Source: Dehalococcoidia bacterium
Lineage (GTDB): Bacteria; Chloroflexota; Dehalococcoidia; Bin125
Length of the DNA stretch: 45,439 bases
Reading direction: 5' to 3'
NCBI GenBank assembly: GCA_022825855.1
Contig: JAJDWB010000004.1
Coordinates: 1 to 45,439, forward strand
Shown piece by piece: positions 1 to 45,439 of this stretch. The position numbers and the translations under genes were made by a program. The first letter of the stretch is position 1. Every line of letters begins with the position of its first letter. The notes under the pieces are model-generated. The model saw nothing but the letters and a program-made list of their open reading frames with translations. It had not been told where the DNA came from and searched no databases.

Positions 1-292
1 GATAGCGCATCGGGCAACCGCTCCTACGGGACTCGATCGGTGACTCAGGGCGGCGCATGTCGATGCGGGCGGCTACACGCAACGACCTGCGTCGCTACAC
101 AGGTATAGCGGAGACAAGCGTGTGGATTGGTTTACAATGGGGCCTATTTGGTATGTAGTTTCTGTGCAAGTTGGAAATTTGACCGAATCATGGGGCGAGA
201 CCTCAGCTGGCGCCCGGCATCACGTCCCATCCCCACGAAATCCTGATACTCTAAGAACACCAGTACTATCTGAACCTGATCGGAGCCCGCCC
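1..292. other. Leading stretch without a recognised gene
   Basis: I see no convincing coding region here. The part from about 120 to 285 is less GC-rich than the flanking genes, as expected for an intergenic or promoter region. A weak sigma70-like pair, TTTACA at 131-136 and TGTAGT at 154-159 with a 17-nt spacer, could serve the following small ORF, but it is not strong. The first 110 bases may belong to something cut by the window edge. Confidence 0.35.
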
Positions 293-676
293 ATGCCCAA
301 CCCCTACCACTACCGAGCCCACATCGACCGACTCTGGCGCACCGCCAACAGCGACATCCCCGCCTACAAGCAGCTCAAAGCCCTCAAGACCCTCGTCCGC
401 GAGATGTTCCCGCCCAACCCCAACGCCGCCCGCAACAACCGCCTCTACCACACCACCGACCCCTACGACGTCGCCCGCCACCTCCTCCGAGACCTCCACG
501 ACCGAGCCGACTCCTTCCGTCTCCCTCTCCCCTTGGGAGAGGGTTGGGGTGAGGGTTCCCCCGCACACGAGATTGGAGCCGGCTCCCTCCGGCCCCCTCT
601 CCCTCTGGGAGAGGGTTGGGGTGAGGGTTTCCCGCCCGAAGACGAACCACCCGAAGAAGACGACGACCCCTTGTAA
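293..676 (+). CDS. Small unrecognised protein with repeat-derived insert
   Basis: This is a 127-residue ORF that I do not recognise. Codons 1-75 show the same strong G/C third-position bias as neighbouring genes, which argues that it is real. That part is a charged helical-looking sequence without a signal peptide. The ATG at 293 is chosen because the codon bias begins there and CGGAG lies 9 bases upstream; the frame is open further upstream but with poor codon use. After residue 76 the protein runs through two in-frame copies of a palindromic DNA repeat, each giving the peptide PLPLGEGWGEG. It ends in an acidic, proline-rich tail. The function is unknown, and the repeat insertion may have altered or extended the original C terminus. 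Confidence 0.55.
   Translation: MPNPYHYRAHIDRLWRTANSDIPAYKQLKALKTLVREMFPPNPNAARNNRLYHTTDPYDVARHLLRDLHDRADSFRLPLPLGEGWGEGSPAHEIGAGSLRPPLPLGEGWGEGFPPEDEPPEEDDDPL
523..556 (+). repeat. Dispersed palindromic repeat, copy 1
   Basis: This is a 34-nt unit containing a CCCTCTCCC / GGGAGAGGG inverted repeat followed by TTGGGGTGAGGGT. It matches the second copy at 595-628 at 32 of 34 positions. I recognise the motif as one found scattered through many unrelated bacterial genomes. Here it is inside a reading frame. Confidence 0.8.
595..628 (+). repeat. Dispersed palindromic repeat, copy 2
   Basis: This is the second copy of the 34-nt unit, 72 nt downstream of copy 1. Because 72 is a multiple of three, both copies are read in the same frame. 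A 12-nt palindrome (GGAGCCGGCTCC, 575-586) lies between the copies. Confidence 0.8.
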
Positions 677-826
677 TCCCCCCCAATCTCCCCGCCCGTT
701 TTTTTCTCTCCCGGCCGCTCCCCCGACCCCGGCCCCGCCGTGCCCGCCAAAGTTCAGTGGATTACGCAACACCCGCAGCAAAGCCCCGGCTCGACGTAAT
801 GGCAGCTTCGGTTTCCCCCCGCTCTC

Positions 827-855
827 TTGCAGCAGGTCAACTCCTTGCCTACGAT
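827..855 (+). promoter_or_regulatory. groESL promoter (sigma70 type)
   Basis: A -35 TTGCAG (827-832) and a -10 TACGAT (850-855) are separated by exactly 17 nt. The predicted start of transcription falls at about 862, immediately before the CIRCE operator, which is the usual arrangement for HrcA-repressed groE operons. Confidence 0.75.
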
Positions 856-862
856 GCACTCG

Positions 863-889
863 TTAGCACTCTCGCACTTCGAGTGCTAA
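863..889 (+). promoter_or_regulatory. CIRCE operator (HrcA binding site)
   Basis: The arms TTAGCACTC (863-871) and GAGTGCTAA (881-889) are perfect inverted repeats separated by 9 nt, identical to the CIRCE consensus. It sits between the promoter and groES, so HrcA repression relieved by heat or unfolded protein is expected. hrcA is not in this window. Confidence 0.97.
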
Positions 890-938
890 CGTCTCCAATC
901 AGGCACGCAATCAGCTACACGGAATGGAAGACCGCACT

Positions 939-1235
939 ATGGCCACCGAGCTCAAGCCGCTCAACGACCGCCTCGTGATCAAGCCGCTCCAGCAGGAACA
1001 GGTCCTGTCCTCCGGCATCGTCATCCCCGACTCGGCCAAGGAAAAGCCGCAGCAGGGTGAAGTCATCGCCGTCGGCCCGGGCAAGCGCGACGACAGCGGC
1101 GACCGCGTGCCGCTCGACATCGAACTGGGCGACCGCATCCTCTACAAGAAGTACACCGGCCAGGAAATCCAGATCGACAACGAGGACCTGATCGTGCTCG
1201 AAGAGCGCGAAGTCCTCGCCAAGCTGGTCGTCTAG
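939..1235 (+). CDS. groES: Co-chaperonin GroES
   Basis: This is the 98-residue 10-kDa chaperonin that caps the GroEL ring in the cytoplasm. The N terminus reads [12 protein letters not shown], typical of GroES. The mobile-loop region (about residues 16-35, [17 protein letters not shown]) and the [11 protein letters not shown] segment are also canonical. I chose ATG 939 because GGAAG at 926-930 lies 8 nt upstream and the product then starts [11 protein letters not shown] 924 would add five residues. It is the first gene of the CIRCE-controlled groES-groEL operon, with 66 nt to groEL. Confidence 0.97.
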
Positions 1236-1250
1236 TCCGAATCCCCCTGA

Positions 1251-2930
<1,680 letters not shown>

Positions 2931-2954
2931 GTCCACTCGCTCTCAGGAGCAATC

Positions 2955-2987
2955 CAGAGCCCCCGGCGCCAAGCGTCGGGGGCTCTG
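2955..2987 (+). terminator. Hairpin after groEL
   Basis: There is a perfect 11-bp stem (CAGAGCCCCCG, 2955-2965, with CGGGGGCTCTG, 2977-2987) and an 11-nt loop. It starts 25 nt after the groEL stop and lies before the convergent racemase gene. No T-run follows on either strand, so termination by the stem alone or with Rho is inferred. Confidence 0.6.
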
Positions 2988-3020
2988 CGCATCCCCAGTC
3001 TCGAGACCGCCGCGCGCCGG

Positions 3021-4163
3021 TCAGCGAACCGCGCCCGCCGTCTTCAGCTCCTCGCCCTGCGAGCCGTTCAGCCCAATCTCCCCCAGAATCTCGTCCGTGT
3101 GCTCACCCGGATACGCCGGCGGACCCTGGATCTCCGACTGCGTCCGGCTGAACCGCGGCGCCGGTGCCGGCTGGACCACGCCCGCAACCTCCTCGAACGC
3201 CCCCCGAGCCTTGGCATGCGGATGATTCGGCGCCTCCCACGGCTCCAGCACCGGACCGAAGCAGACGTCCGAACCCTCGAAGATCGCTTCCCACTCCGAG
3301 CGCGTCTTCGTCCGGAAGATCGCCGTCACCCGCTCCTTCAACTCCGGCCAGCGCGTGTTGTCCATCTGCTGCGGCAACTCCTCGCCCTCCAGTCCAAGCA
3401 GGTGCAGCAGCTCCGCGTAGAACTGCGGCTCAATCGATCCGATCGAGACGTACTTGCCGTCCAGCGTCTCGTAGGCGTCGTAGAAGTGCGCCCCCGTGTC
3501 GAGCACGTTGGCCGCCCGCCCCCGACGCCAGCCACCCGTCGCCAGGCCCGCATGCACCGACGTGATCAGCGACGATGCGCCGTCCACCATCGCCGCGTCC
3601 ACGACCTGCCCCTTGCCCGATCGCTGCGCCTCAATCAACGCGCCCAGCATCCCCACCGCCAGGTACATCCCGCCTCCGCCGAAGTCGCCGACCAGGTTCA
3701 ACGGCGGCACCGGCGCCTGACCCTTGCGCGCAATCGGCGCCAGCGCGCCGGCCAGCGAGATGTAGTTGATGTCATGCCCCGCCATGTGCGCGTAGGGACC
3801 CTCCTGGCCCCAGCCCGTCATCCGTCCGTAGACCAGCTTCGGATTGCGCTCCAGGCAGACGTCGGGTCCCAGCCCCAGACGCTCCATCACCCCCGGGCGG
3901 AAGCCCTCGAACAGCGCGTCCGCGCCCTCAATCAGTTTGAGCGCCACCTCGACGCCCTCCGGATTCTTCAGGTCCAGCGCGATCGAGCGCCGGCCCCGCG
4001 CCAGCAGGTCGCCGGGCGGCTTGGCCGGCGCCTCCGACGGCGCATTCGAGGCGCGGTCGATGCGCACGATGTCCGCGCCCATGTCGGACAGGATCATTCC
4101 GCAGAACGGTCCCGGTCCGATGCCCTGGAATTCAATGATCCGAATGCCGCTCAGCGGTCCCAT
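3021..4163 (-). CDS. CaiB/BaiF family, alpha-methylacyl-CoA racemase-like
   Basis: This 380-residue protein is a family III CoA-transferase fold member. The N terminus (IRIIEFQGIGPGPFCGMILSD, ending DMGADIVRIDR) is typical. The central GHDINYISLAGAL and the later VDAAMVDG carry the His and Asp that act as the proton-transfer pair in AMACR/MCR racemases. The IEPQFYAELL segment is also typical of the AMACR branch rather than of formyl-CoA or carnitine CoA transferases. The likely reaction is epimerisation of 2-methylacyl-CoA during branched-chain or sterol side-chain beta-oxidation. It is a single gene converging on groEL and diverging from the GNAT gene with a 59-nt gap. The exact substrate is not readable from sequence. 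Confidence 0.88.
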   Translation of the reverse strand: MGPLSGIRIIEFQGIGPGPFCGMILSDMGADIVRIDRASNAPSEAPAKPPGDLLARGRRSIALDLKNPEGVEVALKLIEGADALFEGFRPGVMERLGLGPDVCLERNPKLVYGRMTGWGQEGPYAHMAGHDINYISLAGALAPIARKGQAPVPPLNLVGDFGGGGMYLAVGMLGALIEAQRSGKGQVVDAAMVDGASSLITSVHAGLATGGWRRGRAANVLDTGAHFYDAYETLDGKYVSIGSIEPQFYAELLHLLGLEGEELPQQMDNTRWPELKERVTAIFRTKTRSEWEAIFEGSDVCFGPVLEPWEAPNHPHAKARGAFEEVAGVVQPAPAPRFSRTQSEIQGPPAYPGEHTDEILGEIGLNGSQGEELKTAGAVR

Positions 4164-4222
4164 ATCGTGCTCCTCACGAACCTGTTGCAGGTCTGCCTTC
4201 TCAGTCAGCAGGGTAACGCGCC

Positions 4223-4735
4223 ATGACCCTTCCGATTCAATCGGCCGGATACGACGCCGCGCCAGAAGTCATCGACCTCATTCACCGCGTCTTCGACGAG
4301 TACGGCTTCATCTGGGATCCCGTGGACGAGTTCTGGGATCTGCTCTCCGAGGAGCAGGCCTTCCCCTATCGCGCGCCGATCGGCGCGATCTGGGTGATGC
4401 GCGACGAATCAGGTAGCGTCGTCGGCTCGATCGCGGCAAATCGCGTCGACGGACCCACCGTCGAGCTGCATCGCCTCTATCTCGACGCCCACCTGCGCGG
4501 CCAAGGCCTGGGCCGCCGGCTCGTCGAGACCGCCGCCGACTGGGCGCGCGACCACGGCGCCCGGCGGATCGAACTCTGGTCCGACACCCGCTTCGAGGAC
4601 GCTCACCGGCTCTACGAGCGCATGGGTTACGTCAAGTCGGGCAGCCGCAAGCTCGACGACGTCAACGACAGCGTCGAATTCAGGTACGAGCGCGACCTCT
4701 CGGACTCTAATCGTGAGCGCTCCCCCAGACATTGA
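4223..4735 (+). CDS. GNAT family N-acetyltransferase
   Basis: This is a 170-residue GNAT protein. The acetyl-CoA pyrophosphate-binding motif A is LRGQGLGRRLVE (about residues 92-103), followed by the DAHRLYERMGY motif typical of the GNAT C-terminal half. The N-terminal half is shorter on recognisable features, so the acceptor substrate is unknown. It diverges from the racemase. Its stop codon overlaps the -35 of the nuo promoter, so it is probably a separate transcription unit from the nuo operon. Confidence 0.88.
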   Translation: MTLPIQSAGYDAAPEVIDLIHRVFDEYGFIWDPVDEFWDLLSEEQAFPYRAPIGAIWVMRDESGSVVGSIAANRVDGPTVELHRLYLDAHLRGQGLGRRLVETAADWARDHGARRIELWSDTRFEDAHRLYERMGYVKSGSRKLDDVNDSVEFRYERDLSDSNRERSPRH

Positions 4736-4761
4736 CCCTGATCGTACCGCGCGGGTACGAT
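4732..4761 (+). promoter_or_regulatory. Probable nuo operon promoter
   Basis: TTGACC (4732-4737) and TACGAT (4756-4761) are separated by 18 nt, 57 nt before the nuoA start. The -10 is identical to that of groES. The -35 overlaps the stop codon of the GNAT gene. Confidence 0.65.
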
Positions 4762-4762
4762 C
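4740..4762. promoter_or_regulatory. Palindrome over the nuo promoter
   Basis: There is a perfect 9-bp inverted repeat, GATCGTACC (4740-4748) and GGTACGATC (4754-4762), with a 5-nt centre. It fills the spacer and covers the -10, so it is well placed to be a repressor operator. It could alternatively be a small terminator hairpin for the GNAT gene, though no T-run follows. Confidence 0.55.
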
Positions 4763-4818
4763 TGTTCGGCATCGGGGAATCTGGTGCGTACCTTCAGAGC
4801 GGGTGACGGCAGGTAGAC

Positions 4819-5208
4819 GTGTCTGAACTGTTCGAGAACTATGGCGCGGTCCTGGTCGCGATTCCGGTCGGGATCATGCTCGTCCTGACCGCCCTGTTGG
4901 CCACCAAGCTGCTCGCGCCGCAGCGCCGCACGGCGCTCAAGGGACAGGTCTACGAGTGCGGCATGCTGCCGATCGGCCGCAACTGGGCCCAGGTCCACGT
5001 CCGCTACTACACCTACGCCCTGCTCTTCCTCGTCTTTGACGTCGAGGTCGTCTTCCTCTTCCCCTGGGCCGTCTCCTTCCTCGGCCTGATGGGCGAACCA
5101 GACTGGGGCAAGGTCATCCTCTGGCAGATGGTCCTCTTCATCGGCACGCTGTTGATCGCCCTCGCCTACGCCTGGCGCAAGGGCGTCTTCGACTGGCAAC
5201 GAAACTAA
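4819..5208 (+). CDS. nuoA: NADH-quinone oxidoreductase subunit A
   Basis: This 129-residue membrane subunit of complex I has three predicted membrane helices. The loop [13 protein letters not shown], with the family-typical E-C-G motif, and [12 protein letters not shown] are diagnostic. Translation starts at a GTG preceded by CAGGTAG. It is the first gene of the nuoABCDHJKLMN operon, 17 nt before nuoB. Confidence 0.96.
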
Positions 5209-5225
5209 CGGAGCGAGCGCAGCCT

Positions 5226-5798
5226 ATGACGACCTCCCAGCCACCACAGATGGGCGATCCGACGCCCGTCATCATCTCGCCCGAGTCGCTCCGTCTGCAG
5301 GCCATCGACGACCAACCGCCCACCGTGCCCTATAAGGTCGTGCTGCCCGGCGTCATGCAGGCCCCCGCCGAAGCCCTGATCTCCGCCGCCCGCAAGTCCT
5401 CGCTCTGGCCCATGACCTTCGGCCTCGCCTGCTGCGCGATCGAGATGATCGCCACCTACATGGCCAACCACGACCTCGACCGCTTCGGCATCGTCCCCTG
5501 GCCCTCGCCCAGGCAGTCCGACGTGATGATCGTCGCCGGGACCGTGACCAAGAAAATGGCCCCCGCAGTCAAGCTCCTCTACGAGCAGATGCCGCATCCC
5601 AAGTGGGTGATCTCGATGGGCGCCTGTGCCACCAACGGCGGTCCCTATACCCAGTACGACCGCGTCGTCCAGGGCGTCGACAACATCGTCCCCGTGGATG
5701 TCTACGTCCCCGGCTGCCCGCCGCGCCCCGAGGCATTGATCGACGGTCTTCTCGCCTTGCAGGAGAAAATCGTCGAGGAACGCGCGCGGGGTTACTAG
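5226..5798 (+). CDS. nuoB: NADH-quinone oxidoreductase subunit B
   Basis: This 190-residue peripheral-arm subunit holds the terminal [4Fe-4S] cluster N2 that passes electrons to quinone. The four ligands are visible: the tandem cysteines in [10 protein letters not shown], the cysteine in [10 protein letters not shown] and the one in [10 protein letters not shown]. Length and order are normal. It sits 6 nt before nuoC. Confidence 0.98.
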
Positions 5799-5804
5799 TC
5801 CGCC

Positions 5805-6806
5805 ATGACCTCACGCCGCACGCCCGTCGCTGCCGAAGAGCCGCCCGGCAACGAGCCCCCGCCGGGCTCGATCGCCGACACCTACCGCGAAGTCATGCCC
5901 CTGGTCAGCTTCGACGCCGCCATGACCAAAGGCGACGATGTCGCCCTGACCATACCCCTGGACGCGATCCACGAAGTCCTCGAACGCGGCCGCGACGACG
6001 AGCGCTTGCAGATGAACCTGTTGCGCAACCAGACCGCTGTCGACTGGGAGGACCGCGGGCTCGAAATCGTCTACCACCTCTACTCGATTCCCCTGCGCCA
6101 GGCCGTCACGATCAAGTCCTGGCTGCCCGGCGAGGGCGCCGTCGTCGAGTCGGTCGCCGACCTCTATGCCATGGCCGACTGGGCCGAGCGCGAATGCCGC
6201 GAAATGTTCGGCATCGAGTTCATCGGTCATCCCGACCCGCGCAACCTGCTGCTCGACGAAGACATCGACATCCATCCGCTGCGCAAGAGCCACCCGCTTG
6301 CGCCGATCGAGATGGAACAGGGCGTCGATGTCGAGTTCTTCACCAAGCAGTACCCGCCGCCCGAACCGGCTGAGGAAGAGGCGCCTGCCGACACGGCCGC
6401 CGCGGCCGCTCCGGAGCGCAAGCGGGTCGAGGACATGACCGAGGAAGAGCGCGAGCAGCGCCGCGCCGAACAGGCCGAACGCGTCGCCCGCGCCCGCGAA
6501 CTCGCCGCGGTCCGCCGCGCCGAGCGACTGGCCGGCGCGCCGCCCGCCGGTGGTCCACGGCCCGAAGGCGCCGCCCCGCCGCCGCCCCCCGCGGCTGCTC
6601 CGGCCGCCGCGCCTGCCGCAGCCGAGGCCGCAGCCTCCAGCGCTCCGGTCCAGGACGATCGTCCACCCGCTCCGCCCCCGCCCGAGCTGCCAACCATTCC
6701 CGACGCCGAAGAAGACCCCGAAGGCCGCGCGGCCGCCCAGGCCGAGCGCGTCCGCATCGGCCGTGAGCTCGCCGCCGCCCGGCGCGCGCAACTGCGCGGC
6801 GACTAA
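5805..6806 (+). CDS. nuoC: NADH-quinone oxidoreductase subunit C with long C-terminal tail
   Basis: Residues 1 to about 183 are a complete NuoC (30-kDa subunit), with the family motif ERECREMFGIEF followed by HPDPRNLLLDEDIDIHPLRKSHPL. Residues from about 184 to 333 are an extra low-complexity region: a charged helical stretch (EERE-QRRAEQAERVARARELAAVRRAERL), a proline/alanine linker, then a second copy of the helical stretch at the very end. Both copies fit QAERVxxxRELAAxRRA. Typical NuoC lacks this. The codon bias continues through the tail, so a frameshift is unlikely. The role of the tail is unknown; a coiled-coil or docking helix is possible. Confidence 0.93.
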   Translation: MTSRRTPVAAEEPPGNEPPPGSIADTYREVMPLVSFDAAMTKGDDVALTIPLDAIHEVLERGRDDERLQMNLLRNQTAVDWEDRGLEIVYHLYSIPLRQAVTIKSWLPGEGAVVESVADLYAMADWAERECREMFGIEFIGHPDPRNLLLDEDIDIHPLRKSHPLAPIEMEQGVDVEFFTKQYPPPEPAEEEAPADTAAAAAPERKRVEDMTEEEREQRRAEQAERVARARELAAVRRAERLAGAPPAGGPRPEGAAPPPPPAAAPAAAPAAAEAAASSAPVQDDRPPAPPPPELPTIPDAEEDPEGRAAAQAERVRIGRELAAARRAQLRGD

Positions 6807-6881
6807 ACCCGGACGCAGCGAGCATCAGGGGCGCAATCGCGACATGACACACCACACGACGAGCATCCGGGGGTAGTCCGC

Positions 6882-8045
6882 ATGGTCCAGCAAACCTTCG
6901 AAGGTGAAGTCCTCACCGAACCCGTCGTCGTCGAGCGCGAGTTCGAGACCGTCGACATGAACATCAACATTGGCCCGCAGCACCCCGCCACCCACGGCGT
7001 CTTTCGCATGGTGCTCACCGTTGACGGCGAGATCGTCAAGGACGCCATCCCCTACATCGGCTACATGCACCGCGGCGGCGAGAAACTCTCCGAGAACCTC
7101 GACTACCGCGGCGCGCTGGGCTACCAGGACCGCACCGACTACCTCGCCGCCTTCAACTCCGAGTGGGTCTACGTCAACGCCGTCGAACGACTCGCCGGCA
7201 TCGAGATCCCCGAACGGGCCGAGTACATCCGCCTGATCCTCGCCGAGTTCAACCGCATCCTCTCCCACTTCATGTTCATGGGCGCATTCGGCACTGACGT
7301 CGGCTACTTTGGCACCGCCTTCACCTGGACCTTCAAGGAACGCGAGCGCATCCAGGACCTGTTCGAAGCCGTCTGCGGCGACCGCATCATGTACAACTAC
7401 TTCCGCGTCGGCGGACTCGCCTGGGAGCCCCACGAGACCTTCATCGAGGATTCCCACTGGGTCCTCGACCAGGTCGAGATCGGCATCGGCGACGTCGACG
7501 AGCTCATGACCAACAACGAAGTCTTCGTCGCCCGCTGCCGCGACATCGGCGCGATGACCGCCGACGAGGCGATCGCTTACGGCGTCACCGGCCCCATGCT
7601 GCGCGCCTCCGGCGTGCCCTTCGATCTGCGCGTCGACGAGCCGTACTCGATCTACGACCGTTTCCACTGGGAAATCCCCGTCGGCGAGCGCGGCGACGTG
7701 TACGACCGCTACCTCGTGCGCCTCGAAGAGATGCGCCAGTCGGTCACCATCCTGCGCCAGGCGCTCGACCAGATGCCCACCTCGGGTCCGATCGAGCCCG
7801 AGCGCATGCCCGCCCGTCTGCGGCCCGAACCCGGCGAAATCTACATGCGCCAGGAGAACCCCCGCGGCGAATACGGCATCTACATGGTCTCCGACGGCAC
7901 CGACAAGCCCTGGCGCGTCAAGATGCGCTCACCATGCTTCCACAACCTCTCCTCGCTCAAGCCGCAAGTGATCAACACCTACCTCGCCGACGCCGTCGTC
8001 GCGCTCGGCTCGATCGACATCGTGCTCTGCGAGGTTGACCGCTAA
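6882..8045 (+). CDS. nuoD: NADH-quinone oxidoreductase subunit D
   Basis: This is the 387-residue 49-kDa subunit that forms the quinone-binding pocket with NuoB. The motif GPQHPATHGVFRMVLTVDGE holds the conserved quinone-site His, and PYIGYMHRGGEKL and RMPARLRPEPGEIYMRQENPRG-like segments follow. The C terminus, SIDIVLCEVDR, is typical of family ends. It is followed by a 137-nt spacer where nuoEFG would lie in 14-gene operons. Confidence 0.98.
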   Translation: MVQQTFEGEVLTEPVVVEREFETVDMNINIGPQHPATHGVFRMVLTVDGEIVKDAIPYIGYMHRGGEKLSENLDYRGALGYQDRTDYLAAFNSEWVYVNAVERLAGIEIPERAEYIRLILAEFNRILSHFMFMGAFGTDVGYFGTAFTWTFKERERIQDLFEAVCGDRIMYNYFRVGGLAWEPHETFIEDSHWVLDQVEIGIGDVDELMTNNEVFVARCRDIGAMTADEAIAYGVTGPMLRASGVPFDLRVDEPYSIYDRFHWEIPVGERGDVYDRYLVRLEEMRQSVTILRQALDQMPTSGPIEPERMPARLRPEPGEIYMRQENPRGEYGIYMVSDGTDKPWRVKMRSPCFHNLSSLKPQVINTYLADAVVALGSIDIVLCEVDR

Positions 8046-8062
8046 TGTCAACAACTCCGTCA

Positions 8063-8080
8063 TTCCCGCCCACCCGGGAA
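8063..8080. repeat. Degenerate palindromic repeat between nuoD and nuoH
   Basis: TTCCCG (8063-8068) and CGGGAA (8075-8080) form a 6-bp stem inside GTCATTCCCGC. That string resembles the common dispersed CGTCATTCCCGC-type bacterial repeat. It lies in the 137-nt nuoD-nuoH spacer. Confidence 0.45.
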
Positions 8081-8182
8081 CATCGAATTCACGGCTCATG
8101 CGGTCATCCCGACAGGATGGGTGTAAGCCGGATCGCGTGTAACCTGCTTGAGTTGCCGCAACTGCGGGTGGGGATGCGCTAA

Positions 8183-9391
8183 ATGGTCCTGAGCGAGTTC
8201 GCCGGCGTCAGCATGCCCGATTGGATCGACGCGCTCTTGCGCGTCATCTTCATCGTCGCCTTGATGACGATCGTGGCCTTCGCCCTGATCTACCTCGAGC
8301 GCAAGATCCTCGCCCGATTCCAGGCGCGCGTCGGCCCCACCCGCACCGGACCGATCGGCACCCTGCAGTCAATCGCCGACGCGCTCAAGCTGGTCACCAA
8401 AGAGGACGTCCGCCCGATCACGGCCGACCGCTGGGCCTTCGAGCTCGCGCCTTACATGGCGTTCGTGCCCGTCTTCCTCGTCTTCGTGCCGATGCCCTTC
8501 ACCGAGACCTGGTTCATCCGCGATCTCAACCTCGGCCTGCTCTTCGTCTTCGGCGTCCTCGGACTCAACATCGTCGGCGTCGTCATGGCGGCCTGGGGCT
8601 CCGACAACAAGTACGCCCTGCTCGGCGGCGTGCGCGCCGCCGCCCAGGCGATCTCCTATGAAATCCCCATGCTCCTGATCATCGTCGCAGTAGTGATGGT
8701 CGCCGCCGGACGGCTCGCCGTCGACGGCGACGCCTCCGCCGCCGGCTCGATCAACGCGATCGTCGGCGATCAGACCACCACGCCCTACATCCTGCTGCAA
8801 CCGCTCGGCTTCTTCATCTTCATCGTCGGCATGCTGGCCGAGCTGCACCGCCCGCCGTTCGACATGCCGATCGCCGAATCCGAGGTCGTCGGCGGCTACT
8901 TCGTCGAGTACTCCGGCATGCGCTGGGGCATGTTCTTCCTTGCCGAGTACACCGCGCTCTTCCTGCTCGTAGTGCTCGCCTCCTCGCTCTTCCTCGGCGG
9001 CTGGAACTGGCCGTTCGGCGCGGATGTCGGCCTCGGCCTGCAGATCGTGCTGACCTTCGTCAAGACCTCCGTCATGATCGTCCTCGTGATCGGATCACGG
9101 GCGCTCTTCCCCAGGCTGCGCATCGACCAGCTCATGTCCTTCTCCTGGAAGGTGCTGCTGCCCTTCGCCATCGTCCAGGTCATCGCCAACGGCATCATCC
9201 TCGCCTACGGCGGCGCCGACTGGGTCGTGGGCCTCGTCTCCTTCGCCCTGCTCGTCGCGCTCTCCGGACTGGTCTACTACATCATGCGCCGCAAGCAGGG
9301 CGAAGGCACCCGAACCGTACAAACCACGCCGGCCACGCCGCGCGTGATCACCGCCCCCGAAGTCACCCCGGTCGAAGCCGGCGGCGACTAG
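8183..9391 (+). CDS. nuoH: NADH-quinone oxidoreductase subunit H
   Basis: This 402-residue membrane subunit lies at the junction of the two arms of complex I and forms the quinone entry channel. The first helix ends in LIYLERKILARFQARVGP, and the loop GPIGTLQSIADALKLVTKED is diagnostic, as is AELHRPPFDMPIAESEVVGGY. About eight membrane helices are visible. A polar tail of about 25 residues (after RRKQGEGTRT) extends beyond the usual end. It is followed directly by nuoJ with a 28-nt gap; nuoI, normally between them, is missing. Confidence 0.98.
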   Translation: MVLSEFAGVSMPDWIDALLRVIFIVALMTIVAFALIYLERKILARFQARVGPTRTGPIGTLQSIADALKLVTKEDVRPITADRWAFELAPYMAFVPVFLVFVPMPFTETWFIRDLNLGLLFVFGVLGLNIVGVVMAAWGSDNKYALLGGVRAAAQAISYEIPMLLIIVAVVMVAAGRLAVDGDASAAGSINAIVGDQTTTPYILLQPLGFFIFIVGMLAELHRPPFDMPIAESEVVGGYFVEYSGMRWGMFFLAEYTALFLLVVLASSLFLGGWNWPFGADVGLGLQIVLTFVKTSVMIVLVIGSRALFPRLRIDQLMSFSWKVLLPFAIVQVIANGIILAYGGADWVVGLVSFALLVALSGLVYYIMRRKQGEGTRTVQTTPATPRVITAPEVTPVEAGGD

Positions 9392-9419
9392 TCATCCAGA
9401 GCAGAGGGAGAGGGGTCCA

Positions 9420-9938
9420 GTGGAGGACGGCGTAACCGCAACCCAGGTGGTGTTCTGGATCCTGGCCGTGGTCATGCTGATCTCCGCGATCGGCGTCGTC
9501 ACGGCCGGCAACATCGTCTACGCCGCGCTCTTCTTCATCGCCTCGCTCGCCGGTGTGGCCGGCATCTACCTGATCCTCACGGTCGAGTTCATCGCCCTCG
9601 TCCAACTCCTGATCTACGGCTCCGCCGTCGTCATCCTGATCCTCTTCGCGCTCATGCTGACCCGCGCCCGCGAGCGTCCGCAGGCGCTCTTCGGCCGCTC
9701 CCGCCCGCTCGGCATCGCCGCCGCGCTGGGACTCCTGGCCGCGCTGATCGGCGGCATCGTCGCCACCACCTGGACCACCCCCGAATCCTCGTCCGCCATC
9801 GAGCCCGTCGGCCTGCAGGCCATCGGCGACGCCATCTTCACCCTCTGGATCGTCCCCTTCATCATCGTCGGCGTGCTGCTCTCGATCGCCCTCGACGGCG
9901 CGATCATGCTCGCCTCACCTGACGAGGACGACAACTGA
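9420..9938 (+). CDS. nuoJ: NADH-quinone oxidoreductase subunit J
   Basis: This 172-residue subunit has five predicted membrane helices. The motif EFIALVQLLIYGSAVVILILFALML is the family hallmark, including the pi-bulge helix region. It starts at GTG 9420 after the purine-rich GAGGGAGAGGGG. The stop overlaps the nuoK ATG by one base (TGATG). Confidence 0.95.
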   Translation: MEDGVTATQVVFWILAVVMLISAIGVVTAGNIVYAALFFIASLAGVAGIYLILTVEFIALVQLLIYGSAVVILILFALMLTRARERPQALFGRSRPLGIAAALGLLAALIGGIVATTWTTPESSSAIEPVGLQAIGDAIFTLWIVPFIIVGVLLSIALDGAIMLASPDEDDN

Positions 9939-10252
9939 TGCCGGCCCTTGAGCACATCCTCGTCGTCAACGCGGTCCTCTTCGCCATCGGCGCGATGGGC
10001 GTGCTCACCCGCCGCAATGCGGTCTTGATCCTGCTCTCCGTCGAGCTGATGCTCAACGCCGTCTCGCTCAACATGGTCGCCTTCGCCGTCTACGGGCATG
10101 TCGACTTTGGCAACATCACCGGTATCGTCTTCGCCTTCTTCATCATCGTGATCGCGGCCGCCGAGGTCGCGCTCGCGCTGGGCATCGTCGTGCGGACCTT
10201 CCGCAACCGGGCCACCGCCAACGTCGACGAAGTGAATCTCCTCAAGTGGTAA
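9938..10252 (+). CDS. nuoK: NADH-quinone oxidoreductase subunit K
   Basis: This is a 104-residue, three-helix antiporter-like small subunit. The sequence LLSVELMLNAVSLNMVAFA contains the conserved membrane Glu, and AAAEVALALGIVVRTFR contains the second one. It is translationally coupled to nuoJ. Confidence 0.97.
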   Translation: MPALEHILVVNAVLFAIGAMGVLTRRNAVLILLSVELMLNAVSLNMVAFAVYGHVDFGNITGIVFAFFIIVIAAAEVALALGIVVRTFRNRATANVDEVNLLKW

Positions 10253-10268
10253 GCGGGAGCGTGCGCTG

Positions 10269-12203
10269 ATGATCTGGGCTGACCACGCGTGGATTCTGCC
10301 GGCGATCCCGGCCATCTCCTTCGTCGTGCTGTTCCTCTTCGGCCGCAAGCTGCCCCGCGGCGGCGACTTCATCTCCGTCGGCGCCGCCCTCGCCGTCTTC
10401 GTTCTCTTCTTCTTCGTCCTCGAATCCCACCTCGACTGGCTCGGCGCCGGACTCGGCGGCATCCGCAACGTCGGCACCGACTGGATCAACTTCGACAGCT
10501 TCATCGTGCGGCTCGGATTCACGGTCGACTCGATCGCGATCGTGATGGTCTTCGTCGTCTCCACCGTCGCCCTGATGGTCAACCTCTACTCGACCAACTA
10601 TCTCCGCCACCACGGCCGGCCCGAGCCGCGCTACTGGTGGTACTTTGCCGTGCTCTCGCTCTTCGTCGCCGCCATGCTCACTCTGGTGCTGGCCGACAAC
10701 CTGCTGCTCATGTTCGTCGCCTGGGAAGGCGTCGGCCTCTGCTCCTTCCTCCTGATCGGCTTCTACTACGAGCGCCGCTCCGCCGTCGAGGCGGCCAAGA
10801 AGGCGTTCGTCACCACCCGCCTCGGCGATGTCGGCCTCTTCATCGGCATCATCCTCTTCTGGCGCGCGACCGGTTCCTTCCAGATCTCCGACATCATCGC
10901 CGCCGCCGAGGCCGGCCGAGTCAACGACCTGCCCCAGGTCATGGGCGACGGCTACCTCACCCTCTCCACCCTGATGCTCTTCCTCGGCGCCGCCGGCAAG
11001 TCCGCCCAGGTCCCCTTCCACGTCTGGCTGCCCGACGCGATGGAAGGCCCCACGCCCGTCTCCGCGCTGATCCACGCCGCCACCATGGTCGTCGCCGGCG
11101 TCTACCTCGTCGCCCGGCTGCTGCCCGTCTTCGAGGTCACCCCCGGCGCATCCAACGTCGTCCTCGGTGTCGGACTGACCACCGCCCTGCTGGCCGGCGT
11201 CATGGCCCTCGCCCAGAACGACATCAAGCGGGTGCTCGCCTACTCCACTGTCTCCCAGCTCGGATTCATGTTCGTCGCCCTGGGGGTCGGCGCGGTCGGC
11301 ATTGCCATGTTCCATCTGCTCACGCACGCCTTCTTCAAGGCCTGCCTCTTCCTCGGCTCCGGTTCCGTCATCCACATGACCGAGGAGCAGGACGCGCGCA
11401 AGCTGGGCGGACTCTGGTGGCGCATGCCCGTCACCGCCTCGACCTTCATCATCTCCTCCGTCGCCCTCGCCGGGATCCCGCCCCTGTCCGGATTCTTCTC
11501 CAAGGACGAGATCTTCGTCGCCACGCTGGGTGGGGCCAACACCGTGATCGCCATCCTGCTCGGCGTCGCCGCCTTCCTCTCCGCGCTCTACATGGCCCGC
11601 CTCGTGATCATCACCTTCTTCGGACCGCCCAAGGATCTCGTCGTGATCCGCCGCGCCCGCGAGGCCGCCCCGACCATCCTCATCCCGCTCGTCTTCCTCA
11701 CCGTGCTCACCTTCCTGATCGGTTTCGTCGCCTTCGACCAGGTCGGCGACGCGCTCGGCTTCCCCGGCGGCATCAACAACTACATCTACTTCCCCGAGCC
11801 GCACGATTTCCACTTCTCCAACTCGATCGCCGCCGTCACCGGCACCGTGTCCCTGCTCGGATTCCTCACCGCCTGGTGGTTCTTCTGGGGCAAGAACTCC
11901 GAGCGCGCCAAGGCCGTGCGCGAGTTCCAGCCCCGCCTGGCTGCCGTCGTCGAGAACAAGTTCTACTTCGACGAGGCCTACCAGTGGGGCATCGACCGCG
12001 CCATGCTGCCCCTGGCCCGCGTCGTCGCCTGGTTCGACCGCATGATCGTCAACGACACCGGCATCAACGCTCCCGCCGACGCCACGCGCTACGCCGCCTA
12101 CTGGCTGCGCTACCACGTCACCGGGAGGATTCCCGACTACGCGCTGCTGATGGTGATCGGCGTCGCGCTGGCAGGCGGCCTCGCCTTCCTGCTGCGCGGA
12201 TGA
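10269..12203 (+). CDS. nuoL: NADH-quinone oxidoreductase subunit L
   Basis: This 644-residue antiporter-like subunit (ND5) sits at the distal end of the membrane arm. The core is clear: WEGVGLCSFLLIGFYY with its conserved Glu, KSAQVPFHVWLPDAMEGPTPVSALIHAATMVVAGVYL with the conserved Lys and His, and KRVLAYSTVSQLGFM. The C-terminal part includes a helix resembling the lateral HL helix and a final membrane anchor. GGGAG lies upstream of the ATG. Confidence 0.98.
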   Translation: MIWADHAWILPAIPAISFVVLFLFGRKLPRGGDFISVGAALAVFVLFFFVLESHLDWLGAGLGGIRNVGTDWINFDSFIVRLGFTVDSIAIVMVFVVSTVALMVNLYSTNYLRHHGRPEPRYWWYFAVLSLFVAAMLTLVLADNLLLMFVAWEGVGLCSFLLIGFYYERRSAVEAAKKAFVTTRLGDVGLFIGIILFWRATGSFQISDIIAAAEAGRVNDLPQVMGDGYLTLSTLMLFLGAAGKSAQVPFHVWLPDAMEGPTPVSALIHAATMVVAGVYLVARLLPVFEVTPGASNVVLGVGLTTALLAGVMALAQNDIKRVLAYSTVSQLGFMFVALGVGAVGIAMFHLLTHAFFKACLFLGSGSVIHMTEEQDARKLGGLWWRMPVTASTFIISSVALAGIPPLSGFFSKDEIFVATLGGANTVIAILLGVAAFLSALYMARLVIITFFGPPKDLVVIRRAREAAPTILIPLVFLTVLTFLIGFVAFDQVGDALGFPGGINNYIYFPEPHDFHFSNSIAAVTGTVSLLGFLTAWWFFWGKNSERAKAVREFQPRLAAVVENKFYFDEAYQWGIDRAMLPLARVVAWFDRMIVNDTGINAPADATRYAAYWLRYHVTGRIPDYALLMVIGVALAGGLAFLLRG

Positions 12204-12247
12204 GCGGGTCGTCGGTACACGGAACGAGATAGAGAGAGGCACACGGC

Positions 12248-13768
12248 GTGGACGCAGGCGAAGCTCTCCTCCTGCTCTTGCTGATCCCCGGCGCAGCCAT
12301 GCTGCTGACGATCTTCGTGCCCTCGCGGCACGCCAACGTCGTGCGCTGGATCGCCCTGATCGCCACGACCGCCACGCTGATCGACTCGATCTGGATCTTC
12401 GCCGTCTACGACTTCTCCGAGGGCGGCTACCAGTTCGACCTCCAGTACCCCTGGATCGAGAACATCGGCTTCCTCGGCGAGAACGGCATTTCGCTGCACC
12501 TCGCCGTCGACGGCATCGCTGCGCCGCTGGTCCTGCTCAACGGCCTGGTCGGCTTCGCCGGGGTGCTCGTCTCCTGGAAGATCACCCACCGGGTGAAGGA
12601 CTTCTTCATCCTCTTCATGGCCCTGTTCACCGGCGTCTACGGCGTCTACATCGGCCAGGACCTCTTCTTCTGGTTCTTCGCCTACGAACTCGCCGTGTTG
12701 CCCATGTACCTGCTGATCGTGGTCTGGGGCTCGACCAACAAGGAATACGGCGCGATGAAGCTGACCATGGTCCTGGTCGGCGGCTCCGTCCTGATCTTCG
12801 TCGGCATCTTCGCCGTCTTCGCCGAGGCCGGCGCGGGCACCTTCGATATGGCGGTCTTGCGCGATATCGAGTTCGACCGCGGCTTCGCCAACACGTTCTT
12901 CCCCTTCTTCATGATTGGCTGCGGCATCCTCGCCGGCCTCTTCCCCTTCCATACCTGGTCGCCCGACGGACACGTCGCCGCGCCGACGGCCGTCTCCATG
13001 CTCCACGCCGGCGTGCTGATGAAGCTCGGCGCCTTCGGCATCATTCGCCTGGGCATGGAGATCCTGCCCGCCGGCACCGACTTCTGGATGCCGATCCTGC
13101 TGGTCCTCGGCGGCGTCGCCGCCGTCTACGGCGCGGTCTCTGCCATCAACCAGACCGACCTCAAGTTTGTGATCGGCTATTCCTCCGTCTCGCATATGGG
13201 CTTCGTCCTCATGGGTCTGGGCACGATGAACAACATCGGCGTTAACGGCGCCGTACTGCAGATGTTCTCCCACGGCGTCATGACCGCCCTCTTCTTCGCC
13301 ATGGTCGGCGGACTCTACGACCAGGCCCATACCAGGGACATCCGTGTCTTCGGCGGACTCGTGCGCAAGATGCCGCTGTTCGTGATCTTCTTCGGCATCG
13401 CCGGCCTGACCTCGCTCGGCTTACCCGGCCTGTCGGGATTCGTCGCCGAGTTCCACATCTTCGTCGGCACCATCGAGACCTTCCCGCTCTTCGCCGCGCT
13501 GGGCATCCTCTCTGCCGCCCTGACCGCGATCTACGTGCTCAGGCTCATGGGACGCGCCGCGCTTGGTCCCTTCAACCCGCGCTGGGAGAACCTCAAGGAA
13601 CTCTCGCGCTGGGAGATCGCCGCCGCCATCGTGCTGATCGCGCCGATCGTGGCCATGGGCGTCTGGCCCGACCCGTTCATCGACCGGATCGCGCCCTCCG
13701 TCGCCGATTTGCCCCGCGTTGATCAGATCGGCAACCTCTTCACCCTCAGCTCACTGACCGGACGGTGA
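12248..13768 (+). CDS. nuoM: NADH-quinone oxidoreductase subunit M
   Basis: This 506-residue antiporter-like proton-pumping subunit (ND4) shows LFPFHTWSPDGHVAAPTAVSMLHAGVLMKLGAFGI and KFVIGYSSVSHMGFVLMG, the signatures of NuoM, plus the conserved Glu in FFAYELAVLPMYL. Translation starts at GTG 12248 after GAGAGG. It overlaps nuoN by 4 nt (GTGA). Confidence 0.98.
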   Translation: MDAGEALLLLLLIPGAAMLLTIFVPSRHANVVRWIALIATTATLIDSIWIFAVYDFSEGGYQFDLQYPWIENIGFLGENGISLHLAVDGIAAPLVLLNGLVGFAGVLVSWKITHRVKDFFILFMALFTGVYGVYIGQDLFFWFFAYELAVLPMYLLIVVWGSTNKEYGAMKLTMVLVGGSVLIFVGIFAVFAEAGAGTFDMAVLRDIEFDRGFANTFFPFFMIGCGILAGLFPFHTWSPDGHVAAPTAVSMLHAGVLMKLGAFGIIRLGMEILPAGTDFWMPILLVLGGVAAVYGAVSAINQTDLKFVIGYSSVSHMGFVLMGLGTMNNIGVNGAVLQMFSHGVMTALFFAMVGGLYDQAHTRDIRVFGGLVRKMPLFVIFFGIAGLTSLGLPGLSGFVAEFHIFVGTIETFPLFAALGILSAALTAIYVLRLMGRAALGPFNPRWENLKELSRWEIAAAIVLIAPIVAMGVWPDPFIDRIAPSVADLPRVDQIGNLFTLSSLTGR

Positions 13769-15330
13769 ACCTGATGGATCTCGAATACCAACTGATCATC
13801 CCCGAATTCGTCATGGCCGGTCTGGCCGTGGTCGTGATCGCGGCCGCGTTGGTCTTCCGCCAGGTCGACCAGAAGTGGTTCGGCTACGCCACCGCCGCCG
13901 CCCTCGCCGTGATCGCCGTCGTCACCGCCGTCGCCTACTGGGACACCAACGACGACTTCGGCGGCGTGCTCGCGGTCGACCACTTCACCGTCCTCTTCCG
14001 CGTCTTCTTCCTCGGTATCGCCTTCTTCACCGTGATGGCCGCCGTGCAGTTCGCCGGCGAGCGGCTCAAGAACCACGCCGAGTTCTATGGCCTGATCATC
14101 TTCGCCACCCTCGGCATGATGTTGCTCGCCGCCTCGCGCGAACTGCTGACCGCCTACCTCTCGCTCGAGTTGCTCTCGTTCAGCTTCTACATCCTCGTCG
14201 GCTTCAACAAGCTCAACCCCTTCTCCAACGAGGGCTCGCTCAAGTACATGCTGCTCGGCGCGTTCTCATCGGCGCTGATGCTCTACGGCATCTCGCTGAT
14301 CTACGGCGTCACGGGCAGCACCACCTACTCCGCGATTGGCCCCGACGTCGTTGAGGGCACCCGCAACATCGCCGGACAGCTCGCCTCGTTCGCCGGCGGC
14401 AGCGGCGGCGTCGACCCCGACGGCGCGCGGCCCGGACTGCTGATCGGACTCGTCCTGATCACCGCCGGCCTCGGCTTCAAGGTCTCGGCCGTCCCCTTCC
14501 ACCAGTGGACCCCCGACGCCTACCAGGGCGCGCCTCTGCCGATCACCGCCTTCCTCAGCGCCGGCGGCAAGGCTGCCGCCTTCGCCTTCTTCCTCCGCCT
14601 CTTCTCCGAGGCCTTCCTGCCCGCTGCCCACGAATGGGTCTGGTTCGTCGGCATTCTCGCCGCCGCCACCATGATCGTCGGCAACCTGATGGCCCTGCAG
14701 CAGACCAACTTCAAGCGCCTGATGGCCTATTCATCGATCTCGCAGGTCGGCTATCTGCTCGTCGGCATCGTCGCGCTCGACGCCGCCAACATCAGCCAGT
14801 CCCAGGACGCGGCCTCAGCCCTGGTCTTGCACTTGATCGGTTATGTCACAACCAACATCGCCGTCTTCGCCGCCATCATCGCCTTCTACAACCGCACCGG
14901 ACGCGACGACATCGTCGATCTGCGCGGCCTGGCCGAGCGTCAGCCCTTCCTCGCCTTCAGCATCGCCGCCGCGCTCTTCTCCCTCGCCGGGATGCCTCTC
15001 TTCGCCGGCTTCGCGACCAAGTTCATCATCTTCCAGGCCGCCTTCAACAACGGCTTCCTCTGGCTCGGCGCGATCGGCGTCACCGCCTCCTTTGTCTCGC
15101 TCTACTACTACCTGATGGTGATCAAGCAGATGTACCTCTACGAGCCGGAAGGCGCCGACCGGGCCCGCTTCCACGTCTCGCGGCCGCTGGCCGGCGCGCT
15201 GGTCGTGCTGGTTGCCGGGGTGCTCTTCATCGGCCTCTACCCGACGCCGCTCTTCGACGTCATCCACAGCTCGACCGAGAGCCTCTTCGAGCAGGCCGCC
15301 GCCATCTCCGCCGCCGCCGTTGGCGGCTGA
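13765..15330 (+). CDS. nuoN: NADH-quinone oxidoreductase subunit N
   Basis: This 521-residue antiporter-like subunit (ND2) shows LLTAYLSLELLSFSFYILVGF, FKVSAVPFHQWTPDAYQGAPLPITAFLSAGGKAAAF and FKRLMAYSSISQVGYLLVG. The GTG start overlaps the nuoM stop; an ATG three codons later (13774) is an alternative. It is the last gene of the nuo operon and faces the convergent glutamine synthetase, with 25 nt between. Confidence 0.98.
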   Translation: MNLMDLEYQLIIPEFVMAGLAVVVIAAALVFRQVDQKWFGYATAAALAVIAVVTAVAYWDTNDDFGGVLAVDHFTVLFRVFFLGIAFFTVMAAVQFAGERLKNHAEFYGLIIFATLGMMLLAASRELLTAYLSLELLSFSFYILVGFNKLNPFSNEGSLKYMLLGAFSSALMLYGISLIYGVTGSTTYSAIGPDVVEGTRNIAGQLASFAGGSGGVDPDGARPGLLIGLVLITAGLGFKVSAVPFHQWTPDAYQGAPLPITAFLSAGGKAAAFAFFLRLFSEAFLPAAHEWVWFVGILAAATMIVGNLMALQQTNFKRLMAYSSISQVGYLLVGIVALDAANISQSQDAASALVLHLIGYVTTNIAVFAAIIAFYNRTGRDDIVDLRGLAERQPFLAFSIAAALFSLAGMPLFAGFATKFIIFQAAFNNGFLWLGAIGVTASFVSLYYYLMVIKQMYLYEPEGADRARFHVSRPLAGALVVLVAGVLFIGLYPTPLFDVIHSSTESLFEQAAAISAAAVGG

Positions 15331-15355
15331 GCCCCGTCGTCCTGGAGCACGGTCC

Positions 15356-16705
15356 CTACAACACTGCCAGGTAGCGCCGCAGTTCGTAGTCCGTCACCTG
15401 CGAGCGGTACTCGTCCCACTCCAGCCGCTTGTTCTGCAGCACCGTCGACCAGACGTACTCGCCCAGCACGTTCTTCATCAGCTCCGACTTCGAGAACGCC
15501 TCGATCGCGCGGCCCTGCGTCGTCGGCATTTCCACGATCTCGCGCGACGCTCGCTGCGAGGGAGTCAGTTCGAAGACGTTGTCCTCGGCCGCCGGCGGAG
15601 GATCGAGTCCGTCGTCGATGCCCTGCAGACCGGCGGCTAGGAAGGCGGAAAACGCGAGATACGGATTCGTCGCCGAGTCCGCGCCTCGGTACTCCAGCCG
15701 GGTCGATTCCGAGTCGCCCGGCTCATACTCGGGAATCCGCACCAGGTCCGACTGGTTGGCGTGCGACCAGGTCAGGTAGACCGGCGCCTCGGTACCGGGA
15801 GCCAGCCGCTTGTAGCTGTTCGACCACTGATTCGTGATCAACGTGAACTGCGGCGTGTAGGCCAGCAGACCGGCGAGGAACGAGCGCGCAATCTGCGAGA
15901 GTCCGCCGCCCTCCTCGTAGAACAGATTCTGTTCATGGTCGAAGAGCGAGAGATAGACGTGCATGCCCGAGCCGTTGACCCCGTTCAGCGGCTTGGGCAT
16001 GAACGTGGCATGCACGCCCTGCTTGATCGCGACCTCCTTGACAACCAGCCGCGTCGTCATCACCTGGTCGGCCATCGTCAGCGCGTCGGTGTAGCGCAGG
16101 TCGATCTCATGCTGCGAGGGCGCCGCCTCGTGGTGCGACGACTCGACCCCGATGCCCATCTCTTCCAGCGTCAACACGGTCTCGCGGCGCAGATCGGTCG
16201 CCGTGTCCAGCGGCGAGAGGTCGAAGTAACCGCCCGAGTCCAGCGGCGACGGGTCGTCCGGCGCGCGGAAGTAGAAGTACTCAATCTGCGGCGCGACGTA
16301 GAACGTGTAACCGCGCTGCTGGGCCGACTCCAACTGCCGACGCAGCACCCGCCGCGGATCGCCCTCGAACGGCTCGCCGTTGCGCCGGTAGATGTCGCAG
16401 ATCATCCGCGCCACGCGGTGCTGCTGCGGCCGCCAGGGCAACACGACAAACGTGTCCGGATCCGGGATCGCCACCATGTCCGACTCGTCGTGGCGGGCAA
16501 AGCCCTCGATCGACGCGCCGTCGAACTCGACGCCCTTCTCCAGCGCCGCCGGCAGCTCGTCGATCGTGATCGCGACCGACTTGAGCTGACCCAGCAGGTC
16601 CGTGAACCAGAGCCGCACAAACCGCACGTCGTGCTCGCGGCAGGCGTTCAGCACATGCTGATGCTCGCTGGGCGGCGCGTTCGGGTCTGCGTCGAGGCTG
16701 GTCAT
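15356..16705 (-). CDS. glnA: Type I glutamine synthetase (GSI-alpha-like, atypical site)
   Basis: This 449-residue protein belongs to the type I glutamine synthetase family (glutamate + NH3 + ATP to glutamine). The beta-grasp latch DGASIEGF, the active-site signature KPLNGVNGSGMH, SSHHEAAPSQHEID, NSYKRL and RLEYRGADSATNPYLAF are present. The adenylylation-loop Tyr is absent (EDNVFELTP), so it looks like GSI-alpha. Two departures stand out: the usual PExEFFLF metal motif reads PQIEYFYF, so the first Glu is Gln, and the residue after GMHV is Tyr, where His or Asn is usual. I chose ATG 16705 because the frame upstream is antisense to the other synthetase. It is downstream of that gene in the same direction. 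It may be a divergent gamma-glutamyl ligase. Confidence 0.85.
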   Translation of the reverse strand: MTSLDADPNAPPSEHQHVLNACREHDVRFVRLWFTDLLGQLKSVAITIDELPAALEKGVEFDGASIEGFARHDESDMVAIPDPDTFVVLPWRPQQHRVARMICDIYRRNGEPFEGDPRRVLRRQLESAQQRGYTFYVAPQIEYFYFRAPDDPSPLDSGGYFDLSPLDTATDLRRETVLTLEEMGIGVESSHHEAAPSQHEIDLRYTDALTMADQVMTTRLVVKEVAIKQGVHATFMPKPLNGVNGSGMHVYLSLFDHEQNLFYEEGGGLSQIARSFLAGLLAYTPQFTLITNQWSNSYKRLAPGTEAPVYLTWSHANQSDLVRIPEYEPGDSESTRLEYRGADSATNPYLAFSAFLAAGLQGIDDGLDPPPAAEDNVFELTPSQRASREIVEMPTTQGRAIEAFSKSELMKNVLGEYVWSTVLQNKRLEWDEYRSQVTDYELRRYLAVL

Positions 16706-16720
16706 GGCTGCCGGTCGGAT

Positions 16721-16746
16721 CCCGCTTCCCCCACGGGGGAAGCGGG
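16721..16746. repeat. Perfect hairpin between the two glutamine synthetase genes
   Basis: CCCGCTTCCCCC (16721-16732) and GGGGGAAGCGGG (16735-16746) are perfect 12-nt inverted repeats with a 2-nt centre. The hairpin fills most of the 50-nt gap between the two genes, 15 nt before the start of the downstream one. It may attenuate transcription, stabilise the upstream mRNA, or be a REP-like repeat. Confidence 0.85.
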
Positions 16747-16755
16747 AATCACACC

Positions 16756-18174
16756 CTAGATGTGGTAGTAGTGGAAGAACTCCGCTGCGACCGGGTGCAT
16801 GAACACGTCCCGCGCCTCGGTCAGCTTGAAGTCCTGGTACTCGTCGATCAGGTCCTGCGTGAAGACTCCGCCCTCCATCAGGAAGTCGTGGTCCTCGGCC
16901 AGCGCCTGCAGCGAGCCCTCCAGCGAGTGCGGCACCGACGGGATGCCCGCCGCTTCCTCCGCGCTCAGCTCGTAGATGTCCGTGTCGACCGGGTCGTCCG
17001 GCTCGATCCGGTTGCGAATCCCGTCCAGACCGGCCATCAACATCGCCGAGAAGGCCAGGTACGTGTTGGCCGAGGCGTCCGGCGGGCGGAACTCGATCCG
17101 CTTGCTGTTTGGCGAGGTCTCGTAGGTCGGGATGCGCACCGCCGCCGAGCGGTTGCGCTGCGAGAAGGCCAGGTAGATCGGCGCCTCGAAGCCCGGCACC
17201 AGCCGCTTGTAGGAGTTGGTCGTCGGCGCGCAGAAAGCCAGCAGCGCCGAGCCGTGCTTGAGCAGGCCGCCGATGTAGTGGCGGGCCGTGTCCGAGAGCT
17301 CCGCGTAGCGGCCGGCCTCGTAGAACAGCGGCGCGCCGTCCTTCCACAGCGACTGGTGGCAGTGCATGCCCGTCCCGTTGTCGCCGTAGAGCGGCTTCGG
17401 CATGAACGTCGCCGACTTGCCGTTGGCCTTGGCCACGTTGCGCACGATGTGCTTGTACCACTGCGTCTCGTCGGCCTTGGTGCGCAGCGTGTTGAAGCGG
17501 GTCGCAATCTCACCCTGGCCGCCGGTCGCCACCTCGTGGTGGTGGACCTCCAGCTCCATGCCCACCGCTTCCATCGCGTCGGCCATCTCCCAGCGGATGT
17601 CGCTCAGCGTGTCGAACGGCGCCGTCGGCGAGTAACCCTGCTTGGGCGGAATCTTGTAGCCCAGGTTGTTCTCGTCCTCGTCCCGGCCGCTGTTCCAGTC
17701 GGCCTCGTCCGATTCGACGACGTAAAACGCCTGGTTGATCGACATCTGGAACTGGACGTGGTCGAAGAGGAAGAACTCGAGCTCGGGACCGAAGAAGGCC
17801 TGGTCGGCGATGCCCGAGTCGACCAGGTACTGCTCCGCCTTGGTCGCCACGTAGCGCGGGTCGCGGCTGTAGCGGTCGCCGGTCACCGGGTCGTGCACGT
17901 CGCAGATGAACTTCAGCGTCGGCACGTTCTCGGTCGGGTCCAGCCGCGCCGAGTCGAGGTCGGGGCGCAGCAGCATGTCCGACTCGTCGATGCTCTGGAA
18001 CCCGCGCAGCGAGGAGCCGTCGAAGCCCTGTCCGCGGTTGACCAGGTCTTCGTCGACCTTGGACGCCGGGATGCTGAAGTGCTGCCAGCGGCCGATCAGG
18101 TCGGTCACCAGCAGGTCGACGCGGCGGATCCCCTGATCCTCGATCAGCGCCTGGATTTCGGCGAGGGTTGCCAT
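16756..18174 (-). CDS. glnA: Glutamine synthetase type I (GSI-beta-like)
   Basis: This 472-residue glutamine synthetase has all expected motifs: GFDGSSLRGFQSIDESDM latch, FFGPELEFFLFD metal site, HHHEVATGGQGEI, KPLYGDNGTGMHCHQSLW, NSYKRLVPGFEAPIYLAFS and RIEFRPPDASANTYLAF. A Tyr sits at the adenylylation loop (TDIYELSAEE, about residue 398), as in GSI-beta enzymes controlled by GlnE; GlnE is not in this window. It is therefore the likely main ammonium-assimilating enzyme. A candidate -10 and a GlnR-box-like repeat lie upstream, and a GlnR-like regulator is encoded divergently on the other side of the tRNA gene. Confidence 0.97.
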   Translation of the reverse strand: MATLAEIQALIEDQGIRRVDLLVTDLIGRWQHFSIPASKVDEDLVNRGQGFDGSSLRGFQSIDESDMLLRPDLDSARLDPTENVPTLKFICDVHDPVTGDRYSRDPRYVATKAEQYLVDSGIADQAFFGPELEFFLFDHVQFQMSINQAFYVVESDEADWNSGRDEDENNLGYKIPPKQGYSPTAPFDTLSDIRWEMADAMEAVGMELEVHHHEVATGGQGEIATRFNTLRTKADETQWYKHIVRNVAKANGKSATFMPKPLYGDNGTGMHCHQSLWKDGAPLFYEAGRYAELSDTARHYIGGLLKHGSALLAFCAPTTNSYKRLVPGFEAPIYLAFSQRNRSAAVRIPTYETSPNSKRIEFRPPDASANTYLAFSAMLMAGLDGIRNRIEPDDPVDTDIYELSAEEAAGIPSVPHSLEGSLQALAEDHDFLMEGGVFTQDLIDEYQDFKLTEARDVFMHPVAAEFFHYYHI

Positions 18175-18255
18175 GGGCTGTTGCCTCTCTCTATGGTCTG
18201 CGCGGCGGAATGGGGCCCGGTTGGAGCCGCGCAGGACGCTTGCCTGCTGCGGACC

Positions 18256-18261
18256 ATCGTA
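18256..18261 (-). promoter_or_regulatory. Candidate -10 of the glutamine synthetase promoter
   Basis: Read on the minus strand this is TACGAT, the same hexamer as in the groES and nuo promoters. It lies 82 nt before the start codon. No good -35 is found 16-18 nt further upstream, which would suit an activator-dependent promoter. Confidence 0.4.
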
Positions 18262-18293
18262 TGGCCAGCCGGCCGCTCGCCCGATGCTGCTGG

Positions 18294-18309
18294 GTTACAC
18301 CTGAGTTAC
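18294..18309 (-). promoter_or_regulatory. GlnR-box-like repeat upstream of glutamine synthetase
   Basis: The minus strand reads GTAACTCAGGTGTAAC: two direct GTAAC half-sites separated by 6 nt. This fits the gTnAC-n6-GnnAC (AC-n9-AC) pattern of actinobacterial GlnR boxes. Its centre is about 53 nt upstream of the start implied by the TACGAT -10, a typical activator position. Binding by the nearby GlnR-like protein is inferred. Confidence 0.5.
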
Positions 18310-18360
18310 GCCCGCCGGGCGGCGGCGTGGAGGCTGCCGTCTGTATATGGCTTATCGCTC

Positions 18361-18400
18361 GGCCGGGCGTCCGGACATGCGGCCGGCCGGACGCCCGGCC
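18361..18400. terminator. Perfect 14-bp inverted repeat downstream of tRNA-Thr
   Basis: GGCCGGGCGTCCGG (18361-18374) and CCGGACGCCCGGCC (18387-18400) form a 14-bp GC stem with a 12-nt loop. It begins 13 nt past the encoded CCA of the minus-strand tRNA, so tRNA transcript termination or processing is plausible. There is no T-run, and a dispersed repeat is the alternative. Confidence 0.55.
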
Positions 18401-18413
18401 GCAAGGGGAATCC

Positions 18414-18488
18414 TGGAGCCGGCGGGGGGATTCGAACCCTCGGCCTACGGTTTACGAAACCGTTGCTCTACCACTGAGCTACGCCGGC
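18414..18488 (-). tRNA. tRNA-Thr (CGT anticodon)
   Basis: The 72-nt cloverleaf has acceptor GCCGGCG / CGCCGGC (7 bp), the D-arm GCTCAGTGGTAGAGC, an anticodon stem ACGGT / ACCGT with loop TTCGTAA (anticodon CGT, reading ACG), and the T-loop TTCGAAT. The T-stem GAGGG / CCCCC has one A-C mismatch. The discriminator is T, and a CCA end is encoded (18414-18416 on the minus strand). Confidence 0.96.
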
Positions 18489-18513
18489 GGCGGCCTGTGT
18501 CGGCCTGTCTCAG

Positions 18514-18542
18514 ATCGTATCGCAACATCCACCGTCGGCCAG
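18514..18542 (-). promoter_or_regulatory. Candidate tRNA-Thr promoter
   Basis: On the minus strand CTGGCC (18542-18537) is followed after 17 nt by TACGAT (18519-18514), 25 nt before the tRNA 5' end. The -10 matches the hexamer seen at other promoters in this window; the -35 is weak. Confidence 0.4.
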
Positions 18543-18578
18543 CCGGCCTGCGCCAGGCGCCGAAACCCTCGCCATTGA

Positions 18579-18616
18579 TTGACACCTGAGCGACCTATAG
18601 AAGAGTCACATAGGTC
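18579..18616. promoter_or_regulatory. Dyad and TTGACA upstream of the GlnR-like gene
   Basis: A consensus -35-like TTGACA lies at 18579-18584. It is followed by a perfect 7-bp dyad, GACCTAT (18592-18598) and ATAGGTC (18610-18616), with an 11-nt centre. No matching -10 is found 16-18 nt after TTGACA, so the promoter itself is unproven. The dyad is a candidate operator for the gene starting at 18663. Two GTCAC strings (18605-18609 and 18614-18618) also overlap it. Confidence 0.35.
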
Positions 18617-18662
18617 ACTGCCGTTCGATCACAAACGTTCTATCGTGCTCTATGGTGCTCGC

Positions 18663-19325
18663 ATGTTCCGCCTGACCGTCTCCACCCTCGACGACGACTT
18701 CCTGCCCCCGATCCAGCCCGCGCTCGAACGCGCCGGACTGCAAGTCGTGCGCTTCACCCCGGCCGAAGGCGCGGAACCCGACCCCGCCGCCGCGCCCGAT
18801 GTGCTCCTGCTCGACTGGCGGGCCGTCGTGCCCGCCGCCAAACCGGCTGAGGTCCAGGCCTGGCCCGACGCCATGCGCCTCGCCGCCCTGCGGCCGGCCG
18901 ACACCCGCCTGCTCGGTCCGACCCAGGAACTCGACGACTTCGTGCTCGCCCCCGTGCACGACGCCGAACTGGTCGCCCGCGTCCAACTCGTCCTCTGGCG
19001 TCACGGCCGCGCCCTCTCGCGCAACACGCTCGAGGCCGGCGAGCTGATCGTCGACACCTCCAACTACCAGGTCTTCGAGGGCGGGCGTTCCGTCTCGCTC
19101 ACCTTCAAGGAGTTCGAGCTGCTGCGCTTCCTGATGACCCACAACCAACAGGTCTTCACCCGCGAGACCCTGCTCAACCGCGTCTGGGGCTACAACTACT
19201 ACGGCGGCTCGCGAACCGTCGACGTCCACATCCGGCGCCTGCGCTCCAAGCTCGAAGCCGGCGGCCAGCACTACGTCGAAACCGTCCGCAACGTCGGCTA
19301 CCGCTTCGCTCTCCCTCTTCGATAG
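18663..19325 (+). CDS. GlnR-like orphan OmpR-family regulator
   Basis: This 220-residue protein has an atypical receiver domain (about 1-115) and a full OmpR-type winged helix (about 125-220). The winged helix reads LTFKEFELLRFLMTHNQQVFTRETLLNRVWGYNYYGGSRTVDVHIRRLRSKL, split here by eye into its helices, and closely resembles that of actinobacterial GlnR. The receiver keeps an Asp in LLLDWRA, but the conserved Lys before the last helix is replaced (VLAPVHDAEL instead of a KPF-type motif), as in non-phosphorylated GlnR. No histidine kinase lies nearby. The ATG at 18663 follows the likely regulatory dyad. Divergence from the glutamine synthetases and the GlnR-box-like repeat suggest nitrogen control. 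Another orphan OmpR role cannot be excluded. Confidence 0.75.
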   Translation: MFRLTVSTLDDDFLPPIQPALERAGLQVVRFTPAEGAEPDPAAAPDVLLLDWRAVVPAAKPAEVQAWPDAMRLAALRPADTRLLGPTQELDDFVLAPVHDAELVARVQLVLWRHGRALSRNTLEAGELIVDTSNYQVFEGGRSVSLTFKEFELLRFLMTHNQQVFTRETLLNRVWGYNYYGGSRTVDVHIRRLRSKLEAGGQHYVETVRNVGYRFALPLR

Positions 19326-19423
19326 CCTCTCCGCTCCCTCTCCGCAAACCACGACACAACACCGAACACACATTCATGTACAGTGTCAAGAACATCTGTC
19401 TGACTCAGAAAGGAAACCCAACC

Positions 19424-20080
19424 ATGCACATCTCACCCAAACGCCGGCGCCGAGCCATGCGCGTCCACTACCTCACCCAGCGCGCCGGCACCCAGAAAGA
19501 CATTGCCGCACAGCTCAACATCTCCAAGGCCACCGTCCGCGCCGACCTGCAACTGGTCGAGTCCCATTGGAGCTCGATCGCCTCGGCCGCCGCTGACGAC
19601 CTGCTCTTGGAATCCCTCCACCTGCTCCAAATCCGGCTCTCCCTCGCGATCAAGAACGACGACGTCGCCAATCAGATCAGCCGACTCACCTCGGTCGAGT
19701 TCCTCCGCGCCCGCGACGCCCAGGAAAACCAGCTCAACACCCTCGCCCGCGAAATCCGCCGCACCGCCCAGGAGGTCCAGCGCCGCGCCGCACAGCGACC
19801 CGACCAGCCCGACCTCTACGAGGAGGATGCGCAGGACCTCGCAGAACCTGCAGAAACTACCCCGGAATCAGCACAAATTGATCCCCCCGATCTCACGATC
19901 TCCAGTCCAGAGCAGGAAATTGCGGCGGATCAGCCCGAAACAGAAAAAATCCCCGCCGAACCCGATCTCGACGCCCTGATCGAGGAAGCCGTCCAGCACT
20001 TCCCCCACCTGAAAGGCAAGTCCCCCGACCAGATCGTCGCCTTCCTCGACCAGATCACGACCCCCGCAGCCGCCGCCTAA
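19424..20080 (+). CDS. Unknown HTH-domain protein
   Basis: This 218-residue protein of unknown function begins with a basic N terminus (SPKRRRRAMRVHYL). A clear helix-turn-helix follows at about 20-48: TQKDIAAQLNISKATVRADL, like those of DeoR-type regulators and terminase small subunits. A helical middle (about 50-125) and an acidic, Glu/Pro-rich tail rich in A-ending codons follow. AGAAAGGA at 19407-19414 supports ATG 19424 over an upstream ATG at 19376. It overlaps the convergent GYD gene by 4 nt at its 3' end. A DNA-binding role is likely, but regulator and mobile-element protein remain equally possible. Confidence 0.72.
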   Translation: MHISPKRRRRAMRVHYLTQRAGTQKDIAAQLNISKATVRADLQLVESHWSSIASAAADDLLLESLHLLQIRLSLAIKNDDVANQISRLTSVEFLRARDAQENQLNTLAREIRRTAQEVQRRAAQRPDQPDLYEEDAQDLAEPAETTPESAQIDPPDLTISSPEQEIAADQPETEKIPAEPDLDALIEEAVQHFPHLKGKSPDQIVAFLDQITTPAAAA

Positions 20081-20409
20081 CTTCCCGTCTGGCCCGGGAG
20101 CGGCTCCGAGGTCTCGCCGACATCCACGCCGCCGCCCCGATCCTGCAAGTGCGAGATCGGCACCGCCGGCATCGTCGTGATTTCCCCGCGAATCTTCGAC
20201 GAGAACGCGATCGACCAGCGCGCCGCCGAGTCGTTGTCGGGCGCGTCGATGATCGCCGTGAAGTCGTACGGTCCCAGCACCGCGTAGATGCCCAGCGCGC
20301 TTACGCCGGGCACCGAGACGCCGCGCTCCGCCTCCAGCGGCATCTGCGGATTTTCGAGCGTGGCGTCAATCCCCTCCGGCGTCAACCGCACCAACAGGAT
20401 GTACTGCAT
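20077..20409 (-). CDS. GYD domain protein
   Basis: This small 110-residue protein has a ferredoxin-like GYD domain. The core is AVLGPYDFTAIIDAPDNDSAARWSIAFSSKIRGEI-like, matching the family pattern of a GxYD motif followed by an acidic turn, and it starts MQYILLVRLTPEG. I chose ATG 20409 because the domain begins there and the frame upstream lacks coding character. GYD proteins have no settled biochemical role. It converges on the HTH gene with a 4-nt overlap of stop regions, and its promoter region is shared with the divergent lipoprotein gene. Confidence 0.82.
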   Translation of the reverse strand: MQYILLVRLTPEGIDATLENPQMPLEAERGVSVPGVSALGIYAVLGPYDFTAIIDAPDNDSAARWSIAFSSKIRGEITTMPAVPISHLQDRGGGVDVGETSEPLPGQTGS

Positions 20410-20605
20410 CTCGCTCTCGCCGTCCTTCCCGTTCTGGCGGGTTCGGCCCGCGCCCGCTTGCCGAGCCCAGTATCGCGCCTGCGCCGCGTCATCGTGAATG
20501 CCTGCTGTGGGATACACTCCGAACACCATCCCCAGACGCCAACCAAGGGCTGACGCGACACGAATGCCGCCGTCCAGCCGTGTCGTGACAGCGACGGGAG
20601 CCGAG

Positions 20606-22576
20606 ATGTACGTACGCACGCTGAGCCAACGACTGCGCCGCCGCGGGCTCTGGTTGTTCGCCCTGCTGATTGCCTCGGCGTTGGCGTTGAGCGCGTGCGA
20701 TCTGGTCGGCACCGACGACGAGGACGAGCAGCAACAACAGGCCCAGCAGCAGGAGGCCCAGCAGCAGCAGGCCGCAGCCGCGACTCCGGCCTCGCGACCG
20801 GCCGCCCAGCCGCCGCAACAGCCCTCCGGTCCGCCTCCGCCGCCCGTCGCCCGAGGCGGCGGCCAGGGCGAACTCGCCTACAGCATCGTCTTCCCCAGCG
20901 TGGCCCACGTCAGCGTCGGCGACGCCGTCGCCACCGGACTCGTGATCGGCCAGGGATTCGTGCTCGTCGACGGCACCGCGCTCGGCGGTGCGGCCTCGGC
21001 AGACGTGCAGTTGTCCAACGGCGATACGCTGGAGGACCTGCCGGTGGTCCGCCGCGACGCCCTGACCGGTCTGGCTTACCTGGGTCCGGTCGACGCCTCG
21101 CTGATCCGGCTGCTGCCCGGCGCGCAGCTCGGCGACGGCGAGAGCCTGCGCCCCGGTTCGTCCGTCTTCTCGGTCGGCTACGGCGCCTCCGACGGCGCCG
21201 ACGTCTGGCCCGCCGTCTTCTCCGGCGTCGTCAGCGGTTTCGTCGAGTGGGAGCCGGGCCAGCGCACCATCCTCAGGACGGACATCTCGCTGCCGCTCTA
21301 CAGCGGCGGCATGGTGCTCGTCGACGCCGCCGGCACCGTGATCGGCATCGCGCCGGCCGCCGCGGCCGGCGAGGGCATGTACGTCTCAACCGGAGACCTC
21401 GTCCGCAGCCTGGCCGCCGACCCGCCGGCCGGCAGCGAGGCGGCCCCCTCGGTCGAGACCTCGACCGAGCACACGTTGACGCTGGCCGAAGGTCAGGCCT
21501 CGGTCAGTCTCTTCGTCGGCGATCAGGAGCCGGGGGAGCAGGTGCTGGTCACCGTGCGCACCGAGACCGCCTCGACGCTCACGTTGTACGACGGCGCGGG
21601 CGAGCTCCACCAGGAGTCGAACCTGGTCAGCGGCACCACGATCGTCGCGCTCGCGCGCGGGACGGTCGGTCCGAATGAAATCGTGATCGCTCCCGCGGCG
21701 GCCATGGAGGGCATGCAGGACGATGAGGCCGGCGAGGCGATGCCCGAGCCGGCGACCTACGAGGTCAGCGCCAATGTGCCCCTGATGGTCCTGGCCGAGG
21801 CCGAAGACATGGCGGAGCTCAGCCTCGGTGAGCCGCTGGTCGGCAGCATCGACCTGGCCGGCGATGTCGACACCTTCACCCTTGCGGTGCGCGCCGGCGC
21901 GGTCTACGAAGTGCTTCTGCAGAGCTTCCTCATGGACTCCTACCTGATGGTCGCAGGCGCCGGCATCGACGCCGCCGACGACGACAGCGGCGGCGGTCTG
22001 TTCGATCTCGATTCGGTCCTGACCATCGAGCCGGCCCTGGACGGCGTCGTCCAGGTCACCGTCAGCGATCGCTTCAACTCGCGCAGCGGGACCTATCTGC
22101 TGACTGTGACCCAGGTGGGCGGTCCGCCCGCCGCCGATCCCGACGCGGAAGCGGTTATGGACGACGAAGAAGACGACAGCATGATGATGGCAGCCTTGCT
22201 GCCCGCGCCGTCCCCGCCGCCCACGATCTCGCTGCGCGGCATCGGCGGCGACGACGGTCTGCGCGCGACGCTGGTCGGTCTCAACTCGCAGTCGGTCGGC
22301 AACGGACTGCTGGTCGTCGACGCCGACGGCGCGTTCGAGATCATCGTCTCGGTGATCGGCGTGGACGGCTCGCTGGGCCGTCTGACCGTGACCAACGCCT
22401 CCGGCGAGGTCGTCGTCGAGGGCCGCGTGCTGGTCTCCTGTCCCGGCTCGGGTCAGTGCCTGGCCCAGGCCGTCTTCGTCGGCAACGAAGCCGAGGGCGG
22501 CCCCTGGATCGTCGAGCTCGGCGCCGACGAGGCCGGCATCAGCGAGTGGCAGATCGAAGTTGAGCGCCACGAGTAA
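20606..22576 (+). CDS. Lipoprotein with degenerate HtrA-like protease domain and PPC-like domain
   Basis: This is a 656-residue secreted lipoprotein. The basic N terminus, hydrophobic helix and lipobox LSAC (Cys31) are clear, and CGGGAG lies 5 nt before the ATG. A Gln/Ala/Pro linker (about 41-85) leads to a trypsin/HtrA-like domain (about 88-270). There the serine motif survives as LYSGGM (Ser233, with VLVDAAGTVIGI after it). The usual NHVV His is replaced (VDGTAL), and the Asp of D-(L/I)-A is Gly155 (DALTGLAYL). It is therefore probably not an active protease. A second half holds a PPC-like beta domain (about 410-515, ending GTYLLTVTQVG) and a further unidentified beta-rich segment. It may bind envelope or extracellular ligands. 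Confidence 0.72.
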   Translation: MYVRTLSQRLRRRGLWLFALLIASALALSACDLVGTDDEDEQQQQAQQQEAQQQQAAAATPASRPAAQPPQQPSGPPPPPVARGGGQGELAYSIVFPSVAHVSVGDAVATGLVIGQGFVLVDGTALGGAASADVQLSNGDTLEDLPVVRRDALTGLAYLGPVDASLIRLLPGAQLGDGESLRPGSSVFSVGYGASDGADVWPAVFSGVVSGFVEWEPGQRTILRTDISLPLYSGGMVLVDAAGTVIGIAPAAAAGEGMYVSTGDLVRSLAADPPAGSEAAPSVETSTEHTLTLAEGQASVSLFVGDQEPGEQVLVTVRTETASTLTLYDGAGELHQESNLVSGTTIVALARGTVGPNEIVIAPAAAMEGMQDDEAGEAMPEPATYEVSANVPLMVLAEAEDMAELSLGEPLVGSIDLAGDVDTFTLAVRAGAVYEVLLQSFLMDSYLMVAGAGIDAADDDSGGGLFDLDSVLTIEPALDGVVQVTVSDRFNSRSGTYLLTVTQVGGPPAADPDAEAVMDDEEDDSMMMAALLPAPSPPPTISLRGIGGDDGLRATLVGLNSQSVGNGLLVVDADGAFEIIVSVIGVDGSLGRLTVTNASGEVVVEGRVLVSCPGSGQCLAQAVFVGNEAEGGPWIVELGADEAGISEWQIEVERHE

Positions 22577-22593
22577 CGGTCGCCGGACGGCTG

Positions 22594-24810
22594 TTACATC
22601 GTCGACTTCTGCGGCCGCGCCAGCACCATGTGCAGCGCCACGCCGAGCATCCGCCGGACCCGGGTGCGTACGGGAATCGGCGGGTCAATCGTCAGGCCCG
22701 GCAGGATGTTGTCCAGCCAGCGCGGCATGTACCAGTTGGCCGGCCCGGCGATCTGCATGAACGCCGGCACCAGCACCAGCCGCACCAGCGTCGCGTCGAT
22801 GAAGATCGCGAACGCCATCCCCATGCCGAACTCCTTGACCGCGCGCTCGTCGCCGAAGAAGGCAAAGCTGCCGAACACCGCGATCAGAATCGCCGCCGCC
22901 GCCGTGATCACCCGCGCCGACGCGCCGATGCCGAAGGCGACCGACTCGCCCGAGTCGCCGGTCTCCAGCCAGTGCTCACGGATCCGCGAGAGCAGGAAGA
23001 CCTCGTAGTCCATCGAGAGGCCGAAGAGGATCGCGAACATGATCATCGGGATGAACGACTCGATCGGTCCGGTGCGGTCGAGGCCGATCAGCTCCAGGCC
23101 CCAGCCCCACTGGAAGATCGCGACCGTGAAGCCCAGCGCGGAACCAATTGCGAGCATGTTCAGCACCGCCGCCTTGAGCGGCACCAGGATCGAGCGGAAC
23201 GCCATCATCAGCAGAAGGATCGATACGCCGATCACCAGCGCGAAGAAGAAGGGCAATCTGGACATCATCTTGAACGTGACGTCCCCGTAGGCTGCCGTCG
23301 TGCCGGCGATGTAGATCGTCGTCAACGGCGCAACCTGATCGAGCGCGTCGGGGACGGCCGACTCCCTGAGCCGGTTGACCAGCTCTCGAGACTCGGACGT
23401 CTGCGGCGCCGTCGTCGGATAGAGGTAGATCAGCGCCGTCTCGCCGTTGGCCGACGGGTTGGGAGGCAGCACGGCCGCAACCCCGTCGGTCGCCGCCAGC
23501 GAGCGGCTGACGGCTTCAAGGTCATGCGGCGACAGCCGCTGGCCCTGGTTGTCAACGACGGCAAACAGCGCCCCGTTGACGCCCGGTCCGAAGGCGTTCG
23601 AGATCAGGTCGTACGCCCGGCGCGAGGTGTACGACTCGGGCCGGTTGCCGTCGTCCGACACGCCCATCTCCATGCTCAGGACCGGGAAGGTCAGCACCAG
23701 CAGGACGGCGGTGCCCAGCACCAGGTACAGCCAGGAACGCCGCTCGATCCGGCGCGAGAACCGGTACCAGCGCCCGTGTTCGCCGCCCGCCGTGTAGCGC
23801 AGGCCGGGAATCGAGAGACGGTCGATCCGGGTGCCGATCAGCACCAGCATCGCCGGCAGCAGCGAGATCGCGACCAGCATCTCCAGCGCGACCACGATGG
23901 CGGCGGACAATCCAAGATTGGCGACCAGCGGGATGCCGATCGCGAACAGCCCGACCAGGGCGACGACGACGATCGATCCGGCGAAGGCGACCGCGCGTCC
24001 GGCCGTCGTCACGGCCGCTCGGGCCGCCTCGCTTGCGTCAACGCCAGCGGCGAGCTGTTCGCGGAAACGGGCGATCACGAACAGGGCGTAGTCGATCCCG
24101 ACCCCGATGCCCAGCATCGCGCCGAAGGTGGGAGCGACCGTGGAAATGTCGAGGAAGGCGGCCATGATCATGATGCCCGCCGTGCCGACCGCAAGTCCGA
24201 CGAGCGCCGACACAATCGGCATCCCCGCCGCGAAGATCGAGCCGAAGCCGACAATCAGGATCAGCATCGCCGCCGCCAGACCGATCAGTTCGGCCGTGCC
24301 CGGCTCCTCGGTCTCATACTCGCGGACGGGCTCGCCGGCGAAGTCGATCTGCAAGGTGTCCGATCGCAGCGCGGCCCCGTGCTCGATCACGGCGGAGATG
24401 TTCTCGTGGGACAGATGGTTGGCCAGCTTGTCGAAGGCGACTCGGACGATCGCCGTGCGTCCGTCGCGCGAGACGCTGCCGGGACGGTCCTCAGGCAATG
24501 TGATCAGCGCGACTTCGTCGACCCCGGCGGCGCGCCGGACGAAAGCAGCAATGGCGGATTGCGCCTCGGCGTCCAGCACGCTCCCGTCTTCGGCGTGGAA
24601 GACGGCCACCAGTTCCGAGCCGGAGCGTGCGGGGAAGCGCTCAGCAAGCAGATCGAACGCGGCCTGCGATTCGGTCCCGGGGACGGAGAAGGAATCGGTC
24701 AGTTGGCCGCCAAAGCGGCCGAGCAGCGCGCCGCCGGCAATCACCAGCACGACCCACATCAGGATGACTCGCCACGGATGCTCCGCGACGAATGCCGACC
24801 AGCGCTCCAT
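22594..24810 (-). CDS. MMPL/RND family membrane transporter
   Basis: This is a 738-residue inner-membrane transporter with two repeats. Each has one N-terminal helix, a large extracytoplasmic domain and five further helices. The proton-relay motifs GIGVGIDYALFVIARFREQ and FGLSMDYEVFLLSRIREHW are the MMPL hallmarks. The signature near the end, EFGMGMAFAIFIDATLVRLVLVPAFM, is also typical. I chose ATG 24810 (MERWSAF) over an upstream TTG. Members of this family export lipids or drugs; the substrate here cannot be read. The gene converges on the lipoprotein gene, 17 nt apart. Confidence 0.93.
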   Translation of the reverse strand: MERWSAFVAEHPWRVILMWVVLVIAGGALLGRFGGQLTDSFSVPGTESQAAFDLLAERFPARSGSELVAVFHAEDGSVLDAEAQSAIAAFVRRAAGVDEVALITLPEDRPGSVSRDGRTAIVRVAFDKLANHLSHENISAVIEHGAALRSDTLQIDFAGEPVREYETEEPGTAELIGLAAAMLILIVGFGSIFAAGMPIVSALVGLAVGTAGIMIMAAFLDISTVAPTFGAMLGIGVGIDYALFVIARFREQLAAGVDASEAARAAVTTAGRAVAFAGSIVVVALVGLFAIGIPLVANLGLSAAIVVALEMLVAISLLPAMLVLIGTRIDRLSIPGLRYTAGGEHGRWYRFSRRIERRSWLYLVLGTAVLLVLTFPVLSMEMGVSDDGNRPESYTSRRAYDLISNAFGPGVNGALFAVVDNQGQRLSPHDLEAVSRSLAATDGVAAVLPPNPSANGETALIYLYPTTAPQTSESRELVNRLRESAVPDALDQVAPLTTIYIAGTTAAYGDVTFKMMSRLPFFFALVIGVSILLLMMAFRSILVPLKAAVLNMLAIGSALGFTVAIFQWGWGLELIGLDRTGPIESFIPMIMFAILFGLSMDYEVFLLSRIREHWLETGDSGESVAFGIGASARVITAAAAILIAVFGSFAFFGDERAVKEFGMGMAFAIFIDATLVRLVLVPAFMQIAGPANWYMPRWLDNILPGLTIDPPIPVRTRVRRMLGVALHMVLARPQKSTM

Positions 24811-24883
24811 ACGCCAGCCCCAGCCCTCTCTGCTTGCCGCGGGCAAGCATGCTCGGGAAGCTGCTCAGGTGGTGAGTCGGCGC

Positions 24884-25321
24884 CTAGGAAAGAATGGAAT
24901 CAATTGAAGCGGGTCCGGCGCCCATCAAGATCAAGCCTATACACGCGAAGACCATCAGTACATCAAGCTCGTAACCCTGTTTGTCGGATGACCCCTGGAA
25001 GGGCAGACCTTCCTTGAACTTGTTCACATAGGTCGCGACGATCATGTTGATCGCCAGCGGGATCGCGATCCAGGGCACGAGCAATCCGGCCAGCAGCAGA
25101 ACGCCGCCCACCAACTCAATCGTGGCGACGCCGGGGCCGGCGAGCCTGGGCAAGGGCACACCGAGCGATTCGAGCCAGCCGGAGAATCCGTCGATGCCGC
25201 GGCGGAATTTGCCCAGCCCGGCGTCGATGAAGATGACGCCCAGCACGATACGCAGCGGTATCGGCGCCCACTCGATCACCTCACTGCCGAACGGCGCCGT
25301 CAACCACTCGCCTGCGTCCAT
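24884..25321 (-). CDS. DoxX family membrane protein
   Basis: This 145-residue protein has four membrane helices. The segment RIVLGVIFIDAGLGKFRRGIDGF followed by IELVGGVLLLAGLLVPW is typical of DoxX/DoxD-like proteins. ATG 25321 is preceded by GGAGGGGATC, a strong ribosome binding site. It sits upstream of the MMPL gene on the same strand (73-nt gap) and diverges from the next gene. The family is linked to quinone or thiol redox chemistry, but the exact role is unknown. Confidence 0.88.
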   Translation of the reverse strand: MDAGEWLTAPFGSEVIEWAPIPLRIVLGVIFIDAGLGKFRRGIDGFSGWLESLGVPLPRLAGPGVATIELVGGVLLLAGLLVPWIAIPLAINMIVATYVNKFKEGLPFQGSSDKQGYELDVLMVFACIGLILMGAGPASIDSILS

Positions 25322-25431
25322 GATCCCCTCCGCATCGATCAAATCCGATTGGCCGTGCCCCGGCCTGAATTAAGCTGGATTCTAGTTGAGTCGACCACCA
25401 ATCTGAGGCGAATGAACGAAGGAGGGCAGCC

Positions 25432-26133
25432 ATGGGCAAGTTCGCGGACGCGATCCGTGACCGGCGAAAGGGCGGGCAGCGGCGGCTGGGGTTCGGCGCC
25501 GCGTCCGACGAGCGCCAACCGACGATGCTGGTCGGGACCATCGGCGTGGTTGAGGGCGCGGACTTCTGCCTGGCGCTCGACGACAAGGACCGCTCCGCAG
25601 CGCAGTCGTCCGATCTGGCGGTCTGGGGCACGCGGCTCGATGCGCTGACGGCCGACAACGTCGCCGCTGCCAAAGACAGCGGCGCGGCGTTCGTGTCCTT
25701 CGAGCTGGACGGCGCGCGCGCCGACGCCCTGCTGGACGAGGACGTGGACTATGTCGTCCGCTTGGGTGATGTGAGGATTGACGAGGCCGATGCGCGCGCG
25801 TTGGGCAGCCTGCGCCCGGCCGAACTCGCCGTAGAGGTTGAGTTCCCGGTCGGCCTGACGGCAATCCTGGAACTGCGGCGGCTGGCTCTGTTGACTTCCG
25901 TCCCCCTGGGAGTGAAGTGTCCCACCGATGTCTCAGCCGGCGACATCGAAGCGCTGCGGGATTCCGGCGTGGCCGTGTTTGTGCTCGATCGTGACGTGTC
26001 GCCCGACGACGTGGCGGCGGTCAAGCAACGGATCGCTGATCTGCCGGAGCGAAAGTCGAAGCGGAACGAAGATGCTCAGCCGCTGATCCCGACGATGCGC
26101 CCGGGCGGTGACGAAGGCAGCGGCGAGGAGTAG
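25432..26133 (+). CDS. Uncharacterised cytoplasmic protein
   Basis: This 233-residue protein is not recognised. GAAGGAGGG just upstream of the ATG is a strong ribosome binding site. No signal peptide or membrane helix is visible. Alternating hydrophobic beta-like strands (TMLVGTIGVV, AAFVSFEL, VDYVVRL, LAVEVEF, VPLGVKC, VAVFVLDRDV) and helices between them suggest an alpha/beta barrel. The spacing resembles TIM-barrel enzymes, but no catalytic signature is evident. The C terminus is a short charged tail. Codon use is like that of its neighbours. Confidence 0.75.
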   Translation: MGKFADAIRDRRKGGQRRLGFGAASDERQPTMLVGTIGVVEGADFCLALDDKDRSAAQSSDLAVWGTRLDALTADNVAAAKDSGAAFVSFELDGARADALLDEDVDYVVRLGDVRIDEADARALGSLRPAELAVEVEFPVGLTAILELRRLALLTSVPLGVKCPTDVSAGDIEALRDSGVAVFVLDRDVSPDDVAAVKQRIADLPERKSKRNEDAQPLIPTMRPGGDEGSGEE

Positions 26134-26141
26134 CGGATCGG

Positions 26142-26744
26142 TCAGTCGCGGAAGACCGAGCGGTTGGTCGGCTCGAGCGAGCTGCGCGAGTTGCCGGTCG
26201 CCATGCGCAGGAAGTAGACCAAGCCGCCGGCCACGGCGATGCCGAGCAGGATGGCGATCGTCCAGAGCACCAGCGCCTGGCTGGACTTTTCCGCCGCCAG
26301 CGCCTCGATCTCCTCGCCCTCAATCGGCGCGAAGCCGTGGTCGACCGAGAAGCGGTAGGACGAGATCACTTCGAGGTAGCGGTCACCGTCCACGAGCAGG
26401 ACTTCGTAGGCGACTTCCAGCTCGCCGTCGCCTTCGGCGTGGATCGGCACGATCAGCGTGTGCAGGCTGTAGCCGGAGATGTTGGCGTGTCCGTCGTCAA
26501 CCCGGTAGCCGTTGGCGTCGCTGACCTCGACGTGATGCACGCCGGCAATCTGGGCCAGCGGCCGGTCGAAGGTGAGCACCAACTGGTGCGGGGCTTCGGC
26601 GACGGTGGCGCCGCTCTCGGGCTCCTCCTGGATCAGGTACTCGCTGGCCCCGGTGGGGCTGGACAGCAGCATCGCCCCGACGAAAGCTGCGAGGCCGACC
26701 AGGGCAAACAGAGCACGGCAAGAGGGGAAGGCGCGGAAGGTCAT
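26142..26744 (-). CDS. CopC-like domain membrane-anchored protein
   Basis: This 200-residue exported protein has a signal peptide (about 1-30), a CopC/YobA-type beta-sandwich domain (ESGATVAEAPHQLVLTFDRPL onward, about 36-135) and a C-terminal membrane helix (about 160-180) with a basic cytoplasmic tail. The copper(II) ligands of classical CopC are not obvious: the mature N-terminal His is missing and the later D-G-H motif reads VDGDRY. GGAG 8 nt upstream favours ATG 26744 over ATG 26750. The gene converges on the unknown gene at 26133. The role is unclear; copper handling is doubtful. Confidence 0.75.
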   Translation of the reverse strand: MTFRAFPSCRALFALVGLAAFVGAMLLSSPTGASEYLIQEEPESGATVAEAPHQLVLTFDRPLAQIAGVHHVEVSDANGYRVDDGHANISGYSLHTLIVPIHAEGDGELEVAYEVLLVDGDRYLEVISSYRFSVDHGFAPIEGEEIEALAAEKSSQALVLWTIAILLGIAVAGGLVYFLRMATGNSRSSLEPTNRSVFRD

Positions 26745-26766
26745 CGGCATATCTCCGCTTCTGATC

Positions 26767-27984
26767 CTAGGAAGCGATCGACTTGCCGACAAGGGAGGCA
26801 TCGGCGGATGGTTCGATTTCACGGTCAGCTCCATCCACGTTGACGCGCGGTACCCGTGAGGCGATGCCGGTAAAGATCTCATAAGGGATCGTATCCAGGC
26901 GTCGGGCCAGCTCCCAGGCCCTGATCGACTCGCCGCCGTCGTCGCCGATCAGGGTGACCACGTCGCCGGCTTCGGCCTGCGGAATTCCGGTCAGGTCGAT
27001 CATGCTGCTGTCCATGCAGATCGCGCCTCGGATCGGGGCCCGCCGACCGCGGACAAGGACGCTGGCGCCGGGCGACAGCCCCCGGCGCAGGCCGTCGGCA
27101 TAGCCCGCGCCGATCACGCCGATCCGCGAGTCGCGCGGGGCGGTCCACAGTCCGCCGTAGGAGACGGATTGCCCGCGCGGGACATCGCGGACGGACATCA
27201 ACATCGCGCGCCAGGACAGAACGGGCCGCAGCGCCGCCGCGCCGGAGTCCGGGATCTCGGGTGCGGGATCGGCGCCGTACAGCGCGATCCCCGCGCGGAT
27301 GAAATCGAGACCTCCTTCTCGCACCTGGAACGCGGCGGCAGAGGCAGCCGCGTGCCGCTGACGCGCTCCCACCTGCTCGGCGGTGCGCACAAACTGCCTC
27401 AGCGCAATCAGCGTGGTCTCCGGGTCCGGTTTGGCGGCATCGGGGAAGTGGGTGAAGACGCCATCGAGTTCGAGCTCATCGTGGGAGCGGATCGCGTCCG
27501 CCAGAGCTCGGGCTTCCTCGTGAGACCGCCCGTAGCGCTGCATGCCGCTGTCGATGTTGATATGCACTCGAGTCCGGGCGGTCTCGTCGGCTGCAGCCTG
27601 GGCCAGACGCGCAGCGGTCTCCGGCTCGTCGACCACGACCGCGACATCGAGCCGGGCAGCAGGCGGCATGTCGGCCGGCGAGAGCGGTCCCAAGACCAAG
27701 ATCGGCGCGCCGATACCGGCGTCGCGCAGTTCGACCGCTTCGCCAACGGTAAACACGCAGAGGCGAGCGGCGCCGGCCTCCAGCGCGGCCCGCGACACGG
27801 CCACGGCGCCGTGGCCGTAGGCGTCGGCCTTAACGACGGCGGCGACCGATGCCGGCTCGACCGTCCGCGCCAGTACGGCGACGTTGTGGCGGACCGCGGA
27901 GCGGTCGATTTCGGCCCAGCACGTCGCAGACTTCGCCGGAGTGATTGGCGTCGCAGAAGTCGCAGAGGCCGAGTTCTGGGTCAT
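26767..27984 (-). CDS. alr: Alanine racemase
   Basis: This 405-residue PLP enzyme interconverts L- and D-alanine for peptidoglycan. The PLP lysine lies in VVKADAYGHG, and the second catalytic base Tyr in IGAGYADG. The substrate-contact region GAICMDSSMIDLT is typical. The N terminus carries about 20 extra Ser/Thr/Ala-rich residues, so the true start could be slightly downstream. It lies upstream of the CopC-like gene on the same strand and diverges from the lytic transglycosylase, so this is a small cell-wall region. Confidence 0.95.
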   Translation of the reverse strand: MTQNSASATSATPITPAKSATCWAEIDRSAVRHNVAVLARTVEPASVAAVVKADAYGHGAVAVSRAALEAGAARLCVFTVGEAVELRDAGIGAPILVLGPLSPADMPPAARLDVAVVVDEPETAARLAQAAADETARTRVHINIDSGMQRYGRSHEEARALADAIRSHDELELDGVFTHFPDAAKPDPETTLIALRQFVRTAEQVGARQRHAAASAAAFQVREGGLDFIRAGIALYGADPAPEIPDSGAAALRPVLSWRAMLMSVRDVPRGQSVSYGGLWTAPRDSRIGVIGAGYADGLRRGLSPGASVLVRGRRAPIRGAICMDSSMIDLTGIPQAEAGDVVTLIGDDGGESIRAWELARRLDTIPYEIFTGIASRVPRVNVDGADREIEPSADASLVGKSIAS

Positions 27985-28032
27985 GGCGGTAGAGTGGATG
28001 TGGGCAGTGGCAGGGAAGATCCCGAGATCGTT

Positions 28033-30378
28033 GTGATACTACCGGTCGTGGCTGTGCTGGCCCGTTCGCTCTGCACCCGCCGTCGCGCGAAGCGGCTGGC
28101 CGGCATGGCGTTCATCTGCGTTATCTCGTTGTTGCTGGCTGCCTGCGGCGGCGAACCGGAGCAACAGCAAGCTGCAGAGCTGCCGGCGCCGCCGCCGACC
28201 ACCACGCGTGCAGCTCCGGCCGCGGCACCGCAGAACTCGCAGGCGCAGCAGAGCGAGCCGGCTCCCCAGCGTGAGCGCGGTGACCCCGCGCAGCTCCTGA
28301 TTGCTGAAGCGGCGGCGCTGGAGCGCAACGGCTACTGGGAGCAGGCCCTGAGCGTGCGCGACTCGGCGATTCGCTCCGGTGCCGGACTGACCACTGACGT
28401 GTTGATCGCGTTGGGCCTCGACCAGGCGCGATTGTTGCTGCGCCTCGACCGTCCCGCCGATGCACAGGCCGCGCTCGCCGGACTAGACGAACTGGGCGCT
28501 CTGTCGCCGGAGGCCGAGCGTCGACGTCTGTTGCTTGCGGCGCGAGCGGCGCTGATGCTCGACCAGATTGATGCCGCGGTTGCGTCAATGAGTGAATATG
28601 TCAACTCGGACAGTCCTGCCTGGGCGGTGATCGCGCTGGAGACGGGTCGCGCCTTGCAGCGGGCTGGCCGAGGCGGAGAGGCGATTGGCTGGGCCGAGCG
28701 GGCGTTGGGCGGTCGGCTGCCCTTCCAGGACCGCTTGCGGGCGCTGCATCTGGCCGCGACCGAGTTGGATATCGCCGGGGAGACGGAACAGGCGCTGGAG
28801 CGTTATGACGAGTGGCTGCAGACGTCGCCGTGGCACGACGATCAGGCGGCAGCCTTGAGCCGGATCGGGGTGCTGAGCAGCCAGCTCGGGGAGTCGGCGG
28901 AGGCCGAAGCCGCCTGGCGGACCCTGATCGAGGACTATGCCGACTACGCAGAGAGCAGCGAGGCGTTGGCGTTGCTGCTGGACGCGGGCGCGTCTGTCGA
29001 TCAGCTCACGATCGGCATGATCCGCTTCCGCGAACAACGCTGGCCTGATGCGCGGAACGCGATGCTGAATGTGCTGGGTGGCTCCGACCTGCTCTCGGAT
29101 CGGGTCGCCGGCGAGTTTTACATCGCCGCGATCCACCAGGCCAACGACGATCTCGAGAGCGCGGCGCTCGGTTATGTCGCGGTGGTCGGTCGGGACGCGT
29201 CGGATCCGTTGGCGGCCGAGGCGATGATGCGGCTGGCCGATTTTGCGGTCGCCGGCGGCGACCTGGCGACGGCCGAGGAGTACTGGCGGCGGGTGGTAGA
29301 GGAGCATCCCCAGCACCGGCGAGCGCCGGAAGCGGCTCGGCGCTGGGCGATGCAGGCGGTGGGACGCGGACAGTGGCTGGAAGCGGCTGAGCGTTTCCGC
29401 GACGCGGCGAACATTGGCGCGGACCACTGGGAGGAGTCGGCGCGGCTGGAACTGCTCTACTGGTCGGCGCTGATGCAGCGGGAGGCGGGCGAGCTTGACT
29501 TGGCCGCGGACCTGGCGGCGAAGGTGATCGAGAGCGGACCGGGACGTTATCACGCGCTGCGCGCGGCTGCGTTGCTCGAACAGCCGGCGCCGGGGCCGCT
29601 GGACATCTCCGTGACCGATTGGTTGACCCGGCTGACCGGCGAGACGGAGTTCCCGGCAGTGGATCTGGAGTCGGCGCCGGAATGGAGGGCGGCCCTGGAT
29701 CTCCGTCTGGGCGGCTTCGACGATGCGGCTGACCGGATGCTGTCGACCTGGCTCGACGGGTTGGCGTCGGAGCCCTGGGCACTGGTCCAGGCCTCGCGCT
29801 TCCTGGCAGAACAGGATGAGGTATCAGGCTCGGCGCGCGCGGCCGAGCGAGTACTGGACCTGTTCGGACTCGAATGGACGGAGGCGCCCGCCGAACTCTT
29901 GCGGCTGGCGTATCCGCAGCCCTGGTCCGAGGTGATGGCGCTGCACGCCGAGACGGAGTCGATCGATCCGCTGCTGCTGTGGTCGTTGATCCGCCGCGAG
30001 AGCTTCTACGACTCCGATGCCGCGGGTCTGGCCGGGGAGGTGGGCTTGACGCAGGTGATTCCGCTGACCGGGTCGGACATCGCCGCGGGGCTTGGGGTTG
30101 CCTATCGGCACGACGATCTGGCGCGGCCGGAACTGGCGATCCGTTTCGGGGCCTGGTACCTGGCTCGGCAACTGGAGGGATTCGCGGACGAGCCGCTGAT
30201 CGCGCTGGCCGCCTACAACGCCGGTCCGGGGAACGCCGCTCGGTGGGAGTCCGAGGCGCCGTTACCGGGAGCGGACGCGTTCCTGTTGGTGATGGACTTC
30301 GACTCAACTCGTACATATGTGCGTTATGTATTGGAAGCCTGGCACGTGTATCAGGCGCTCGCCGTGATGGACCGCTGA
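28033..30378 (+). CDS. TPR-containing lytic transglycosylase lipoprotein
   Basis: This protein of about 780 residues has a lipoprotein signal (basic RRRAKRLAG, hydrophobic ISLLLAAC). A long alpha-helical repeat region (TPR-like, about 90-600) follows, and then an SLT domain (about 640-760). The catalytic Glu lies in RRESFYDSDAAGLAGEVGL, followed by LTQVIPLTG and AAYNAGPGN, as in Slt70-type enzymes that cleave peptidoglycan. The start is uncertain: GTG 28033, GTG 28054 or ATG 28105. One of the earlier two is needed to give the signal peptide its positive charge. It diverges from alr and precedes rpmH. Confidence 0.85.
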   Translation: MILPVVAVLARSLCTRRRAKRLAGMAFICVISLLLAACGGEPEQQQAAELPAPPPTTTRAAPAAAPQNSQAQQSEPAPQRERGDPAQLLIAEAAALERNGYWEQALSVRDSAIRSGAGLTTDVLIALGLDQARLLLRLDRPADAQAALAGLDELGALSPEAERRRLLLAARAALMLDQIDAAVASMSEYVNSDSPAWAVIALETGRALQRAGRGGEAIGWAERALGGRLPFQDRLRALHLAATELDIAGETEQALERYDEWLQTSPWHDDQAAALSRIGVLSSQLGESAEAEAAWRTLIEDYADYAESSEALALLLDAGASVDQLTIGMIRFREQRWPDARNAMLNVLGGSDLLSDRVAGEFYIAAIHQANDDLESAALGYVAVVGRDASDPLAAEAMMRLADFAVAGGDLATAEEYWRRVVEEHPQHRRAPEAARRWAMQAVGRGQWLEAAERFRDAANIGADHWEESARLELLYWSALMQREAGELDLAADLAAKVIESGPGRYHALRAAALLEQPAPGPLDISVTDWLTRLTGETEFPAVDLESAPEWRAALDLRLGGFDDAADRMLSTWLDGLASEPWALVQASRFLAEQDEVSGSARAAERVLDLFGLEWTEAPAELLRLAYPQPWSEVMALHAETESIDPLLLWSLIRRESFYDSDAAGLAGEVGLTQVIPLTGSDIAAGLGVAYRHDDLARPELAIRFGAWYLARQLEGFADEPLIALAAYNAGPGNAARWESEAPLPGADAFLLVMDFDSTRTYVRYVLEAWHVYQALAVMDR

Positions 30379-30414
30379 TGGGAGCTGTGCGCAACGCAGG
30401 CAACGCCGACGCCG

Positions 30415-30442
30415 TTCTGGACCGGCGCGTCTGGCGTATACT
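30415..30442 (+). promoter_or_regulatory. Candidate rpmH promoter
   Basis: A good -10 TATACT (30437-30442) follows TTCTGG (30415-30420) after 16 nt. It lies 68 nt before the rpmH start. The -10 is convincing, the -35 is weak. Confidence 0.4.
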
Positions 30443-30510
30443 GCGAGGTACTTGTTCTACCACTCTTCGATGACCTGGGCGGCGTGTCCGGTGATGTGTT
30501 GAGGGAGCCG

Positions 30511-30651
30511 ATGCCGAAACGCACGTATCAACCGAAACGAATTCCGCGCAAGCGGGAGCATGGATTCTTGAAGCGAATGTCAAGCCGTGGGGGTCGGGCC
30601 GTGCTCAAGCGCCGCCGAGCCCGCGGCCGCAGGCGACTGACAGTCGTCTGA
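30511..30651 (+). CDS. rpmH: 50S ribosomal protein L34
   Basis: This 46-residue, very basic protein starts [19 protein letters not shown], followed by [21 protein letters not shown], the classic L34 pattern. GGGAG lies just before the ATG. It is the first gene of the conserved rpmH-rnpA-yidD-yidC-jag cluster that lies near the replication origin in most bacteria. dnaA, often just upstream, is not here. Confidence 0.97.
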
Positions 30652-30764
30652 GCATCCGACCCATCGTTCGGATTCCGTGTCAGGCAGCTCGCCGGAGACG
30701 TGAGCGATTGCGTCGAGTAGCCGAGCGAAGCGAACACCGAAGCGATCAGGGCCTGCCGATCAGC

Positions 30765-31295
30765 ATGCGGACCAAGCAGCCGACGACCAAGCCGAGCGAA
30801 CAACAGACGACCAGGCCGACCGTGAAGCGCGACGAGCAGCGGCTGCGGTACAAGTCCGAGTTTGACGCAGTGTTCCGCGAAGGCGTGAGCAGTTCAAGCG
30901 GCGTACTCGCGGTGCGAGCGAGAGCCCGCGTCGCCGAGGCGGACACGCGAGGCTCAGACGTTTCACGTGAAACACCCCGGGTCGAGCATCACGCGGCCGA
31001 TCTTCCCTGCCGGTTCGGGTTCGCGATCAGTTCGGGTCTGGGCGGCGCAGTGGTGCGCAACCGAATTCGGCGGCGGCTGCGAGCGTCGGCCCAGCGGCTG
31101 AACCGGGAAGGCGGCTGCCGGGGACTCGATGTGGTCGTGATCGCGAGAACAGGCGCGGCCGCGGCCGACTTCCAGAGGTTGGATTCGACGCTATCGAGAC
31201 TGGTGCGGCGCTCGATGCGGCAAGTGCAAGATGTGGAGGACGCCTCGCCTCGGGCGGCTACGTCCGAACTTCACGGGTCGCGAGGTGGGTGTTGA
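30765..31295 (+). CDS. rnpA: Ribonuclease P protein component with parS-encoding insert
   Basis: This protein of about 176 residues assists the RNase P RNA in processing tRNA 5' ends. The family signature GGAVVRNRIRRRLR and the N-terminal RLRYKSEFDAVFREG are present. Between them, a hydrophilic insert of roughly 25 residues (after VRARARV, up to CRFGFAIS) separates the strands compared with usual RnpA. Its DNA contains a parS site that encodes VSRET. The start is uncertain: ATG 30765 is used, while GTG 30822 (VKRDEQRLR) would match typical RnpA N termini better. It follows rpmH by 113 nt and overlaps yidD. Confidence 0.88.
   Translation: MRTKQPTTKPSEQQTTRPTVKRDEQRLRYKSEFDAVFREGVSSSSGVLAVRARARVAEADTRGSDVSRETPRVEHHAADLPCRFGFAISSGLGGAVVRNRIRRRLRASAQRLNREGGCRGLDVVVIARTGAAAADFQRLDSTLSRLVRRSMRQVQDVEDASPRAATSELHGSRGGC
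30959..30974. promoter_or_regulatory. parS site inside rnpA (15 of 16)
   Basis: CGTTTCACGTGAAACA differs from the parS consensus TGTTTCACGTGAAACA only at the first base. It is inside the rnpA frame, where it encodes VSRET. ParB, encoded 5 kb downstream, is the expected ligand. Confidence 0.9.
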
Positions 31296-31648
31296 CCTTG
31301 TACGGCGAGACGCGTGAACGGCTCGCGCCCCGGCGAGAACTGGCGCGAGCGACGAACCGGGCGGCGATCGTGCTGCTGCTCGGCTATCAGCGGCTGCTGT
31401 CGCCGATGATGGGCGCGATGGGCTCGCAGTGCCGGTTCGAGCCGTCCTGTTCGCAGTACATGATCGACGCCGTGCGGGCTCGAGGCGCGTTGGTCGGGAT
31501 CGGTCTGGGGCTCTGGCGTCTGGCGCGCTGCAATCCATTGAACTCCGGCGGATACGACCCTGCGCCTCAAGCGCGCGATCGGCGCCGCGAACATGCCAGA
31601 CATGCGGCGAGACCGCGCGAGCGGAATGTTTCACGTGAAACAGCCTGA
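31289..31648 (+). CDS. yidD: Membrane protein insertion efficiency factor YidD
   Basis: This 119-residue protein helps YidC-dependent insertion. The core GYQRLLSPMMGAMGSQCRFEPSCSQYMIDAV followed by RCNPLNSGGYDP is the YidD signature with its conserved cysteines. A GTG start overlaps the end of rnpA by 7 nt. A C-terminal, arginine-rich extension of about 25 residues lies beyond the conserved core, and its last residues (NVSRETA) come from a parS site. That tail also overlaps the start of the next gene. Confidence 0.94.
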   Translation: MLTLYGETRERLAPRRELARATNRAAIVLLLGYQRLLSPMMGAMGSQCRFEPSCSQYMIDAVRARGALVGIGLGLWRLARCNPLNSGGYDPAPQARDRRREHARHAARPRERNVSRETA

Positions 31649-32891
31649 ATCGCGTCGTCCGCTCATGCGCTTCTGGGCGCTACGCTCCATAGGGGACCGT
31701 TCGCGAATCCTGCGCCGACGAATCCTGATGATCGGAGCGTTGTTGCTCGCCATCCCCTTGATCGCGGCCTGCGATGTCGCCGACCAGCCTGACGGCTGGG
31801 CCGCGCCGACACCCGATCCAATCGAGCCCGAGACCAGGCTGATCGCGCCGACCGGAGACAAGACAGTGGTCGCGGTCGAGCTGCTTGACGGCAACCTGGG
31901 CGCAGCTGCCTGGGAGTTTCCCGACGACGACGGCTGGTTTCCCGGTCTCGACGCCGAGATTGAACCGGTGGCGTTCTACGCCGATCCGGTCTGGGTGCCT
32001 GAAACGGACGAATGGCTGCTGGCCGGCTACTCCGACGGCGTGCTCTACGCCGTGCAGCGCGACGGCGAGTCGGCGCGGGCGATCTTCGAGACCGGAGAGA
32101 GAATCGTCGCCGACCTGATTGTGCAGGGCACCGTCGTCTATGTGGCCGACACCGGGTACCGAGTGCACGCCGTGGACATCGAGCAGCCCGGCGCGGCGTT
32201 GTGGACCTGGAGCGGCGACTCCGACTTGCAAATCTGGGGCGGCCCGGCACTGGTCGACGCCGACCGCGGCCGCCTGCTGATCGTGGCCGGACTCGACGGC
32301 AGGGTGACCGCGATCCATCTGGACGGCGACGCGGCGGGCAGCGAGGCCTGGCAACTGGAAATCGAGGCCGGCATCGCCGGATCCATCGTGGCGGCCGACG
32401 GGATCGTCTACGTCGGCGGTCTCGACCGCGTCTTCTATGCACTCGATGCGGCGACAGGTACGCAAGTCTGGACGGCGCAGGCGTCGCACTGGATCTGGGG
32501 CACGCCGCTCGTTCGCGACGGCGTGATTTACATGACCGATCTGCGCGGCAATGTCTACGCGCTTGACGCCCTGACCGGCGCTGAGCGCTGGCTGCAGCCC
32601 TTTACCGCCGACGATCGCATTCGCGCCCAGCCGCTGTTCGTCGACTTCGAGGGCGAGTCTGAGAGCAGGACGGGCGGGATTCTCGTGATCGTGGCGCGCG
32701 GCGGCACGATCTTCCAGCTCAACGCGGCCGACGGCTCGCTGCTCCGCGAGTTCCGCCTTGAGAAGGCCAAGGATCTCATGGCCAATGCGATCCTCAAGGA
32801 CGATCGCATCCTCGTCAGCGACGAAGACGGCGTGCTCTACGCCGTGCTGCTGGGCGCCAACTCGGCGGTCCGCCTGTATCCCCCTAACTAG
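31626..32891 (+). CDS. PQQ-like beta-propeller lipoprotein
   Basis: This 421-residue lipoprotein has a lipobox IAAC followed by Asp. The body is made of repeated blades with VVYVADTGYRVHAVD, IVYVGGLDRVFYALDAATGTQVWTA, VIYMTDLRGNVYALDALTGAERW and similar units, the PQQ/BamB-like propeller pattern. ATG 31626 (MFHVKQ) lies in a parS site and overlaps yidD by 23 nt; ATG 31665 is an alternative. No catalytic motif is visible, so a scaffold or envelope-assembly role is likely. Its position between yidD and yidC is unusual and suggests a link to membrane protein insertion. Confidence 0.85.
   Translation: MFHVKQPESRRPLMRFWALRSIGDRSRILRRRILMIGALLLAIPLIAACDVADQPDGWAAPTPDPIEPETRLIAPTGDKTVVAVELLDGNLGAAAWEFPDDDGWFPGLDAEIEPVAFYADPVWVPETDEWLLAGYSDGVLYAVQRDGESARAIFETGERIVADLIVQGTVVYVADTGYRVHAVDIEQPGAALWTWSGDSDLQIWGGPALVDADRGRLLIVAGLDGRVTAIHLDGDAAGSEAWQLEIEAGIAGSIVAADGIVYVGGLDRVFYALDAATGTQVWTAQASHWIWGTPLVRDGVIYMTDLRGNVYALDALTGAERWLQPFTADDRIRAQPLFVDFEGESESRTGGILVIVARGGTIFQLNAADGSLLREFRLEKAKDLMANAILKDDRILVSDEDGVLYAVLLGANSAVRLYPPN
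31627..31642. promoter_or_regulatory. Perfect parS site in yidD and at the next start codon
   Basis: TGTTTCACGTGAAACA is an exact match to the parS consensus. It encodes VSRET near the yidD C terminus and, in another frame, lies across MFHVKQ at the start of the beta-propeller gene. It is 668 bp from the site in rnpA. Confidence 0.97.
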
Positions 32892-32911
32892 CATCCCGAA
32901 GACGGGCGAAG

Positions 32912-33859
32912 ATGGACATTCTCGACTTCATCTGGAACGACATCCTGATCGGCCCGATCATGAACGGGCTCATCGTGATCGCGCACGCGGTCGACGACAA
33001 CTACGGCGTCGCGATCATCCTGTTCACCCTGATCGTCCGGGTGATCACCTATCCGCTGACGCTGCGCCAGCTTCGGGCGACTCGCTCGATGCAGGAAATG
33101 CAGCCGCGGATGCAGGAGATTCAGAAGAAGTACAAGGATCCGCGCCGGCGCCAGGAAGAGTTGATGAAGGTCTACCGCGAGGTGGGCTTCAATCCGCTCG
33201 GTTGCCTCTGGCCGTTGCTGGTGCAGATGCCAATCTGGATCGCGCTCTACCAGGTATTGCGCCGGACCCTGGGCGACACGCCCGAGCAGCTGCTGCGCCT
33301 GTCCAGCGACCTGTACGACTGGGCCTATATCACCTCCGCGATCCCGATTAATCGGGACTTCCTCTTCTGGGACCTCGGCTCGTCCTCGCTCGAGCAATCG
33401 CTGCCCCTCGCCCTGATGGTCGGCGTCACGGCCTACATCCAGCAGAAGGTGTCGACCGCCCGGATGGGTCCGCGCGACGAGCGCTCGGAGTCGATGAACC
33501 GCACGATGCTCTGGATGATGCCCTTCATGTTCGGGTTCTTCACGCTGCAAGTCCCGGCCGGACTGGGGCTGTACTGGCTGGTCACCTCGATCTTCACGAT
33601 CCTCACGTCCTGGTACTACTACTTCTACCGCCAGGGACTGCGCTGGTCGTGGAAGTGGCTGCTGTCCTCGGAACCACTGCCGGCGCCCGCTTCGGCGGTT
33701 GCCGACGGCGCGGCCGTCGTCGAGGCGTCGCCCGGCTCCGACGAGTCGGTGGAGTCCGAGGACGATTCGGAGCCGGAGCCGCAGCGACCCGCACGCCGCT
33801 CATCGAGCGCGGCCCGCCGCCGACGACAGAGAAGGAGACGCGCGAGCCGGTCGCGCTGA
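32912..33859 (+). CDS. yidC: Membrane protein insertase YidC/Oxa1
   Basis: This 315-residue insertase is of the short form, without the large periplasmic domain of proteobacterial YidC. Arg43 in LFTLIVRVITYPLTLRQL is the groove arginine. The two-helix cytoplasmic hairpin (EMQPRMQEIQKKYKDPRRRQEELMKVYRE) and GFNPLGCLWPLLVQMPIWIALYQVL follow, and the helix MMPFMFGFFTLQVPAGLGLYW is typical. An acidic linker and an Arg-rich tail (ARRRRQRRRRASRSR) end the protein, as in insertases that contact ribosomes. Confidence 0.97.
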   Translation: MDILDFIWNDILIGPIMNGLIVIAHAVDDNYGVAIILFTLIVRVITYPLTLRQLRATRSMQEMQPRMQEIQKKYKDPRRRQEELMKVYREVGFNPLGCLWPLLVQMPIWIALYQVLRRTLGDTPEQLLRLSSDLYDWAYITSAIPINRDFLFWDLGSSSLEQSLPLALMVGVTAYIQQKVSTARMGPRDERSESMNRTMLWMMPFMFGFFTLQVPAGLGLYWLVTSIFTILTSWYYYFYRQGLRWSWKWLLSSEPLPAPASAVADGAAVVEASPGSDESVESEDDSEPEPQRPARRSSSAARRRRQRRRRASRSR

Positions 33860-33941
33860 ACCCAGACCGGATGCACCGCGCGCCGGCTGGGCTGATGCCG
33901 CAGCGGAGCGCGCGACACGAGGCTGAGTTGGAGAAACGGAT

Positions 33942-34976
33942 ATGACGAATCGGAATCCGATCGAGCAATCGGGGCGGACCGTGGATGACGCGGTCCAGTC
34001 GGCGCTGCGCCGTCTCGGACTGAAGCGCGCGCAGGTCGACGTGGAAGTGCTGGACGAAGGACGAACCGGCATCTTCGGGATTGGCCACGCCCAATCGCTG
34101 GTCCGGGTCACGCCGCGTGCGGATGTCCGCGGCAACACCGCGGCAACCGAGTCGCCGGCGCTGCCGAAGATTGACGACTACTCCGACCTCACCGAAGTCG
34201 AAGCCGGGTCGCGGCAGCGCGGGGCCCGCCGACGAGCTCCGGCACGTCGAGCGGTACGTGCGGGCGCGGCCGAACCGGCCGCCGATTCGGACGATTCGCA
34301 GCGTGAAGTCCAGCCCGATCACCGCTCGCGATCCCGCTCGCGCCAGCCGGCGCGCGCCGAAGGCGGCCGCTCCGACCGCGGTCGGAGCCGGGGCCGGTCA
34401 CGGGGACGCAGCGAATCGCGAGAGCGCCAGCCCGCGCGCGCCCCGATTGGTCCCTTCGAGTTGCTGGCCGACCCGGACTTTGAGCCCAACGAGGATCCGC
34501 GCGAGTTCGCCGTCGAAGTGTTGACGGATATCGCTCACCAACTGGGTTTCGACGTGGAGGTGACGGCGCGCGAGCCGGCCACGCCGATGGACGGCCTCGG
34601 ACACGCCGTGGCCGTGCTCGACGTGAATCCGGTCGGAGAAGAGGACCTGGGGCTGCTGATCGGTCGGCACGGCTCCCACGTGGCAGCGCTGCAGTACGTG
34701 GTCAACGTGATCGTCAGCCGCGCCCTGGATGGCAACAATCCGGTCACCGTGGACGTCGACGGCTATCGCCGGCGGCGCGAGACGGCGCTGGTTGAGATGG
34801 CCCAGCGTGCGGCCGCCGAGGTGCGGGAGCACGGCGAGCCGGTCACGCTCGGCGTGATGCCGGCGGCCGAACGCCGAATCATCCACCTGCAGTTGCAAGA
34901 AGACTCCGAGCTGCGGACCGAGTCGTTTGGCGAGGGTTCGTCGCGTCGTGTGCGGATTCTGTACCGTGACGAATAG
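33942..34976 (+). CDS. jag: Jag/KhpB RNA-binding protein
   Basis: This 344-residue RNA-binding protein has three parts. The Jag-N domain (about 8-60) includes EVLDEGRTGIFGIG. An Arg/Ser-rich linker (about 85-165) contains RSRSRSRQ and RGRSRGRSRGRSESR runs. The KH domain has the GRHG loop (LGLLIGRHGSHVAALQYVVN), and the R3H domain ends in ERRIIHLQL. It is expected to bind RNA with KhpA. The RS-rich linker is longer and more basic than usual. It is preceded by yidC and followed by parA. Confidence 0.95.
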   Translation: MTNRNPIEQSGRTVDDAVQSALRRLGLKRAQVDVEVLDEGRTGIFGIGHAQSLVRVTPRADVRGNTAATESPALPKIDDYSDLTEVEAGSRQRGARRRAPARRAVRAGAAEPAADSDDSQREVQPDHRSRSRSRQPARAEGGRSDRGRSRGRSRGRSESRERQPARAPIGPFELLADPDFEPNEDPREFAVEVLTDIAHQLGFDVEVTAREPATPMDGLGHAVAVLDVNPVGEEDLGLLIGRHGSHVAALQYVVNVIVSRALDGNNPVTVDVDGYRRRRETALVEMAQRAAAEVREHGEPVTLGVMPAAERRIIHLQLQEDSELRTESFGEGSSRRVRILYRDE

Positions 34977-35042
34977 TCAGGTCTTCCCGACGTAACGGGT
35001 TGACCATTATCCTCGGAGTACGACGGTCGGAGGCCGGTTGAG

Positions 35043-35849
35043 GTGAGCGTGGTTGCGGTTGCGAACCAGAAAGGCGGCGTGGGCAAAACCACGACTGCCG
35101 TCAATCTGGCTGCCGCGACCGCCGAGATGGGCCGACGCACCCTCGTCATCGACGCCGACGCCCAGGCCAACGCGACCTCCGCCCTGGGCGCACAGCACGC
35201 CTCGCCGCGGATGTACGACGTCCTGCTGGGCGAGGCGTCGCTCAGCGACTGCATTGCGACTACGGCCTGGCACAATCTCGATGTCGCCCCGTCTTCCATG
35301 GATCTGGTCGCGGCCGAGATGGAGCTCGCGTCGCGGCCCGAGCGCGAGTACGTCCTGCGTAGGCTGCTCGCCGAGGTCGCCCCGCGCTACGAACTGGTCT
35401 TGATCGACTGCGGACCGTCGCTCGGCCTGATGACGCTCAACGCGCTGGCCGCTGCAGACGGCGCGATCGCTCCGGTTCAGTGCGAATACCTGGCGCTGGA
35501 AGGATTGTCGGCGCTGTTGGAGACGATCCGCCGGGTTCAGACGCACGTGCATCCCGGACTGCAGCTCCTCGGCGTCGTGGCGACCATGTACGACGGTCGC
35601 ACGCGGCTCTCGCAGGATGTCGCGGCGCAGTTGCAGTCGCATATCAGTTCTACCTTCGACACGATTATTCCACGTTCGATTCGCCTGTCGGAGGCGCCGA
35701 GCCATCAGCGCCCGATTGTTGACTACGCGCCGACATCGCGGGGCGCGGAGGCCTATCGCCAGCTGGCGGGAGAGTTGCTGCGCCGCCTCGCGGCACTGCC
35801 GACGTCAACGATCTACCGAGACAGCCCCGTGGATGGAGTCAGGGCATGA
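35043..35849 (+). CDS. parA: Chromosome partition ATPase ParA (Soj)
   Basis: This 268-residue MinD/ParA ATPase moves ParB-parS complexes along the nucleoid. The deviant Walker A NQKGGVGKTTTAVNLA (about 8-23), VIDADAQANAT and the Walker B-like VLIDCGPSLGLMTLNAL are intact. It lacks the extra N-terminal HTH of plasmid ParA, so it is the chromosomal type. It starts at GTG and overlaps parB by 4 nt (ATGA). Confidence 0.97.
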   Translation: MSVVAVANQKGGVGKTTTAVNLAAATAEMGRRTLVIDADAQANATSALGAQHASPRMYDVLLGEASLSDCIATTAWHNLDVAPSSMDLVAAEMELASRPEREYVLRRLLAEVAPRYELVLIDCGPSLGLMTLNALAAADGAIAPVQCEYLALEGLSALLETIRRVQTHVHPGLQLLGVVATMYDGRTRLSQDVAAQLQSHISSTFDTIIPRSIRLSEAPSHQRPIVDYAPTSRGAEAYRQLAGELLRRLAALPTSTIYRDSPVDGVRA

Positions 35850-36823
35850 CCGAGTCGGAGAACTCGACGCCAACGCCCGGCTCGCAGGTGGTTGGGTCGC
35901 GGCCGGCACAACCGGAAACCCGGGACGAACGGGGTAGAGGGCGGCTAGGCCGCGGCCTCGACTCGTTGATTCCCACATCGCCCAATCAGGATTCGAACGA
36001 CGGCAGGCTGCAGGCACCGATCGGATCGATCAGCCGCAATCCGTCGCAGCCACGCCAGGAGTTCGATCCCGAGGCGCTGGAAGAGTTGGCGGCCAGCATT
36101 CGCGAGCATGGTGTCTTGCAGCCCCTCTTGGTCCGTGCGCAAGGAACGGGCGGTTACGAGCTGGTCGCAGGCGAGCGGCGTTGGCGGGCGGCGAGTCTGG
36201 CCGGCCTGGCGACCGTGCCAATCGTGGTGCAGCCGGAGCTGGAGGACGACGAGGCGAGTCTGACGCTGGCGCTGGTTGAGAACCTGCAGCGCAGCGACCT
36301 GAATCCGATTGAGATGGCAACGGCCTTCGAGGAGCTGACGGAGGCGGGCTGGACACAGGAACGAATCGCGAAAGAGATCGGCAAGAGCCGTGCGGCGGTC
36401 GCCAATCTGCTGCGCCTGCGGCGCCTGCCCGAAGCGATCCAGTCCATGCTCGCCTCGGGCCGATTGAGCGAGGGGCACGGTCGTGCGCTGCTGGGAGCGC
36501 CTGAGTCGCAGCAGGTGGGACTGGCCCGACGGGCGCTTGAGGGCGGCTGGACCGTGCGTCGACTGGAAGACACGGTGCGGGCGCTGGACCGGCCCGATCC
36601 GGCGCCCGCGACGCGAGTCGCGTCGCCGCAGATGCTCAGCGCCGTCCGGCGGCTGGAGTCGGCTCTGGGGACCAGGGTGGAAGTGCGATCGGCAGGCAAG
36701 AGTCGATCCGGCGGCCGCATCGTGATCCACTGGTACGACGAAGAGCAACTCGACGCAATCGCCTCGCTGCTGAGCGGCGGCGGCGCAGAGGTCGAGGACG
36801 GCGCCGACGAGTTCGGCGTCTGA
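35846..36823 (+). CDS. parB: Chromosome partition protein ParB
   Basis: This 325-residue CTP-dependent clamp binds parS. Box 1, QPLLVRAQGTGGYELVAGERRWRAASLAG, contains GERRWRA of the CTP-binding pocket. ENLQRSDLNPIEMATAFEEL is box 2, and an HTH follows (TQERIAKEIGKSRAAVANLLRL), as in Spo0J. The C-terminal dimer region is present. The two parS sites in rnpA and yidD are its expected targets. Confidence 0.97.
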   Translation: MTESENSTPTPGSQVVGSRPAQPETRDERGRGRLGRGLDSLIPTSPNQDSNDGRLQAPIGSISRNPSQPRQEFDPEALEELAASIREHGVLQPLLVRAQGTGGYELVAGERRWRAASLAGLATVPIVVQPELEDDEASLTLALVENLQRSDLNPIEMATAFEELTEAGWTQERIAKEIGKSRAAVANLLRLRRLPEAIQSMLASGRLSEGHGRALLGAPESQQVGLARRALEGGWTVRRLEDTVRALDRPDPAPATRVASPQMLSAVRRLESALGTRVEVRSAGKSRSGGRIVIHWYDEEQLDAIASLLSGGGAEVEDGADEFGV

Positions 36824-36830
36824 ACCAGGG

Positions 36831-38261
36831 TCAGTCCGACGAGTCGCCAGACGGTTCTGGACGGTCGATGGGCTGCCGCGAGCGCCTACGGCGCTGCCGC
36901 GAGCGGGCTGAGTCGCCTTCGCGGCGCTGTAGCTGCGGAGCCTGGTCGTCCTGGCCGCCATCGGAGGCCGGCCGATCCTGGTTGACGACCTGGGCCTGGT
37001 TGCGCCGACGGCGGCGGCGCGATCGCTTGCGCGGCCCGGCCTCACCGCCGCCCTCGCTCGGCCGCTCGGCGCCGCGCCCGCCCCCAGCGTCCTGGCTCGG
37101 ATCGACTTGTCTGACATCCGACTTTTGCTTGCGCGAGCGGCGCCGGCGCCGGCGTTTGGGCGCTACATCGCTGGAATCGCCCGGCTCGCTTGCGTCGGGC
37201 TGGTCGCGCTCGTCTGCGTCCGGCGGCGCGGCGGTGGGGGCAGCGGCGCGACGCAGTGCGGCGGCCCGCTCGTCGTCCGCGCGCTGCTCGCGCTCGGCGT
37301 CGATCAAGGCTTGATTGGGCGCGTCTTCGGCGCGGACGGCGAGTCCGATCTCGTCAGCCGGCACATCGACTCGCTGTGGATGGTCGTCGAGCGCAATCGT
37401 GACTTTCTGTTGCAGGACGTTGAGCTTGATCACCTTGCCCATGCCGGCCGGCGTGCTGACTCGCTTGCCGACGCGCGGCAGCGTGCCTCGCATCTCCCGG
37501 TAGACCTCGTGCTCGAAGGTCAGGCAGCAGAGCAGACGTCCGCAGACGCCCGAGATGCTGTCCGGATTGAGTGACAGATCCTGGTCCTTGGCGACGCGAA
37601 TCCCAACGTGGGGAAAGTCGGTCATCCAGCTTGAACAGCAGAGCCGCAGTCCGCAGATGTCGTATCCGTCGACCAGCCGCGCGCGCTCGCGTTGGTTGAC
37701 CTGCTGCATTTGCAGGTTGACCCCGTGTCGCTGCTGGATGCCGTCGATCATCGGGCGAAAGTCGACATGGTCAGGGGCCTGGAACCAGGCGGATCCGCGG
37801 TCGCCCTCGAGGTTGAGTTCGATCGCGACCGGGTAGAGACCAAGGTCGTCGCGAACGGCGGCGGAGCGCATGTCCTGCAGAATCAGGTCGGCGCGTTCGG
37901 ACTGGGCGGCGGCGCGGTCACGGTCGTCGGCGTCGGCGAGGCGCACGATTGGGCGCACGTCTCTCGAGACCGATCTGCTCGGCGCGTCGTCGTCGGGGAC
38001 AGTGACCACCCGCGCGAGTTGGTCGCCTCGGGCCCGGTCGACCACGACATAATCGCCGACGAAGACCTGTCCACGCGGGGCGGAGAAGTGATAGATGCGC
38101 GAAGCTTCCCGCGTGCGAATGCCGATCACGACGCGGTCGTCCTCGTGCTCGGGCGCCGGTTCGCGGGATGCGGCGACGACGCTGGATTCGGGGGACGGAT
38201 CAACAGGCTCGCCAGGCGTGGACTCGGCCGGCTCGTCTGCTGGGTCTGGTTCCTGGTTCAT
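36831..38261 (-). CDS. ricT: PSP1-domain protein (RicT/YaaT-like) with long basic tail
   Basis: This 476-residue protein has a PSP1 domain (about 75-290). The cysteine motifs DICGLRLCCSSW and SISGVCGRLLCCLTFEHEVY, which in RicT-type proteins bind Fe-S clusters, are intact. In Bacillus RicT helps RNase Y-dependent mRNA processing. The N-terminal 40 residues and the C-terminal 150 are extra. The tail contains three Arg clusters ([30 protein letters not shown]) separated by acidic linkers, so RNA or ribosome contact is plausible. It overlaps holB by 4 nt. Confidence 0.9.
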   Translation of the reverse strand: MNQEPDPADEPAESTPGEPVDPSPESSVVAASREPAPEHEDDRVVIGIRTREASRIYHFSAPRGQVFVGDYVVVDRARGDQLARVVTVPDDDAPSRSVSRDVRPIVRLADADDRDRAAAQSERADLILQDMRSAAVRDDLGLYPVAIELNLEGDRGSAWFQAPDHVDFRPMIDGIQQRHGVNLQMQQVNQRERARLVDGYDICGLRLCCSSWMTDFPHVGIRVAKDQDLSLNPDSISGVCGRLLCCLTFEHEVYREMRGTLPRVGKRVSTPAGMGKVIKLNVLQQKVTIALDDHPQRVDVPADEIGLAVRAEDAPNQALIDAEREQRADDERAAALRRAAAPTAAPPDADERDQPDASEPGDSSDVAPKRRRRRRSRKQKSDVRQVDPSQDAGGGRGAERPSEGGGEAGPRKRSRRRRRRNQAQVVNQDRPASDGGQDDQAPQLQRREGDSARSRQRRRRSRQPIDRPEPSGDSSD

Positions 38262-39385
38262 GGAGAAGTCCTGGCGACGGGGATGCTGAGCAGCAGCACA
38301 TCAAGCGCGAGACGGGCGTTGACGCCCTGTTGGAGGAGTGCGCGAGTGCGTTGAATCTGCTCCAGAAACTGGGTGATGTGATGTTGATCGTACATGGGCG
38401 CGATCTGCTCGATGCGTTCACGCTGCGACGTATGCGTCAGTGAGTCCATCCGGCCGCCAAGAGCGAGCCAGAGGTCACGCCACCAATCCGTCCAGGCGTC
38501 GAGGATGAGTTCGATGTTGGCGACGGTCTGGGCGTTGCTGGAACGTCCGCTGAGCTGGTCGGACCAGCCCAGCCGCTCGGCTCGGTCGGCGGCCGCAATG
38601 CGCACCGCGTCGTCGATCTGCGCCGCGCGCAGCGTGACCGGATCACCGGCGCTGAGGCTGGCCTGGAGCCAACCCGGCCGTCCTCGCGCCAGCCGGGTCA
38701 GTTCGGCACGTCGCTCCGCTTCCTCGGGCACCTGGACGCCTGCCGTCCGCGCCCAATCCTCCAGCCAGGCGTCCAGCTCGTCTGCCGTCAGCGGAGCCAG
38801 GTTGATACTGCGGCAGCGCGAGCGGATCGTTTCGGAGATCCGGGCCTCCTGCACCGTGAGGAGAATGAAGTGCACGGGACCGGGCGGTTCCTCCAGCGTC
38901 TTGAGAAAGGCGTCGGCGGCGTCGGCAGTGAGCGCGTCGGCCGGATCGATGATGATGATCCGGCGCCGGGCCTCGAACGGCGTCAGCGTCGCGACGTGTT
39001 CGATTCGCCGAATCACGCAGATGCCGATCGTGCGCGTGTTGCGATGGTCGTGGGTCGGCTCCGCGCAGAGCGCGCCGGGGCCGATCACCTCGACATCCGT
39101 ATGTTGCGGCTCGAGCGCTGGCTGGCTCGGATCGTGCAGGCGCCGGCAGGTGCGGCACTCCCGGCACGGACCCTCGTCCGACTCGCCCGACTCACAGAGC
39201 AGGGCCTGGGCGGTGCGGATCGCCAGGTCGCGCTTGCCCACGCCGGCCGGACCGCTGATCAGCAGGGCGTGCGGCAGGCGTCCGGCGGCGATCATCGCGC
39301 CCAGACTGCGGGCCGCCGGCGTACGCGCGTGCGGTCCCCAGTCGCCGCGGACGGCCGTCGTCGTTGCTGGTTCAGCGTCAGTCAT
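38258..39385 (-). CDS. holB: DNA polymerase III subunit delta'
   Basis: This 375-residue AAA+ clamp-loader subunit shows the Walker A-like GPAGVGKRDLA (about 45-55), the four-Cys zinc module around CESGESDEGPCRECRTCRR, and the sensor region ending IRSRCRSINL with the SRC motif. The C-terminal collar domain follows. It starts with ATG overlapping the lysA stop by 1 nt (TGATG) and overlaps ricT by 4 nt, so lysA-holB-ricT form one operon. Confidence 0.94.
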   Translation of the reverse strand: MTDAEPATTTAVRGDWGPHARTPAARSLGAMIAAGRLPHALLISGPAGVGKRDLAIRTAQALLCESGESDEGPCRECRTCRRLHDPSQPALEPQHTDVEVIGPGALCAEPTHDHRNTRTIGICVIRRIEHVATLTPFEARRRIIIIDPADALTADAADAFLKTLEEPPGPVHFILLTVQEARISETIRSRCRSINLAPLTADELDAWLEDWARTAGVQVPEEAERRAELTRLARGRPGWLQASLSAGDPVTLRAAQIDDAVRIAAADRAERLGWSDQLSGRSSNAQTVANIELILDAWTDWWRDLWLALGGRMDSLTHTSQRERIEQIAPMYDQHHITQFLEQIQRTRALLQQGVNARLALDVLLLSIPVARTSP

Positions 39386-40713
39386 CAGAGCTCAAGAAGT
39401 AGCAGATCGTCAAGCGTCTGGCGGCGGCGTACGAGCCGCGCATCCCCGTCCTGCACCATCACGATCGCCGGACGCAGGGCGAGGTTGTAGTTGCTCTCCA
39501 TCGCGATCTGATAGGCGCCGCCGGCCGGAATCGCGATCAGTTCGCCCGGCTGCAACGAAGGCAGCACAGCGTCGCGGACGAGCACGTCGCCCGACTCGCA
39601 GAACTTGCCCGCCACCGTGACCGTCAGGCCGGGAACGGTGTGCATCTGCTCGGCCGCGGCCGCCTCGTAGCGGGAGTCGTACATGGCCGGGCGGATGTTG
39701 TCGGCCATCCCGCCGTCGACCGTGACATAATCCCGCGTGTCGGGAATGTGCTTGCGGCTCACGACCGAGTAGAGGGCGACGCCCGCGCGGCCGACCACGG
39801 AGCGTCCCGGTTCGATATGGACATCGGGCATCGGCAGCCCGTGCGTGTCGCAGGCGGTATGGATCGCTTCGGCGATCTGCACGGCGTAGCGCTCCGAGGC
39901 CGGAGCGGTGCGGTCCGCCGTATAGGTCAGTGCCATGCCGCCGCCGGGCGAGAACTCGCGCCACTCGTATCCGTGACGCTGCTTCATCTCGGCTGCGAAC
40001 TCACCGATCGTCATGATGCCTTCGGCGTACGGCTCCACGTTGAAGAGCGGCGAGCCGAGGTGAATATGGAAGCCGGTGACGTCCAGGAACGGCGCCTCGA
40101 GCGCGCGTACGAGCGCCGCTTCGGCCTGTCCCGAGGGCAGCGGAAAGCCGAATTTGCTGTCACGCAGTCCGGTCGTTGTCTTGGCATGCGTTTGCGCGTC
40201 GACGCCGGGCGTGATCCGCAGCATGATCCGCTGTTCGGCCGCGCGCGAGCGGGTTAGTGCGTCCAGCAGAGCCAGTTCGTCGTCGTTGTCGACAATGATC
40301 CGTCCCACGCCGGCGTCCAGCGCGTACTCCAGCTCGGCCGGCGTCTTGCCGTTGCCGTGGAAGCCGATCTGCTCAGGGTCCATGCCGCCGGCCAGGGCGA
40401 CGTGCAGTTCGCCCGCCGAGACGACGTCGAGGCCGAATCCCTCCTCGACCAGGATCGACACGAGCGCCGGGCTCAGCCAGGCCTTGGAGGCATAGTGCGC
40501 CCGCGCGCCGGGCATCTGCGCGCGAAAGCCGCCGAGGTAGTCGCGGCAGGTCTGGCGGATTGTCTGCTCGTCATAGATGTAGAGCGGCGTACCGAACTGG
40601 TCGGCGAGGTCCCGCACGTCGCAACCGCCGAGTTGTAGCACGCCGTCATCGCTGGCGGCCGCGCCCAGCGGCAGGACCTCGCGCAGCGAATCGATCGGTG
40701 GGTGGTTGCTCAT
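39385..40713 (-). CDS. lysA: Diaminopimelate decarboxylase
   Basis: This 442-residue fold-III PLP enzyme converts meso-diaminopimelate to lysine. The PLP lysine lies in HYASKAWLSPAL, followed by HIHLGSPL, EPGRSVVGRAG, and CESGDVL with the substrate-facing Cys from the other monomer. ATG 40713 is preceded by GGAGG. The frame extends upstream but without the proper codon bias, being antisense to the metallo-hydrolase. It is the first gene of lysA-holB-ricT. Confidence 0.95.
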   Translation of the reverse strand: MSNHPPIDSLREVLPLGAAASDDGVLQLGGCDVRDLADQFGTPLYIYDEQTIRQTCRDYLGGFRAQMPGARAHYASKAWLSPALVSILVEEGFGLDVVSAGELHVALAGGMDPEQIGFHGNGKTPAELEYALDAGVGRIIVDNDDELALLDALTRSRAAEQRIMLRITPGVDAQTHAKTTTGLRDSKFGFPLPSGQAEAALVRALEAPFLDVTGFHIHLGSPLFNVEPYAEGIMTIGEFAAEMKQRHGYEWREFSPGGGMALTYTADRTAPASERYAVQIAEAIHTACDTHGLPMPDVHIEPGRSVVGRAGVALYSVVSRKHIPDTRDYVTVDGGMADNIRPAMYDSRYEAAAAEQMHTVPGLTVTVAGKFCESGDVLVRDAVLPSLQPGELIAIPAGGAYQIAMESNYNLALRPAIVMVQDGDARLVRRRQTLDDLLLLEL

Positions 40714-40789
40714 GGAGAATCCTCCGCGCTGGCTACACTGCGGACATGGTCGGAGTGTTGCCGACCGGGCCGATGGATCGAGGTGCGAC

Positions 40790-41509
40790 GTGAGCATGGA
40801 ACTGCACGCGGAGTCGCGACTGTTGCGAGTGTATTGGCGGACGGTGGTGATGCAGATGTCCTGGGGGCCGTTTGAGAACAATGCGTTTGTGCTGGTTGAC
40901 AAAGGCACCGGCGACGCCGCAATCATCGACGCCGTCGCCCAGCACGAACTGGTCCAGGCCGGTGTCCAGCAGTCCGGCGCAACGCCAAAGATGGTGCTCT
41001 TCACCCACTCGCATCCCGACCACATCAAGTCCTACCACGAGTTGCGCGAGTGGCTCGGTCCCAACGTGCCCTTCTACATGCACGCATCGGACACCGTCGC
41101 CGACGAAGACCATCCCTGGCTGGAGACCGACCTCGAGGTCGACATTCACCTGCAGGGCGGGGAGACGGTCCTCTTGGGCGCGACCGAGCTCGAGGTGCTG
41201 CACACGCCGGGTCACACGACCGGTTCGGTGTCGTACTTCATCGCCGACGCGGACGATCCCTACTGCGTCGTCGGCGACACGCTGTTCCCCGGCGGGCCGG
41301 GCAACACGCGCGGCATGCCCCAGGTCACCCAGGAAGTCCGCTCGATTGTGACGCAGCTCTACCGATTGCCGGAGCATACGCTGACCTTCAACGGCCACGG
41401 CGACGATACGACGATCGGGTCCTCGATCGACGAGTTCGTCGGCGGCGCCATGGCGCACACGATTGTGCGCGACGAATCCTCCGGCGACACGACCTGGGGC
41501 GCCGAGTAG
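40790..41509 (+). CDS. MBL-fold metallo-hydrolase
   Basis: This 239-residue metallo-beta-lactamase-fold protein has the metal motif THSHPDHIKSYHEL, then HTPGHTTGSVSY, GDTLFPG and NGHGDDT, as in glyoxalase II-like hydrolases. I use GTG 40790 because GAGG lies 6 nt before it; ATG 40796 is the alternative. It overlaps the M16 peptidase by 1 nt. The substrate is unknown; thioesters are likely candidates. Confidence 0.9.
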   Translation: MSMELHAESRLLRVYWRTVVMQMSWGPFENNAFVLVDKGTGDAAIIDAVAQHELVQAGVQQSGATPKMVLFTHSHPDHIKSYHELREWLGPNVPFYMHASDTVADEDHPWLETDLEVDIHLQGGETVLLGATELEVLHTPGHTTGSVSYFIADADDPYCVVGDTLFPGGPGNTRGMPQVTQEVRSIVTQLYRLPEHTLTFNGHGDDTTIGSSIDEFVGGAMAHTIVRDESSGDTTWGAE

Positions 41510-42792
41510 TGGCCGCCGAGGCGGCCGCAGCCCGGCGGTTCGACACGCTTGACAACGGATTGCGAGTGATCACCGAGCCGATGGCTTCGGCTCGGTCCGC
41601 GGCCGTGTCGGTCTACGTCGGCGCCGGAGCGCAGTACGAGCGCGACGAACTCGCCGGCGTCTCGCATCTGCTGGAGCATTGCCTGTTCAAGGGATCGGAG
41701 ATGCATCCGACGGCGGCCGACCTGTCGATCGCGATCGAGGGCGTCGGCGGCTACATCAACGCCGCGACCGACCGCGAGATGACGGTCTACTACGCGAAGG
41801 TGCCGGGGCCCGACTGGCAAACCGCCGTCGACGTCGTCGTCGACATGGTCTGCCGGCCCAGACTCGATCCGGCCGAACTCGAGCGTGAGCGATCCGTGGT
41901 CCTGGAGGAGCTGGCCCAGATCGAAGACTCGCCCTATCAGTTGGTCGGCGAGCTGCTGGCCGAGCTGCTCTGGCGCGGGACGCCGCTGGGCCGCGACATC
42001 GCCGGCACGCCGGAGTCGGTCACCGCGATTCCCTACGAGGACACCTACGCCTACTGGTCGGCGCAGTACTCGCCCGGCAACGCGCTGGTCTCGGTGGCGG
42101 GAGACGTCGATCCCGACGCCGTGCTCGATCGCGTCTCGGCCTTGACTCGGGACTGGTCGGGAGCCGACGCCGGCGGTCGGCTGTCCGCGGGCGTCAACGG
42201 CGACGGCCAGCGGGTCGCGCTGCGGATCAAGGAGACCGAGCAGGCGCAGATCACGATCGGCCTGCCGGGGCTGACCTCGCGGCATCCGGACCGCTTTGCG
42301 CTGGGCCTGATGACCGCGATGCTCGGCGACGGCATGAGTTCGCGCCTGTTTCTCAAGGTGCGCGAGGAGCTGGGACTGGCCTACGACGTCGGCGCGGCGC
42401 TGGCGCTGTACCGCGACACCGGCGCGATCCAGGTCTCGATGGGCGTCGATCCCGACAACGTCGGCCAGGCGCTGGAGGCGACCCTGAGCGAGGTCGCGCG
42501 GATGCGGGAGGGCGTGCCGCCGGAGGAGCTGGCCAGGGCCAAGCGCCTGGCGGCCGGGCGGATGCTGATGGGCATGGAGGACAGCCGCGCGGTCTCGGCC
42601 TGGAACGGCGGGCAGGCGCTGCTGCACGGCGAACTGCGCTCGGTGGACGAGGTCTACGAGGACTACCAGAAGGTGACGCAGGAAGACATCGCTCGAGTGG
42701 CGAGCGAGTATCTGCGCGAGGACGAGTTGCGGCTGGCGATCGTCGGTCCGGGCGGCGATACGGAGCGGCTCGGGGAGATGCTGCGGCTGTAG
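41509..42792 (+). CDS. M16 family zinc peptidase
   Basis: This 427-residue insulinase-type protease is of the single-chain, bacterial processing-peptidase kind. The inverted zinc motif HLLEH (residues 53-57) is complete, and the downstream ELERERSVVLEELAQIEDSP carries the further Glu ligand. The second half shows the expected inactive-domain architecture, including GMSSRLFLKVREELGLAYDVGA. A GTG start overlaps the MBL stop (TAGTG), so the two genes are coupled. The substrate is unknown. Confidence 0.93.
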   Translation: MAAEAAAARRFDTLDNGLRVITEPMASARSAAVSVYVGAGAQYERDELAGVSHLLEHCLFKGSEMHPTAADLSIAIEGVGGYINAATDREMTVYYAKVPGPDWQTAVDVVVDMVCRPRLDPAELERERSVVLEELAQIEDSPYQLVGELLAELLWRGTPLGRDIAGTPESVTAIPYEDTYAYWSAQYSPGNALVSVAGDVDPDAVLDRVSALTRDWSGADAGGRLSAGVNGDGQRVALRIKETEQAQITIGLPGLTSRHPDRFALGLMTAMLGDGMSSRLFLKVREELGLAYDVGAALALYRDTGAIQVSMGVDPDNVGQALEATLSEVARMREGVPPEELARAKRLAAGRMLMGMEDSRAVSAWNGGQALLHGELRSVDEVYEDYQKVTQEDIARVASEYLREDELRLAIVGPGGDTERLGEMLRL

Positions 42793-42803
42793 CGCCCGCT
42801 CCA

Positions 42804-43283
42804 TTAGTGGACCTGGTGGATGAGCGCGCGGAGGTGGTTGATCTCGCCGGCATGGTAGACGTCGTGGACGGCGATGGCGTCGAGGATCCGGCGGGTCTGC
42901 CACTGCTCGCCCCAGTAGGTGGGGCGCAGCGCGTCGAGTTCGCTGTCGGCGCTCAGGGCCTTGACCGACTCAATCACCTGCTCGTGACCGGCTTCGAGCC
43001 ATTCCAGCAGGTCCTCGAACGAGGCCTCGCTGACCGGCTCCTCGCCTTCCCAGGTGTTCCAGAAGGTGGCGCTGGCGTCGCCGAAGGCGTGGTTGGCGTG
43101 CATGTACTTGACGGCGGCGCAGTGGACGATCAGGTCGCGCATCGTGCGGCCGCCGCCGGGCACGACTTCGTCGAGGTCGTCGGTCGTGACCGAGGAGAGG
43201 TTCTGGATCAGCGAGTGTTCTTTCTTCTCCTGGAATGATTGGTTGAGGCTCCAGATGAGATGTTCCAGGACGTCTCTTGACAT
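42804..43283 (-). CDS. DinB-like four-helix protein
   Basis: This 159-residue protein has DinB/DUF664-like features: a helix with MRDLIVHCAAVKYMHAN and a later metal-ligand helix (DAIAVHDVYHAGEINHLRAL). The histidines probably hold a divalent metal, as in the DinB/YfiT family that includes thiol transferases. AGAGG precedes the ATG. It is 22 nt downstream of the radical-SAM gene on the same strand and converges on the M16 gene. The substrate is unknown. Confidence 0.85.
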   Translation of the reverse strand: MSRDVLEHLIWSLNQSFQEKKEHSLIQNLSSVTTDDLDEVVPGGGRTMRDLIVHCAAVKYMHANHAFGDASATFWNTWEGEEPVSEASFEDLLEWLEAGHEQVIESVKALSADSELDALRPTYWGEQWQTRRILDAIAVHDVYHAGEINHLRALIHQVH

Positions 43284-43305
43284 AATGTTGCGAGCCTCTG
43301 TTTCG

Positions 43306-45183
43306 CTACAAGACGCTGATCAGTTCTTCGGACGGCGCCCTGCGCCTGGCAATCAGGTCGCCGAGCTTGAGCTCGCAGAGCTGGGCGGCGTGCTCCATGC
43401 CGCAGACGTTGCAGCTCTCGCGGCAGTCGGCGGTGGTCAGTTCCTTCCAGGTGCGCTGCCACTCCTTGCGCAGGAAGGCTTCGGAGACGCCGGAGGCGAT
43501 GTGCATCCAGGGGAAACGCTCCCAGAGGTCGCGCTCGCGGTGGCAGTAGAAGGCGGGATCGAGGCCCTCGCGGGCCATCGCGTCCCACCAGAGGTCCTCG
43601 CGGAAGTGCTCGCTCCAGGCGTCGAAGCGGGCGCCGTTGCGCCAGGCGCGCTCGATCACCGGCGCGAGCCGGCGGTCGCCGCGTGAGAGGACGCCTTCGA
43701 GGATTGACTCCTGCGGGTCGTTCCAGCTCAGGTCGAGGCGGGCCTTGCGCGTCATCTGCTTGAGTAACTGGTGCTTGGGCTCAAGCTCGGCCGGCGTTTC
43801 CTGCCGCGCCCACTGGAAGGGGGCGTGCGCCTTGGGCACGTGGTTGGAGGTGGAGACGCGGACACGGGCGCGGTTGCCGACGATCCGGCGGCCGATCTGC
43901 TTGACCTGGGCGGCCCAGTCGACGATGCCCTCGACGTCGGACATCGTCTCGGTCGGCAGGCCGACCATGAAGTAGAGCTTGATCGAGGTCCAGCCCTGCT
44001 CGAAGGCGTTGCGGGCGGCGTCGAGCAGGTCCTGTTCGTCGACGACCTTGCTGACCGCGTTGCGCAGCCGTTGCGAGCCGGCCTCGGGCGCAAACGTCAT
44101 CGAGTGTTTCTTGCGCGGCGAGCAGAGCAGGGCGACGTCGACGCTGAAGCTGTCGACCCGGGTCGAGGGCAGCGAGATGCCGATCCCGTCGCCGAACTCG
44201 GCGCGCAGGGCGCGGACGATTGACTTGATCTGCGAGTGGTCGGTGGAGGAGAGCGAGACCAGCGAGAGGTCGTCGAAGCCCGTGTTGCGGAACAGCTCCC
44301 TGGCGCCGGCGACGACTTCCTCCGGCGTGCGTTCGCGCAGCGGCCGGTAGATCATCCCGGCCTGGCAGAAGCGGCAGCCCTGGGTGCAGCCGCGCTGGAT
44401 CTCGATCCCGGCGCGGTCGTGGACGGTCTGCAGGTAGGGCACGATCGGCTTGGTCAGGATCGGCGGGAGGCCCTGGATGAAGCGCTTGACGACCGGGACC
44501 GAGGCGGCGTCGTCGGTGGCGAAGACCTCGGCCGGGGTGCCGTCGGCTTCATAGCGCCACTCGTAGAAGCGGGGGACGTAGACGCCCGGCGTGCGGGCGA
44601 GGGCGCGCAGCAGGTCGAGCCGCGACGCGCCCTGCGATCTGGCCTCGTGCAGCAGCTCGTTGACCTCGAGCACGACATCCTCCGCCTCGCCGAGGATGAA
44701 GGCGTCGATGAACGGCGCGAGCGGTTCGGGCACGAGCGCGCCGGAGCCGCCGGCGAAGATCAGCGGGTCGTCCTCGCTGCGGTCGAGGCTGCGGATCGGG
44801 ATGCCCGAGAGGTCGAGCATCTCGAGGATGTTGGTGTAGGTCAGCTCGTAGGAGAGGGAGAAGCCGAGCGCGTCGAAGTCGCGCAGGCTGCGCCGGTTCT
44901 CGAGCGAGAAGAGCGGCCGGCCGTGGGCGCGGAGGCTGTCGGCCATGTCGGGCCAGGGCGTGTAGCAGCGCTCGGCGAGGGTGTCCGGGGTGTGGTTGAG
45001 GATGTCGTAGAGGATGGCGAGGCCGCCGTTGGACTGGCCGATGTCGTAGAGGTCGGGGTAGATCAGCGCCCAGCGGACGGCGCGCTCGTTCCAGTCGTGC
45101 TCGATCACGTTCCACTCGCCGCCGACGTAGCGGGCGGGCTTGGAGACTCCCTGGAGCAGCGGGTCGATGTCGATGGCGGGCAT
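43306..45183 (-). CDS. Large radical-SAM protein (TIGR03960-like)
   Basis: This is a 625-residue radical-SAM protein. The [4Fe-4S] motif is in RGCTQGCRFCQAG (Cx3Cx2C, about 273-285), preceded by a B12-binding-like N-terminal domain (about 20-200, with LYPDLYDIGQSNGGL-like start and IFAGGSGALVPEPLAPF). After the SAM barrel comes a C-terminal domain with a second cysteine cluster, DCRESCNVCGMEHAAQLC. This layout matches the TIGR03960 family, whose members usually sit next to or are fused with a DUF2344 protein. No such partner is here; a DinB protein follows. The reaction is not known. Confidence 0.88.
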   Translation of the reverse strand: MPAIDIDPLLQGVSKPARYVGGEWNVIEHDWNERAVRWALIYPDLYDIGQSNGGLAILYDILNHTPDTLAERCYTPWPDMADSLRAHGRPLFSLENRRSLRDFDALGFSLSYELTYTNILEMLDLSGIPIRSLDRSEDDPLIFAGGSGALVPEPLAPFIDAFILGEAEDVVLEVNELLHEARSQGASRLDLLRALARTPGVYVPRFYEWRYEADGTPAEVFATDDAASVPVVKRFIQGLPPILTKPIVPYLQTVHDRAGIEIQRGCTQGCRFCQAGMIYRPLRERTPEEVVAGARELFRNTGFDDLSLVSLSSTDHSQIKSIVRALRAEFGDGIGISLPSTRVDSFSVDVALLCSPRKKHSMTFAPEAGSQRLRNAVSKVVDEQDLLDAARNAFEQGWTSIKLYFMVGLPTETMSDVEGIVDWAAQVKQIGRRIVGNRARVRVSTSNHVPKAHAPFQWARQETPAELEPKHQLLKQMTRKARLDLSWNDPQESILEGVLSRGDRRLAPVIERAWRNGARFDAWSEHFREDLWWDAMAREGLDPAFYCHRERDLWERFPWMHIASGVSEAFLRKEWQRTWKELTTADCRESCNVCGMEHAAQLCELKLGDLIARRRAPSEELISVL

Positions 45184-45298
45184 GGTGGGTTCACGCTATC
45201 AGAGGGCAGAGTGAGGCGGCGCGGGCCCAACATGGCGTCCGGCGCGGGGTACGGGGTGCTGAGGTTGACTCGGCTGAGCCTGACCTCCGCGCTCCCAG

Positions 45299-45331
45299 AA
45301 AAAAAGCGGAGGCCGCGGGGCGGGCCCGCTC
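45299..45331 (-). terminator. Likely intrinsic terminator after the last gene
   Basis: Read on the minus strand, a GC-rich imperfect stem follows the stop codon directly and ends in seven T residues (45305-45299). The pairing is 3 bp plus a 2-nt bulge plus 4 bp, so the stem is modest. It separates the partial gene from the radical-SAM gene. Confidence 0.5.
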
Positions 45332-45439
45332 TTAGGGAGGTTCGTCTTCGTCAAGGTTGGAGCCTTCCTCGTCTTCCGGTTCGTCGCAGGTGATGCCGAA
45401 GTGCTTGTTGGCGCGCGCGATTTCTTCTGCGGTCACCGG
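45332..45439 (-). CDS. 3' end of an unidentified gene
   Basis: The last 35 codons of a minus-strand gene run in from the window edge and stop at TAA (45334-45332). The peptide starts PVTAEEIARANKHFGITCDE and ends in an acidic, Glu/Asp-rich tail ending in two prolines. It is too short to identify. The codon bias and the following terminator support it. Confidence 0.6.
   Translation of the reverse strand, partial: PVTAEEIARANKHFGITCDEPEDEEGSNLDEDEPP

Follow-up and report, generated by a model that had tools for sequence, protein, structure and literature searches.

The window, a stretch of 45,439 nucleotides from a Dehalococcoidia bacterium, contains two 16-bp palindromes within coding sequences, one in rnpA and the other at the 3′ end of yidD. 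Both are very probably parS sites of the chromosomal ParABS system, the yidD site being the ancestral anchor and the rnpA site an extra copy, and the encoded peptide is in that case tolerated by the proteins rather than required.

Gene cluster and positions of the parS sites

The sites are located in a cluster with the order rpmH-rnpA-yidD-lipoprotein-yidC-jag-parA-parB, which was unchanged in every genome of the genus where it was traceable. The features are as follows.

30511..30651, + strand, rpmH (bL34), found in all relatives aligned
30765..31295, + strand, rnpA, RNase P protein, PF00825 over the cut-off; putative ATG start, as chosen
30930..31004, + strand, 25-codon loop insert of RnpA carrying parS; predicted by AlphaFold to have no regular structure between strands, with low pLDDT
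30959..30974, no strand assigned, parS copy in rnpA, CGTTTCACGTGAAACA, 15/16 with the mismatch at the outermost position
31289..31648, + strand, yidD; putative GTG start, as in the ORF list
31568..31648, + strand, C-terminal tail of YidD after GGYDPAP, ending in NVSRETA-stop; predicted with low confidence to be mostly unstructured
31626..32891, + strand, putative gene for a propeller-like lipoprotein, lying between yidD and yidC; its candidate start uses parS DNA
31627..31642, no strand assigned, second parS copy, in the 3′ end of yidD, TGTTTCACGTGAAACA, 16/16, the ancestral site
32912..33859, + strand, yidC
33942..34976, + strand, jag/khpB-like gene, named by synteny and sequence pattern
35043..35849, + strand, parA, with the MSVVAVANQKGGVGKTTT motif
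35846..36823, + strand, parB, TIGR00180 at 172.6 bits, alignment with 6t1f

RnpA matched B. subtilis RnpA (1a6f) and further RnpA chains, and homologs of yidD were found in 88 of the 100 relatives. The gene between yidD and yidC presumably encodes a lipoprotein, a name based on its repeat pattern and the lipobox LIAAC. Its candidate start, ATG-TTT-CAC-GTG-AAA (MFHVKQ, 31626-31643), is formed by the yidD-end parS. The A that creates this ATG was present in most members of the genus, with GTG in G004 and ACG in G007 and G008. The parS sites are near parAB: the starts of parA and parB fall 3.4-4.9 kb downstream of the sites, in agreement with the distance of about 4 kb originally predicted. In G004 (G004:C33) and G009 (G009:C51), both of which have dnaA and the rpmH-parB cluster on one contig, the two are about 150-170 kb from each other, and the two classical origin markers are therefore apart in this genus.

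Two parS sites in the genome

The prediction of two parS sites embedded in rnpA and yidD was exact in both coordinates and mismatch counts. The search for additional sites that had been proposed with it found nothing else: in the 2.82-Mb assembly, the rnpA and yidD sites were the only parS at ≤2 mismatches, and a reversed control pattern gave 0 matches in the same whole-genome scan. The agreement with the 16-bp chromosomal parS consensus (TGTTTCACGTGAAACA) exceeds chance, as 0.00006 exact sites and 0.004 sites at ≤1 mismatch are expected in 2.82 Mb by base composition, and 0.04 matches at ≤3 mismatches are expected from shuffled windows. The genomes used were all drafts, most probably MAGs; the assembly is 96% complete, and additional parS on the missing DNA are therefore possible. 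The two sites are spaced by 668 bp, and G011 has both sites with equal spacing.

Both sites translate as V-S-R-E-T in the frames of rnpA (30765-31295) and yidD (31289-31648), as had also been noticed beforehand. Within coding sequence, only two frames of the parS palindrome are open, giving xFHVKx or xVSRETx; the third contains a stop. Because just two intragenic readings are available, the presence of VSRET in both genes needs no explanation, and an identical peptide would turn up by default in about half of such cases.

Conservation of the yidD-end parS at the DNA level

The yidD-end parS was present in all 14 genus genomes in which yidD was assembled, and 28 of the 31 relatives whose parS and yidD shared a contig had a parS ≤250 bp from the yidD 3′ end. 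As judged from sequence comparison, the yidD site is ancestral. YidD ended in VSRET plus one residue in 14/14 genus genomes. The VSRE codons, GTT-TCA-CGT-GAA, were invariant in all 14, and the codon for T was ACA in 13 and ACC in one. In the operon, which has a GC3 of 82%, GTT, TCA, CGT, GAA, and ACA account for 7, 4.5, 10, 30, and 8% of the codons of their amino acids, respectively, with a product of 7e-6. Since 28 of the 30 other invariant YidD columns varied synonymously, the missing variation in the palindrome is not due to shared ancestry alone.

In sister genera of the same family, the yidD-end palindrome was read as FHVK (G018 and G019) or as CFT-stop (G017), providing the yidD stop codon in the latter. 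Elsewhere in the class, parS at the yidD junction was sometimes within YidD and sometimes in the lipoprotein start, in different frames. The invariant rare codons together with the other frames in the sister genera indicate that selection acts on the DNA, not on the peptide, and the variation of frame and position across the class makes the VSRET peptide incidental. Selection on VSRET as a short motif, with the palindrome as a by-product, would account for the peptide common to both genes, but we give it hardly any credence: synonymous codons never shift to common alternatives, the same DNA encodes other peptides in related genera, and many class members carry parS at the same junction outside YidD. 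For YidD, peptide selection is refuted as far as sequence can refute it.

The yidD site was expected to lie in a C-terminal extension, and it indeed forms the last residues of one. The linker ahead of it ranges from about 3 to 26 residues across the genus, and the YidD model was of low confidence (pLDDT 66). That parS shaped the YidD tail, a tolerant position as proposed, is well supported by the nucleotide-level invariance, the variable linker, and the other frames in sister genera. The site sits on the yidD/lipoprotein junction; the residues it adds would fall within the YidD tail, which is not conserved, and in the initial part of the following protein.

Cognate ParB and its linkage with parS

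The window ParB aligned with Caulobacter ParB (6t1f, E 1e-50). The Noc binding site (NBS) is of the TATTTCCCGGGAAATA type; an NBS/Noc identity was considered and rejected, as the site is parS-type and the ParB has R, L, R, and G versus Q, K, K, and R in Noc. The genome encodes a cognate ParB with the parS-specific residues R173 and G201. In Caulobacter ParB numbering, the window ParB retains Arg 173 and Gly 201, shows the RXXG pattern, and has Leu and Arg at positions 179 and 184, respectively; Arg 173 and Gly 201 are reported to be invariant in ParB but replaced in Noc, and positions 179 and 184 to be variable (PMC7383237).

Among the 100 relatives, 32 had both parS (≤1 mismatch) and a strong ParB, 3 had parS only, 8 had ParB only, and 57 had neither. 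This co-occurrence was significant over all relatives (Fisher p 2e-15) and outside the genus (p 3e-9), in counts that ignore relatedness, and several of the discordant assemblies were incomplete.

Known ParABS biology suggests that ParB binding, spreading, and segregation would take place at both sites. ParB encoded with ParA 3-5 kb downstream would load at both parS and then spread from them, and ParA would move ParB and thereby segregate the origin region. The sites might instead be mainly ParB operators of the rpmH-rnpA-yidD-yidC-jag-parAB operon and not a centromere, in line with their location inside the gene cluster encoding ParB and with the repression by ParB of genes adjoining some parS in P. 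aeruginosa (PMC7022226). We consider this role quite improbable, as several relatives have a single site and, because only two parS were detected in the genome, the centromere role would be left without another site.

The rnpA parS and the loop insert of RnpA

The rnpA site was found only in the window's genome (G000) and G011 and, judging by this distribution, is recent and rare. It is dispensable because it is absent in G004 and all other relatives examined. Between G000 and G011, the rnpA parS was identical at 16/16 positions, the rest of the insert at 38/59 (64%), and the four-fold sites of the gene at 67%; this conservation rests on two genomes, with P about 9e-4 under the flank identity.

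In the AlphaFold model of RnpA (pLDDT 87), the insert is flanked by two strands (26-32 and 61-66), with the RNR helix (73-92) following. VSRET occupies residues 44-48 in a low-confidence coil in the middle of the loop, with a pLDDT of about 59 for the block and mostly >90 for the core. The predicted location in an insert ahead of the RNR helix was thus confirmed as a 25-residue stretch between two strands, without counterpart in most of the genus, and the rnpA parS would be an extra copy within an expanded hairpin loop of RnpA.

The loop had a length of 25 residues in G000 and G011 and 22 in G004, versus approximately 5-10 in other genus members. Neither the insert nor the rnpA parS was seen in those other members of the genus whose rnpA was assembled or in the related genera examined, and no decayed parS was detected in the G004 insert at ≤4 mismatches. 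The expected co-variation of insert and parS therefore held only in part: the two are absent together in other relatives, but G004 has the insert without parS, so they do not strictly co-vary. The same insert without parS-like DNA in a relative, the finding named in advance as contrary to a shaping role of parS, is to this extent provided by G004 RnpA. It is plausible that parS DNA shaped the RnpA insert.

When 84,980 species genomes were searched for parS at 56-86 nt before the RNR-helix codons, a range that does not extend elsewhere in rnpA, four matches were obtained, and the sole match in rnpA was that of G011. The matches in Bradyrhizobium, Oceanimonas, and Ruminococcus were rejected, having no RnpA translation. 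A scan of 400 phylum genomes at a gap of 50-80 gave 0 matches, but this range excludes the window's own gap of 82 and is uninformative here. Titles and abstracts of open-licence papers yielded no relevant literature on VSRET/FHVK peptides or on parS with rnpA or Chloroflexi.

The rnpA site could also be a relic or a chance palindrome unused by ParB, with the yidD site alone working. Its single mismatch and its absence from other genus members with rnpA assembled are consistent with this, as is the sufficiency of a single parS in other bacteria (PMC4368675, PMC7083940). We regard it as unlikely, given the chance expectation of 0.004 sites at ≤1 mismatch in the genome and the 16/16 conservation between two diverged species; moreover, G007, G008, and G019 have this same 1-mismatch variant as their only detected parS (≤1 mismatch).

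History of the rnpA site

A concatenated five-gene tree grouped G000, G011, and G004 with 100% support and, also with 100%, paired G011 with G004, leaving G000 outside. The yidD, yidC, and rnpA trees taken singly were ambiguous or preferred other pairings, and an independent site count of the dnaA region mildly agreed with the pairing of G011 and G004 (195 versus 139/134). Given this branching, the rnpA parS was most simply, and most likely, gained in the common ancestor of the three species and then lost in G004, which kept the loop; possible alternative histories are a local exchange involving G000 and G011 and prior growth of the loop.

In the last of these, the RnpA loop grew first by neutral protein drift, and parS arose or was captured later in the tolerant loop. 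This order of events carries appreciable, though minority, weight. The G004 insert, located at the same place and free of parS-like words, speaks for it, but the tree and the dnaA-region count favor an ancestral parS, and the insert is not found in any species that clearly branched off before parS appeared. It is possible, rather than probable, that parS, as a cis-acting centromere element, itself seeded the loop expansion in RnpA, an essential protein, and that the loop then outlived it in G004; in this reading, parS would also have dictated the YidD C-terminus and the lipoprotein start in relatives class-wide, in all three frames.

Comparison with known parS sites

Intragenic parS is already well documented, and both sites of the present genome are intragenic. 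In P. aeruginosa, 9 of 10 parS were predicted within coding sequences, some near oriC; they are likewise 16-bp palindromic ParB sites, mostly intragenic. Most of them were mutated without altering the proteins; no site-linked insert or tail is described in the available portion of that report (PMC4368675). The parS1 site of C. glutamicum, in trpCF, is likewise intragenic and was bound by ParB in ChIP there, but it is the only one of 10 parS in a gene, versus both sites here (PMC7083940). For repABC replicons, it has been hypothesized that positive selection favors additional parS even inside genes, where they may arise de novo; these are plasmid-type replicons, in contrast to the chromosomal site here (PMC9040568). 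T. thermophilus parSm in parBm is likewise a parS within a par-locus gene, although it is a 14-bp megaplasmid site in parB itself, unlike the sites here (PMC4409726).

New here are the class-wide anchoring of parS to the yidD end, where one family uses all three reading frames, and the very rare placement in rnpA. The former provides a clear natural case of a peptide fixed by a DNA-binding site rather than by protein function. For annotation and the building of protein families, a terminal VSRET or FHVK near parAB is to be taken as a parS footprint, not as a protein motif, and parS of uncultured Dehalococcoidia can be sought by inspecting the yidD 3′ end.

Other parS arrangements in relatives

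Six species of the genus (L095, L097, L098, L100, L102, and L103) had a second parS 69-186 bp past the first, always at a multiple-of-three distance and read as FHVK in the lipoprotein start region. Perfect parS numbered 10 in G069 (including L022), spread over many contigs, and 6 in G061, whereas genomes of the window's genus have 1-3 sites each. In G003, the only parS (≤1 mismatch) was near a contig end (L129 6563-6578) with no recognizable yidD beside it; the assembly is fragmented, and no yidD was detected in it. G016 had a 2-mismatch parS beside yidD. G087 (L124, reverse complement 903-918 and 1703-1718) had a perfect parS just upstream of rpmH and a 2-mismatch site right after yidD. In G017 (L149 6259-6274), parB was closely followed by a second perfect parS, some 5 kb away from the one at yidD.
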